Shown here: in pieces, positions 1-64,000 of the stretch
How positions within the stretch are numbered: the first letter of the stretch is position 1
Layout: every line of letters begins with the position of its first letter
Assembly: GCA_037043015.1 (NCBI GenBank)
Contig: CM073323.1
Location: 26,006,758 to 26,070,757 of the forward strand
Source of the DNA: Bryum argenteum
Taxonomy: Eukaryota > Streptophyta > Bryopsida > Bryales > Bryaceae
Direction of reading: 5' to 3'
DNA: 64,000 bases
The notes under the pieces: generated by a model
What the model was told of the DNA's origin: nothing
The model's database searches: none
The model's input: only the letters and a program-made list of their open reading frames with translations
Translations under genes and position numbers: made by a program

Positions 1-640
1 ACCAAAAATCCTCTTACGAAGCAACTCCCGAGGCTCGACACATGAAGAAAACGACTCACACTATATCAATTGTCTAATGTTTTCTTCAAGGAGTCCATTA
101 TTGTATGTTATATTGCATGTTCCAAACGGATTATAGATTGTAACATTGTCTCGGAGGTTCTAGGCTTTTTTCCGTGCACTTTAATCATCCATCTTCTCAT
201 TCATAGACTTCGTTCATCCATTACTATATTTCATTTATACAATTTATATAAGAATATGCCTACTTCATTGGAAAGTTCCCAAAAGTGAACCTTGTCATCA
301 TGCTCCCACTCTCCTTGTGAAGTCTGCTTTTGTCAGATTTCCCTCCTTGGAGGTGATTGCCCTGTACATATCAGAAGTTGATAGCAAGTATGACAAGTAT
401 ACAACAAACTTTAAAAAAAAAAAAAAAACCAACAACTTTAAAAAATTAATGTTAAAATAGTTTAGTATAAGGTCTTTAAGAAAACAATAGCAAGCGCCAA
501 TATGACCTCTTGAAGATAATTTGGCTAAATATAGCCAACTTGCTATAGAGGGAGCTTTGAAGTGGCTTGTAAAGCGCCCGCGACGGTACCGTAGTACCCG
601 CCGGGGGAACTTCGAAATACCGTAGATCCACCAAATAGTG
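1..640. other. intergenic, no gene recognised
   Basis: No reading frame here resembles a known protein. An A-rich tract lies near 412-428. A short GC-rich patch near 570-610 comes just before the promoter region of the next gene. Confidence 0.5.
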
Positions 641-668
641 TGGCTAGTCGGTCGTCCTCCTCGAGCTC

Positions 669-680
669 CAAACCCTAAAC
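669..680 (+). promoter_or_regulatory. telo-box-like motif upstream of NIPA gene
   Basis: The motif AAACCCTAAAC lies about 190 bp before the NIPA start codon. Telo-boxes of this form are common in plant promoters and 5' leaders of housekeeping genes. Function here is inferred from motif and position only. Confidence 0.35.
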
Positions 681-861
681 CAGTCGTCCATAGCCATTTG
701 TTCCAAGCAATTGCACACTTGCATACTCTCGTGCACCCGGCGTTCTCTCAGCTCGCTCGCTTTTTTATGGCGCGCTTCTTCTGATTCAAATTTTGCAGGT
801 GAATGCCTTCGCATCACTTTTCGTAAAGGATTCTCCATCGACTCATTTGGCAGGAGCAGCG

Positions 862-3292
862 ATGTGGGAAGCTGTGATCCTGACAGTTGCAGCTTCAGCT
901 GGGAACAATGTCGGCAAAGTGCTCCAGAAAGAAGGCACCAAAGGCCTGCCTCAATTGTGCCTGGATCGCAAGGTAAGTCCGAGGAATCTCTGGCTCCTAC
1001 TGAGGAATCCCTGAAAATTAGAAATTCATCAATCGGTGCAGAATAACGTATTACACTGCAGCTAGTCATGAGCGATTGTTAGAAATCTAGCGATCTACGG
1101 CTACCGTTGATAGTGTTGGTGGAGTGTGGATTCAGGTGATACAGAAGTATGGGAGCAGTCGGACATGGATAATTGGTGTGGCGGTGGATGTGTGCGGGGC
1201 GCTTCTGATGCTCAAGGCAGTTTCTCAGGCACCTGTGAGTGAGTGTCGTTCCTTGCAATTGCAAATATAGTTTTGTTTACTATATTGACGATGTTGTAGT
1301 TAAGTTTCTAGATTGTGGCACTGTTGATTGTTTAGCTATTAATGGATGTATACTCTGTTCTTGTTTGGGCGCAGGTATCTGTAGTGCAGCCAGTGTCAGG
1401 CTGTGGTCTTGCAGTGCTTGCTGTATTCTCCCATTTCTACCTGCATGAAGTGATGCATGGATTGGATTGGGTTGGTGTACTGATGGCCAGTTTGGGAACA
1501 ATAGGTACTGTTGTTGCGTTCTCTAGCTGGTTTGCTGGAAGTGCTACTTTTTTTGCGAATGTAATTGTAGATCGTTAGTGAGGATGCACTTGAACTGGTA
1601 CTATTGGATTACTACTTTCGTCTTTCTCGTTGCCTTTATTACATTCGATCTTGAGTTGATCTCCAGTTTTTGTACCTAAGGCTTGAGCAGAATTTGACTG
1701 ACTGGGCACATTTTCTATTATCGATTGAAGCTCTGACGTGTGGTGTTTGATTTATTAGTGATTGGAGCATTGGGGGAGGAGCACAAGGAAGCAAAGATTT
1801 CGGTGGCTAGATCTTTGCTGTTCGTTGTATGGCTAGCTTTGTTCTTTGTATGTTTCTACAACTCTGTTGCTCATTCTTACTTGTTTCCACTTCATCCAGG
1901 GTGGCTTTAGACAGTTTTGAGCCATTGCAGCCAATGCTCTTCAGATCATAACAGCAAAGCTGCAAAAAAGAATAGTTGTTGCTCATAGAAACTCAGACTA
2001 GTCAGCAGTTACTACGAACTTGGACCTTGCTTCCACTTGTTTCCTATACGACTTAATTGTATACGACCTCTTTTGTCGGGACAGGGAATTGTAGATTGCT
2101 GGGCAAGATCAGGGAAAAGACGGCACGAGAAGCATGATGAAGGAGATCTTCCTTTGGTAATGACTGGTTTTTTTCAGAACTGCTGTCAATGACACATCCA
2201 TTACCGAGATGTCCGACAAACTACGTCTTTGTCGTCTAAAGTAAATCTGGTTATATCACGATAATTATCGAGTTTGCTGTACTGATGCAATAAAGCTGCG
2301 GGGCTTGCAGAGAGATATTGATGTAATGGAGGAACTCGCTGCTGGTCTGGAGGCAGGAGCTTGCTTCGGGTGCGTTATTGTGCTGCCATACTTCGTTGTC
2401 TTCGAGCCATTAACAGCAACCTATTATTCCATCTTTAAAGTGATGAGGATGTTGATGGAGAGTGGACGGGGTTTGGGTTTGCAGGTTGTCGGCAACCGTG
2501 TGTAAGGTTGGTTTCATGCTTGCAGAACGTGGCTTTTCCAAGTGGTTTGTACCGGCTGGCATTGTTGTAGGCATCTTCTGCAGTAGCAGTGGATTCTTCT
2601 GTCAGGTAATTTGCTATCTTCCATTATTCTACTCCTTGTCGACGTTAACATCATAAACTCGCTTTTCTCCTTTTTGTCGGAGGCGGGCATTGTATACTTC
2701 GCAGATTCCGAAGTATATTCCTCACTTAGCAGAATGCTCGTATTTCGAGGTCTGTCTGTACATGGTTCCTTGTTTGAGTTGGGATAGGAGACTGTCTCAT
2801 ATAGCTCAGACATAATTGTGAATGTACATCTGCTGATTACTGAATATTGAACTCATGGCAGACAAGGGGGTTGAAGAACGGAAGGGCAGTGGTGGTTTCC
2901 ACATGTGCAGCGGTTGCGTCGATCATGACCGGTGTTTTGGTTGGTTTATTCGCTTTGGGAGAATCTATACCTGCTTCAACAACCGGTCGATTACTGCTAC
3001 TTTTAGCATGGTAATACATTACCTCATTCATCTGGGTGCCCCATGCTTAACCATGACAGTTTTGAACGATTTTCTGTTGGCCCATGGCAGGACTTTGATT
3101 GTGTTGGGCATAATTGTGATCCTGCTTTCGGAGAAGATAGCTCTCATGCTACCACGATCAGTGCGCCGTGTCTTGAAGCCAAAAGCACCCCCGCAGAAAC
3201 CCCCCTACATACGAACTTCAGTTGCTGCTTCTTCTCGCCGAGACGCAGGAAGTTCAAGTGGACCTGTGCACGTCAAGGTATCCTCATCGTAG
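862..3292 (+). CDS. NIPA-family magnesium transporter (DUF803), 9 exons
   Basis: Predicted multi-pass membrane Mg2+ transporter of the NIPA family, most like Arabidopsis At4g38730 (recalled, not searched). Exons: 862-972, 1136-1234, 1375-1504, 1759-1847, 2085-2156, 2311-2369, 2485-2605, 2862-3010, 3091-3292, giving 343 residues with all junctions in frame. The start [16 protein letters not shown] matches the family N terminus. Family signatures follow: [13 protein letters not shown], then [17 protein letters not shown] at the exon 2/3 junction, [10 protein letters not shown], and [18 protein letters not shown] in exon 8. Hydrophobic segments alternate with short loops, as expected for about nine membrane helices. 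The C-terminal tail is basic and serine-rich. Exons 5 and 6 are the least certain because they cover a variable loop, but they keep frame and the GLEAG motif. No downstream partner gene is evident. Confidence 0.92.
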
Positions 3293-4825
3293 CATGGTCG
3301 CAATTGATCTGGTAGTGTAAAAATTAGTTTCCATTTTTTGGGCAGCTTAGGAAAGTAAGCGGTTCCTGTGAACCAGCTGATCAAGTGTGATCATTGATCG
3401 ATTTTTACCAATCAAAGTGAGTCAGGCTGAGAGAACTTACCCCTGTACCAATAGGTGAAGTTTCAGGGTCAGACTGTTGGTTGTGCTCATGTGCACATGA
3501 GCCTGGATCTGGTGATGTCTTGAGTAGAGAGATGATTTGCCGATTCTTTAGTGATAATAATATTAATGGATTTCTGTATCCTTTGCCGACTGTGTTAGAA
3601 TCCTCAAATGTGTAATTTGCTTCCGCTGGTTGAGTATCATATATGCAGCCAAACGAAAATTTGTTATTCTCGAATGAAAACTTTTCTTTGTTGTTTATAT
3701 CTTTCCTGATCAGGAGTCTCAAATCATAAATTGTTCAATGATATTCTCACAAAGCTGTTGAGCTGAGCTTCTAGAAGCACAATCTTTACAAGTGGAAGAT
3801 CAATCATTATGCGAGTTTGCGACAATGCACGCAATAGTGGACGGTTGAAGTATTTCAGATTTACGATAGTGGAGGTTTCGCTAAGTATGGCCTACATTCT
3901 TACAATCGTCATGCTACCTCGCAGATGTTGTCATAACCTGTCGCCTCTTTCACAACTCTATATTCTGAAATACCGTAGCAGGCTCATGAACGTGGGTGCG
4001 ATACTAGTGATAGTGCTTCTCCCAATCGATCGCTGCAGTCGACGCCCTGACAACCACCACACTCTTGATGATCAGGAACCCATGAGTTGCTAACAACAGT
4101 ATGTGCATTTCATAACTGCACATACCTTTTTTCAGATTCAAAGCTCGTCGCGAGTAGTATTTCTTGGAGACATCGTCGTGTGAAGCTCGTTTCTCCAAAA
4201 CGGCATGAGCGTGGAGTGCATTCGATTACGTTGCTTCTGGAGGAGCAGGGTGGGGCAGTAATCATCGAGCTCCGTTTACAAGCTCCTGACCACATTATCA
4301 ATTAATGAAAACCTCGTCAGTATTGTTTCCATGCAGATACAGACAGACATTAGTGTAACCACTACCTGTTGGTTGCTTGTCTCTGATCCCGGCACATCTC
4401 CTGATACAGATATCACAACCACCCTTAGTTGTATAGACCTGCATCAAGAGTTGCTGAAACTGTATTAATAGACCTCGATCGAGCAGGTGTGCAAGTGATA
4501 CTGCTCACCGGTGAAGCTGATGAGTATGACAATGAGCTTGATCACAGAGCCCGCCATTGTAGTAAAGCGAGTGTGCACTGAGACTAGACTCTGAGCTTTC
4601 TTCTCACCCGCAAAGAAAAAGCTCAGCGAATCCGTGTCGAACATTCGCTACTGGAGGTACCAGTAAATGCTTTTATAATGAGATTGTTCCAATTCCAGAT
4701 AAGATGCTCCGACAGAGATGATCTTGCAAAATGAATGTGAGCCTCGTCAGCTGCAGATTTGATTATGCTCACGAGATGCTCACGATCATGCTCATGGGTC
4801 AATGGGCCACTTAGTGAATCAATAG
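3293..4825. other. 3' flank of NIPA gene and intergenic DNA
   Basis: Contains the presumed 3' UTR of the NIPA gene and then sequence without a recognisable gene. Several 60-100 codon open frames (for example 3809-4093 and 4087-4305) show no domain or splice context that I can support. Confidence 0.4.
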
Positions 4826-5480
4826 AATATGGTCTTAACCCTTAAATGCTCATGTATTCATGATGATGTACAATGTGAAGTCTTAACCCCTAGATTTTCT
4901 TGTGTGTTTTTGGAGCTTGAAACCTCAAAAATGCGATTTTCTACCTCTCTGCACTCCCGAGAGTGTGAAGCAAATTATTTAACTACTTTTAAACTTTCAA
5001 TCGTAAGATCTTATAACCAAGCCTATTTTTAGTTACTAATCTAATACTTCATTGTTGAATGTTTATCATTTGCAAGATCATAGCATCCAAAGTTTGTGCA
5101 AAATTTTTTACTGAAATTTCTAAAAAATTTGAAGCTTGCTCTTATAAAGTTTGGAGATTGCCCTTGTAGAAATGGTACATTTTTTGACTTAAGGCCTTTT
5201 GGAACTTAAATTTATGAACATATTCATATTAAAAAAAATCTAAAAATCTAAAAAATAAAGAGCTTTTTCTGCCCGCCTAGGGTGTAAAAACCAAAATTTG
5301 CATTGAAAACTTTAAAAACTAAAATTTGACTTTCCAATTCGTTGCACACACCTTGTATCATAGGGAACACTTAATAAAAATTTTAATCAAAAATATTATT
5401 TTCACCCAAAAACCTAGGCTGCCCGAAATAGCAAAAAACCATATCAGTCTGCAAGGATAGTTAGGGATGAAAACAACATC
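4826..5480 (+). repeat. dispersed repeat family C, copy 1
   Basis: About 600 bp that can be aligned by eye with 22720-23320. Shared landmarks in the same order include GGAGCTTGAAACCTCAAAA, TTCTACCTCT, CGTAAGATCTT, TTGAATGTTTA, CATCCAAAGTTTG, and CCTTTTGGAACTTAA. The copies differ at many positions and by indels, so they are old. No terminal repeats or coding capacity were seen. Confidence 0.75.
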
Positions 5481-5903
5481 AATGTGAATTCTTTATATAA
5501 TTAAAACAAAAATAGGGGTATAGCTCACCAAGTGTGTATTTATATGCATCAATAAGGGCACCTTTGATGTTGAGCCTTGTTCCAAATTCATGTCATCAAG
5601 CAATAGATTGCTTAAATTTTCGGTTTGGTCTCTAGTTTGGGTCCAAGGGTTCATTTTGAAGCTTTGCCCGATTTTCTATATCTTACATGCACTACTAGAA
5701 TTTGGGGGAGGTTTGTAACGTTTTTTTATGCAAACGTTGCTTAAGTGAAACAACCTTATGGTACTTGCTCAAATAATGTTTTGGTACTTCCTCAGGCAAT
5801 GTTTTCTCATCAAACCATGCAATGTTCTCAACTAATTTCATCCTTGGACCTCATTGTATGGGACTAGTTCGTTGGAAGATACCAATTTGGGGTATCTCTA
5901 AGG

Positions 5904-6691
5904 CACTACACTAAAAATTATATTTAGTGTTGGATGACGAATATTGTAGTGACCTCAATCATGTCACAACACTATTAGTCATTTGATGGACAATTGGTGT
6001 ATCAACCCTTTCTTTGTGTTTCTTAAGCTTCACTTCTTTCTTCACTTCGAAATGCCGAATAAGAGAGTGGATCTTGCTGAGGATACCCTCATCAACAAAG
6101 ATTGAGGGCTTCACTCGCTGACAGGGATTTAATGACTTCGGGGCACCTACAATGTGTCCAGCGGCGGCCAACTTCCGTGATTCTCCGTCCTGCTCTATTA
6201 ATGTCAGTTTTCTGGTCGTTGCTGGTTAGCTTCTCAATTAATAAATTGGTTGAAATGTAAAGCTTAGAACTCTTCTTTCTTTCAAGATTTTCTTTTTTGC
6301 TTTGTTTGAAACGATAAGAAGGGCAATACGCAAAGAGGGCATCCTTCGCTTTGTACATACAAGAGTGGAAGTGGCAAAAGTGCTTCTCAAGAAAATGAGG
6401 TTCGATGTTGAAAGTGTTATCGATGAAGATTTGTGTAGTATTCAATTTTTCACCAAGATCACGAAACTGAGTGAGTTGGAGCATTCAATTGAGGATTCCA
6501 AGCCTAGGATTATTTCAAGTTGAAACACCAAATGTCAACTACTTTTAGCAAAGATTCTCTAGAATTTACTATTATTGACAATTGGTGCTGTAGTTGGCAT
6601 TTAGAATTGCCATAAGTTTATCCTTGTTGACAATTAGTGTTGTTGATTGCATTTAGTGCTGTCAACACTAAATATTATTTTTAGAGTAATG
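5904..6691. mobile_element. non-autonomous DNA transposon with ~29-bp terminal inverted repeats
   Basis: The left end reads CACTACACTAAAAATTATAT, continuing to TTTAGTGTTG at 5932. The right end (6663-6691), reverse-complemented, reads CATTACTCTAAAAATAATAT and continues the same way. The ends match at about 26 of 29 positions. Subterminal copies of GACAATTGGTG-like and TTTAGTGYTG-like motifs occur at both sides (near 5990, 6577 and 6629). The CACTA start and subterminal repeats suggest a CACTA-type element, but I see no clear 3-bp target duplication. An internal open frame of about 130 codons on the minus strand (6092-6484) has no transposase motif that I recognise. Confidence 0.7.
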
Positions 6692-7227
6692 ACCAAGTAA
6701 GAACTAACATAGTGTTCACCCCGAGAGGGGTTAGTAGTCCCACCATTGATACGATGACCTCCAGACATACATACAAAGAATAGATCGAACAAACACTCTA
6801 TTCATGACGGCCTTGGAGTTACACTTTACTTTCCTTTCAAGTCGAGGAATGAGTTCATCCATCATTGACCTCCGTCTTGCTCCGTTGGGCTGCCACCACA
6901 CCACATTCCCTTCACGAATTGCTTTGTTGTCTTCGTCTCCATCATCGCATTCAATCGCACTAAACTGTCATAGCTTACTTCTTCTTACTCCCCGCGCTTC
7001 TGTATCTCCAACCCAATCGCTGCTCGATTCCAACATTCTTTCTCCTCCTCACCATTCGTAAGTGTTCTTTAATTCATCAACTGCAAGTGTTCTTCAATTT
7101 TATCAATCGTAAGTGTTTTGCAATTTGAGTTTAAATGCTCACATTATGGCAGTCTCGCATCCGCAATTCTAGAACATATTTCAACTTCTGAATTGCCAAT
7201 TTGCTTCGCAGCTGCTAATTCATTTTA
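6692..7227 (+). other. upstream region of PNPOx-like gene
   Basis: Pyrimidine-rich sequence with repeated TTCTTT/CTTCTCC stretches just before the start at 7228, consistent with a plant promoter and 5' leader. An 85-codon open frame at 6804-7061 has low-complexity Ser/Leu/His composition and no recognisable domain. Confidence 0.4.
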
Positions 7228-8857
7228 ATGGCAATGGCGACGAGTCCATGGAGGGAGCTTCTGCAACAAGCCATGCAATCTCACAAGCATCTCAAGCACC
7301 ACACGCACCTTCAGCTCGTAAACCCATCGCTCACCCCCACCTCTCTTCCATCCACTCAATCCCCTACTCTCACTTCGCTGACATCGTTGCTGCAATGGCA
7401 GGCTACGGTGCGACCCGATGGACGACCTGCTAACCGAACCCTAGTCTTCAGGTGCCCACCCACCCCTTTTCTCTCTGGAGTTTTTTTTTTTCTTCTTTTT
7501 TCTAGTGACTGATTCGAATTGCATTGTTGGTGTTGCAGAGGCTTTGTGGAAGGTACTGATAAGCTGCAATTTACAACGGACTCCCGAACTCATAAGGCAA
7601 GCATCGAATGTATCACTAGGTTATGATACTCAAATAGGGATCGCAAGCTGGTAGCGAGCTTGCTGCCTCGATTGCTATCACATCGTTTCAAAATTCTGCA
7701 CTGAGAACTGTGTCTTTCTATGTTTGTGCTTCAGATTGACGATATCAAGCATTGCGCATTTGGGGAGGTATGTCGATCTCTGCTGCTGCATGGAATCGTT
7801 TGAGTTCAAGATTTTATTCCTCACTTTTGTTAGTACACTCAATTCAAATAAGTTGGGATCCCAGTGTGGTTCACTTTAGGTATCGAGGAACCGTTGGAAC
7901 GAGGTTTGGAATGTGCACTTATTGGTTGCGAATTGCGCTGGTTTAGATTTATTTTTGTTTAGAAAGTTTGGTACTACCTTTCCTCTTTGAGTATACCAAC
8001 TGGAGGCTTCATTGTAAAGTCTAGAATTGTTTCGTACAGATGTATGACTACTTGAACTGTATCTTGATTGTCTTGTACAGATTTGTTACTATTTCACGGA
8101 TTCCTGGGAGCAGTTTCGCATTCACGGCATCCTGGACTTGATTGGCAATGCCGACTCTGACTCCGCTAGAAAGTCGGTGCGCTTCTTCACCTTTGATCAT
8201 ATCATACGAGACTTTTGCCATTATTGCCTCAACACTGAGGCTAGTACCATCGACTCAATACCTTTATTGGGACAGAACTTTTGGCTGCTTCTCAAGAACT
8301 GTCTATTACGACTTTGTCCACTTTCGACCGGTTTGGATCCATCCGTAATGGACAGTTCTTCTACTACGATGTTGCATTTATAAGCACATTGGTTCCTTGT
8401 TTCCATATGAGAAATCCGTTCTGAAGGCATCAACGGAGCTGAGTGGTTATGGTTGTTGTTGGTGCAGCTGAGGGAGAAGGCATGGTTTGACAGTTCGCCC
8501 AGGTCTCGTGGCGCATTTGCAGCTCCGCACCCTGGACATCCCAAATCCTCTGAAGCTTCCGAACCTCCGAAAGTCGATCCGGAGCAAGGCCCTCTTGACA
8601 CGTTCTGCGTACTCACATTGGAGCCAGAAGAGGTGACCCTTGCAAACCTTAATTCTCTTGTGAATCTTATAAATAAATACGTGCAGGTGTGATAACATTG
8701 AATAGAAAAGTGCAATTTCAGTGAGTGGCCTGAATTGAGTGAGTGGGTGTTGCAGATTGATTACTATCACGCCAAAGACGCTGTTCGCATCCTCTTTAAG
8801 TGTTCCAAGGCAGATAACGGACAGAGAGGCTGGTCTCGACAGGAAGTAAACCCGTGA
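7228..8857 (+). CDS. pyridoxamine 5'-phosphate oxidase-like FMN-binding protein, 6 exons
   Basis: Predicted flavin-binding protein of the plant PNPOx-like family (Arabidopsis At2g46580 type, from memory). The substrate is not certain. Exons: 7228-7451, 7539-7596, 7735-7767, 8081-8176, 8468-8632, 8756-8857, giving 225 residues, all in phase. Landmarks: SPWRELLQQAMQ at the N terminus, PDGRPANRTLVFRGF (FMN-binding strand), TDSRTHKIDDIKHC, CYYFTDSWEQFRIHG, LREKAWFDSSPRSRGAF, and an EVNP C terminus. All of these occur in the same order in the Arabidopsis protein. The N terminus has a longer Ser/Thr/Pro-rich insert (about residues 18-60). Intron 2 begins with GC (AAG|GCAAGC), a known minor donor type, and only this junction keeps the frame. 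The donor after exon 4 (TCG|GTGCGC) was chosen to join KS to LREKAW. Confidence 0.9.
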
Positions 8858-9380
8858 ACTAGCTTACATCCGAAGCTTTAGTTTCAGAAGATGAGATTTG
8901 TGGTGTACATTTATTGTTATAAAAATTCCCTCTTTCTCCTAGCATCACATTGTACAAGTTAATTTTGCCAAAGGGGAGATAACACACCCATAGCGGCAGT
9001 TGTTGCCGAAGAACGTCGAACTGTTCTGAGTAGGAAGTGAGGAAACTCACCGTCATCATCCTCACTATAGTTACTGACTTCTTGTGTGCTATAACAAGCT
9101 GCCCTCGAAACCCGATCCTGCACTTATTCTTGCAACTCTGAGCGCTGATCAAGTACAGTTTCAGAAGCTCATGAAGAAATTTTACGTATCACCATTACAG
9201 GGAACACCATCACAGACACGTTTTTCATGTTCATCTACGGAGATTACCGGCACTCCTTAACACAATGAAAGATACGTCGTAGAGATCCGAGGTATGCGTG
9301 ATCTAAGGTGACTTCGATGGTGTCGGAGTTCCAGTTTGGATTTTAGATTGGTTCCCCGCCTGGTGAGAGGAGGGGGTAGA
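8858..9380. other. intergenic between PNPOx-like gene and U2 snRNA
   Basis: Likely 3' UTR of the PNPOx-like gene, followed by the region 3' of the U2 gene, which lies on the opposite strand. No other coding or RNA feature was recognised. Confidence 0.4.
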
Positions 9381-9572
9381 GGGCTGCGCCGGCCATGGAG
9401 GTAGTGCAAGACCAAGGCGACGCTCGCGGGTCCAGGTAGCAAGCTACCAGACAGACCCGCACCCATGAGAAATTAGATTAATATCATGAGGCTCGATGAG
9501 CCTCGTATCAGATATTAAACTGATAAGAACAGATACTACACTTGATCTTAGCCAAAAGGCCGAGAAAGGTAT
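9381..9572 (-). ncRNA. U2: U2 spliceosomal snRNA
   Basis: Read on the minus strand from 9572, the sequence starts ATACCTTTCTCGGCCTTTTG, the nearly invariant 5' end of plant U2. It continues with the branch-point-recognition segment GTGTAGTATCTG and the TTATCAGTTTAATATCTGAT region. Stem IIa/b is a perfect 7-bp hairpin GAGGCTC-ATC-GAGCCTC. Stem-loop III is clear (GGTAGC-TT-GCTACC), and a 3' stem-loop contains TTGCACTACCTCCATGG. Length is about 192 nt, close to the usual ~196. The Sm-site region reads TAATTTCTCA, less U-rich than typical plant U2. The intact helices favour a functional gene over a pseudogene. The 3' end is placed at the end of the GGCGCAGCCC stem and is approximate. Confidence 0.93.
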
Positions 9573-10104
9573 GCCTCAGTCTCCACATCCCGGCTTTCTT
9601 GTACTCCAGCATCTTCGCGGACTTTTGCCTATCCATATGGGACAATTTGAAATGATGATGATGGTCAGGAAGACTTCTTCGATGCGCAAAAAGGTTGCCC
9701 ACTCTTCAACAATGCGTCACACGTATCTTCATGCGGAAGGAATTTTGCCAAAATCGATCATCAGTTTCTGAGAAAAACGTCGGAACTGACATTGACTTTG
9801 AGTTATTGTGTACTGTAGTTCTGATATCATCTCCATGCTGGAGTGTTGAACTTGCATTGACATCGTATTTAAACGAAGCATTGTGTTGATAACTATTCAT
9901 GTTGACCATATGTAATGTGCAAACTGCTGCAAGATTGGTATTAATCTCCACTTTTGTGCGCCCATCCCGATGTAAACTCAAAGTTATCTTTTAAATCATC
10001 AACTACAATGAATAAACACAGTATCTAAATAGAAACATTTTATTTCGAGGAACGTTATCGAGAAGCTTACAATACAATCCACTCAATGGACGCATATACT
10101 TCGA
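9573..10104. other. intergenic between U2 promoter and lytic transglycosylase 3' end
   Basis: Apart from the U2 promoter, only low-complexity and unassigned sequence is visible. The part near 10020-10104 is probably the 3' UTR of the minus-strand gene that ends at 10105. Confidence 0.4.
9633..9643 (-). promoter_or_regulatory. possible upstream sequence element (USE) of the U2 gene
   Basis: On the minus strand GTCCCATATGG lies about 60-70 bp upstream of the U2 5' end. The plant snRNA USE consensus is RTCCCACATCG, matched here at 9 of 11 positions. A TATA-like GTACAAGA lies between it and the start. Position fits; the match is imperfect. Confidence 0.4.
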
Positions 10105-12866
10105 CTACTTGGTCAATGGAGAAGTCGGGTAAGGATTCGAGGCTCGCTCTTGAACCAGCCGTGCCAATTCACAAACAGCAAATCCATAGAGATCACTTCC
10201 ATTGTAGCGGAGAATCACCCGAAAGTTGTCGCACACCAAGTAGGCGTCACCTTTGGGTCCATTCGGCATCAACTGCAACAACAACAACAACAACAGCAAG
10301 GGGGCCTGTGAGCTCACGATCCCTGAACTGCAATCCCATTTTTTAAGAAAAAAGAGAACTTACCAAGCTTGCCATCTCGCCCGGAGGCAGTGGAGGCGCT
10401 TTCCCGGGGTTCAAATGGACGCCATGCTTGTGCTCCCAGTCCAGAACGCTCTTTACCACTCCTCCACCCACCAAGCTCTTATCCAACTTCTTCGGCACTT
10501 GCACCTGCACCCCCACTCATCATTCGTCAAGTGTGGTCTAAAATCGACTCAAACAAGTGATCATAGTGTTAACAATTGCTTACCTTCTTGGTAACTCAAT
10601 CAGACAAGTAATCACAGTGTTAAGATTCGCTGACCTTGAAAATGACTGCACAGGACTGTACCTTCTGGAACATTCAATCACGGAACTGTTCACTGTGTTG
10701 AGGATTTGTTTACCTTCTGAAAGATTGGACCACCCGCTTTCCATCCATGCTCTTTGAAGTAGTTGGCTATCGATGCAAGGATGTCTGCTTTCGATTCCCA
10801 AATATCTGTTGAGAGAGAGGGAGAGATGCATCATGAAGGCTTCGAACTACATTGGGTTTTGAATAGTATGAAATTCGGTACTGGAAAGGAGAAGAGTTGT
10901 ACCCCTGCGTCCGTCACCGTCGTAATCGAGGGCGTAGTCACGGAAGCTGGTGGGCATGAACTGACACTGTCCCATGGCACCTGCCCACGAGCCGAGCAAT
11001 CTCTTCTCCCCTTGAGGCCCGATTCCTCTTTGTGCCGTCCCGTTCTGTATCATTGATAGCACCTCCAGTAACTCCCCTCTGAAATATTTCCTTCTGCTTT
11101 CCTGAGTCCCACTTGCTTGTCAGTCAAAAAAAAAGGATGGTGATTAGAATGCTTGAAAACAGCCATTTAGGTGGTTTTTGAGGTTTATGTACCTGCGCTT
11201 CTGTGAAGCCCATCGTAGCAAGCGCTTGAATGATGTCCGAATTTCCCGTGTAGGTCCCATAGCTGTAGACACCAAGCAAAGATATGATGGGATTCTTCAG
11301 ACATGGATTGTTTTAGAGTTCTGCAGTTCGTAGCTTACTTCGTTTCGATTCCCCAAATGGACACCAGAAAGTGAGAAGGAACGCCGAACTTCTGAGAGAT
11401 TTCCGTTAAAAGCTCCGCGTTCTCTTTCAATCGAGTTGCACCGATTGCTATCCTTTGCTCGACCACCATCCTGTCGCGACCACCGAATGTGTCAAATTAT
11501 TGGATGTTTAATGATGCCAAAGACAATCACTTAACATGAAACAGAAGATAATAAGTGAATGAGAAGGAAGAAGGTGAGGACCTGTCGAGGTAGGCGTCCA
11601 ACAAAAGTTTCACCTCCGGTGCGTATTTCTTCGACACCACAGAGTCTTTTGACACTGTCACGTCTTTGAAGGCCCAGTTCAGCAGTTCTTCACTCACTCC
11701 TCTATTTATCGCATCCATTCTCACATTTTGCAACCACATGTCGAACTCCTTTCTTGCATCGTCAAGTTGCTTGCTCTGATGCATATTGCCATTGCGAATT
11801 ACTCATTATGTTCAAACATTAAGTACACAATCTACTCAGACTTTCGACTGTTTCCACAGTCAGCCATTTGAACATATGTAAATGATCGAAGTTAAGTGAC
11901 AATTCTATGCATGAAGACTAAATGGCGTTTCTTGAAGCTAATCGAGACCCGCACTTGAGTAAGGCGATTCAAACTTCACTTAGATGCACTAAACTTGAAA
12001 CTTTCCAAGCAGGATATCTGTTCGAAGTTAAATTACCACTGAAAGCTTTAAGATGAATCCTACCTCAGCCTGTGTGAGTCCTTCGTGAGCTGACACTGAT
12101 GACGACGCAAAAAACAAAGCTCTGTTGTTGCTTGGCAGGAATTGCTTCTTCTTCCACACATGAGAGCCTTCGTCGATCTGCTGAACAATGTCCGCTCCTG
12201 GTACATTAACCTCCTAATGCTGACGAAAATTCTACCGATACCCGTGTGCATGACTTCCAACAGTTTTCAATTTAAAATCTGTTCGTGCATTGTGATCAGG
12301 GCAATGGAACACGTACACATGACAGATTCTGACGACCTCACGCGAAGCTCCAATGTATCCTCAATGCGAATTCTAATGACAAATCTACGCCATTTTATCA
12401 AACGTGTCAAGAGCGATTAGCCTAGACAGCAATCGGAATTCGATTATTACTAACTTAACTAATTTAGTCGGAAGTTGAAGAATTGGAGAACCTCATTTGC
12501 GGTACCGGAGGGCAGGATCTGCGATAGCTGCTCGTCATTGATAACACACACTTGACCTGCCACAGGAGGAGGAGGCGTTGCGGCAACTGCGCGATTCCTC
12601 GAAACCAAAGCCACAGCAGCCACTGTGAATGTCAAAACTCCAACACTCACGAAATTCGCAAGCCTCGAGCTCTCATTCTCATTGAAATCATCGCCATTAC
12701 GGCTCGAAGCTTTCACCGCAAGGCAGGGCAATTTAGTGACCTGCTTCCTCAATCCAAAACCTTCAATAGCAACCCCTCGTTGCCTAAAACCCTCGAATCT
12801 GAATCGAAAGTGGTCGGATTTGGTTCGGGAAAATTGCAACGGCGATGACGCAGCGAGTAACGACAT
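10105..12866 (-). CDS. MltB-type (GH103) lytic transglycosylase, probably plastid-targeted, 9 exons
   Basis: Predicted enzyme that cleaves peptidoglycan glycan strands with anhydromuramic-acid formation. Exons (minus, 5' to 3'): 12866-12492, 12213-12064, 11775-11582, 11470-11339, 11262-11193, 11101-10903, 10805-10714, 10504-10364, 10272-10105, giving 506 residues with every junction in phase. Exon 1 looks like a chloroplast transit peptide (MSLLAASSPLQFSRTKSDHF, Ser/Arg-rich, few acidics). A hydrophobic stretch near residues 92-118 could anchor it in a membrane. The GH103 core is complete: KEFDMWLQNVRMDAINRGVS; WGIETNYG with the catalytic Glu at about 282; GSWAGAMGQCQFMPTSF at about 344; a calcium-binding EF-hand-like DYDGDGRRDIW at about 366, as in E. 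coli Slt35; ANYFKEHGW; and a C-terminal DNFRVILRYNGSDLYGFAV. Introns and ordinary codon use show that it is nuclear, not bacterial contamination. Exon 2 is the least conserved. Confidence 0.93.
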
Positions 12867-12930
12867 TTCTTCAATGAAGAATTCACAAACTCAAATTCAA
12901 AATGCGCCAGATCGAGCTCGTCTCGACCCT

Positions 12931-12940
12931 AAACCCTAAC
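12931..12940 (-). promoter_or_regulatory. telo-box-like motif upstream of the lytic transglycosylase
   Basis: AAACCCTAAC on the plus strand, preceded by another ACCCT, lies about 65 bp upstream of the start codon at 12866. It resembles plant telo-boxes. Role inferred from position. Confidence 0.3.
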
Positions 12941-14279
12941 AATTCGCGAATGTCACTTGTTTTCGTGTACGGGTGACAAGTGGATGGAACCCGATGACCG
13001 GGCGATTTCTGCCCTGTGACCGAGAAAATCTAATTGTTGTCCGAGTATCAAATGGAAGCTACCCTATGACCGAGAACTCTACTAACTGTTGTCCGAGTAT
13101 CGAATCATGAGCTTCTTTTAGTATTTCACAAAACATTTGTAGGACTTTGGAGTAGTTCAAATATCTAAAAATTGGAAGTTGTGTTAGAAGAGTTTGTTAG
13201 GGTTGTAGTAAGACGAAAATTCAAGTAGAATCTTTGAATTTTCATATATAGTCGCGTTTTGATACTCACGAGGATTATCAATTATAGAGCTTGACTATTT
13301 TGACAATTTGTCATGTGAATGAACTAATTTGTCTTTGTGATCACATGAAAGCCATAAGTTTTTGTAATCCAAGTCACCTCGGCCAAGATGCACACTGGAA
13401 AGGTTGTCACAACTTGCATGAGAGGAGATAATTCATGTGCTTTTGGTTGCGTTTTAGTTTAGATAACTGAGTGTCACGAATTAAAAGTCAATAGTTTTTT
13501 TATAATATTGTGTATGTTCCCTTAGGAAAAGTTCACCATTTGACTAGGTTATTAGAATTCCTTTGATACTATTATTCAACGATCTTTGACTGTTCTTCAG
13601 AAGATAATGGGATAAAAAAACACATTTTCATGAATAAGCTATTTGCCACGGTCATTGAACAAGTATAATTCAAGTAGTTGATATCAAAGCAATCCCTCAT
13701 AATCCGTCGCAGAAGAGGCAAATCCCACAAAACCAGGTTAATAAGAAGAAGTGTTCTTCCAACCTACAAAGTCCATCTATTAGAAGGTACACCAATGAAC
13801 AGCATGGTTTTTTGTGAACTCTAAACAAGCACATCGTGCGTGGTTTAGGATTTGTGGACTTTGCACAAGCAGGAATTGGTTTCATATCTTACCTTATTTA
13901 GAACTTAGATTTTTTAGGAAGTAGTTCATGTTGAGTGCAACCCAATACAACAAATTGAAGAAAACAATAAAACTATTTTGTGCTCTAACTTGGTGTTGGA
14001 GAATCAAGTACCAAAAAACTTCAAAAGTGTCGGTGCTAACTAAGACTCTTACTAAGTCCCACCACCCTCACTTTTTCCAGAAAGATACACACCCAATCTG
14101 CTCCTTATTTATTTATTGATTTTTATCATTTGATATTTTATAGTACAATTGAGCAAGTAAGCAGGGGAGGCTGGTCCCTCCATATTGTGCACTTTATATT
14201 TTAGCCTTCAGAGACTAGGGTTTCAATAAGAACTACATCCACTGTGATGCGTTGAGCTTTATGGTATGGTGCTCTATAA
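12941..14279. other. intergenic, no gene recognised
   Basis: AT-rich sequence. Near 13010-13110 two similar short segments (TGACCGAGAA...TTGTCCGAGTATC) form an approximate direct repeat about 65 bp apart. No coding region could be supported. Confidence 0.4.
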
Positions 14280-14600
14280 TGGCTCAATTTTCAGCATGAG
14301 AAATGGCTACAGGGATTTCACCAGTACAAGCAATTTTCGTGCATGAGGAAATCTAGTAGAAGAATAGAGCAAGTGGAATCATCATTTTTGAACTCTTCTA
14401 CAATGAGTTATGAATTTTTGAAGTTGAAAGTATAGGTGTTCCTAAAATGGTGCCCTTAAAAGATACCCTGTAATGTCTACGGTGAGTACATGATACTATT
14501 GCCTGGGAATCTATTATGTACCTCTAACTCAAGATTACTAGGGCTCCATTTTCGGCACTGCACATTTTTGGCACTGCTACAATAGAATTTCATTCTGACT
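14280..14600 (+). repeat. dispersed repeat family A, copy 1
   Basis: Best copy of a short interspersed family also seen at 17770-18020, 25010-25205, 37630-37905, 41055-41205 and 63170-63420. Shared core: CAAGCAATTTTCRTGCATG, GTGGAATCATCATTTTTG, CTCTTCTACAATGAGTTATG, AATTTTTGAAGTTGAAA, TATAGGTGTTCCTAAAATGG, then GTACATGATACTATTG. No reading frame is conserved, as expected of a MITE or another non-coding element. Confidence 0.75.
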
Positions 14601-15860
14601 TATTTGTAATCAAAATGGTGTCAAAATGTTACTTGCCGCCATTTTATATGTTTGTATGTTAATTTCCACAATGAATATTAACATATAAAATGAGAAGTTA
14701 TGTTTCTTTGTTAACTATTTGCAAAGAAACTTTGTAACAACCCATGTGAAACACCTCCTCACAACTTCTTAGGACACACAACATAATGGTTTTTACATAA
14801 TAGTCAAACATCATCCTTGTTATGTGTCATGTTGTTGTACGACATAACTGTAGAGACTATGAATTGTATGAGATCTAAAAATCAAGTGGTGGCTGTGAGA
14901 GTACGCCAAGAAGTTGACTTGGTATATTCACTTTAGTCTACTTAGACCAAGTTCAACTACGAGGTATAGTAGAGCCCTAACCGGAAACTCAAAAACCCAA
15001 ATCTCTTATGAACAAAGACATGCTACAATCATACAAAAACCACATCCCAATGACACTTTCCACATTCTCTTTCTTGTCAAACACTACCATCCACTCAACT
15101 TATCACTAAACTTATCTTATACAAAAAGCAGTAAAAGATAAAGGGAAGATTCATGTTCGCAAAGGATGTTTGGAAAGAATCACGGATCTCGAAGAACATT
15201 CCCGAATATTCCATCACCTCCTGAAAGTGTTAAAGGTAATGACAACAGATCTTCGTTCACGACTAGATAGCTAGCGATAGCTATGGCCGCCTCAGGACAG
15301 ACATAGACATACACGAATTGACTCGATCAGTAGAAGCAACCAGCTAGCCACCGCATGAATCAATTATTCTAGTAAAGCTGCAATAGATCGATCGCAACTC
15401 CCGAAAAGAGCCTTCATAGATCGATCGATAGTCGTGCTCTAGATCATCGATCACGGCAGGCACAAGAGTAGAGGAGGTGGAGAATGTCTGGACGACAGAA
15501 TTTAGTTTGCCTGCTGACATCCCCTGACATGTTCTTCCAGATTTCACGCTTTTTATTATACTAGTGCGTGCACAGCGAACGATGTTTCAAGTTCCGGGAC
15601 CAAGCAGGAATGGTGGCAAGTTGGCGTTTGGATTTCGTCAACAGGAGGTCTGATCGACGACCAAGTTAAGGCACAAGTGGGGGTGCATTTGGGGTGTGGC
15701 AAAAAGTGCGTGCACAAGCATAGAATAATGCGAGGAGTGGTGTGCATGGTCAATCTGATGATGAGGTCGAATCATATCAGATCGGATGAAACGCATGGGG
15801 AAGAAGGAGGACGATTTTATTAATAATTTTAATAGAACCGGCACCGGAAGTTAGAGAATG
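14601..15860. other. intergenic, including 3' flank of the 162-residue gene
   Basis: AT-rich to about 15200, then more GC-balanced sequence rich in CGATCGAT-type words (15300-15450). The last few hundred bases are probably the 3' UTR of the minus-strand gene ending at 15861. No independent gene was supported. Confidence 0.35.
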
Positions 15861-17047
15861 TCAGGACGACATGCGTCCGAGAAGCGTGAATGTGGGCTGC
15901 AGATTCTCGTCGATCCTCAACGAGTACCGCTCGAGCGTGTACATGTCATACATCACGGACGCTAGCTTCATGGCCTCCCTGTGCGCCGGCTTGTGGAGCG
16001 CCTTCAATGCGTCCTCGCGAGACGCCCAGATGCACATCGCCATACACTCGCGACGCTCGTTCAGTATCCCGTACCAGTACTGCAACACACCCCACGAACA
16101 GTAACGTCAAGTTAATAACCATGCAAGCACCACGCCGATCATGCTCCATGAACTCAACAAAAAATGAATGCAAAGTCTACAATATTCGATATGCAGAATG
16201 TGCGGCATTCGATATCCAGCATGCATGGCACACTCGAAGATGCGAATAGTACAATGAACAATCTTCGATCGTGCACGTATATACTGCCAGAGTCTCGTAG
16301 TTGCTGCAATTTCTAACGTTCGATCACTTCAAGTTTACAGGAAATTCTCAACTTCTACGTGGGAGTTGAAAGCGAGCTAGGAAATCACAACAGTGTGGTA
16401 GAGAATGATGATAAATTTTCACTGATAGAAAGCATGACATCTAGACACTGGAGTGCCTGAGGACTGAATCGATAGTACCTACTGCAGCAAAGTTGAATCG
16501 TGGAGCAAAGCATGGCATCTAGAAACTGAAGTACCGGACGGCAGCAGCGGACTGTATCATTAGCTAGTGCACACTGCAGCAAATCGAAATCCTAGAGCAA
16601 ACCATGGCATCTGGAAGCTGAAGTATCGGACGGCAGTAGTGGACTGTATCAGTAGCCAGTACTCACTGCAGCAGATATTGAATTGTGGAGCAAAGCATGG
16701 TATCTAGAAACTGAAGTACCCCAGGGACGGCAGTACATAGTATCATTAGTACTGCAGCGGAGCCGCGATTGGGGTACCTTGAGCAAGCCGCCGCTGAGGC
16801 GAGCCTCTTCGTGGGCGGCCGCGTCGGCGGAGTAAAGCGTGGTGGTGTCGGCAGACGACTTCCGAATGGAGCGAAACACGACAAGGTAAACCTCCATGGA
16901 ACTGTCGATTGCCATGGCCAGAAGCGGAAGCTCCTGCGCCCAGTCGAAGCATTGCTCCACAGGCGTGGTGAGCGGGTGCGTGATCGCGCCCTCTTTCGCC
17001 GCCAGCTCCTTCATCCGCTCCGGCGCCACAAATCCCTCACTCCCCAT
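15861..17047 (-). CDS. small conserved protein, possibly UPF0643-like, 2 exons
   Basis: Exon 1 17047-16778 (90 codons) and exon 2 16079-15861 (72 codons plus stop) join in phase 0 (CTCAAG|GTACCC ... TTGCAG|TAC) into 162 residues. Around the junction the protein reads RLSGGLLK-YWYGILNERREC, followed by CIWASREDALKALHKPAHRE and YTLERYSLRI. From memory this pattern (a YLVVFRS strand, HEEA...SGGLLKYWYG, then CIW..REDA and ERY.LR) resembles the uncharacterised UPF0643-type family known mainly from fungi and bacteria; this was not searched. No signal peptide or membrane segment is visible. Function is unknown. Exon 1 is distinctly GC-rich relative to its surroundings. The 698-bp intron is filled with tandem repeats. 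Confidence 0.75.
16425..16770. repeat. intronic tandem repeat, ~80-95 bp unit, 4 copies
   Basis: The words GCATGRYATCTRGA, GAAGTACCGGACGGCAG and CACTGCAGCA recur with starts near 16432, 16511, 16604 and 16696. The whole array lies inside the intron of the 162-residue gene. Copies are diverged, with small indels. Confidence 0.75.
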
Positions 17048-17350
17048 GTCGATGAATCACTTGAACCCTCCGATCCCTCACAGACACAGGAAACGTGCAT
17101 GTATGAATGTTGCACCCAAGTAGTGCAAGTCTGCAATTTATACAGGAGAATTCATACACACATGGAGATTTGAGACTTAGTAATCTTTAATATTAGTAAC
17201 TGAGTGAGGCCAGGAGGACGCCGCTCTTATCCTGCAATGCTCTCGTATGATAGAAGCGTTTTACCGACGCTAGAAAGTTAATGAATTACTCCGCTTTGAT
17301 TCTCTGGTTCTGTGAGTTTACAGAATCTGCTGGAGTTGAGCTTGCTTGTT
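17048..17350. other. upstream flank of the 162-residue gene
   Basis: Promoter side of the minus-strand gene starting at 17047. No specific element was recognised. Confidence 0.3.
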
Positions 17351-17352
17351 GT

Positions 17353-17703
17353 GGAATATTCAAATTATCAATTCAATGACGGTGAGCTTGAGTCAAGTTA
17401 AATGTACTCACAGATTGGGTACAAGTTCATCGAAACTAATCGTCAAGATTTTTAAAAGGCCATATCTTATTCAAATTTGGCCAAAAGTAAGGATATGAGG
17501 TGTTTTTGGACATCTACAAGAGAAGTAGATGTCAAAAAATACCTCATATGCTCAATTTGGACAAATTTTGAGTAAGTTATGATCATTGGAGAATACTATT
17601 TTAACGTTGTGTTGTTTTGTCTAGTTTTAGTGAATTCCTAATCTGTGGGTACATTTAGCTCGAATTGAGCTAAACTGTAGTATCCCAAAATTGAATATTC
17701 TCA
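17353..17703. repeat. foldback element: long imperfect inverted repeat with 7-nt loop
   Basis: The arms are about 17384-17517 and 17525-17670. The innermost 25 bp pair almost perfectly: ATATGAGGTGTTTTTGGACA..CTAC against GTAGATG..AAAATACCTCATAT. Outward, TTAAATGTACTCACAGATT in the left arm is matched by the reverse complement of AATCTGTGGGTACATTTA in the right arm. Weaker similarity reaches GAATATTCAA at both edges. Only a 7-nt loop separates the arms. It could be a foldback transposon or a young hairpin locus. Confidence 0.8.
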
Positions 17704-17769
17704 TTATAACAAATTACATGGTGGTAGAATATATGTAGTATAGTTGTTCAAAATGGAGCAGGTCCCATG

Positions 17770-18020
17770 TTCAAGCTCTAGTAATCTTCATTCGTAGGTA
17801 CATGATAGCTTCCTTATGCAGTAGTATCATGTACTCATCGCAAACAATACAGGGTATCACTTTAGGGCACTATTTTGAAAAAAATATATTTCTAACTTCA
17901 AGAATTCATATTTCATCATAGTAAGAGTTCAAAAATGATGTGTGGTTTATTTTTCTACTAATCTTCACATGCACAAAGATTGCTTGTACTAGTAACATTC
18001 TTGTAGATTTCCAATGGTGA
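17770..18020 (-). repeat. dispersed repeat family A, copy 2
   Basis: Reverse-oriented copy carrying GTACATGATA, GGGTATCACTTTAGGGCACT, CTTCAAGAATTCATA, GAGTTCAAAAATGATG and TGCACAAAGATTGCTTGTAC in the order expected for the complement of the copy at 14280. Confidence 0.7.
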
Positions 18021-19380
18021 AATTTGGACCATTATCAAACACCTTACTATATGTCATGATTCATCACTAAATTTTTATGGATTTTGAGAGTGGAGAGGTG
18101 TAAGTGTCAAAATCATCAAGATGGAAAGGACACAAGATGCATGACATCATTTACTTTGACCCTATTCATTCTTGGCTATTTTAGTTAAGAAACACATCTT
18201 TAAAAAAATGTTATAAAATGAACATGAAGATAAACTATTGAGATCTCAATTATATGGTCTTTTTAATGACTCATTGTAAGTCATGTGAACCACAATTTGA
18301 ATCATGACTTACAAGTTGCGAGATTGTAACATATATTAGTCCTCAAAAGATTACTAGATTTCAACTCTTTTTATTTGATGTGGAATAGCTACTGCCTAAT
18401 CCACCGCAATAGTAAAAAAGTTCCAACTACAAAATTGTTCACCTTCTTTCAATAACATTCTTGTACCCAAAAATTATCTTGCCTCAATTGATAGCCTTCC
18501 AATGGTGAAAATTTCCAAAACATTTATAAAGGTAAAATAGTCCAAAGCCATAATCCTTGCACTAAAATTCATATTATGTCTTCAAAACAAATTGGATTGA
18601 ACTACGCTTATTATTACAAGAATTGTTCTTAAATTGGAAATCAACCCAACAAGAATAGTTTGAGATTCAATGGTGGTAAGTAGTTTGTGGGGGCCAGAAA
18701 AGCCAATAAATCTAGCTTGTGACTCTTCAAGTTCTTTTTCTTAACAAAGCTAGGTTTTAGTCTATAAAATTTTATTCCTAACCTCAATTTTGTTAAAATG
18801 GCAAACGTTATATACCCCTAAAATGACACACCTCAACGTTCTAAACTGCAATTCAAAAACCACATGATATTCCAAAATATAAAAGTGAAAATGATTGATG
18901 AAGTGATATCACAAAAATTTGTGATATCACAGAATACACCAATCTGTATGCGTACAAATGGAACATTTGGTGTGACAAAATGGCACATGAAATAGCGCCA
19001 TTATGACGGAATTGAGGTTCCGTATAGAACATGTAAAACCTAAAGAAGACTGAAATTTTCACATATAGTTATACAAATCCTATATACAAATGCCAATTCT
19101 TCACCATAAAAGGGCAAATGAAAAATTGTTGAATCGAAAATCTCAATGGTAAGATCCTACGTTAGTCCCTCTTTATTCAAAACAAATCTTTATTACAATA
19201 GAGGAGGCTTTGTCTTACACGACGGTTCCGCGCTGGAATCCGTCGTCGAGACTTGCCTCCTGTATCCACACTTCCCGCTCAACCGCTCAACCAACCGCTC
19301 AATCAAGCACCGTCAAAGCTTATTGGCTTATTTTCTGTATCAACTTATTTGAAGTTTATGAATTGTGAGGTTAAATCCCG
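18021..19380. other. AT-rich intergenic DNA
   Basis: No coding or RNA feature is supported. A local inverted repeat TGATATCACAAAAATTTGTGATATCA lies near 18904-18930. Confidence 0.4.
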
Positions 19381-19885
19381 GTGTTCCGGTTTCTAACTCA
19401 CAAGTGGGCCGTGGGGATGGGTGCAAACAAAACAATCCTTCCAAGCAATGGACACCCTAGCAACACTTAGCAAATCTTCTCAACCTAAATTTTTAAGTTC
19501 GAAATTAAATCGGGCAGCGCTTCCGCCCTTGGTCCCAAATTCCCTAAATTTTAACCTAAATTTGTAAATTCAGTATAGAATTTGGGCAGCGCTTCCGCAC
19601 TACCCTTACTCTTAGTGTACTCTAGCATTCAATCATCTAAATCAGCAAGGCAAGCGAAGCACAACCATTCCAATCCAAAGCCAACACCAAAGACAAGAGC
19701 ATGCAACACAATTTAAATCATCACAACCAATTTTTGGGCAATGAAATTGCCATTTTTTAAGATAAAGTTCACTATCTCTACTATGCCTAACCACACAACC
19801 AAACCAATTGCAAAAACCACAAATATCAAGGAATTGAGAAGGATGGGCTCCCTTCACGTTGTCTCCGACCACTGATGGACCCTTC
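19381..19885. other. unassigned region with duplicated GGGCAGCGCTTCCGC motif
   Basis: The 15-bp word GGGCAGCGCTTCCGC occurs twice about 65 bp apart (near 19512 and 19577), each flanked by AT-rich AACCTAAATTT sequence. This may be the edge of an old repeat. No coding frame was recognised. Confidence 0.35.
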
Positions 19886-20635
19886 TTCACTCCAGCTGCC
19901 ACCACGCCTCCATCCTTGATCCGTTGAGGGCGAGCGTAGTATTGCTGAAAAGACGGCTTGGAGACGCTTCCGAATCACCAAGGCTCGTCCCTCCAATCTT
20001 CGTAGATCTCGAGTTGTCGCCCTTCAAAGTCGGCCTTTGAATCTGCCGCTACAGCCGACCCTGCTTCGCTCCAACTGCCACCACAACTCTGTCCTTGATC
20101 TCCTGAAGGAGAGCCTAGTATTGCTGGAAAGACGGCTTGGAGACGCTTCCGAATCACCAAGGCTCGTCCCTCCAATCTTCGTAGATCTCGAGTTGTCGCC
20201 CTTCAAAGTCGGCCTTTGAATCTGCCGCTACAGCCGACCCTGCTTCGCTCCAACTGCCACCACACCTCCGTCCTTGATCCCCTGAGGGAGAGCCTAGTAT
20301 TTCTGGAAAGACGGCTTGGAGACGCTTCCGAATCACTAAGGCTCGTCCCTCCAATCTTCGTAGATCTTGAGTTGTCACCCTTCAAAGTCGGCCTTTGAAT
20401 CTGCCGCTACAGCCGACCCTCCTTCGCTCCAACTGTCACCACGCCTCCGTCCTTGATCCCCTGAGGGCGAGCCTAGTATTGCTGGAAAGACGGCTTGGAG
20501 ACGCTTCCGAATCACTAAGGCTCGTCCCTCCAATCTTCGTAGATCTCGAGTTGTCACCCTTCAAAGTCGGCCTTCGAATCTGCCGCTTCAGCCGACCCTC
20601 CTTCACTCCAACTGCCACCACGCCTCCGTCCTTGA
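19886..20635. repeat. tandem array, ~178-bp unit, about 4 copies
   Basis: A GC-rich unit running from CGCCTCCRTCCTTGATCC through GACGGCTTGGAGACGCTTCC, CTCGTCCCTCCAATCTTCGT, GTCGGCCTTTGAATCTGCCG to GCTCCAACTGCCACCAC repeats with starts about 177-179 bp apart (TTTGAATCTGCCGC near 20036, 20213, 20392 and TTCGAATCTGCCGC near 20571). Identity between copies is very high, so the array is recent. The open frames on both strands change frame from copy to copy because the period is not a multiple of three. Confidence 0.92.
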
Positions 20636-22719
20636 TCCTTCTACCTACCCAAGAACACACACACATTCCTCTTTCCAAATCCCTAGGGTTCTCCTTAACC
20701 AACAACCCCTTTCCAACAAAACATGCACATCAAACTAGATCTAAAACCGATTACTACAAAACCACAAGCAAGAAGATTCAAAAACGGCCCTCCAAAAACA
20801 AGATCTAGATCTTAGATCTCTCCAAAAACCTTCCACACACACACACCTCTCCACATACCAACTTCTAACCCTAACTCTCCTTCCTCTCCTTAGTCGTGCA
20901 CTTGGATGTGGTAGAATTTCATCCGGTTCAGCCGGATGAAACTTGTTCATCCAGCATTTCATCCGCATGGTTTACTAATTCCCTAGTTTATTAACTAGGA
21001 GGAATCTTGAGCATTTATGAATAATGATAAAGTAATAAACATAACCCAAAAACATGACTTGAAACCTAGACGCAAGTTAATATTACTAATTTAGGATAGA
21101 ATAAACAACCACCGGGCCATTTAAGCAAGACCCCTCCAATTATCATAAAAATTCCGGAACCTGAAGGAATTAGCCTAAATGTCCCCATTGGGTGTTTTGA
21201 ACATAAAAATATTGGTCTAATGCTTATATATAGTGTTTCAACCAAGCGTGAACCGTTTCGGCGGTTCACATGAATGTTTTATAGCTTTAGGCAATCCAAG
21301 TTGAACGTGCTCAACGGCACGGGTCCCACTAGTAAACTATAAAATATGAAAAAGTATGAGCAAAGTATGAAGTATGAAATATGAACAATTTAATTGATGT
21401 TGAGAATAATTTGAGAATATATGAGCATATGCTGCAGTTTTGGGCAAATTTTAAGATGTCCTAACTACAACACTTCTAGACTAGAGTAAATAAGGAAGAA
21501 ACAAAATTTGAGATATCACAAGGTTTGACCACATACATTTTTAAGCTTATTACAAAAACTTGGAAGAGTTTGATGACTTAGAGGCACAAAATGAGTACCT
21601 TCTAAGACCAGAAAAATCTAACACCAACTAATTAAGTGTTAAGTAAATGATTCACGCAGGCCTTCAAATAGGTTGGAGTTTCCCTTCAGTACAGAAAATG
21701 AACAAAGTTACAAACAATGAGTTTTAAGCATCATTTAACTAATTATGGACTTTGGGCTTATTTGTGGACTTTGAAACATGGGGGGATCTACCCATCCATG
21801 ACCCTAAAATCTACATATTTGAAATTTATCTTCTTAAAACCTAGATTCTAGGAATCATTTTGCAGTTGTTGCTGGTAATTGTAAACCGTGGACTGTCCAT
21901 ATTTAGTTAAATATATCATTTTTGTTGTTAGCTTTGTTGTTAAATGAAGAATATGATGAAAACCGTTCAAGAATATGAGCAAAGCACGTTAGAGATTGGA
22001 CCATCTCAAACAAGAAAAAGTAATTATTTTCTTAAACTTGGTTATTATAAGTGGAAAGTGTAGGTATTCAACACTACACACTGAAAAATGTACAAAACAA
22101 TTACATCAGATCTTGAAGTTGTAAGCTATAATGTATGTCTTACTTAGAAAGACCTTGTGTGTAGTTCTTGATCTTAAGAGATTCTTAAGTATCCACCTTA
22201 ACCCCTAACTCTCCTTAAAACCCGAAACGGGTTTTGGAGGTTCCCGCAGGAGAAAAACTTAGTCAACTTTGACCATTATAATCTCACAAATGAGGAAGAA
22301 TGAACGGTTCAAATTTGGTATGTGAGAAGAATGTCAAGTGAACTTTGAGATCTTACGGTTGAATCTTTTAAATAATTCTTGGATTGAGATTTTTTGAGCT
22401 TAATCAAAAGGAAGGTCAAATTTTGTGACTTAGACCGTTTTGCAACAAGGAGACTTAGGGGTTAATACACGAGACTTTTTAGATTTGCTAAGATGAATCC
22501 CAAAAAACCATATAATTTTGTAATCCCTACACTCTATTGGGGTATTTCTAGCCAAAAACACATCTTCAAAAATTGTCATAGAAGAAAATTATGACTAGCT
22601 ATTTAGATCTCAACCATGCGACTTGTTGTAGATCATGTGGACCAAAACTTGACTCATGGGATATGATAGATTGCGAGATCATATTATTTAAGTGAAAAAA
22701 ACAGTCTACAAAATACCAT
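20636..22719. other. intergenic, no gene recognised
   Basis: Just after the array comes C-rich sequence with an ACACACACAC tract (20655-20670 and 20833-20845). An imperfect palindromic segment built on CATCCGGTTCAGCCGGATGAAA lies near 20920. The remainder is AT-rich, with no supported coding region. Confidence 0.4.
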
Positions 22720-23320
22720 CCAATACTAGCTCCGTTAATCCCTAAAGATCCTTGTGTGTTTTTGGGAGCTTGAAACCTCAAAACTCCAATTCTCTACCTC
22801 TATGCACTTCAAGGGGTGCGGAACAATTTTTTATTCTTTTTTAAACTTCCAACCGTAAGATCTTGTACCTAAGCCAATTTCCAGTATCTGATCTAAAAAT
22901 TGACTGTTGAATGTTTACCATTGGAGAGATCGTAACATCCAAAGTTTGTCTATGAAGTTTTTTTGGGCATTGTTGAGATTATTTTTGGCACTTTTGGAGG
23001 CTGCCCTTATAAAATTGGTACTCTTTGTGACTTGGGGCCCTTTGGAACTTAAGTAATGATTTGGTCATGAACATATTTCCAAAAAAAATCTCAAAAAAAT
23101 ACTAAATTTAAACTACCCTAGTTCAGCTCGCAAACCAAGAATTGTCGTAGAAGACTCAAAAATTGGAATTTGGCTTTGCAAAATTTACCACATACACTTT
23201 GCAGTATAGGGAGCACCCATTAAAAAAATTACGCAAAAATATTACTTTTAACCTATTCATCTAGGCTGCCCAAAATAGCAAAAGCTTGATTTGGTCCTCT
23301 TGGATCTTTAGGGGTTAAAA
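22720..23320 (+). repeat. dispersed repeat family C, copy 2
   Basis: Co-linear with 4826-5480. Shared words include TCCTTGTGTGTTTTTGGGAG/TCTTGTGTGTTTTTGGAG, GCTTGAAACCTCAAAA, CCGTAAGATCTTGTACCTAA, CATCCAAAGTTTG and GGCTGCCCAAAATAGCAAAA. Confidence 0.75.
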
Positions 23321-24917
23321 ACATTCATTTTTTCACTTTTACATTGTAGAAACATCATTGCACATCCAATACTGGAGTTATTTGGATGAAGAAGCTCCAA
23401 CTTCAAAGATGTCGGGATGCATTTAGAGATCACACTTGTGTAAAAAATAATCCATGAAAAACTATATTTGATTTCACATAATTGGCTTGTAATGATAAAA
23501 CCCAAAAACAAAAATCACCTTCACTAAAATGCTTGCCATTAATTCAAACTTTATTGTTTGGGTCTGTAATTATTACCACACAAACTAAACCTGATTTGGG
23601 ACCCAACTCAAGGTCTTCATGTCAAAAACGGAGCCTGAATGAAGAAGTTATGGCTCTTTGAAGTTCCTGCCCTCCGTCCAACCTGGTTTTTGGACACTAC
23701 CCTCCGCCCAAAATGCGTTTTTTGGACACCAGGGGCTATTTGGGGTTAATCTGTGTAACCTTATGAATTCAAGTTCTATCTACATTCAAAAACAGTGTAA
23801 TTTTAAGAACTCAAGTTTTATCTACATTAAAAAACAGTGTATTTTGGTGCAGACCTAAATAGGTGTCTTTATTTACATTCATATTACTTAAAACGAAGTA
23901 TTGTTTTTAAACTGAATATACATCATATCTCCTCAAATAAATCACCTCAGAACTAACAATGGCTCACGAGCCTTCTCAAGATAATATGGTAGAAGTACCT
24001 AAAACCACCAACTTAAGGATTTTGAGCCTTTTTTTTCAGGGTTATTTCAAGGGTGTAATTTTCAAGTGTAGAAAATAGGTTTTTGAATATAGAATGCAAA
24101 TTTTTTCAAATTTTTTTTTCCCAATACACAAATAGACTAATTTTCAAAGGCAAAAGTACTTGGTGACCCAAAACTAATCTGTAGACTTTCCAATTGTCAC
24201 ACCTAGCTGGTACAAATTTCCATTCATGATTCGACCCAAAACCACCAGCTTTTTTATTGTTTTGATTGGTCATTTTGAATTGAGTGTTCTGGCAATGCTA
24301 GTTCAGGCTAGGTGCGCTTAGGTGCTGGTGGTTTTAGGTACTTCTACCATATACACGATAATGACTTTCACTCCCATTTTTCCAATTTTTCATGTATTCA
24401 CTTTGAGCATTAAAGGGTGCCATTTTAAGAGACCATTCTTACGAGACCATTCTATAAAGTCCATCACCAAGAATTGACAGCAAAGAGTATTTAAGTCCAA
24501 AAGTGATGATTCCGTTTTCCACTTCCTTTGCCCATGCACCAAAAAAAAAATGCTTTCACTGGTGAATCCCCAACATAATGAGATTCGCACCAGTACCGAG
24601 CAGTCCACCTTATAGGGATCCAAAGTGCTCAAATTCAACATCCATTCAAACCAACCACGAGTAGAAATTCGTCTCCTACAATCAGCAATGCAGGCACTCA
24701 GAGCGCCTTCCATCCACTTTGAATGTCGGTGTCAGACGCAAGCACTAGAGAGACAGACAGTGTCCTCATGCCCAATTTATCAACAAAACATCATATCAAA
24801 GACTGCGTCAAATTACATACTACTTCCAACAAGCCACAATGTTGACTAAGCGAACGCCAACACAAAAGCCGCAGAAAAACTCGTGTACTGACACAGGGTA
24901 GTCGAATCGAATCCTGT
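23321..24917. other. intergenic and 3' flank of the proteasome gene
   Basis: A near-tandem pair of segments with AAYTCAAGTTYTATCTACATT and AAACAGTGTA occurs at 23765-23842. A diverged family A fragment may lie at 24390-24450. No coding region was found before the stop codon of the minus-strand proteasome gene at 24918. Confidence 0.35.
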
Positions 24918-26677
24918 CTAATCCATACGACCCTTCAACGTCTTGGTGATCACTTGATCCGGTGTCCTGCATGAAGAATAATAACCCCAATCAATACTCA
25001 TTGCTATTATAGTAAGGTGGCTCAATTTTGCAAGCAATTTTCATGCATGGGGAAAACTAGTAGAATGATATAGCAGGTGGAATCATCGTTTTTGGACTCT
25101 TCTGCGATGAGCTATGAATTTTTGAAGTTGAAAATATAGGTGTTGCTAAATTGGTGAATTTTACTAGAGCGGAGCTACTCCATTTTGGACTGCTCTAAAA
25201 TATAATGTAAAAGGATTCATCGAAAAAGCAGCAAGAGGTGCTTACACGACGTGAACAATGCCTCCCCATCCACTGATGCAGTCACGATCCACAGACGACA
25301 ACAATGCTTGTGATATCACCTCGAAAAGCTCCTCCGGACCCTGAAATGTACATCAGAATCGTATTTCAAATCATATATGAAATCATCCCTATAGGAGCCC
25401 TACTATTGATTTTTGTTATGAGAAGAATTTCTTAGCTGAAAACATGTCCTATCTGAATAGAAACTCTCTATTGTAAAGAAATCAAAGTAAAAACAGAAAA
25501 CATTTTGTACGCATCACACCAACTAGTCTTAGTTCGGATCTCGTTACTACCTTCTGCATGTTATCTTTTCCGTTTATCTTTTACATTTATCAGATTTCTA
25601 TATATGTCGCCTCGTTGTAATTTCTTAGCATGATTTATTTGATTTTTGGAAATATTCAATCGTCTTTTACGTTGATCAATTTTGCATGTAAGTATAAATC
25701 CTATGAATTATCGATTGTAAGTACAAAGTTAAAATCTCTAGTTGAAACAATCATCTTAACATACCAGATCAGGTTTATACATAGACTCGCAAGCACCATA
25801 CAACGACTCTGAGGCAGTTCCAGACACCACGAAGTCTTTTGCCAGTTGCCTGAAGAAAGTAAGCACACAGGGTGAGTGACATCTCCTTCTTCTCGCCCCA
25901 GCTCCCTTAATTGTGAAAGTGTAAAAGAACAAACCAAGAATTTAGATAAATTGTAACTGATTTAGGATGTTGTACTAGAAACATTACATGACATGTACTC
26001 GGAGCAAGCAATTCAGAGATGGGCAAGGAAGTTACTTGGCTCCGATCAAATCAGTCGTGCAGATGAAAGGAGTTCCATCATCGTTAAGGCCAGCGATGAT
26101 GGGCTCACAGAAGTAAGGTCCAAATCTGCGGCAATTGTGCAGTTCATTAATCGTAACCACTAGTTTAGGTCAAAACCACACTTGCTCGTAGCTTGCCAAA
26201 AATGGCCAGAAAGTATAATACCTTTTCTCATAAAGCATGGCGGAAACGAGGCTAGCGAAGGTCTCAGGGCGCATGTTGCGCTCTTCACGGAGCTGATACA
26301 ACTTGTGACGGAAGCTCAGTCTTTGCTGCCTGAGAGAGACGGAGGATTAGGGTCAGAAACCAATACTCATAGGCATCTCATGGAGAGAAAGTGAGGCAAG
26401 AAGCTTACATGGTCTGCACATCGGTGGCGAGACCCGAGAGGCCGATGTAAAGGCTGTCGTGAATCTTGAAAATACGCTGAAAGTCACAAGCAATCGTCTG
26501 AAAGTTCACTCCCAAGCGACGATCACTCGCTATGGCGAAGCAGTTCTTGCCCACCATGGCTATCAGTGCACTTCCATTGTAGCTTGTGATCTGCCAACCA
26601 CAACCCCTCGATCAGTAATAATATTACTATCACCCACCAATCGATGCCAAAATAGGGCTCGCAATACTCACCGACAT
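24918..26677 (-). CDS. PBC1: 20S proteasome subunit beta type-3, 7 exons
   Basis: Non-catalytic beta-ring subunit of the 20S proteasome, acting in cytosol and nucleus. Exons (minus): 26677-26672, 26590-26409, 26329-26222, 26125-26036, 25849-25765, 25340-25246, 24966-24918, giving 204 residues, the same length as Arabidopsis PBC1. The protein starts [18 protein letters not shown] and contains [87 protein letters not shown] and the C terminus TLKGRMD. There is no N-terminal catalytic threonine, as normal for beta-3. The first coding exon is only ATGTCG, easily missed by automatic annotation. A family A repeat lies in the last intron (about 25010-25205). The gene is divergent to the PUX1-like gene. 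Confidence 0.96.
25010..25205 (+). repeat. dispersed repeat family A, copy 3 (in last intron of PBC1)
   Basis: Contains GCAAGCAATTTTCATGCATG, GTGGAATCATCGTTTTTGGA, CTCTTCTGCGATGAGCTATG, AATTTTTGAAGTTGAAAATA and TAGGTGTTGCTAAA. It ends with CTCCATTTTGGACTGCTCTA. It is truncated or rearranged relative to the copy at 14280 after the TAGGTGTT segment. Confidence 0.75.
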
Positions 26678-26985
26678 GAGGGGCAGAGAGTCACGAGAGA
26701 GGTGTAAGCATGCCCGTTTTCAAATGGGGAAATCGTCAGCTCCAGAACCACCAAAACCTAATAAGAAACAGAATAGCGTTCAATGCACATGCAGCTCTGC
26801 CCTAACTCACGAATTGCATATCGAAAATTGTTAAGAAGCTCGTGATTGCAATGTCTCTTCACAGATCACCCACTAAAGTTAAAACTTCGAGGTTCTGGAG
26901 CAATCGATTAATTGGGGTGTCTGATTAGGTTTTGCCTTGACTGAAATAAAGCTTGAAACGTTCTGTAGGTACCAAAGCACAGCAA
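26678..26985. promoter_or_regulatory. shared divergent promoter of PBC1 and PUX1-like gene
   Basis: Only about 308 bp separate the start codon of the minus-strand proteasome gene (26677) and the first ATG of the plus-strand PUX1-like gene (26986). Both genes must carry their 5' leaders and promoters here, so a bidirectional promoter is inferred. No canonical TATA box is obvious in either direction. Confidence 0.6.
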
Positions 26986-29312
26986 ATGGAGCAGCAGCGA
27001 TCGGAAACAGAGTATTCGGGGCAAACCTCAGAATCACCGTCGAAGCTTGAGATTATTGGTTCATGGAAATCGGACGCAACACAAATTCTTGAGAAGACGA
27101 AGAAGACTTGGCAAAGAAGCAGAGACGAAGCTGAGAACCGGGTCTCTTCCCGGGTATTAACAGGGTATGTCACGAACTTTGGTCAGGATGATGGATTGCT
27201 CTCGAGAGGATTTGTATTGCAAATTGCGTCGGCAAGTTTAGGGTTTTCAATCACCGTAATCTGCACGTTGCCTTGTCGGTCGACCACTTTCGGATCCTTC
27301 TAGACCACTTTCGGATTCAATTAGGGTTCAAGCATCAAATGTAAGCACCCATTGTTTTTTTAGAATCCAGCTTATGGGTTCGGCCCCGATTCTTGTTTTC
27401 TGATCAATCCTTGTTTCATATGGTTCGAAATTGATGCGCAGCAACTCATATCAGCACCTTCTACATCCCACCATGGAAGAGTCGAGGTTGGACACCTCTC
27501 ATACTGCGGTACCAGATCTGCTCCTCCTTTCCCAGCAATCCCGATCGATCATGAGCCTCGTTGGAACATTTCTCCTGATCAATCTGAGGGGCTTGATTTA
27601 CAATTTTGGGTTTTTTGGGTTTTTTCCAGGAGATGATAGGTGCGGTGGCGAGTGCATTAGGGAGGGAAGTGAAGGTGTACGTTTCCCCAGCAGCAATTCA
27701 GGGCGGTGAACCCACCGGAACCTCGCGACGTCCGGATGGTAACAAAAACAAAACATACCCATTTTCTCAATTTCATCAGCAATCTCATTGCTGTTGTTTT
27801 CAGTATTTAGGGTTTGGTGGGTGCAGATGACTTGCCTGATGACTATTATGACTTAACTGCTGCAGATGACTTGCCTGATGACTACTATGATTTCACTGTG
27901 GCTGATTATGCCGCCTTGCAAGCCAGTAGACCCAAAGAAGGTCAGTGACACTACTAGCTCATATCCGGTTCTGGACTTTAAGGTTTATATTGAAACTAAA
28001 GAGTTTCTGTTTGCTCAGAGATACACTTGAAGACGAAAAAGATTCGAGAGAAGGAGAAAGCATTAGCAGCGAAGAAAGCGCAAAGAACAAAGGTTGTTAC
28101 GAGCCCTAATCCTTAAGCTTTAGAAATGCTAGCATGTTCATTCTTATTCATTTTACATACTCATACTGAAGCTCTGAATTGAAATGTCCAGGCAACGATA
28201 CGTGTACACTTTCCAGATGGATTTGTGGTGGAGTCGACGTTCAAAGCAACGGAGACTATTGCAGATATCATAGAGCTTGTTCGAAAGTCCATCACTCTAC
28301 AGGATTTGACGTTTTACCTATGTATGCATCTATATCACTGATCTTTTTATATTTTGTTGTTTCAGATTCATTTCTTATTGAACCTGTCTGTCTCTTGTGG
28401 TTTGAGCAGATACGACGCCACCAAAGAGGCCTTTCAAAAACTTGCAACAGAACATGATTGATGCTAATTTATGTCCAGGAGCGAACGTGTATTTTTCGTT
28501 CACGCCTTCACCAGGTTATGAGCTTCCCTTACTTTTACTTCTCATCGATTAGTCTAAACAGAAACTCAAGCCAATTACAATGCAGAAACGATTAGCTTGT
28601 AGTCACGATATTGTTTCTCTTTCTACTTTCCTTGAAGCTGCATGTAATTAATATGAACACGTAAGGGTCAAGTCCATTTTGTTTGCTTCATACACACCTT
28701 CTTTGAAACTACATTTAGGTACGCAAAGCATTAATTCGAACACGTAAAGGTCAAGTCCAAATTGTTTACTTTCGACCTTCCTTAGAGGCTGCATGTAGAG
28801 ATGGAAGCATCGACTTGAGCACTTGAGGGTTAAGTCCTGCATGTTCATAATGACTGCCATTATTGAAGTGGAAATTTTCTGACATGCATGTACAGCAATG
28901 GAAGTTCCAAGGGAAGGACCATACCTTCGGCCCGAAGTTCAAGAGCTGCGAGATTTGCACAAACTGGTACAGGCACCAACTGATACCGGTCTCAGCCCAC
29001 TCCAGGACCCAATGGTAATGGAGCAGCAACAACAGCCATCTCCTCCACCTGCAAATCGCCCTGCACCAGAAAGAAAAATCCCGAAATGGCTAAAGAGGTA
29101 GTCTATTACTTTTCGTGTACCTGAAATCTGCAGTTAGTTGAATAGCAGAAAGATATTTCTTGGTTCATTCATGTTACAGTAGTCAGGAGACCGTAGCGAT
29201 TGGTCACCAGCATCTTGTAATCTTAAACTTTGTTAATCTTAAGCAACATTTTTCGGTTTTCCAATTTTTCTATTTTTTTGTTTCTGAATGTGTTTGCAGA
29301 AAGCGTGAATAG
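26986..29312 (+). CDS. PUX1-like UBX-domain protein (CDC48 regulator)
   Basis: Plant UBX protein most like PUX1, which binds the AAA-ATPase CDC48 and promotes disassembly of its hexamer. Secure exons: 27630-27738, 27827-27940, 28019-28092, 28192-28321, 28410-28514, 28896-29097, 29300-29312. They encode ALGREVKVY, an acidic repeated DDLPDDYYD, HLKTKKIREKEKALAAKKAQ, then the UBX fold from TIRVHFPDGFVVESTF to FYLYTTPPKRPF. PUX1 also has a TTPPK loop in place of the usual FPR. Next comes CPGANVYFSFTPSPA, and the end is basic (PKWLKR-KRE). The 5' part is uncertain: an exon from 26986 (MEQQRSETEYSGQTSE) and a short exon near 27442-27486 are likely, but their borders could be drawn in several ways. 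A 39-bp in-frame tandem duplication creates the two DDLPDDYYD copies. Confidence 0.85.
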
Positions 29313-30317
29313 CTAGCGTCGTGATTAAGTAGAAGTTCAGGTCATTCCTCAACTTCCTCAATCAATCAACTTGTTCCAATCATTCGGTGCTTGCTCGCTT
29401 GCTTTACCACGAATTCTCTTTTTGCATAAAATGATGCGAACCTGAATGAGTGGTGTATGTACATATACTCACGCAGAGCGGCTGGTAGATGATTGATTGC
29501 AGCAGCTGCAGCTCCACAGAAAAAACGAAAGGTAGGGTGATCGATAATCATTGACAGCAATTATGATTGTAGCTTGCAATCCGTGGGTTATGTATATTCC
29601 GCAGATTCGTTTACCAGCTTCGTCATCATACCCCTGATTGTTGTTGTTGTTGTACTGACAAGCAAATGTTCCATTATTTTTTTAAGATTTTTTGTTTTTC
29701 TGGGGGCATGCACTCTTTTTGACTGATTGATTGTTTGTTTTTGTGTATGCGAATTTGTGATGTTTCCCATTTCTAGGTTTTGGAATGAGTCATTGAAGCT
29801 GCTGGTGGGTTTCGTACCAGTACCGTCAACTTGTTCGAGACGGACAAAAGTCGTCAGTCCCTCCACATTCATTTATTTATTTTAGTATTGGCTTTCTGAG
29901 TCAATAGGTTTCCTTATCACCGCTTTATTGCTGCTTTACTGGCAACTCTCGAGGAAGTAGAGTTGACAAGGTTTTTAGAATTTGTTAAATTATTGTAGAA
30001 AAAAAATGAAATAAAAATAGAGCCCAAGTAATTCTTCACTTTGTGCTCATGAAGAATTTGAGCTTTTACGGGAAAGAGATTTCTTTTACTGATTTGTTTC
30101 AGAAATAAATTAAAAATAAAAATAAATTTAGATTAAATTATTTTCTTAAATAAAAAATCTCAGTATACTACAATGGTGCAACAGTTCTCTGTAAGTTCCT
30201 TAGAGAATAAGTTGCGAATGTCAATTACATCTTAACGCAAACAAGTCAATCCATATTGGATAATGCTCCAAAATAGAGAAGTCCCTCACTCTACCATACC
30301 GTATTCATGAATGAACC
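29313..30317. other. 3' flank of PUX1-like gene and intergenic DNA
   Basis: Includes the presumed 3' UTR, then AT-rich sequence with short TTGTTG and AATAAAAAT runs. No gene was recognised. Confidence 0.4.
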
Positions 30318-30565
30318 AATCAATGATGAGCTTGCAACCTCCTTAAACAAGGTTATGTACAATCCCGACCTACCTACCACAATCCTTTCACAGCACAAAG
30401 TCACTCATACAAATTGTGATTGTAAAATTTTACTTTCTGAATACATCATAAGAAGGCAACCAGTTTGACATCAAAATATAAGTGAAAAGTTGAGTATAGT
30501 GAGAGCTATAGAATAGATTATGTTGGAAAAAAGCCCCTCTTGCTTCTTGGGCGTTTAAGGATTAA
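30318..30565 (+). repeat. dispersed repeat family B, copy 1
   Basis: Shares an ordered series of long words with 35095-35350: ATGATGAGCTTGCAACCTCC, CCTACCTACCACAATCCTTT, CATCATAAGAAGG, CAGTTTGACATCAAAATATA, AGTGAAAAGTTGAGTA, GTTGGAAAAAAGCCC and a GGGCGTTTAAGG/GAGCGTTCAAGG end. Similarity is clearly higher than in family C. Confidence 0.85.
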
Positions 30566-31309
30566 GCATCATGATCACAGGTACTACACGAATTATTCTC
30601 AAAAACAATCCATGTCATGTTAAGAAACTCTATGAGTGTACTACATTCATTCCAAGTACAAGGATCTACCCAATAAAAATAATGAAGATGTACATGATGC
30701 ACATCACGCAATCGCATCATCGGCATCTCAATTAGTACGACGGGCGTGCATGCCAATAGACTTTTGACAATCCACCCACCACCCACACAAACACAAACAA
30801 AAGAAAGAGAACAAACACGGAAAGTCACCGAACGATATGTGATAAGAAGGCCATAGCCCACCAAATCCCCATGTGAGGAGTAACCAGTGAGGCTTCCCTT
30901 AGTGCTCCTAAAGTCGCGCAGCCCTTGTGGACCCACAGACCATTGAGTTTTGGAAGAAGATCATCCAGAGTTGGATGAATTTAGCCTTCCGTCGTCTCTC
31001 TCATTACAGCAACAGCCCCCTCCGTCACTGCACTGCATGTTGGTGCCGCTTCCTCAACTGCATCCGTGCCGGCAGGGCTCAGACTCTTCATTGTGGACAG
31101 CCTTGCATCATCAAAGCTAAAGCGGTGGTGAACAGACCCCGCCCCAGTTTGCTGCAGCTTCTAGCCAGCCGGCCGGCCGGTGATCGATAGCTTACGATCG
31201 AATGTTGTCTGATTGATTGGTTCCCAGCCGGAAGAATGCTCGCTCCCAGAAGTTGCAGCAATCTTACCAGCTATGGAGCCGTAAGGAGAAATCACTCCTC
31301 GTAGTTCGA
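30566..31309. other. intergenic, no gene recognised
   Basis: Open frames on both strands (30562-30936 minus, 30927-31190 plus) lack recognisable domains. A GCCGGCCGGCCGG palindromic run lies near 31170. Confidence 0.35.
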
Positions 31310-31565
31310 GAAACTGCTGCCGAGGTTTGCATTTTCGAAAACTAGTGCCGATCGAGGACCGCAGGTTTCGAGAGAGCTCAGGATCGCAGTTTCGAGGGAC
31401 TAGTGCTCAGGATCGCAGTTCCGAGGGACTAGTGCTCAGGTTTGCAGTTTGAAGAATTAGTGGTGAGGTTTGCAGTTTCAGGGAAATAGTGGCGAGGTTT
31501 GCAGTTTGGAGAATAGTGTTTGCAGTTTCGAGAAACTAGTGGCGAGGTTTGCAGTTGCGATACCT
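31310..31565. repeat. minisatellite upstream of PADRE gene, ~30-bp unit
   Basis: The unit GAGGTTTGCAGTTTCGAGAA followed by ACTAGTG recurs about eight times with spacings near 30 bp, some copies reading CAGGATCGCAGTTTCGAGGG. The array ends about 140 bp before the start codon at 31706, so it sits in the promoter or 5' leader. Confidence 0.85.
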
Positions 31566-31705
31566 GATATGGGTGATGGAGAGAGATTGATCGGTCATGG
31601 TGTTGGCAGGGACTGCAGAAGAAGCTAGCTGATGTAGTAGGGTTAGTTTGCGGATTCATGCAACGCAGGTTAGTGTGCGTTTGATCACGAGCCAGTTAAT
31701 TAGCT

Positions 31706-32347
31706 ATGGGGAATGTGGCGATGGTGTGTGGGGGGAGACCAGGCGGAAGCCAACCAGTGGAACCTCGAGTACCAGTGACAGTACTCCAATCGAACGGAAA
31801 CGTGCTCTCTCTCTACAGCTCCAGGGTACGCGTGGTGGACCTCATCTTAGACTACCCGCACCACTTCGTCTGTCACTCAAGCTCGTTGGTGCAACTGCAC
31901 CACTCCAAAATCTTGCCGCTCCACACGCTTCTCGTTCCGGGGGAGGTTTACTTCTTGCTCCCCATGCCGAACCGGCCCACCCAGCAGGATAACGAGTCCG
32001 ACACTTCGTCGCTTCTCCACATCGAGCCACCGCGACGAGCCGTGCACCACCGTAGTGGCTCCACGGGAAGCACCAAGTTTGTGATTTCCACTGAGCAATT
32101 CTCTCGTATCATGGCTGGCTCGCTCAAGGAGGGGAAGCAGCAGCAGCAACAACAGGGTGGTGGTGCACTTTCGTCTTCCCTGAAGCGTAATCGGCATCAC
32201 CGTAGCGGCAAGACGACGACGATGACGACGATGACGACGACGAAAAGCTTGAGTAGTAGTGGCAACAACAACAATATCATCACAGCTCCCATCGCCGCGC
32301 CATGGCGTCCCGCCCTCTCCAGTATCGAAGAAGTGGCTGCCAATTGA
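31706..32347 (+). CDS. PADRE/DUF4228 domain protein, single exon
   Basis: Plant-specific PADRE (DUF4228) protein of 213 residues in one uninterrupted frame. It begins MGNVAMVCGG, with a glycine at position 2 suited to N-myristoylation. The core follows the family pattern: RVPVTVLQSNGNVLSLYSS, RVRVVDLILDYPHHFVCHSS, then LLVPGEVYFLLPMP. A later KFVISTEQFSRIMAG matches the conserved downstream motif. The C-terminal half is low complexity: a Gln run near residue 145, Thr/Met repeats (coded by GACGACGATG-type repeats at 32215-32245) and an Asn run. Family members are often stress- or pathogen-induced; biochemical function is unknown. A canonical donor (CAATGTAAGC near 32363) and a TTGCAG acceptor near 33030 could mark an intron in the 3' UTR. 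Confidence 0.88.
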   Translation: MGNVAMVCGGRPGGSQPVEPRVPVTVLQSNGNVLSLYSSRVRVVDLILDYPHHFVCHSSSLVQLHHSKILPLHTLLVPGEVYFLLPMPNRPTQQDNESDTSSLLHIEPPRRAVHHRSGSTGSTKFVISTEQFSRIMAGSLKEGKQQQQQQGGGALSSSLKRNRHHRSGKTTTMTTMTTTKSLSSSGNNNNIITAPIAAPWRPALSSIEEVAAN

Positions 32348-35094
32348 ATCATCTACCTTTTCCAATGTAAGCCACAAACACTCTTTCTCTCATGCTTTTG
32401 ATCCTCATTTCAATGCTCCAAAACCTCGATCTTTTAAAACTTTTGACAAACCCACTCACTCACTCCATGACTCCGAACATGATTGGACAAATGTATTAAA
32501 GCTTCAACCTTTGAACATGATTGGAAACATGTATCTGGAACGTCCTAGATTTCAATTACTAAACCGCAATCTGTGTTGATTCTGTTACAATTACAGTAGA
32601 GATTAAAGTAAGCAAGTGTGTCGTTTTTGATGTGGGCTGAGGAAACAGTAATCAGACTACTGCTCCCTCTGTCTCTGGAAAAACACCATGATCTGGTTCA
32701 AACACTTGTCTCACAATGAATCCAAGATTTGAGGAATCGAGACCATCTAAACCATATCCAACCATATCAATGAGTAATCTAGACCATTACAGAAACGTCC
32801 AACCATCGTAGAGTATTTCCTAACTGAACTCTTACTAGAATTTATCAATGCTACATTTGACTACTTCTAGACTTCAAGTAGTACATATTGGACTTTCTTG
32901 AGAGTGTGCAGATACTCAAATCCCACAATGTTAATCTTCACTCCAATTGAGAACATGCAGAATTTAGGGTTTCATTTTAATTTTTTTTTGTTTTTAAATC
33001 TTATGTGAAAGGATTGTGTTTCGGATTGCAGAGGTTTGCAAGTGGGGATGGAGGAGCTGACTGTAGCCAACACTCATCTTTGGGGAGCCAACCTTGAAAG
33101 AGGAGGCAGCAGCTATTGAATTCTAGGGATCTGATTTAGTGTAGGTAAAATATTAGTGTACTATAATAGCAGTCACCTGCACTATGAAATATTATTATGA
33201 GAGCTTACACATGCAAGCTTTTTCACAATTTTCTTCTTTTTTTCGAGGCTCTTTCTTTCTTTGCGGTGATGCACTTGTGTAATGACCCAAGACTACCGTA
33301 GTTGCTTATCAATTTTGAACAAGGGCATGTTAAATAATTTATTTATTTATGTTTAAAATCTCGACACACCAATCAAGGAATTAATTTTAGTACTTTGGTA
33401 TCAATAGTTAATGTGGTCGGTTGGTTGCTAATTTTACAAATGTTGTGACCGTGACTAAATACATCTCAATATCTGCGCGGTCGAATTTGGTAAAACTTAG
33501 TGGGTGGACTAATTGGATGGCTGTGAACAAGATCCTACGGTTGAATTTTTTGATAAAATAAATGTTCAATGATTTCAGAATGGGGTGCTTGGAGGTCATT
33601 GTACATCAAATAGTGATCAATTTTTTTTTGTAAATTTTATTGAGAATAACCAAATTGAACTATACTAGTCATAATGATACAAATTCATCTTATGAATTTT
33701 AAAAGTAGAACCCACATGAATTGTTCACTCTAAAGTATACTCTGCGAGTATATCCAAAAATGAAGGTGGAAACCGTAATGTATACCTTCAGTATTGGGTT
33801 TGGGGAATTTTTTGACTTCTACTAGCTAATAACCGGCATTTCCCACACCTCATCGGTTTTTCACAGATTTCTTCCAACAATTTCCTTATTTTATAATGAG
33901 AATAGAAATTTATTTGTAGTTTTCATCGGTTTTTAGCCGATGGTTTCAAAAATGGACCGGCTAGTGAGCAAACCTATCACTAAATTGTTGAGTTCAATGA
34001 ACAAAAAGCAACAAAGTAGTGGTATTTTCAAAATAAAATGAGTACCAGTACTTGTGTAGCCTTTTCAATTTGAGTCTTATCAGGCAAATAAAGCAAAGAA
34101 ACGGATTGAGGGGAATCACCCAAAAATCAGGGGATTTGTTGGTTACCCATAAATTGGGTTTAACGCCCCCAAGACAAAACTCTTGTTTGTATTGTAGATT
34201 GTAAAAAAAATAATTGCATCTTTATATCCTCCACCTAATCCAGTCTTCTTTGCTCATTACTCTTGTTGTTATAGCTGCAAAGAAACCTTAACCCTTAAGT
34301 GCCCACGGTGTCGTTTTTCGACATTTTGGATGTAAGGCTCCGTCTTTGGTGCACAACCCCACTTACATCCCATCGATTTTTCATCCGCCGTTTTTTTTGC
34401 TCAACTCCTCGGTGGGTTTACTCTACTCCCTCCTTGGATAAATAGCAAAAACCTTGATCCTCAATTTGTGAGAGTGGGCGAAAGAGATTTTTCATGAAAG
34501 TTTTGGTGGTGTGATCTTCAAATGGCATGCAACTTAGAGGTCATACTAATTGCCATGCTCCAAAGAAGATCCTACGGTTGGATTTTCCATTTTCATCTTT
34601 TATTTGTTTTTACGCAGTTTTGAAAAAATCAGCATTATTACCAATTGTTAGGAGCTTTACCCCCCCTTGGGCGTTTAGGGGTTAACCCTTTATTGACACA
34701 CGCGACCAAATTGGTCCTTAAATCTAAACAAGAACTTCCATACTTTCAACGGTGGCAAATTTTGAGATTTTACCCGATGTGGTCGTTTTTTTTAAAAATA
34801 TTTATAGAATCAATTTAGCTCGACACTCACCAGTTCGGATTTTTGAATTTATTTAATTATCTATGCTAAAATATGGTCAAAGGATAGTGAGGTCACATTT
34901 TTCTCAAAACAGTGATGTCAATTAAGGGTTAAATGCTACAAGTTAATCCTTGAACGCTCAAAGCAATCCCAAGGGGCATGCTTGGGTGTTTGAATGCCCA
35001 TGGGGTTTGAAACGGGCAGCCCAAAATTGGATCACAACAACTTTTGGACTTGGGCGGGATCATGAATAGTGTACTTTTTGAACTTGGGCATCAT
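32348..35094. other. intergenic, AT-rich with repeat remnants
   Basis: The first part is probably the 3' UTR of the PADRE gene. From about 33300 the sequence is AT-rich. Several pieces (AAGATCCTACGGTTGGATTTT near 34565, AAGATCCTACGGTTGAATTTT near 33530) recall words of repeat family C. No coding region was supported. Confidence 0.4.
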
Positions 35095-35350
35095 GAATGA
35101 CGCAATCAATGATGAGCTTGCAACCTCCTACAAGGTTGCGTACAACCCCAACCTACCTACCACAATCCTTTCAAAGCACATAAAATCATTCATAACAATT
35201 GTGATATTGAATTGTTCAAATTTCACTTTTTGAATGCATCATAAGAAGGTGACCAGTTTGACATCAAAATATAAGTGAAAAGTTGAGTACAATGAGAGCT
35301 ACATTCTGTTGGAAAAAAGCCCTCTGGCTTGCTTGAGCGTTCAAGGGTTA
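35095..35350 (+). repeat. dispersed repeat family B, copy 2
   Basis: Second copy of the family described at 30318-30565, with small indels and similar outer limits. Confidence 0.85.
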
Positions 35351-35494
35351 AGTCATGTTCAAACATGGTTTTCATTGAAACTGAAAGAATTCCAAACAAT
35401 GGGGGTTGAATTTCCCCTTGTAAGTTTTAGCTAGTTTATGGTGGGAAAATAAGTAGTGTGGTGGAGAAGCCTCTGTGCTTATTGTAGAGTTTTA

Positions 35495-35693
35495 GGGCCG
35501 CTTCACACTATGGCCGAAGGTCAAGAGGCCGTCAATTTCAACCAATGAAATTGCAGGAAACCATAGTTTTGGCCTCTCGAGCCTTCACACTAGAAGCCAA
35601 AGTCCACCGGCCGTTGCTCTCCGAATGGCCTATGTGGCAACGCTTTTTGACCAAGGTGACGGCCTCTCGGCATTTGTTTGTGTGAAGCGGCCC
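35495..35693. mobile_element. 199-bp MITE with terminal inverted repeats
   Basis: Starts GGGCCGCTTCACAC and ends with its exact complement GTGTGAAGCGGCCC. Inside, GCCGAAGGTCAAGAGGCCGTC is echoed in inverted form by GACGGCCTCTCGGC, so nearly the whole element can fold. The flanks are TTA on the left and TTG on the right, close to the TWA target duplication of PIF/Harbinger elements but not exact. GC content is far above the surrounding AT-rich DNA. No coding capacity. Confidence 0.85.
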
Positions 35694-36482
35694 TTGGTTC
35701 AAAGAGTTTCAATGCAAATCAAATCTGACATTACAAGGCAAATTGCACGTGTTGGGTCCATTATCTAACTTCTAATGACAAGTTTGGTTATCTTAGACTA
35801 TGAACTCTAAAATCATAGGATGATCTTGCTAGGCTACATTGGCATATGAGTTGACTTGTACAAAGTAACTTTCTCAATAATGGCTCATTTTTTAGCAAAG
35901 TTTGTAGCAAAGTTAGTTATGCAAGTGATTTGTGTGAAAGGGAAAAGAGAGTAGACGATTGGACAAATTGAAATTATTATGTTTGGACTTTTCTAGAATT
36001 TGTTTTGAATTTTTGAAATTGGACTTGTAGATTATTTTAGAATGACGTAGTCTAAAATGTTTACACTTAGTACATTTAAAAGCTATTATGTAAATCTCGT
36101 ATAGTAGCCGGCAAGAGAGATATGGACAACTTGCAGAATGCCAAAAACAGGGTGAACGTTAGGTGGATGCCAAAAATTATGTTTCTCATAAAATTGCACG
36201 GGGCTCTATAAGCAGCTACATATAGATGTTGTTCCCAAGTAGCGAAGGATAAAGTAATTTAATTGAATGAGTAACAACATTTCAAATTTTGGAGTCCTCA
36301 CAGGGTCTTGGTTCGATAATGCATGTGTCGATATCTCTCTTGTCAGGTACTGTACACTTGAGTGAGCCAATATTGGTATTGCTTCGATTTTACGCAAGCT
36401 ACCATAATTTTGCAACATGCTCCTCAAACTTTGAAGAAGAAGAGAAACTTCAACCTATTTAGAGGCCGGCATGAATAGAGTG
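35694..36482. other. intergenic, AT-rich
   Basis: A very diverged family A fragment may lie at 35880-36090 (TTATGTTTGGACTTTTCTAG, GAATTTTTGAAATTGGA). No gene was recognised. Confidence 0.35.
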
Positions 36483-36568
36483 AGCACCACGCCCGCATGG
36501 GGAGTAGAACCCACGACCACCTCATTGGGGGCCATTAGCCCTAACCGCCAAGCCCAGGCTCGTGGTGC
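36483..36568 (-). repeat. tRNA-like sequence (tRNA pseudogene or SINE head)
   Basis: On the minus strand an 86-nt segment begins GCACCACG and ends CGTGGTGC, an 8-bp acceptor-like stem. It holds an A-box-like TGGCGGTTAGGGC and a B-box-like GTGGGTTCTACTCC. The anticodon arm (GGG-CTAATGG-CCC) is short, and the T loop departs from the consensus TTCGA. I therefore read it as tRNA-derived rather than as a working tRNA. Confidence 0.5.
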
Positions 36569-37629
36569 CTAATCAAACTTTGAACAATCAAATGATGCTA
36601 TGGAGGGAGTTATTTGATAAAATCTTATGAACTTCAACAGAATTGTGTGTACTTAAAAATTATTGGTTCTCGAAATCATAAAGTGTCTTGCAATGTTGTT
36701 GGAGCCTCATACAATGTTAATACAAAATTTTACATACACTAATGAAAATCTTATAAAAAATCTACACATATAGAACTACATACACTATCTACCAACGTGC
36801 TCTCATCCTTTATTTGTATTTCAATGTTATTGGAGCAAGTATGTTCGAAATGAGGTTCACATGTTGCACTTGAATTCATCCTTCTTGTATGATTTGTATG
36901 ACTTCCCCTTTTTGTTAGCAACCTCGAGCAAGTTATCAATCAATTCTTAAACTTAACTTTACAAATGTTGCACTCGACCTTGAAAGTGGTGCTTGTTTGA
37001 AGTTGTGACTTTCCAAAGTTTTGGCTTGTCATCCAAGATGTCAATTTAAGCGTTGAGTGCATAAAGGGTTAAAAGAAAGGAAACTATTAGGCATTGTAGC
37101 AAGAATGAACCCTTTATATTTATAGCCCCAATAGTAGTACCCTCAAAGTCAACATGATTATTTCAATGGAACTGCCCTTCATCCCCAAATCCACATACAT
37201 TGTGCCCATAACTTTTGCATCCCATACCCAATTTTCCCGAAATTTGAAACCCTCGCAAAACTTGCACAAATTTCCATCATCAAAAAACTCCTAAAATTTC
37301 TAATCAAAAATTGTGATTAAACAAACTTGTCCAAACTCTTACTTGTCACCTTGAGGGAGAAAGAGAGAAAAATCTAGACGAAAGTAAAACACTCTATGGG
37401 TTGATAATTTATCACTATAAGATCTAATATGTCACCAAACCAATTGCCAAATGTCAATTTCAAATACTTAAAATTTTCCCCAAACGTTGGTGGTCAATCT
37501 TATTAGTTTGAGAAAAATTCACTTCATTTGTGATTTAATAAAGTATGAGATCTCCAAAAACCAAGATCGCTCACACGTCTACTTACATATAGTAAGCTCG
37601 CCAAGAATGGCACGCACGAAATATCTACA
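36569..37629. other. intergenic, AT-rich
   Basis: No coding, RNA or clear repeat feature was recognised. Confidence 0.4.
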
Positions 37630-37905
37630 AGGACATTACGAGTGCAAGCAATTCTAGTGCATGGGGAAAATTATTAGAAATCTAGAGCAAGTTTGAATCA
37701 TCATTTTTCTGGACTCTTCTACATTAAGTTATGAATTTCTAATATTGACACTACAGGAGTACATGTGTTCCTAGAATGGTGCCCTAAAGTGATATCCTAT
37801 AATGTTTGCAGTGAGTACTATTGTATGAAGAAGCTATTATGTACCTGTAAGTGAAGATTACCAGAGCTCCTACTCCATTTCAGACCACTCTACTATATAA
37901 AAGAT
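37630..37905 (+). repeat. dispersed repeat family A, copy 4
   Basis: Carries GCAAGCAATTCTAGTGCATG, TAGAGCAAGTTTGAATCATC, GGACTCTTCTACATTAAGTT, GTTCCTAGAATGGTGCCCTA and AGTGAGTACTATTGTATGAA in family order. It ends with CTCCATTTCAGACCACTCTA, close to the end of the copy at 25010. Confidence 0.78.
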
Positions 37906-38048
37906 CACAATATTGACTCACATTCTCAACAATCTAATTTTAAAAATTCCATCACAAATTTGTATTTGCACCAAAAAAAACACAACTGCTCAACGTAATG
38001 AGCAGAAAGAACTATCGACAAGTTGTGCTAATTGTTCTACCATCCAAT

Positions 38049-41000
38049 TCAGAGCCTGATAATAATCCCAGCTAGGTCGTCTGTAACTCCCTTCTCTACA
38101 GCAATTTTGAATAACTTGTTCAAAATCTCCTCCGCAGGAGTGCTCTCCCTGCATCACCAAAACACCCATCCCTTATCAGAACTCTCTCTCTCTCTCTTAT
38201 CGCACATTTCATGGAACCAACTGTCCTATCAGAACTCTCTCTCTTATTGCACATTTCATGGAACCAACTGTCCTATCAGAACTCTCTCTCTCTCTCTTAT
38301 TGCACATTTCATGGAACCAACTGTCCTATCAGAACTCTCTCTCTCTCTCTTATTGCACATTTCATGGAACCAACTGTCCTATCAGAACACACTCAACCCT
38401 TCTCCTATTGCACATTTCATGGAACCAACTGTATTATCAGAACACTCAACCTTCTCTTATTGCACGTTTCATAGAACCGACTCTGGTATCAGAACACTCA
38501 ACAAGGTACTCCCCCTGTCCCATAGGTTCTCTCAAATCTACCTCAAGCGGTACATTTCAGAGGCACATTTAATGGAACCAAGTACGTTAGCACTCAACAA
38601 TCTTTTTGTACAGATTTCATGGTAGCTCATGGTAGCTCACTAAAGAGGACTCTTACGGAAACAAGTCAATAGATGGGAAGAAAAGGCTTCGTTTGACAAT
38701 GACAAATAGAGTTGAATGTAAGCTCAAATAGAATTGTATGTGGTGTTAGCAACACTAAACACCATAGTTAGTGTACTCAGAACCTCGATACTCTTTTTTA
38801 CAGATTTCATGGAAGTTCACTAAATAGGACTCTAAAGGAAACAAGTCAATGGGTGGAAAGAAAAGACTTCTTAAAGAAATTCAATGACAATGACAAGTAG
38901 AGTTGAATGTAAACCCAAATAGAGTTGTATTTGGTATTGGCAACAGTCAACACCATAGTTAGTGTACTCAAAACCTCGTTAATGAAGTTATTCATTGAGA
39001 GAGTGCACTTGTGTATGTTAGATGAGTTTACCCAGCGGCGAGGCAAAAGTCCACCACTTCTTGGTTTCCCAACTCCCAAAGTCCATCAGTTCCCAGAATG
39101 ATCATCTGATCCTCTGCCCACACACAACAATCAATTCAGCTTCTGTACATTGGAAGAAATCTAAAGAGAGGGTCGAGAAATGTCCAACATTTGAGGCCCT
39201 GCCAGCGGAAAAGGGTTAAAGCTTCACATGAGATTAGATACCTGGAGTCAATGTCTCTACAGAAATGTGGGGTTCGGCTGTAAGTCCAAAGCCTCCACTC
39301 GCTCCATCGCGTTGATTATCTGACCAACTATCAGAAGCAAACTAAAAACATCAACATCAGAAATCAAAAGCCTAAGATTCTCTATCAAATTAACATAAGG
39401 TATCAGATAATACCAACGAATCCATTACAGATGAAAATTAGGACCGACTATCAAAAGTAGGAACGTAAGGATTAAGAAACCACCAGATTATCAGACCAAG
39501 TATCAGAAATTCAACATTCAGATAAGTGGAAGATTGATGCAAAGGAACGTACTCTTTAAGATAGACATCGCCGAATGCGCGAGACAGAGCCAACAAGCCT
39601 CCAACTCTCCACGTTCCACCCACATTCACTACCTGCAGCATGAAAAAGTAATGTATTGTTTTGTATATTCATATTCATTATTTAGATTACTATGAATTGC
39701 TCCGTTTGTCAAGGAAAAATACCGTGATTTGCTTCAAAAGTATGTTGTTTGTATGATCCTCTTTGGTTCAACAAAAGGAACTGCAAACAATATTGAGCTA
39801 TCCTAGTAGTGTGCCATTCATGTTGTATAGGTCTGCAACGCAAGACTCTGAAAGTTGAATCTTATTCCCTTGTAATATTGAAACTATTCCCTTGTAATAT
39901 AGAAATCATGGTGATTTTCTGAGACGGAGGGAGTAATATATAACCTTTGCTATATAATGTTAAACTGAAATGGAGGATTTGAGCTTGGACTTACAAGGGG
40001 CTTCCTTGGAGTTGGGTTCTTGGCTTCAATGCGCATCCGCTCCTCCTTCACATCCGGCTGCGATGCAACAATAACAACTTCAGCTTTTCAATACCATACA
40101 ACAAATTAGTCCAGCTTTTTATAGCAGAAAGATTACCTTGTGGTCAACAGTTAATTGAATCGCTTGACCTCCACGAACTAGAATAACTCGAGCATCGCCA
40201 ACATTCGCCGTCACAAGCTCCTTGCTGCCATCTGCAAGTTCATCGTTCAGATTATCAGTACTCGCATCCCTCTGCTTTATGTGAAAAAGTATCGTTTTAT
40301 CTTTTTAGTATTAAAAATATCATAAGGATACCTGGTTTGGAAAAGAGGACACTAGTTGCTGCTGTAGCGCCACATTTTGCTCCTCCCAAACCCCGCTCAC
40401 GTAAAGCTCCAAAAAGTCCCTTCGGCGGTGCCTATACTTTGCATGCCAAACACATGCTCAACAGTTGTATGCGAAACGTAATACAATTGGAACACTTAAG
40501 TTCAGAAATTATTTCACATCCACTTCGTGAACAAATGTACCGTAAAGCTCATGGCTAGTACACTGGATGGAATGCAAAGGCTACTTAGTTATTTACCAGA
40601 GTGAGCTGGTCGATTTCCAGGTAAGTATCTCGAGTAGCCTTCAGCACATTAGGATCTGTAAGCACAACTGCAGCTTAGAAAAAGAAAAAGAAAGAAAGAA
40701 ACCGACCACGGCAGCAGGAAAGATGAAAAGAACAGTTGATTTGAACCAGACCTGATAATTTCTTCTTATAGATTGGCCAGAAGCTTTTCTGCAACATCCT
40801 GAAAACCAGAGGGACGAACGTTAGTTCGACTTACTTGCTCATGATGAGCGATAATCAACAAATGAGCGATGATTAGTCGTACTCTGAGACGGCGTTTCCT
40901 CCATGGCCATCATAAACTCCGAAGAATGCAGGCTCCTTCCCAGTGGAGTCTACTTGAATTGTAAAGGTGTCCTCCATTTGCACCCTCCCGGTCCCTTGCA

Positions 41001-41842
41001 CGGCAGCTCCGCCACACCTTCATGCCACATTCCCAACTCTTTAGCGATTGCAATGATCTCTTTTACTCCAACTTCAATTCATAACAATTTCTTGAAGAGT
41101 CCAAATATGATGATTCCAGTATGTCCAACCTTCCATGCGCACAAATTGCATACATTTGATTCCCATGCTGAATTTTGAGCAAGTTACCTTATAGCATTAA
41201 CATGACATTGAACACAATATTCTCATTGAGGTAACAAATACACATTATTGTGCAACAGAATTCTATATTGTATAAATGTATCGTTCAAAAGCAGCCCCAT
41301 GTACAATATTTGCAGGTTTCAGGGGAGTACCGTTCTTTGAGCTGGACCAGGGCGCAGCATGGTGAAGAGAAGCCAGCGGTTCTTGTTCGAATGTGCACGA
41401 ATCCTGCTTTCTCTGCACAGTCCCTGCTTTCCCATTCCTTATTGCCCTAATTCTATATGCACCATTTTAGGTTACTAGCATTGCATTATCAAATTACTTG
41501 CCTGACGAGCGTCGCAGCGAACGTGAGCCTGTCACAAAAGAGGACGAATACACCGCCGGCGTCCGCGCTACGTCCGTCATCGTCGTCTGCACACGAAACG
41601 GAATGGCTTAACCCTAAAATCCGAACTCAATTCCATAATCCAGAACCCAATTCCGAAACTCAAAACCCAATTTCATAATCCAGAACACACTCTCGAAAAT
41701 CCACTTTGATTCGGATTTTTAAAAAATAATTCAGAATCCGGCATGCAGCTCAAAGAACGACATAATGCAATCACTATGGGCGGAGGCGAGAGAGGCTTAC
41801 GATGGGCATGATGGTGGCAGCGTAACTGGCAACGCACGACAT
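38049..41842 (-). CDS. protein phosphatase 2C, 12 exons
   Basis: Mg2+/Mn2+-dependent Ser/Thr phosphatase of the PP2C/PPM family. Exons (minus, approximate to a base): 41842-41801, 41586-41498, 41017-40883, 40798-40752, 40655-40597, 40431-40332, 40231-40137, 40057-39996, 39632-39548, 39341-39242, 39113-39032, 38148-38049, giving about 331 residues. PP2C motifs appear in order: GRVQMEDTF, FFGVYDGHGG (two metal-binding Asp), KCGATAATSVLF, TANVGDARVILVRGG, TVDHK, GGTWRVGGLLALSRAFGD, LTAEPHIS, ILGTDGLWE and DDLAGIII. The last replaces the usual DNIT but keeps the metal-binding Asp. An insert GLFGALRERGLGG precedes the GATA motif. Exon 9's end (TAC|GTTCCT) is the weakest junction. Intron 2 holds a family A repeat, and intron 11 consists almost entirely of tandem repeats. 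I could not assign a PP2C clade. Confidence 0.9.
38170..38510. repeat. minisatellite, ~53-bp unit, 6 copies (PP2C intron 11)
   Basis: The unit GCACATTTCATGGAACCAAC-TGTCCTATCAGAACTC plus a CTCTCT run recurs with CATTTC near 38206, 38252, 38306, 38359, 38412 and 38465. The CT run varies in length, which explains the shorter first spacing. The long plus-strand open frames here are by-products of the repeat. Confidence 0.92.
38610..38990. repeat. tandem duplication, ~185-bp unit, 2 copies (PP2C intron 11)
   Basis: The segment from ACAGATTTCATGG through GGAAACAAGTCAAT, GACAATGACAA, TAGAGTTGAATGTAA to CACCATAGTTAGTGTACTCA occurs twice back to back. The copies have diverged by point changes and a short insertion. 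Confidence 0.88.
41055..41205 (-). repeat. dispersed repeat family A, copy 5 (PP2C intron 2)
   Basis: Contains CCAACTTCAATTCATAACAA, GAAGAGTCCAAATATGATGA, TTCCAGTATGTCCAACCTTC and CAAGTTACCTTATAGC, the complement of family A core words. It shares GTTACCTTAT at its end with the copy at 63170. Confidence 0.65.
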
Positions 41843-44053
41843 TGCTGCAATGGTTGCCCCTCCTCGATCGATCAAGATTACGTGATTCTTTTCTCCAGCA
41901 AAATACGAGGATGAGAGGATGAGGTATCAATCGATCGCTAGATTCAGTTGAAGAAGCTACAGGAGTGATTGATAGCAGGCAATAGCCTGCGTTCAGGTGA
42001 CAGTGGTGGACTGGTGATGGTTTGGCGACAGCAATCAGCAGATAGGGTGACACGAGGCAGCGAGACCGCGTCTCCCTATTCTCGGACGGACGAACGGACG
42101 GAAGATGCGGACGAAAGGAGTGTGTCGAGCTCGTCGGACGAACGAAGGACGTGGAGCTCGTCGGACGAACGAAGGACGCGGAGCTCGTCGGACGTTGTAG
42201 CTTTCATTTCACTTCCGTCGTCGTTCTTCCTCCAGCTTCCACCTGGTGACTTCGCTTCCTCCGTCCCATAACATCATGGTGAAACCACCTATTGTTGTGC
42301 ACTTAAGGAAAATTGAGGGAATCTATATACTTGGAGTGAGAAAGAGTGGGTTTATATTTTCAGGACTAAGGCACAGAAAAAGACAAACTTTTCCCTATTT
42401 TGTGGTTTTTTAAGACACATATATATTTGTATACAAAGTTTAGAAGTAGACACCTACACGCGAGCACCCTACATATGTACGCATGAGGTACATGCAAGGG
42501 GGGTAAGATCTTTATAAACGCAAGAATCTTGTGTGCTTGCCTTAAGGTGGTTTGACTATACTCCTCCGGAAATTTGGAAGGGACCACATTATGGCAATGG
42601 TATTTTTTTAAGGGAACTTCTGTAGAGAGGAACACTTTTGTAAATATTATCACATTGGAGAACTGATTCAAAATATTTGCAAAGAGGGTAAGGAAAAACG
42701 TCCTTCTATCACTTCAATAGCTGGAAGAAGAATCTACATAACAACTTCAATATGATAAGATACCAATCTTCTCCATATCGGTTTTAATATGTTCACTAGT
42801 GATGGGGGAGATTTAATTAAATAATAATTTGTTTCCTAGTTTGCAGATATTTTGCAATTGTTCCTTTCTTTGCAAATATTTACAGAATTGTTTCATTGTA
42901 TGAAAAGTCCCCTTTTTTATGCTTTAGTATCTTTTTTTTCTTTTTTATTCTTTATTCTTTTAAATTATACAGTTGAATCTACAAAAAAAATAAACTTTTT
43001 GGTATAATGAATTGAAAAGACTACAATTTTGAAATCATTATAAAATTTAATTTCTAATATTAGTAGTTGGAAATTGATATTATTGGATAAAATCACATTT
43101 TATATGATAAATGGTAAAAGGCCACTAGTGACCTATGAGGAACCTCATCATTTTTCCAAAATAGTAAGTTTTCTTACACCAAGAAGACCTTGTCCCATTT
43201 CTGTTTAAAGGCTTATTGTGAACAATCTATGAATCCAGGTCTTATAAATTGGATGTGGTTCCTAACTCACCAAACTTGTCAAAAGTAAAATAAAATTCAA
43301 AAAAAGTCTTTCTATTTGGGGACAGCTCCTCAAAATTTGGGATTGACCATAAAATAATAGATTGGGCTCTTAGGGGTCAAGGTCATGGTATTGCAAAGAG
43401 TTTCTTACATACTACTTCTACTCTTGGTTACACACAAAATTGGTTAGCTATTTACATAATTTTTGAGTTTTCCTTTTTTTTCTCCAAACTTGTTTATATA
43501 CAAGTACGAATAAACCATGGATAAAAGTAGAAATGTTATTATTTATACATCAAATTTGCGGTTTATTGAGAAATAGCTATCAACTTGTTTAAACCTTTGA
43601 AGAAGCTAATACTAGATGAAAACAAGTGGGAAGCATCAACTTTGTCAATTAACTATGTAAGCAAGCAAGAATGATCAAAAGTGTGAAGAATTACAATGAG
43701 CTCAAATCAAGAAGACTTTGACCTATTAAGTCGTTCGAGTTCTTTATATACGGAAGCTGCAATTCCAAAGGTTTGATAATTGTTTGATCCTTGAAGTCAA
43801 ATCATAGTGAATTGTATTTATGGAATAGTATGAATTATCTAACCATATAGATACATGTAAGTTGAATGCAATACAAAAGTCGCGTTTGACATCTATCTTA
43901 TTCTTGGTTGGTTTTTATGTATTAAAAGGGTAGAGTATGGATACATAGGAAATCAACCTTTGAATTCTTCAATGGGGTTGAAAGCATTAGTTTCTTCCTA
44001 AAATGTATAAACTTTGAGTTCTATCATAGAGTTTCAGATTTTATTGCGTGCAG
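41843..44053. other. PP2C promoter side, then AT-rich intergenic DNA
   Basis: The first ~430 bp are GC-rich and include a 27-bp tandem repeat, GAGCTCGTCGGACGAACGAA-GGACGTG, about three copies at 42122-42195. From about 42300 the sequence becomes extremely AT-rich and stays so past 56000. The true first exon(s) of the P4-ATPase probably lie somewhere before 44054, but I could not place them. Confidence 0.45.
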
Positions 44054-47000
44054 GTGAGGAAAAATCAACGTACCATTCGTGTGCATGTAACTACTTATGC
44101 TCGAGGTTTAGCTATTGAATCACGTCAGTACGTATGTTTTTTATTATAACTTAATACGAGTATGATTGGTATTTTTATGATTTAAGAAACTTATGCTTAT
44201 TCCATACCTCAGGTATCTTAATTCTTACAAAAAATACTTTAATTTATTCATGCAATTATCAACATCTTCTAAAAAATGATGTTGATAATTGCATGAATTA
44301 AAAAAAATAAAATGTAGAAGCAAACCTTAGTACAAAAGTTCGACAATAGATCTACTCATCATGGGTAGTTTTGAAGAAAATATCATTTGTAGAGTTATTT
44401 TTTAGGGTATATAATATTGAGAAACTATAAATATGTCATTGTCCATAGTTGGCATCATCTTTCAAGTTAAATTGAGTCTATACTAAAAAAGAGTATCAAA
44501 ATAGGTTTTGGAGTTTAAACCCTAGTTTGAGTTTATAATGTGAAGAAAAATAAATATGTGGAATGACATAATTAACATGCCTATTCAACTTCTCCTCGGT
44601 GTTTAACATAGAATTATTAGTATTTTAGTATTTTGATCTTCATTGATTCTCAAAATACGCTATCTTGTGGAAATTTAAAAACTAGCTATGTATCATGAAT
44701 TATTTAGGGTCCAATTTAAGTAACAACTTATCGATCACTTCTATAATTATGGAAAAAGAATACCTTATGTTTACTTCAAAACCTTTAACTTACCACTAGT
44801 TTAGAGGTTACACACAACAAACAATGATATTTCAACGTTATATTAAAGTCATGTACTTTCTAATTCGAAAGACATATTCGCAGATTTTGTACAAACGAAA
44901 TAGTGACAAGGAGATATACCCTATATAGTTTTATACCAAGAAGTCTTATTAGACAATTTCGTCGCCCGGCAAATTTTTATTTTTTAATCATATCAGCACT
45001 TCAAGCTAGAAAAGAAATATCAACAACAAGATGGGAGACAACAATCTTACCTCTTCTATTTGTTTTTCTTCTAAATGCGTTCAAAGAAGCATATGATGAA
45101 TTTCGACGCAAAGCTTCTGACGCAAAGGTAAAATTGAAATTGTATATAATCGTACACATATTTATTTCTATAATTTATGACTATTTTGATGTTGAAGAAA
45201 AGTTTATTGCAACAAATAAATAAAACTTATTTTGGTTTTGGAGCGCCTTTTGTAGGTTAATAAGAGACAAGTTGAAATCTTGAAAAATGATGAATTTGTT
45301 AGTGATGATTGGAGTACAGTTGTTGTTGGTGATATTTTGAAAATAAATGCAAACGAAGAGTTTCCCGCTGATCTAGTTTTCCTATCCTCATCAGATCCTC
45401 AAGGTAAATGAGTATATATACATATATATGTACTCATATTTGAAAGAACATGCAACACTTATTTTATATGCATGTCTTTTAGAAGTAAATACTGGAATTC
45501 ACATGTGTGTTTGTTGTATTTGTGTAGGTTTGGCTTATATAGAAACCGCAAACTTAGATGGTGAATCAAGCTTAAAAATACGCCACTCTTTCTATAAGTT
45601 GTCAAAATTGATTTTTGAAGGAGGGAACTTATCATTGTCTATTTTTGCGGGTATGGTGATAAAATGTGAAAAACCAAATAACCGTATGTTTCAGTTTGAA
45701 GGATCTATAAGTTTACAAGGTGAAGGAAGATTGGAGATAGATGAAACGCAAATTTTATTAAGAGGGGCAACCCTACGACACACTGAGTGGATCCTTGGAG
45801 CTGTTGTTTTTACCGGCATGGATACTAAACTCATGCGTAATATGATATCCGGTTCTCACAAGGTACTCTATAAAAGTTTGTCCACTAAAAGAAAAAACCT
45901 ACTTGGCAGATCCAACTATATCACCCATTATAATATATAATACAAGTGTTAGTTCGAATGCAGAATATACTCATTAGTCTAGACTTAAAAGCGCTAGTTT
46001 TTTTCCAATGGTCATTTCTATGGTAGTAAGAATGAGTGATTATTAGACTTTATTATTAGTTCTCAAATTTGAAACCAAAAGGCATAGAAATCATAATATT
46101 TCAATGTGTAGTAGAAAAGTCATTTACTTCATATATTACTACTATTTTGTAGTTTCCAAGAGTCCACAGCTAATTCATATCATCAACACACACAAGTTTT
46201 TGAAATCAAAGTTTAGGATGAAGCCTAGAAAAAAGAGAGAGTTTGGAAGAACTAAGCAACTCCGTCTATATTTTATCTTCGGTTTTCTTAAAATTATAGC
46301 ATTTAAAATTTGTATCTCTTCTTGCCTTCAAACTATTATAATGGTATTTGTATACATTTCAATTAGTTCATATTACTATTTCAAAGAGGATGAGTTATGA
46401 CACTAAATATGCTTCTAATTGATGTAGGTTTCGTCTTTGGAAAAGAATAGCAATTTTTTTGTAGCAGTAATGATGATCATTCTTTTCATCTTATGCTTGG
46501 GTTTGGCCTTAGCCACCGACATTTTAATAGTTGAACAAACAAGTAAATGGCCCTATTATCTCCCACTTCAAAGTGATTGGCCAGAGCCAAAGGCTTCACT
46601 ATCTTTGATACTTGTTCAAATGCTAAGGTTGACAACTTTCTTCTTACATCTAGTATATAAAAGTTTGTATGTCGAATTTATATGAATTCAACAAATATTA
46701 GTTTAATAATTGTCTCTAATTTTCTATAACACATATTGCTGTAAAATTGTGTACATTTTAGTCCATAGCTATCCAATTTACTCAAAGAAGTTCTCAAAGT
46801 GACATTTTCTTAAACTTGAATTGTAGGTTTATATTGTTAATGAATGAGTTCATACCAATTTCAATGTATGTAACTCTTGAGATAGTAAAGGTTGTGCAAT
46901 GCCTCTATGTCAATTGGGACATTGAGATGTTTCATCACGACACAAATGAACCAAGTCGTGCTCGTGCTTCTGGTTTAACTGAAGAGTTGGGTCAAGTAGA

Positions 47001-50000
47001 ATATATCTTGTCTGATAAAACTGGAACGTTAACACAAAATTTGATGGCGTTCATAAAATGTTCGGTTGGAGGTGAGGTATATGGAAAATCTTCGGCAGAA
47101 TCATCAATTACAACAACAACTTCTAAGGAGACATCTAGGTCTGTGCACAATGTGGCACATGATCCAGTCCTTATTGATATTCTTAATACTCCATCAAATC
47201 CTAAATCTGAAACATGTCGCGCATTTTTTACACACATTGCATTATGCCACACAGTTATTCCAAATTATGTTTATGATGACGAAATAGAAGAAGTTTGTTA
47301 TCAATCTACTTCTCCTGATGAATCCGCACTTGTCCAAGTAATGATTTTTATTTATTTATTTAATTTTATCATAGACTTGTATATATCATTAGATGTACTT
47401 CTAACCAACAAACAACGAACCATGTAGTGTACGAAAAAAGGCTCTACATGGGGTAATTAGCTAGTTTGAAAACCGGTACACAGACTTGAGATGATCCTTT
47501 TCAAACTTTATGATATTTTGTCTTTTCAAACTTTATGATATTTTGTCGGTTCTTCGTTTCAACAATATGACTGATAGCGAGATACTTATTCAATAAAGAA
47601 ATGGATAATGAAATTTTGGGGTATATTAAATATTTAATATATACTTATCTATGGAACAACGTACACATAAATACTAATCTTTTGGTACTTTGGAGATTAG
47701 AGGAATACTTAAGATTCATGTTAGTCGGTTTTTGTTGGTATAGTATCTTGACATAAACCATTTTCAGGGAGCTTCAGAATGTGGGTTTCATCTAAAGACA
47801 CGAACACCAGAACAACTTGTTGTTTTCATTGAGGTTTGTGCTTAAGTTTTGAAAACAATTAAGTTGTATGTATTTGTAAAAAAAAAGAAAAATATCAATA
47901 AACTAAGATAACAAATATAACTATAATTTAGGAATAACTATAATTCATAATTTAGGGAGAAAAATCACAATCTTATATTTAGAATTTGTATCTTGTAGGG
48001 TCAAGGTTTAGAACAATTTCGAATATTAGCCATGCTTGAGTTTACGCCAGAGAGGAAGAGAATGAGTATTATATGCCAAGAGCATAAAGGACGGTAATAT
48101 TATTTCCTAAAAAAATTAGTGATTCTCGACCTACTTTATGGGCCTTATAAAAGGCCATGTCGGACTTGAAAAATGTGGAAGTCACGTGATGTTTATCTTT
48201 AAGGTTTCTCATTTCATTAGACTTAAGAAGTCTTACTTTATCAAAGATGTGCTCTTTATTATGATCTAGAGGTCCAAACAATATGTATTGAAGTGAGCCT
48301 CTAAATCTGACGTTAGGGCATGCAAACAGGCATTGAGTTCTGTAATTGGGATGTTTAAGTCTTCATGATGAACTTGACTTTAGTAACTCTTCTTCAATGA
48401 AACTTAAAGTATGAATCTTAAATTACGTAGGATAAAATTGTATTGTAAAGGAGCTGACGCAGTGATTTTCAAAAGACTTGCAAAGTCACAAGACGCACTT
48501 GCTGAAATAAGTCAACAACACCTTGAAGAGTTTGCAAAATGTGGATTCCGGACTTTGTGCATGGCTGAGCGTGAGGTACACTAACTTTTTTAGAGAATTT
48601 CATTGCAAAAAATAAATGAATTGATATTTTACATTCTTACTTTGATATCTAGTGGAGGAACTAAAAATTTGATGCACTATGAAATTAGTTAAGTCAAGAA
48701 GAATTTCGGAGTTGGGCAGTTCATTTTCATCAAGCAAGTTTAGCATTGGATGACCGAGATCAAAAATTAGCTGCGGTAGCTGAGACCATTGAAAGAGATA
48801 TGGTGAAATTTTTTGAAGCTAAAATTTGTTTTTTCTATATGTTTAATGGTGTTTATTTATAATATTAAAGATTGTGTCACATTTCACTAAATTTGAACAA
48901 GTCTAAACATTATTTATCGAAGAGGTTTTTCAACCTATTGTACTTTTGTGCATATCTATGAACTTGGTTAGTTTATAAGATTCACAGATCGGTGTTATTG
49001 TATCTAATAAGGAGATTCCTTAATAATTCACGATCCACTAGTAGATCTCTTTAAAATTTTGTTCTACACTCTCAACATCTATAATTTGTTAACCCTTTAA
49101 TGCCGAGGATATTGCAAAGTAATGTTGTATTGATCCTGTTTGGGTGTGTTTGGTGCTGATTGGTTAACATGTCATGTTTGTTATGCACTAATATTCATCA
49201 TTTTTGAAGACAACTTTATATTTGTGTTGCACAAGTAACCATCAATTAGAGTTAAATTTTTTTTTCTTTAAAAAGAAAAGAAAAGAAAAGAAGTGGTGAT
49301 TCTTAACTAAAGAATATAAATTATATTTTCTACTTACTTAAACTAAATTGCGTCCATGATTTCCAAAATATAGGTGAAGATATGACCATTATTTCATCAC
49401 ACAAAACTTGATTAAAATAAAGAATATTGCTTAAATTTTTACATAAGATCTAATGCATCAAACATTCTATTGCTATGAACATATATAGTCTTTTGATATT
49501 AAAAGTTTTTATATTTATTTTGATAGTAGGTCTTACTTGGAGTATCAGCAGTAGAAGATAAATTACAAGAAGGTGTTCCAGAAACTGTGACACTACTTGG
49601 TGCTGCCGGAATAAAGTTGTGGGTATGTAGTTATAAGATTTTGTTATCAAATTTCACAAGGATAAAATATTGCGGGCTCAGGGTTGTTAGCAACAAGCAT
49701 AGATCAAGGAAATTTACTAATACCACGTGAGCGAGAAGGTCTCTTCTGTTATATAATAAATCCATCTTTTATTAGAACCAAAAAGAGTGTTCACAAATTT
49801 CAGATTTCATTATGCCATGTATGTTTCTTGCACTTTTTGAAAGAAAGGTTACAATAAAAGTTTTATTTTTTGAATTTCTAGCTTTTAAGTTTGAACCAAG
49901 CATCAAGATGTGAAGTAGTGTATCCAAAAGAAACTACGTTAACTCTATGCCAAAAGTTGGATTTCAGAAATTTTTGCAAGGTATGATTAGGGTTGTATTA

Positions 50001-53000
50001 ATGTACGAGGTCACTTTTTGATGCGCCTATCTAGAGTCGTTAGTTGGATTCTTTTTTGCACACTAGATGTAAAACCAACACTTGTACATTGACTTTCTAG
50101 AGCCAAATCTTAATCAAATAAATAAAGAGCTCCAACAAATAAAAAATTCTTTAATTGATATTTAAAACAATTATTACATGCCTTTTTATATGATTGGGAA
50201 ATTGCTTAATGATCTATCTTGGATAAGTAAAATACCTTGTTAGTTTTATGTGAATCATAATTAAGTATATGTGTAATACAATTTGAAAGTCGAAAGTTAT
50301 ATATTTCAACAGGTTTTAACCGGAGATAAGCTTGAAACAGCTGTTTCAATTGGACTATCATGTAATCTATTGGCAGAATCAATGCATTTGTTCCTATTAT
50401 CTGAGTCCATAGCTTCTACGGTGCCTATGGCATTAAGAAGTATGGTCAAAGAAGCACGAAGCCTTTACAAAACATCACTTGTAGATGGTATATTACAAAA
50501 TTGTAAGAAGTTGTTGTTTTTTACAATTCTTCCAAATAAGACTTTTTTATTTAAATTCACTGAAGTAGAGAAGTACCTGATTAATTTAAAAGTAGACATG
50601 GCATACATATCACTAATATGACTTTTGAGATATTTCAGCATATTGATGATATAAGCATGTGATGATATTATAGGAGCGGAATCATCTAGCATGGCTACTG
50701 TAATAGAGGGTGCCTCCGTTGGCATTGCTTTAGAAGAATCAAACCGCTTGATATTTTTGGAACTATGTAAATATTGTCGAGCAGTTGTTTGTTGTCGTGT
50801 TTCACCTCTTCAAAAAGCTCAGGTGTTTTATCTTAATGATTGAAAATTCAATACTACTTAAGAAGCTATACTTGTTGTAATTTGAAGTTTGATAGTCAGA
50901 ATATTGTAAGATGATGATTTGAAGGTATGTTGTAGGTTACTAAATTGGTAAAAGAAGAAGGGAAAGTTGTAACGCTCGCTATAGGAGATGGAGCCAATGA
51001 TGTAGGAATGATAAAGGCGGCACAAATAGGTGTTGGTATTAGTGGGCGAGAAGGGCGTGCAGCGGAAATGGCTAGTGATTATGCCATTGGTCAATTCCGT
51101 TTTCTTGAACGACTTCTTCTTGTTCATGGCCGGTGGTAAGACTCTTGGGAATCTAAGAAAAAATTGGATAAATATAAATCTACGAAAAATCTAATTCTTT
51201 AAAAATTATGGTGTGTGGTTATAGAATACAATAAAGATATAGAAAATATGTACACAAGTTGTTGTTGTAAATCTCCAATTTTGAATATGTTGGCAAATAG
51301 AATGCAGCATCCAATGTATAATGTCTCAACGATCAATATAAGCTATGATTGATAATTGATTATCAATTTTTTTTAAAAAATTAAATAAAATAAATTGCAT
51401 TTCATTCATATACAATACTAGTAACGATAAGTAACATATAAAATATTGTGATACATGAGATTGAACTTTAAGCAAAAAACATCTCAAATTATCAAATAAA
51501 TTCTTAATACGAAAAAGAAAAATGGCAAAATATCTCATTGTATATTCCTACATACATATTTGTTCTGCACATACGTAGTATTAAGCCATTAACAAAATAC
51601 GTGGTCATTGCCCAGGTCGTATAAAAGAAATAGAAATCTTGTGATGTATTCTATTTACAAAAACATAGTGTTCTCTTTGACTCACTTCTTCTTTTCCTTC
51701 ATTTCACAATTTTCTGCACAAACTATTTACATTAATATTTTTGTCATCACATACAATTATGTGTGGACATTGTGGCCAACTCTATGGTGCGCAATTCTTG
51801 ACATTGATGTAAGTGCTCGTACTTCCAAAAACAATCCTCAACTTTATGCCGAAACTCAATTGAACAAGGGTCCATGTTTCATTAAACATATGATTCAATG
51901 GATTATTATGGGTGTTTGGCATTCTATTATTGCCTTCGGTTTCCCATGTATGGCTCTTTCATCCATAAGGTGAATTATCTTAGAAAAGTTTGTTAAATTG
52001 TACTAATATATGTAATGATATCACTTTCTTTTGAATATCAAGGATTAAGAGCAATATGTTTATGTACATACAATTATGTTTTGTATCATGATATGTATAC
52101 TAAAGTCTTTTTTCTTGTTGTTGCAGTAATAATGGTCAAACAGCTGGAATATGGACATTAGGTTTGGCAATTTATGTAACCACATTGCTTATTGTTACAA
52201 TTAAATTAGCAATCCAGATTCCACGTTATACATTATACCACATTATTAGTATATGTTTTCCCCCTCTCATTTTAGTTGGAGTCTTATATATCACTTCAAT
52301 TTCATTTGAATGGAATATAAATTGGATCTATGCTAAAACCGAAGCGACATTTCTTTTTTCTTCTCCAAGTTTATGGTTGTTTATAGCACTAGGGCCTATT
52401 GCTGCTTGTTTACCAGATACTACTATTTACATATTTTCAAAAAGAAAGTCACCACAAGATTTTCAAATAATGCAAGAAATAGAACATGGTTGGCAAGACA
52501 ATGTATATACAAAGCACCATCAAAAATTTGTTGATCAAGTGATCGAAGAGGATGGAATAAATGATTTCACCAAGGGAAATTTATCAAATGATGCAATAAT
52601 CATAGAAACAAGTGAAGAAAGTGGTAGCATAGAGAGTATAAAAAACACATCAGTGAAATCCGAATCTTTCTTGATCAAACAAGATTTGAAGGAGAATACT
52701 AATAAGAAAGATAATGATAGTTTGCAAGACATGTTGACAAGTGAAAATGAAAACATTTCAAAGGGTGAATATATTAAATCTCCATATAGAAGCAGCCGTG
52801 TGAAATTCAATTGTAAGTTCGCCTAATTATTTTGTTTCATCTTATACAACAATTACTTGATATTTCATCAAACCATTAATTACTTTTGAACCATAAAAAT
52901 AAAATTTGATTACTATTTGAATAAAATATTGTATTTATTACTTATAAGAGTGATAGATAAGAAAAAACTATGCAAATGTATATTATCTCAATTAAATATA

Positions 53001-54781
53001 AGTGAAAAAATATTACAGTGCCCGAAGCTCTTCGGAAAAGCTTCAACAAAAGCTTCCATAAGGGAAAAGATAAAAAGCCAATGACAACAAAAGAATCCGC
53101 TAAACCATTTGAAATAATAGAAGCATTGGGAATTAATGGCCCTGGAGTTAATTATGGTGATAAGTCAACTTCTCCGTGGAAAAATTTGGCAAAACAATGG
53201 TCTTTAACCACTGCACCCCAAAGAGAGGCACCCGTGCAAATCAAAACTCGTACAAATTTCCAACCAAAGACTGGAACAAGAAAAGTAAAGAAAAAAACAT
53301 TGAAAGCAAATCCTGCTATGTCAAGGCTTACAAGACTTGCATCTACAAGGTTTAATATATCTGACTCAGATTTATACGGTGAAGATGAAAATTATTCAGT
53401 GCAATCTTCAGAGAATGTTATGCCAAATGTTCCACAATCCCCTTATGATCAACCAATAGACAACAGTATAAATTATTTAGGATATTCAACGTTGAAGCCT
53501 CAAACTTCTAATTTAATAACCCCTTCACAAATATCACAACCTTCACTTGAGGGAAGATTGCACCCTCTTCAATCTAGTGCAATTGATCAATTTTCACCTT
53601 CAACACGTGCTCCTAATTATCAAAACAAAAATTTGAATGCTCTGATTGACCATCCAAAACAAGGTAGAGGCTCATCATTCTATGGGGACGATTATGATAT
53701 TGAAATTGATACCAACAATAGTACTCCAAAAAGACAAAACCAAAAACAAGATGTTGACCTCGAGAGGAGAGGTGTAAAAAAATCACCTCGTAATCAGGAT
53801 CGTTATGGTAATGAAGATTTGGACACTTACTATGAGATAAATTCAAAAGAAAATAGAGAAAATTTGAAGCCACCTAGATATCCATCGGAAAAGTTCCAAG
53901 ATATCACACCTACTATAAGCAAGGAAATTCTAAGTACAAATGATGCACATGAACAAACAGATCCAATAAACTCCACGGAAAAAAATCAACCTTTATATCG
54001 TCGTGTAAGTGCATCCGGTCATGTATCTTTGATCTTGCAACCTGATAGCTTGGATCTTCCTCCACATGAGTCACCATTTGCCGATTATACAAAACACGGA
54101 TTAAATAAAGGAACTCCAAAATCAAGCATAGTTGGAGATACATTACAATCTATTGAAAACAAAGACAAAAGTACTTCAATACATAATTCCGGCGATACCA
54201 TGTTGCTTCAAAATGAGTCACCTTCACGTTTGGACAACTTTGTAATTACACCGGATAATGCATTAGAGAAAATTGATTTACAACCAGACTTTTCAGAAGG
54301 AAATATAAATAACGCAGTTAACACTCCTATACATAACTCACCTTTTGCAAACTATTCAAAACATGGACTCAGAGAGCAATCATCATATAGTGATAATAGT
54401 TCTTCCTTTGTACCAAAGTCTCATGATATTGCATCAAATGACATATCCAATATAGAAGTTGGGCAACGTCTACCATTACCTATTATTCCTATAATTATAG
54501 ATTCTAGGAGGTCTCCTTGGGCATCTGAGACAGGGGATCCTAGCCATTCAATAACGTATTTAGATATTAGCTTCCCACTTTTACAGCCAACAAGTTTTGC
54601 ACCACCAATAACTATTGAACAACCTACTATTGATGCTCAAACTTTGGATACTAGTGAATCTAATATAACAAAAGAAAGTACTCAAAGAATATCACGTGTG
54701 AGTTTGTATTCTAACGTCGATGTTCCGACATATGAACCAGTATTAGAAGTTGTTCCTCGTAGGAGTAGTAAAAGTGAGTGA
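44054..54781 (+). CDS. P4-type phospholipid flippase ATPase with very long C-terminal tail (5' end incomplete)
   Basis: Integral membrane ATPase moving phospholipids across the bilayer. Exons: 44054-44127, 44884-45127, 45256-45403, 45528-45862, 46428-46627, 46827-47337, 47768-47833, 47999-48093, 48431-48575, 48689-48802, 49530-49622, 50313-50487, 50674-50822, 50936-51135, 51616-51969, 52127-52812, 53019-54781. They give about 1783 residues, all junctions in phase. Motifs in order: [27 protein letters not shown] (actuator), phosphorylation site [10 protein letters not shown] at about 396, [20 protein letters not shown] (nucleotide binding), [42 protein letters not shown] at about 800, and DVSAR. 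The last membrane helix ends near residue 1076. About 700 polar residues follow, against usually 50-200 in the family. Exon AT content is far above neighbouring genes. No start codon was found before exon 44054. Confidence 0.9.
44247..44297. repeat. perfect 20-bp hairpin in first P4-ATPase intron
   Basis: TTCATGCAATTATCAACATC is followed after 11 nt by its exact complement GATGTTGATAATTGCATGAA. AT-rich flanks extend the stem with a small bulge. Confidence 0.85.
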
Positions 54782-55946
54782 TAATTATGTACTTGTCAAT
54801 TTAGTTCACGGCTTGATTATGATTACGGTAATACAAGTTGAAGTGTGCATATTTCTCTGTTAGATTATATACTTGTTAATATGTTTCGATTTCACATGAT
54901 ATGATAGTTTATATAGAGAATTTTAAATGGGATAATTGCTATGTAAGACTTATTTTTGTTCATTGAGGCAAGGATTACATAATGCAATGCAACTTATTAG
55001 GACCAATTGATGAGTATCTTATAAAAAAAAAAACAAAAAACTTTTGAGTTAATCTAATTTTTTCATTTAAGATTCAAGTTCATATAATTGATTTCTTCAA
55101 GGACATTGTTGAGTAAGCTTATATATATTGTAAGAGTCAACGTCCTATTTATTCAAAAAATGAATTCAATTTATTTGGTCTGAAATTCAAATTAGTTAAG
55201 AGTGGATTAATCCTTCACCTTACACAAATATTATGGAGTAGAGTTTAACTGGTGTAAGGCTATAAGTTTTTGGATATAAACTAGTAGAAGATTGCACAAA
55301 AAGTAATGTCCGTAGTAACTTGTCTTTAGTGACTTAGCATGTTTGATTGGGACTTTGTAAACTTCAAAATGAACTATAATATTTGTGACTTTTTTTTAGA
55401 CTTTTTGGTGCAATAAGCTATATTATAGGCTACTATATTAGCAAAAATTCAAGAAAAAGTGATAAATATAATAACTATTTTTGATGTTGTTAAAAGCACA
55501 ATTTATACATGCAGTCTTTTGTCACTAAATACTATCCTCTTTAGATGTAGGGTGAAAGATTTCAAAACTTGACGTAATTTTAGGTATGTACACTTAGGAT
55601 CTAATCATGATGTTCAAAGTTGGAGAAAAAGTTTTTTTCCCTTGTTGTAGAATGGGTAATTAAATCTTTGAGGGCAAAAGAAGCATGTTCGGAAGAAATT
55701 TTGATATAAGAATCTTCAAATTCTCGTTCCTAGGTGGGTTAGGAGCATGTCCACGCAATATTTACTCTCATACAACCTATAAAACCTAAAGAAATGTTTG
55801 ATTAATGCTTGATTATACACACGTAGGTATGCTGAAATTCTTCTATAAAGGCCGGTCTTTGACAATATAAATGGCTTGTGAAGAATTATTGAATCGAAAT
55901 TCCGAACACTCATACTATGCCCCAAAAGCATAATTACAAATACATA
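54782..55946. other. 3' flank of P4-ATPase gene, AT-rich
   Basis: No coding region or repeat was recognised; includes the presumed 3' UTR. Confidence 0.4.
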
Positions 55947-56117
55947 GAACAAAACCCAATAAAAGTAAAATCTCAAACAAAACCCAATAAAAGTAAAATC
56001 TCAAACAAAACCCAATAAAGGTAAAATCTCAAACAAAACCCAATAAAAGTAAAATCTCAAACAAAACCCAATAAAAGTAAAATCTCAAACAAAACCCAAT
56101 AAAAGTAAAATCTCAAA
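55947..56117. repeat. minisatellite, 27-bp unit, ~6 copies
   Basis: ACAAAACCCAATAAAAGTAA-AATCTCA is repeated almost without change; one copy reads AAAGGTAA. It has no alternating spacers, so it is not a CRISPR-type array. Confidence 0.95.
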
Positions 56118-56842
56118 ATTTGATGAATTTTTCGAAGTTTTTGTAATTTAATTGATCTTGGCACACTTTGACAATGATTGAGCTGGAGAAGTTTTGGGTA
56201 GATTTCAAATAGTGTTTTAAATGAGCATATATTGGAGTTTGGGTAGGTTCAGGGTAGATTTCCAATAGTGTTTTCAAACGTTGACTGTAAATATCTCCTA
56301 AAGTGTAAGAAGCAGAAAAGGACTTTCTAGAAAGGTATATAAAAACCCTATAAAAACCCTACAACCTGCAAAAGGTTTCTAGTACACGCGAGCTAACATC
56401 AGCAAAAGTGAGGTTAACAAAACCCTAATTAAGCACAATCCGGCCTTAGTCCACTTTAAGGGTTAAAGTATTTATATGGGCGCGGCAACGCCTTCGAGGC
56501 ATAAACTAGTTTACAAAGGCCTTCTAAAATCTCCATGTCTTTCCTACTAATTAACTTCTCATCTGGAATGTGCCATAAGAATTTAATATTAAACTAAAAT
56601 GAAGTGATTTACACATGTGATGCAATATGGCACTTCACATGTAGTGCAAAATGGCATATATCACAAGCTTATGACAAGTGGCTACATTACTGGAGGCCCC
56701 GGAATGGAACCCCATGACATTCTCCTATCGATACGTGGGTGGTTGAACGAGGTCGACGTTTCTTCGTCCGTCCGCTTCTCCGTCCACTCCTCTCGTTTGT
56801 CTCTCCTCTCTCCGTCCGTCGTCGTTCGTCGCCAACAGAAGG
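56118..56842. other. intergenic, upstream of the small ORF gene
   Basis: The AT-rich tract ends here. Telomere-like words AAAAACCCTATAAAAACCCT occur at 56340-56372, and more AAACCCTAA follows near 56420. From about 56690 the sequence turns CT/CG-rich (repeated CCGTCC/CGTCCG), typical of a plant 5' leader. Confidence 0.4.
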
Positions 56843-57327
56843 ATGCTTCAAGCCTCGCGGCAGAGTAGCATTGGAGGAGTGTCTTCCGCCATAGCCAGGG
56901 GTGGACCTCCGCAACTGAGGATCTCCACGCTCACGCACGCGCACACTCGCTTTGCGGTGAGTGAGCGTTTCCACAATCGATCGATCGCTTGCAGCTCACT
57001 CAGACCTTTTCTCTCGCTTTCCCCCCCGTTCTTTCGACACCAATATCTCATCCTCTGTCGCAGTATCGACTTCGCTCTGGTGCACAACCTCAATACCCTA
57101 CCACTTACTGCAGATCATTCGCAGCTTCTGCGTGGCCGCTCTCTGGAACCGGCAATTTCTCAGCAATTCACACAGATTCTTTGATTTACGGAAGATGTGA
57201 GCTTACGATCCGCGTAATTGCAGCAGATGGTGACATGAAGGCGATTGAAGCTAGGGCTTCGTTCATGGAGACGAGCGCCATTAGGGTTAGAGATGTGAGT
57301 AAGAAGGTTTTGGTGATACCGGAGTAG
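56843..57327 (+). CDS. small two-exon protein, possibly mitochondrial, just upstream of VAC14
   Basis: Exon 1 56843-56956 (38 codons) ends at a strong donor (GCG|GTGAGT), and exon 2 57064-57327 starts after TCGCAG, both in phase 0, giving 125 residues. The N-terminal ~70 residues are rich in Arg, Ser, Ala and Gln with almost no acidic residues (MLQASRQSSIGGVSSAIARG, later YCRSFAASAWPLSG), as in mitochondrial presequences. The mature part reads CELTIRVIAADGDMKAIEAR and ends VLVIPE. I do not recognise the family. The stop codon lies only 23 bp before the VAC14 start codon. It may be a separate gene, an upstream frame in the VAC14 leader, or a leader intron that happens to be coding-like. Confidence 0.5.
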
Positions 57328-57350
57328 CCAGGGTAGGGTACCGGGTAATC

Positions 57351-60300
57351 ATGGCCAAGATGGCGGATGGCATGCCGCTTCTTTCCGCCTCCACGCAGCG
57401 GACTCTCGCGGACAAATTGTACGAGAAGCGCAAGAATGCTGCCCGTGAGGTACCAATTTGCCGCTTTCGTTGATCGCTGTTGCGGAAAATTTGTCGACGG
57501 ATCGGCTTGTTACCGTCGAATTTCCGCTTGTAGTGACCTGTTCCTTGCCTTAGGTTGCGTAACTGAAGATGCTTCGTATTCACGTAACGCTTGTGAAGAT
57601 CCAATAAAGCATTTTAGACACTATTCATCTTGATGAGATCTACTACTTGGTCAAATGGCTGCAAACTATGTTCCGGCCGAGCAATATGATATCTTAATTT
57701 CAAAATTTTGACTCTACTTTCAGTACTGCTATTGTAGCTTAGGTCAAAAAAACTTACTGCCAATGATAGGGCTTGTAGCCGATCATTCCTTTACTGTGCA
57801 CCTGGTGAGTAGTTGTTTCGACATGGTTTTTCTTACGTATTTTTTTGCATGGTTCAATTTTGATCTTTTTAATGATTTTTTAGGTGGAGGCGATTATCAG
57901 AGGTCTCGTTGTTCAACAGGACCATGCGAGGATTTCCAATCTTATTAATATCCTCGTTCACGACTTCGCTCTTTCTCCACAATCTAACCACCGTAAGGTA
58001 ACTGGTTTCTTCTTTTCTTCATCAATTTGTTTTGTTGGGGGTGGAGAGTTCATTGCTTACTCCCTTTCGTACAGGGGGGCTTGATCGGACTTGCAGCTGC
58101 AACTATGGGCCTGGGAGCTGAGGCCGCTCAACACCTGGAGGTAACCTACTCCACAGTCACCTGATTGGCATCTCTTGATATTCTTTTAACAGGCAGAATA
58201 TATCTGCTGGAGATTGAATCTTCCTGTTTTGCTATGGGTTTCAGAAAATTATTCCGCCAGTTTTGAACTCCTTCACCGACCAGGACAGTCGCGTCCGGTA
58301 CTATTCTTGTGAAGCGCTGTACAACATAGCCAAGGTGGGTCCGACTTCCTTTAAGCATTTTCATGTATAGTATTCACAACATGGTTATTTGTACTCAGGT
58401 TACAAAGTTTTGGCAGTAATATGTTCTGTCTTCAGCTATTTTGTGAGAACTCGGGGTACAAATGTTGGTGTTACTATTGCAAGGCTTCATATTGTGGTTC
58501 TTAGTCTATGGTTATGCATGCATGCAGGTTACCCGAGGGGAGCTCGTATTATACTTCAATGATATCTTTGATGCACTTTGCAAGCTCTCAGCAGATTCAG
58601 ATCCTAGCGTGCAGCAAGCAGCTCATCTTCTTGACCGTCTAGTTAAGGTCAGCTTTTGAATCTTCGAGTGGTATTGCTTTCAATATGCGCGCATCGATGA
58701 ATTTGAACAAGTAGCCACCGCATTAAGCAGATGCCTTCAGATAGTTAGAATGAGATTTATATGTGTCTGAACAAGCTGTGGCAATGGAGCAGGACATCGT
58801 GACAGAAAGTGATCAATTCAGGTCAGATTTTACATGGCATCCTTCTAATTTTTTTTCTTCTTGGAGTTTATTTCGGTCTCGGGTTGTGCAGTGAGAAGAT
58901 CCTGAAACGTATGTATATTATCTATGTTGTTGAGATGAAGAATCTGAATGCTCTAATTGTTTCTTGTTTACAGCATTGAGGAGTTCATTCCTCTGTTGCG
59001 GGAGCGCATGAATGTGTTGAATCCTTTTGTCCGCCAATTTCTGGTGGGATGGATCACTGTCTTGGACAGTGTTCCTGATATTGACATGCTTGGATTTCTA
59101 CCAGATTTTCTCGATGGTACGCATATAATCAGACATCAATTTACTTTCCTTCAAATTGCGTGTGCAGTAGATGGACTACCATGTGCAGTAGTCTTTAAAC
59201 GCTTCTAATTTACGACTTGTGAAACTTTTTGGTGGTGGCCAACTGCGGCTACGTTGGTAGTATGTACTTCATCCATGCAGTTTCGTTTTGATTTAACCAA
59301 CGTGTCCTCTTGTTTGCGTTGCAGGATTGTTCAATATGCTCAGTGACAGTAGTCATGAGATACGGCAACAAGCTGATTCTGCTCTTGCTGAGTTTCTTCA
59401 AGAGATCAAGAATGCCCCGGTATAACTCGAGTTTTTTACGTCAATGTTCATGCGTTAGTTGCTGTCGGATAATCATGTTTTAGGCTTCACCTTACTGGGA
59501 TTATATGTATTGCTCAATAACACGACTTCTAAATTAAGTCGATGGGGACTGAAATTCTGATCAGATGTGTCTTTGCATGCAACAGTCTGTAGATTATGGG
59601 AAAATGGCAGAAATTCTTGTGCAAAGGGCAGCGTTTCCCGACGAATTCACAAGGCTGACATCGTTCACTTGGGTAATTTTTCGCTGTATATTCATATTTT
59701 CAGCTGTCACGGACTTTCACGAGTTATAGGCTCCTTCGTGATATGGTATAGCTCAATTTCAGTCTTGTAGTTGCTCATCACGTCCTTCATGTTTGCAGCT
59801 GAATGAATTTGTGAAACTTTCTGGTGAGCAACTGGTGCCTTACTATGCTGACATATTAGGAGCCATCTTACCTGCCATTTCAGACAAGGAGGAGAAAATC
59901 CGAGTGGTTTGTCTCCTTTCCTTAAGCTTTGTCCTGGTTCTATCTTGTTAGATTGAACTTGTTGCAGAGCTCAGTAATGTGTGTTATCATTTGAGTTACC
60001 TCGAAAAGCTGAATGATGCCGTATACCTTGCAGTTGAATACGGTGTGTATTAGACGTTTTTAAAAGATTAACGGGACCTTTCATCTGTGTTATCTTAATT
60101 CTTGCCAGATTTTCACACTAGGGCTTACATGTTTTACTCTGTGTGCAGGTTGCGAGGGAGACTAACGAGGAGCTCCGAAACATCAAGGCTGAACCAGCTG
60201 ACGGGTTTGACATTGGCCCAGTCCTGGTTATTGCAAGAAGGTGAATCTTGTACTTCATTATTGGGTGCAGTGAGCTCATAAATAACCAAGTTAGCAACTG

Positions 60301-63300
60301 TGGGCTTCACTCACTTAAAAGGCCAGAGTTTCAGCACAGGCTCTTTTGTTATCAAATGTGCCAGTCTAGCAAACTTCTCATTACCTTCAGTTAAAGTAAT
60401 CACGGGACGCCTCGCAAATGTCGTTCTGTAACCAAATGAATAATGGCGTTCAGCAAAAGATGTCAGGAAATTATTTGGAGGCAGGACTAATTAAAGAAAT
60501 TTTGGATAGCGGGGAGGGGGAGGGGGGTATGGTTTAAAAAACTGAAAAGAGCTACCACGTTTTCGCGCTGCAGGGAACTGGGAAGTGATTGGGAGGCTAC
60601 GCGGTTGGAAGCTTTGCGATGGATCGCGCTTCTTTTGGACAGGCATCGAACTGAGGTTTTACTTCCACTAAGCTTTGCTTGTTAGTACTTGGTGCAAACT
60701 CCTGCCTTTTGAAGATTGCTTGCTTGGAAATCTCAGTGCAGCAAGGCATGTAGGTGACAAATTCTATGGTTCTGGGATGCAGGTGCTTTCGTTCTTGGAT
60801 GACATATTTCCTGCACTGCTCTCGTCTCTTTCAGATACTTCCGATGAAGTGGGTCCTCCAAACCTCAGCACCTCTTTTTTCGACAACAAGAAGTTAAAAA
60901 GGATGATAGTGTTATTTGCACGTACTTGATAGCCAACCATTTTGAAGTAGCCAGTTTGATCGAGGTAGCTGTTACTTGTGTAAATCGTAATTGGTATTGA
61001 ATCACTTAATTCATACGTGAGCTCTTGTTCGGCAGCGGTTGACTTACAGTGATTCCTTTTGGCTTCTATTTATGTGTGCAGGTAGTCAGTCTCGTCTTGG
61101 AGGTTCAAGCATGTATTGCCGGAGACGCTCAACATTTTCACCGGCTCATGGTCTTCCTCGTTCACAAGTTCAAGATCGAGCAAACGCTTCTCGAGAAGTA
61201 AATACTGTTTGGACCTAATACTTCGGTCCTGTACATAGACGCCATACTGTTTTGACTACTCTTATGTAGCTGAACACGTAATTTCCATCAATGTAGCTGA
61301 ACACGTAATGTATCTTGCGCATTGTTGCATTCTGATGCTCGTCTACTTCGAGACGCGACTGACAGTACGCAGAAATGAGTTGCATTGCATCGATTGACGT
61401 TGCTTTATTTCATGGACTGTGTGAATATAGGAGGGGGACACTAGCACTGCGGCGCTTGTGTACACTTTTGGATGCAGAGCGAGTGTACAGAGAACTAGCA
61501 ACCATATTTGAACAGGAGACTGACCTGGAGTTCGCTACTACTATGGTGCAGGTTGGGTTCATCACTTCACGACTTTATATTAAACCAAAGCTACCGGAGT
61601 ACGGGATACCCTTCGTACTTCAAAACTTTTATACGTACTTATACATCGAATATTGCGTACTTAATTATAAAACCGTGCTTACAAACACATATATTCAGAA
61701 TATCTAGAATAGAAAAGATCAATGTACGTTCATGAAGGATTTCTCACAGAAGTACGGAAAATTCTTTGGACTCTTGTAACGAGGATTCAATGAATCAGAA
61801 CATTAATCCGATCAGATACCTTCGTTGATATCAAGTGCCTCTTTGAATAGGCAGTCATGTTCCATCGTATTCTCAGCTGGCTTGATTGGCATGTTTGTGC
61901 AGGCCTTAAATCTGATACTGCTGACTGCACCAGAGCTGGCGGAGATGAGGTCGCTTTTGAAGCAGTCTTTGCTGAATCCAGCCGGTAGAGATCTTTTCGT
62001 CTCTCTGTCTGCTTCATGGTGCCATTCACCCATCGCCACTGTGAGCCTTTGTTTACTAGCACAGGTAATTCTTTATGCCTTCGTTATCTGCTGCACTTGT
62101 GGTAATTGATATGGTTCAATTCATGGAGATTCTGGGTACATGATGGTATCTGTTTCTTTCAAAAGTATAAAACTTCACAATAGTATAGTTATATCGAAGG
62201 TGGAGTCTCTTGTATACAGGCGTATCATCACGCGAGTTCCGTCATCCAAGCACTAGGCGAGTCCGACATCAACGTCAACTTGCTGGTGCAAGTCGATAAG
62301 CTTGTTCGACTCTTGGAAACTCCCACTTTTGCCTACTTAAGATTACAGGTGATGCGAGTGACATCCTTATCACTTTTTCTTGCTACTCTTTAGTTCTTTT
62401 GTCATAGCTAGAATGCCGCAATACAGTATCGCTCACTCGAAGTATACAACTGATCTCGAATGTATGAATTTTCAATCTGTTCATAACATTCTGTAATTTG
62501 TGGAGGTTGGTTTGCATCTCGCTGAAAAGAATGGGTGTTTGTTGTTACAGTTATTGGAGCCAGGTCGGTATCCAAGTTTGCTGAAGACGTTGTATGGTCT
62601 TCTCATGCTTCTTCCACAGGTAAGCCATAGTGTTTTCTAGCTTTTCTCTCAAGTCCACATTGGTTCAATTGTAACTCACTTGATGGATTTCTTCTGCTTG
62701 CAGCAAAGTGCTGCATTTAAGATTCTGCGTACAAGATTGAAGACAGTGCCGTCCCAGACGTTTATGCACATGCAAACCTCGCTTCCTCCCAGTGAGTTTC
62801 CGGGGCTTTCTGCGATAAGGAGAACGGCTTCTGCAGGGGGATCGTATTCGCAAATCCTTTCTCACATTCCTACTTTACAATCCTCGTCCGCTAACGAGGA
62901 TGGGGAGAGAAGCTCCGACAGCATCAACGGTCCGTTGAGCATCAACTTTGCAGCGCAGTTGAAACAGTTCGAGTACATGCAACATCAGCATCATTTGTAC
63001 CAAAGTCAAAACAAACCTCCACGGCGTACTCTTACACCTCCTCCACCACAGGTATGCTTGATACCTTGGAATTTTATAAAAGTACATGTCAAGTCTAGAA
63101 ACGAAGGTTGTCTTTTAAGGTGGAGTTCTCGAAAATGGAGCTATACCAATAATGGCTGATTAGACCTACTTACCCAAGGACACAGAGGTACATAATCGAG
63201 AAGCTTTGCAATCCAATGTACTCACAGTGAACATTATAGGGCACCATTATAGAAACACCTGTAAGTGTAGCTCCAAAGTCCATAGCATATTGTAGAAGAC

Positions 63301-63584
63301 TCTAGAAGTGATGATTCCACTCGGTCCATCCCTCCACTTTCTTCATGCACAATATTTAACTTCATCACAGAGTTGCCATGTTGAAAGTTAAGCAAAGTAT
63401 TGAGCAGCAGGTTACCTTATGTGGAGTTTATCATTCATTTGATCGTTATCATATTTTAAAGTTTCTTTTGCAGAATGGACACCACCCTCCAAGGACTTCA
63501 GACGATGTGGCAGATTCAATAAGGAGAATGAGGGCGCCATCGCAGGTGCGGATGCCGCAACAACGATCATCATATCGAAGCTAG
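57351..63584 (+). CDS. VAC14: VAC14 homologue (PI(3,5)P2 complex scaffold), 20 exons
   Basis: HEAT/ARM-repeat scaffold that holds the FAB1/PIKfyve kinase and the SAC phosphatase on endosomal and vacuolar membranes. Exons: 57351-57449, 57884-57997, 58075-58140, 58245-58334, 58528-58647, 58793-58821, 58974-59116, 59325-59419, 59586-59672, 59799-59906, 60149-60240, 60574-60655, 60783-60848, 61082-61197, 61431-61551, 61903-62064, 62220-62348, 62551-62619, 62704-63051, 63474-63584. They total 748 residues, the family's usual plant length, with every junction in phase. Diagnostic segments: RISNLINILVHDFALSPQSN, RKGGLIGLAAATMGLG, DQDSRVRYYSCEALYNIAKV, RELNEFVKL-type repeats, RGTLALRRLCTLLDAERVYR, and VDKLVRLLETPTFAYLRLQL in the C-terminal FIG4-binding domain. 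The tail is Gln/Pro/Ser-rich. A GC-free 29-nt exon (58793-58821) encodes DIVTESDQF. Introns are short except the last, which carries a family A repeat. Confidence 0.95.
63170..63420 (-). repeat. dispersed repeat family A, copy 6 (last VAC14 intron)
   Basis: Complement of the core: GTACTCACAGTGAACATTAT, AGGGCACCATTATAGAAACA, TTGTAGAAGACTCTAGAAGT, GATGATTCCACTCGGTCCAT, TTCTTCATGCACAATATT and a GTTACCTTATG end. Confidence 0.75.
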
Positions 63585-64000
63585 CGTAGCAGGAAGTTCA
63601 TATATTTTGATTCTCAATGTGCTATAGATAACTTGGGTCATAAACCAACCGTGATTCTTTTTCTGCACGATTTGTTTGTATAGTAGTTAGTACTGGTTAG
63701 TTTCCTCCTTCTGTTCTCCATATTGGGTGGTCCGTGTACAAGTGGGAATACGATTTGTTTATGTAAGGTCACCACAGCCCCACTCGAGGCTATCACAGCA
63801 AGGTCTACTTACGGTGGTGGGGGTGTGGGATGTTGGAGGGGTTACCTTATAGTTCCCCCAGGCTCTATAGGTGTTGTATAGTTCACAGAGGGTTTTGGAA
63901 AAAGAAAAAACGTTTTGAGGTATTGCTCTCAAACTTCCGATGTCTTAATCCTGTCGGAAATGGAGTACTGATGTTTTATTCAAAGAGTTGTATATATGTG
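63585..64000 (+). other. 3' flank of VAC14
   Basis: Presumed 3' UTR followed by intergenic DNA. A purine/GTGG-rich patch (GGTGGTGGGGGTGTGGG) lies near 63812. No further gene is seen before the window ends. Confidence 0.4.

Follow-up and report, generated by a model that had tools for sequence, protein, structure and literature searches.

The closest described counterpart of the gene considered here is MltB of the moss Physcomitrella (P. patens), for which the available part of a sunflower MATE paper (PMC13075712) cites a role in chloroplast division (Utsunomiya et al., 2021). The title of the cited work, as given in the reference lists of PMC12681378, PMC9434261 and PMC13075712, names peptidoglycan hydrolases required for chloroplast division, and the accessible text of the first two articles cites it for MurJ. 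Normal chloroplast division in P. patens and Cyanophora also requires DipM, a further hydrolase of plastid peptidoglycan (PMC4015805, available part), and it is this kind of function that we propose for a GH103 protein of Bryum argenteum. Chloroplast division needs plastid peptidoglycan to be cut as well as made. DipM is of the LytM/M23 peptidase type, which cuts peptides and not glycan, and is not homologous to GH103 enzymes, whose cut leaves a 1,6-anhydroMurNAc end. In Physcomitrella, PpMltB-GFP was reportedly found in chloroplasts, the knockout is said to have fewer chloroplasts and the protein is reported to have shown hydrolase activity in a zymogram.

The B. argenteum gene lies in a 64,000-nucleotide stretch of genomic DNA (hereafter the window) and is, by sequence comparison, probably the orthologue of the described P. 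patens MltB. The original prediction that no plastid GH103 hydrolase had been described has to be given up, as a moss GH103 protein is already linked to chloroplast division, although in another species (Utsunomiya et al., 2021, as cited in the available part of PMC13075712). Two deposited proteins, the P. patens model P0004 (57% identity, 86% of the query covered) and a more complete version tied to that species through it, P0003 (64% over 82%), are, we infer, the published PpMltB. We are confident, if short of certain, that the gene encodes a plastid-directed GH103 lytic transglycosylase, the nucleus-encoded moss MltB orthologue that opens the plastid wall for division. The cutting enzyme described in Physcomitrella would thus be conserved in a second moss, and its antiquity is indicated by related proteins from algae, a lycophyte and liverworts; our literature search, judged from its listings, returned no paper that traces MltB across the streptophytes. 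The gene is otherwise of an ordinary kind, with two points of note, namely a probable single old origin in streptophytes and a catalytic exon that preserves the reading frame.

Gene structure and the GH103 domain

The gene occupies the minus strand of the window from position 12866 down to 10105 (C3:26016862-26019623) and, as predicted, consists of nine exons separated by eight introns, all of which are of the GT..AG type with fitting phases. The joined frame stays open for 496 codons between the ATG at 12866 and the TAG at 10105, giving a predicted protein of 496 residues. Exon 1 (12506–12866, residues 1–121) carries the start codon, the leader and a hydrophobic stretch and ends at a GT donor; exon 2 (12064–12197, residues 121–165) has an AG acceptor, a GT donor and a fitting phase; and the GH103 domain begins in exon 3 (11582–11775, residues 166–230). 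Exon 4 (11339–11470, residues 230–274), which is 132 nt long and in phase 2 on both sides, carries Glu272 and is followed by exon 5 (11193–11262, residues 274–297), by exon 6 (10903–11101, residues 298–364) with the motifs GSWAGAMGQCQFMP and DYDGDG, and by exons 7 (10714–10805, residues 364–394) and 8 (10364–10504, residues 395–441). Exon 9 (10105–10272, residues 442–496 and the stop codon) encodes DNFRVILRYN. Three exons (4, 8 and 9) have lengths that are multiples of three, unlike the remaining six.

Most of this structure is matched by P0001, a 342-aa protein from a 1,080-bp JGI contig that aligns without gaps to residues 155–496 with 329 of 342 positions identical (96%). The alignment covers the 3′ end of exon 2 and the whole of exons 3–9, and it runs through junctions 2–8, seven of the eight, while junction 1, outside its range, is supported by the frame and the GT/AG borders. 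The simplest account of the intronless P0001 contig is that it represents a transcript from a close relative. A bacterial-type domain might suggest contamination with bacterial DNA or a recent transfer, but this reading, to which we give practically no credence, is already contradicted by the eight introns, by the location of the window inside a 30.6-Mb contig (of an assembly of 258.8 Mb in 25 contigs), by the spliced-looking P0001 relative and by orthologues in named bryophytes and algae.

The predicted protein matches the Pfam profile SLT_2 over residues 176–479 (E = 3.6e-95; 319 bits against a cut-off of 24.3; profile positions 2–292 of 292) and the NCBIfam model TIGR02283 (MltB_2) with 289.9 bits, over its cut-off of 248.45, which agrees with the prediction of a nuclear, intron-containing and complete GH103 enzyme. 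A match to DUF7034 was below threshold (17.4 bits against 27) and was ignored. The label of the E. coli MltB equivalog was rejected, with scores of 204.2 against a cut-off of 281.4 for TIGR02282 and 145.9 against 449 for NF008029. All four motifs named beforehand, WGIETNYG, GSWAGAMGQCQFMP (residues 334–347), DYDGDG and DNFRVILRYN, were found in the translation. The codon of Glu272 (11344–11346, minus strand) lies within WGIETNYG, and the matching Glu is invariant in all 34 rows of alignment A3; from work on Slt35/SltB we take it to be the catalytic residue. DYDGDG (residues 356–361 of the translation, 10910–10927, minus strand) forms what is presumably an EF-hand-like loop.

Relatives of solved structure, found by sequence in the PDB, comprise eight distinct sequences, all of them soluble lytic transglycosylase B or MltB, with Pseudomonas aeruginosa SltB3 as the best match. 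Because the spliced protein cannot be read in one frame of the window, the AlphaFold2 model was made of the 96% identical P0001 as a proxy and not of the B. argenteum protein itself. It has a mean pLDDT of 87.4 and a pTM of 0.85, and Foldseek returned eight matches to it at E values up to 0.001, all of them SltB1, SltB2, SltB3 or Slt35, with TM-scores by query length of 0.70–0.74 and rmsd of 3.6–4.7. The segment WAGAMGQC (182–189) beside the active site has a pLDDT under 50 in the P0001 model, which therefore does not settle this active-site loop. The moss protein has its domain and catalytic motif in common with P. aeruginosa SltB3 and E. coli MltB (Slt35); unlike these, it has a eukaryotic leader, with no lipobox seen, and its alignment with SltB3 reveals an insert of 7 or more residues before GSWAGAMG. 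In the whole-assembly search, four of the five scored candidates matched SLT_2 and all four lie inside this gene; a second GH103 locus was not matched in the assembly by this exon-by-exon search, which could overlook a diverged copy. The gene is real and complete, and the predicted enzyme probably a working one.

Predicted location and the plastid wall

The leader had been described as transit-like and rich in Ser and Arg. It is indeed basic, with 11 Arg/Lys among the first 60 residues, but its Ser/Arg richness is less clear than claimed, as these residues include 9 Ser/Thr and 5 Asp/Glu, the latter being more than is usual for a transit leader. The hydrophobic segment placed behind the leader is present as one stretch starting at residue 70 (residues 70–88; 12603–12659, minus strand), with a 19-residue mean hydropathy of 2.08, and is likely to be a membrane anchor. 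It is preceded by LAVKASSR, which, from the pattern as we know it, we take to resemble a stromal processing site. One such stretch lies between leader and domain in all eight rows of the bryophyte group (the window, P0002, P0003 and P0005–P0009), and a hydrophobic stretch with a value over 1.6 is found in 6 of the 13 further streptophyte-group rows. Several of the remaining seven seem to be truncated, but three of them (P0181, P0121 and P0015) are long sequences.

In mosses, peptidoglycan is presumed to occupy the plastid intermembrane space (PMC12681378 and PMC9434261, in their available parts). The leader would take the GH103 protein to the plastid, where the hydrophobic stretch may anchor it at the inner envelope so that its catalytic domain faces the intermembrane space. 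There, Glu272 would act as acid/base and cut the MurNAc-GlcNAc bond of plastid peptidoglycan, and the wall so opened would allow strands made by class A PBP to be inserted and the plastid to divide. Plastid location and a peptidoglycan substrate are what we infer for the B. argenteum protein. In the main text of a preprint on the Marchantia chloroplast proteome (PMC13419835), the terms peptidoglycan, transglycosylase and murein are absent, and it therefore lends no support for the location.

As the leader departs from a typical transit peptide, an active enzyme might instead be secreted or cytosolic and digest bacterial peptidoglycan for defence or nutrition. We regard this as very improbable, given that the hydrophobic stretch follows a long basic leader, from residue 70 on, and does not lie at the N terminus like a secretory signal, that Physcomitrella MltB has a cited role in plastid division (PMC13075712, available part) and that GH103 is found in peptidoglycan-bearing streptophyte lines.

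The plastid-directed reading had carried with it the expectation of peptidoglycan synthesis genes in the same genome, and these were found. MurB (2.4e-28 in the genome search and 2.7e-30 on an open frame) and MurJ (5.2e-38 in the genome search) are present; their genome-search matches each cross one TGA, as matches reaching into introns do, and the MurB open frame is clean. Class A PBP is represented by transglycosylase exons and a transpeptidase exon over the cut-off (25.4 bits against 22.1), and Ddl by one exon only (L087, 33.9 bits against a cut-off of 24). The best Ddl match, L086, reads by eye like carbamoyl-phosphate synthase and was rejected, so that the claim for Ddl rests on L087. The PBP exons (C3:26175569-26181042; L096 3070-8543, minus strand) share contig and strand with the GH103 gene, at a distance of about 156 kb. 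For one gene to fall this near corresponds to about 0.12% of the genome, or about 0.5% when all four placed genes are counted; the proximity was noticed afterwards and may be due to chance.

Distribution and origin of the streptophyte genes

Three protein searches were run, each scoring about 8,000 candidates and listing the best 120. The nearest named relative among the matches listed is from Ceratodon purpureus (70% over 86% of the query), and named GH103 proteins in these lists come from Ceratodon, Physcomitrium, Sphagnum, Marchantia, two Riccia, Selaginella, Klebsormidium and Closterium. Hornworts, named ferns and seed plants were not found among the matches listed; nine unnamed rows may be such plants. 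The Closterium protein P0121 combines the GH103 domain with ABC-ATPase domains in one predicted protein, perhaps through fusion of gene models.

A first tree kept 255 of 258 rows (P0004, P0015 and P0084 were left out as short), a second took 97 of these 255, and a third dropped L006, P0013 and L028, two of them for long ends and two for odd composition (L006 for both). For the final tree, again of 97 rows, 11 streptophyte-group and 12 other rows were added and 20 near-duplicates were taken out by hand. The 21 streptophyte-group rows comprise eight with named organisms, P0185 and P0188 placed by their labels (which we take to stand for Spirogloea and Mesostigma, respectively), P0003, which is tied to P. 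patens via P0004, the window protein and nine unnamed rows. In the final tree these 21 rows come together against the 76 others (support 100/99; 100% in a 200-tree bootstrap), a grouping that is partly circular for the nine unnamed rows because they were placed in the group by their scores; 10 streptophyte rows were also united in the three earlier trees (the FastTree tree of 255 rows, the 97-row tree and its reduced version). Mesostigma branches first, followed by Klebsormidium, Closterium, Spirogloea, Selaginella and the bryophytes, with several inner branches weak, and the window protein groups with P0002 of Ceratodon and the P. patens-like P0003 (100/99). The GH103 tree that had been suggested was thus built and showed the streptophytes as one group; cyanobacterial rows and E. 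coli MltB, also suggested, are not part of it or of the other trees.

The tree supports a single group of streptophyte GH103 proteins, as one old acquisition would give. The gene was probably obtained once, early in streptophytes, from a bacterium with MltB_2-type enzymes and then inherited vertically, as far as protein trees can indicate. The bacterial sister group shifts from L013 in one tree (65/81) to other, weakly supported rows in the final tree, and because of this difference no donor is named here. The plastid link of the enzyme would favour a different source, the cyanobacterium from which plastids arose, and the trees, holding no cyanobacterial row, are compatible with this origin. 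We nevertheless consider it unlikely: Synechococcus elongatus, one of 14 control genomes, is not among the three that matched SLT_2 (a single genome only), and no cyanobacterium appears in the record titles of the best 80 of at least 565 confirmed loci from genome_contigs. If the donor was non-cyanobacterial, the plastid wall of land plants would be kept by machinery of mixed origin.

The catalytic exon and other features of the window

When exon 4 is omitted in silico, the frame remains open for a protein of 452 residues with the join YLDSYG and without Glu272. The deposited P. patens model P0004 corresponds to P0003 minus exactly 44 residues at the position of exon 4; the two are identical across their first 265 residues, and P0004 has Ser at the join, as the phases of exon 4 predict. 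The same 44-residue gap and the same Ser join indicate that exon 4 has identical borders and phases in both mosses. Regulated skipping of this exon (132 nt, phase 2-2) might let one gene make both a cutting enzyme and a binding form without catalytic activity, and both the open 452-residue frame and the P. patens pair would fit. But P0004 is a single sequence that may be an annotation error, whereas P0003 stands for 16 member sequences, and we view such regulation as doubtful, if not far-fetched. The in-frame catalytic exon does offer a testable idea of splicing-based control. A broader scenario, which we hold tentatively and at somewhat less than even confidence, would combine a single uptake of a non-cyanobacterial gene by the common streptophyte ancestor, before the Mesostigma split, a role at the plastid wall and retention together with that wall, with mosses perhaps skipping the Glu exon to produce a dead wall-binder.

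The coding sequence of the GH103 gene has 51% G+C (57% at third positions) and the window 39%. Just downstream of the gene is a U2 spliceosomal RNA gene (9379–9572, minus strand; 180.5 bits, full model). The plus strand of the window carries a PADRE-domain protein (31700–32344; 1.1e-20) and exons of a phospholipid-translocating P-type ATPase (about 45377–52823), with PhoLip_ATPase_C at 52104–52823 and DKTGTLTQN read in 46762–47424, a frame without a Pfam match.
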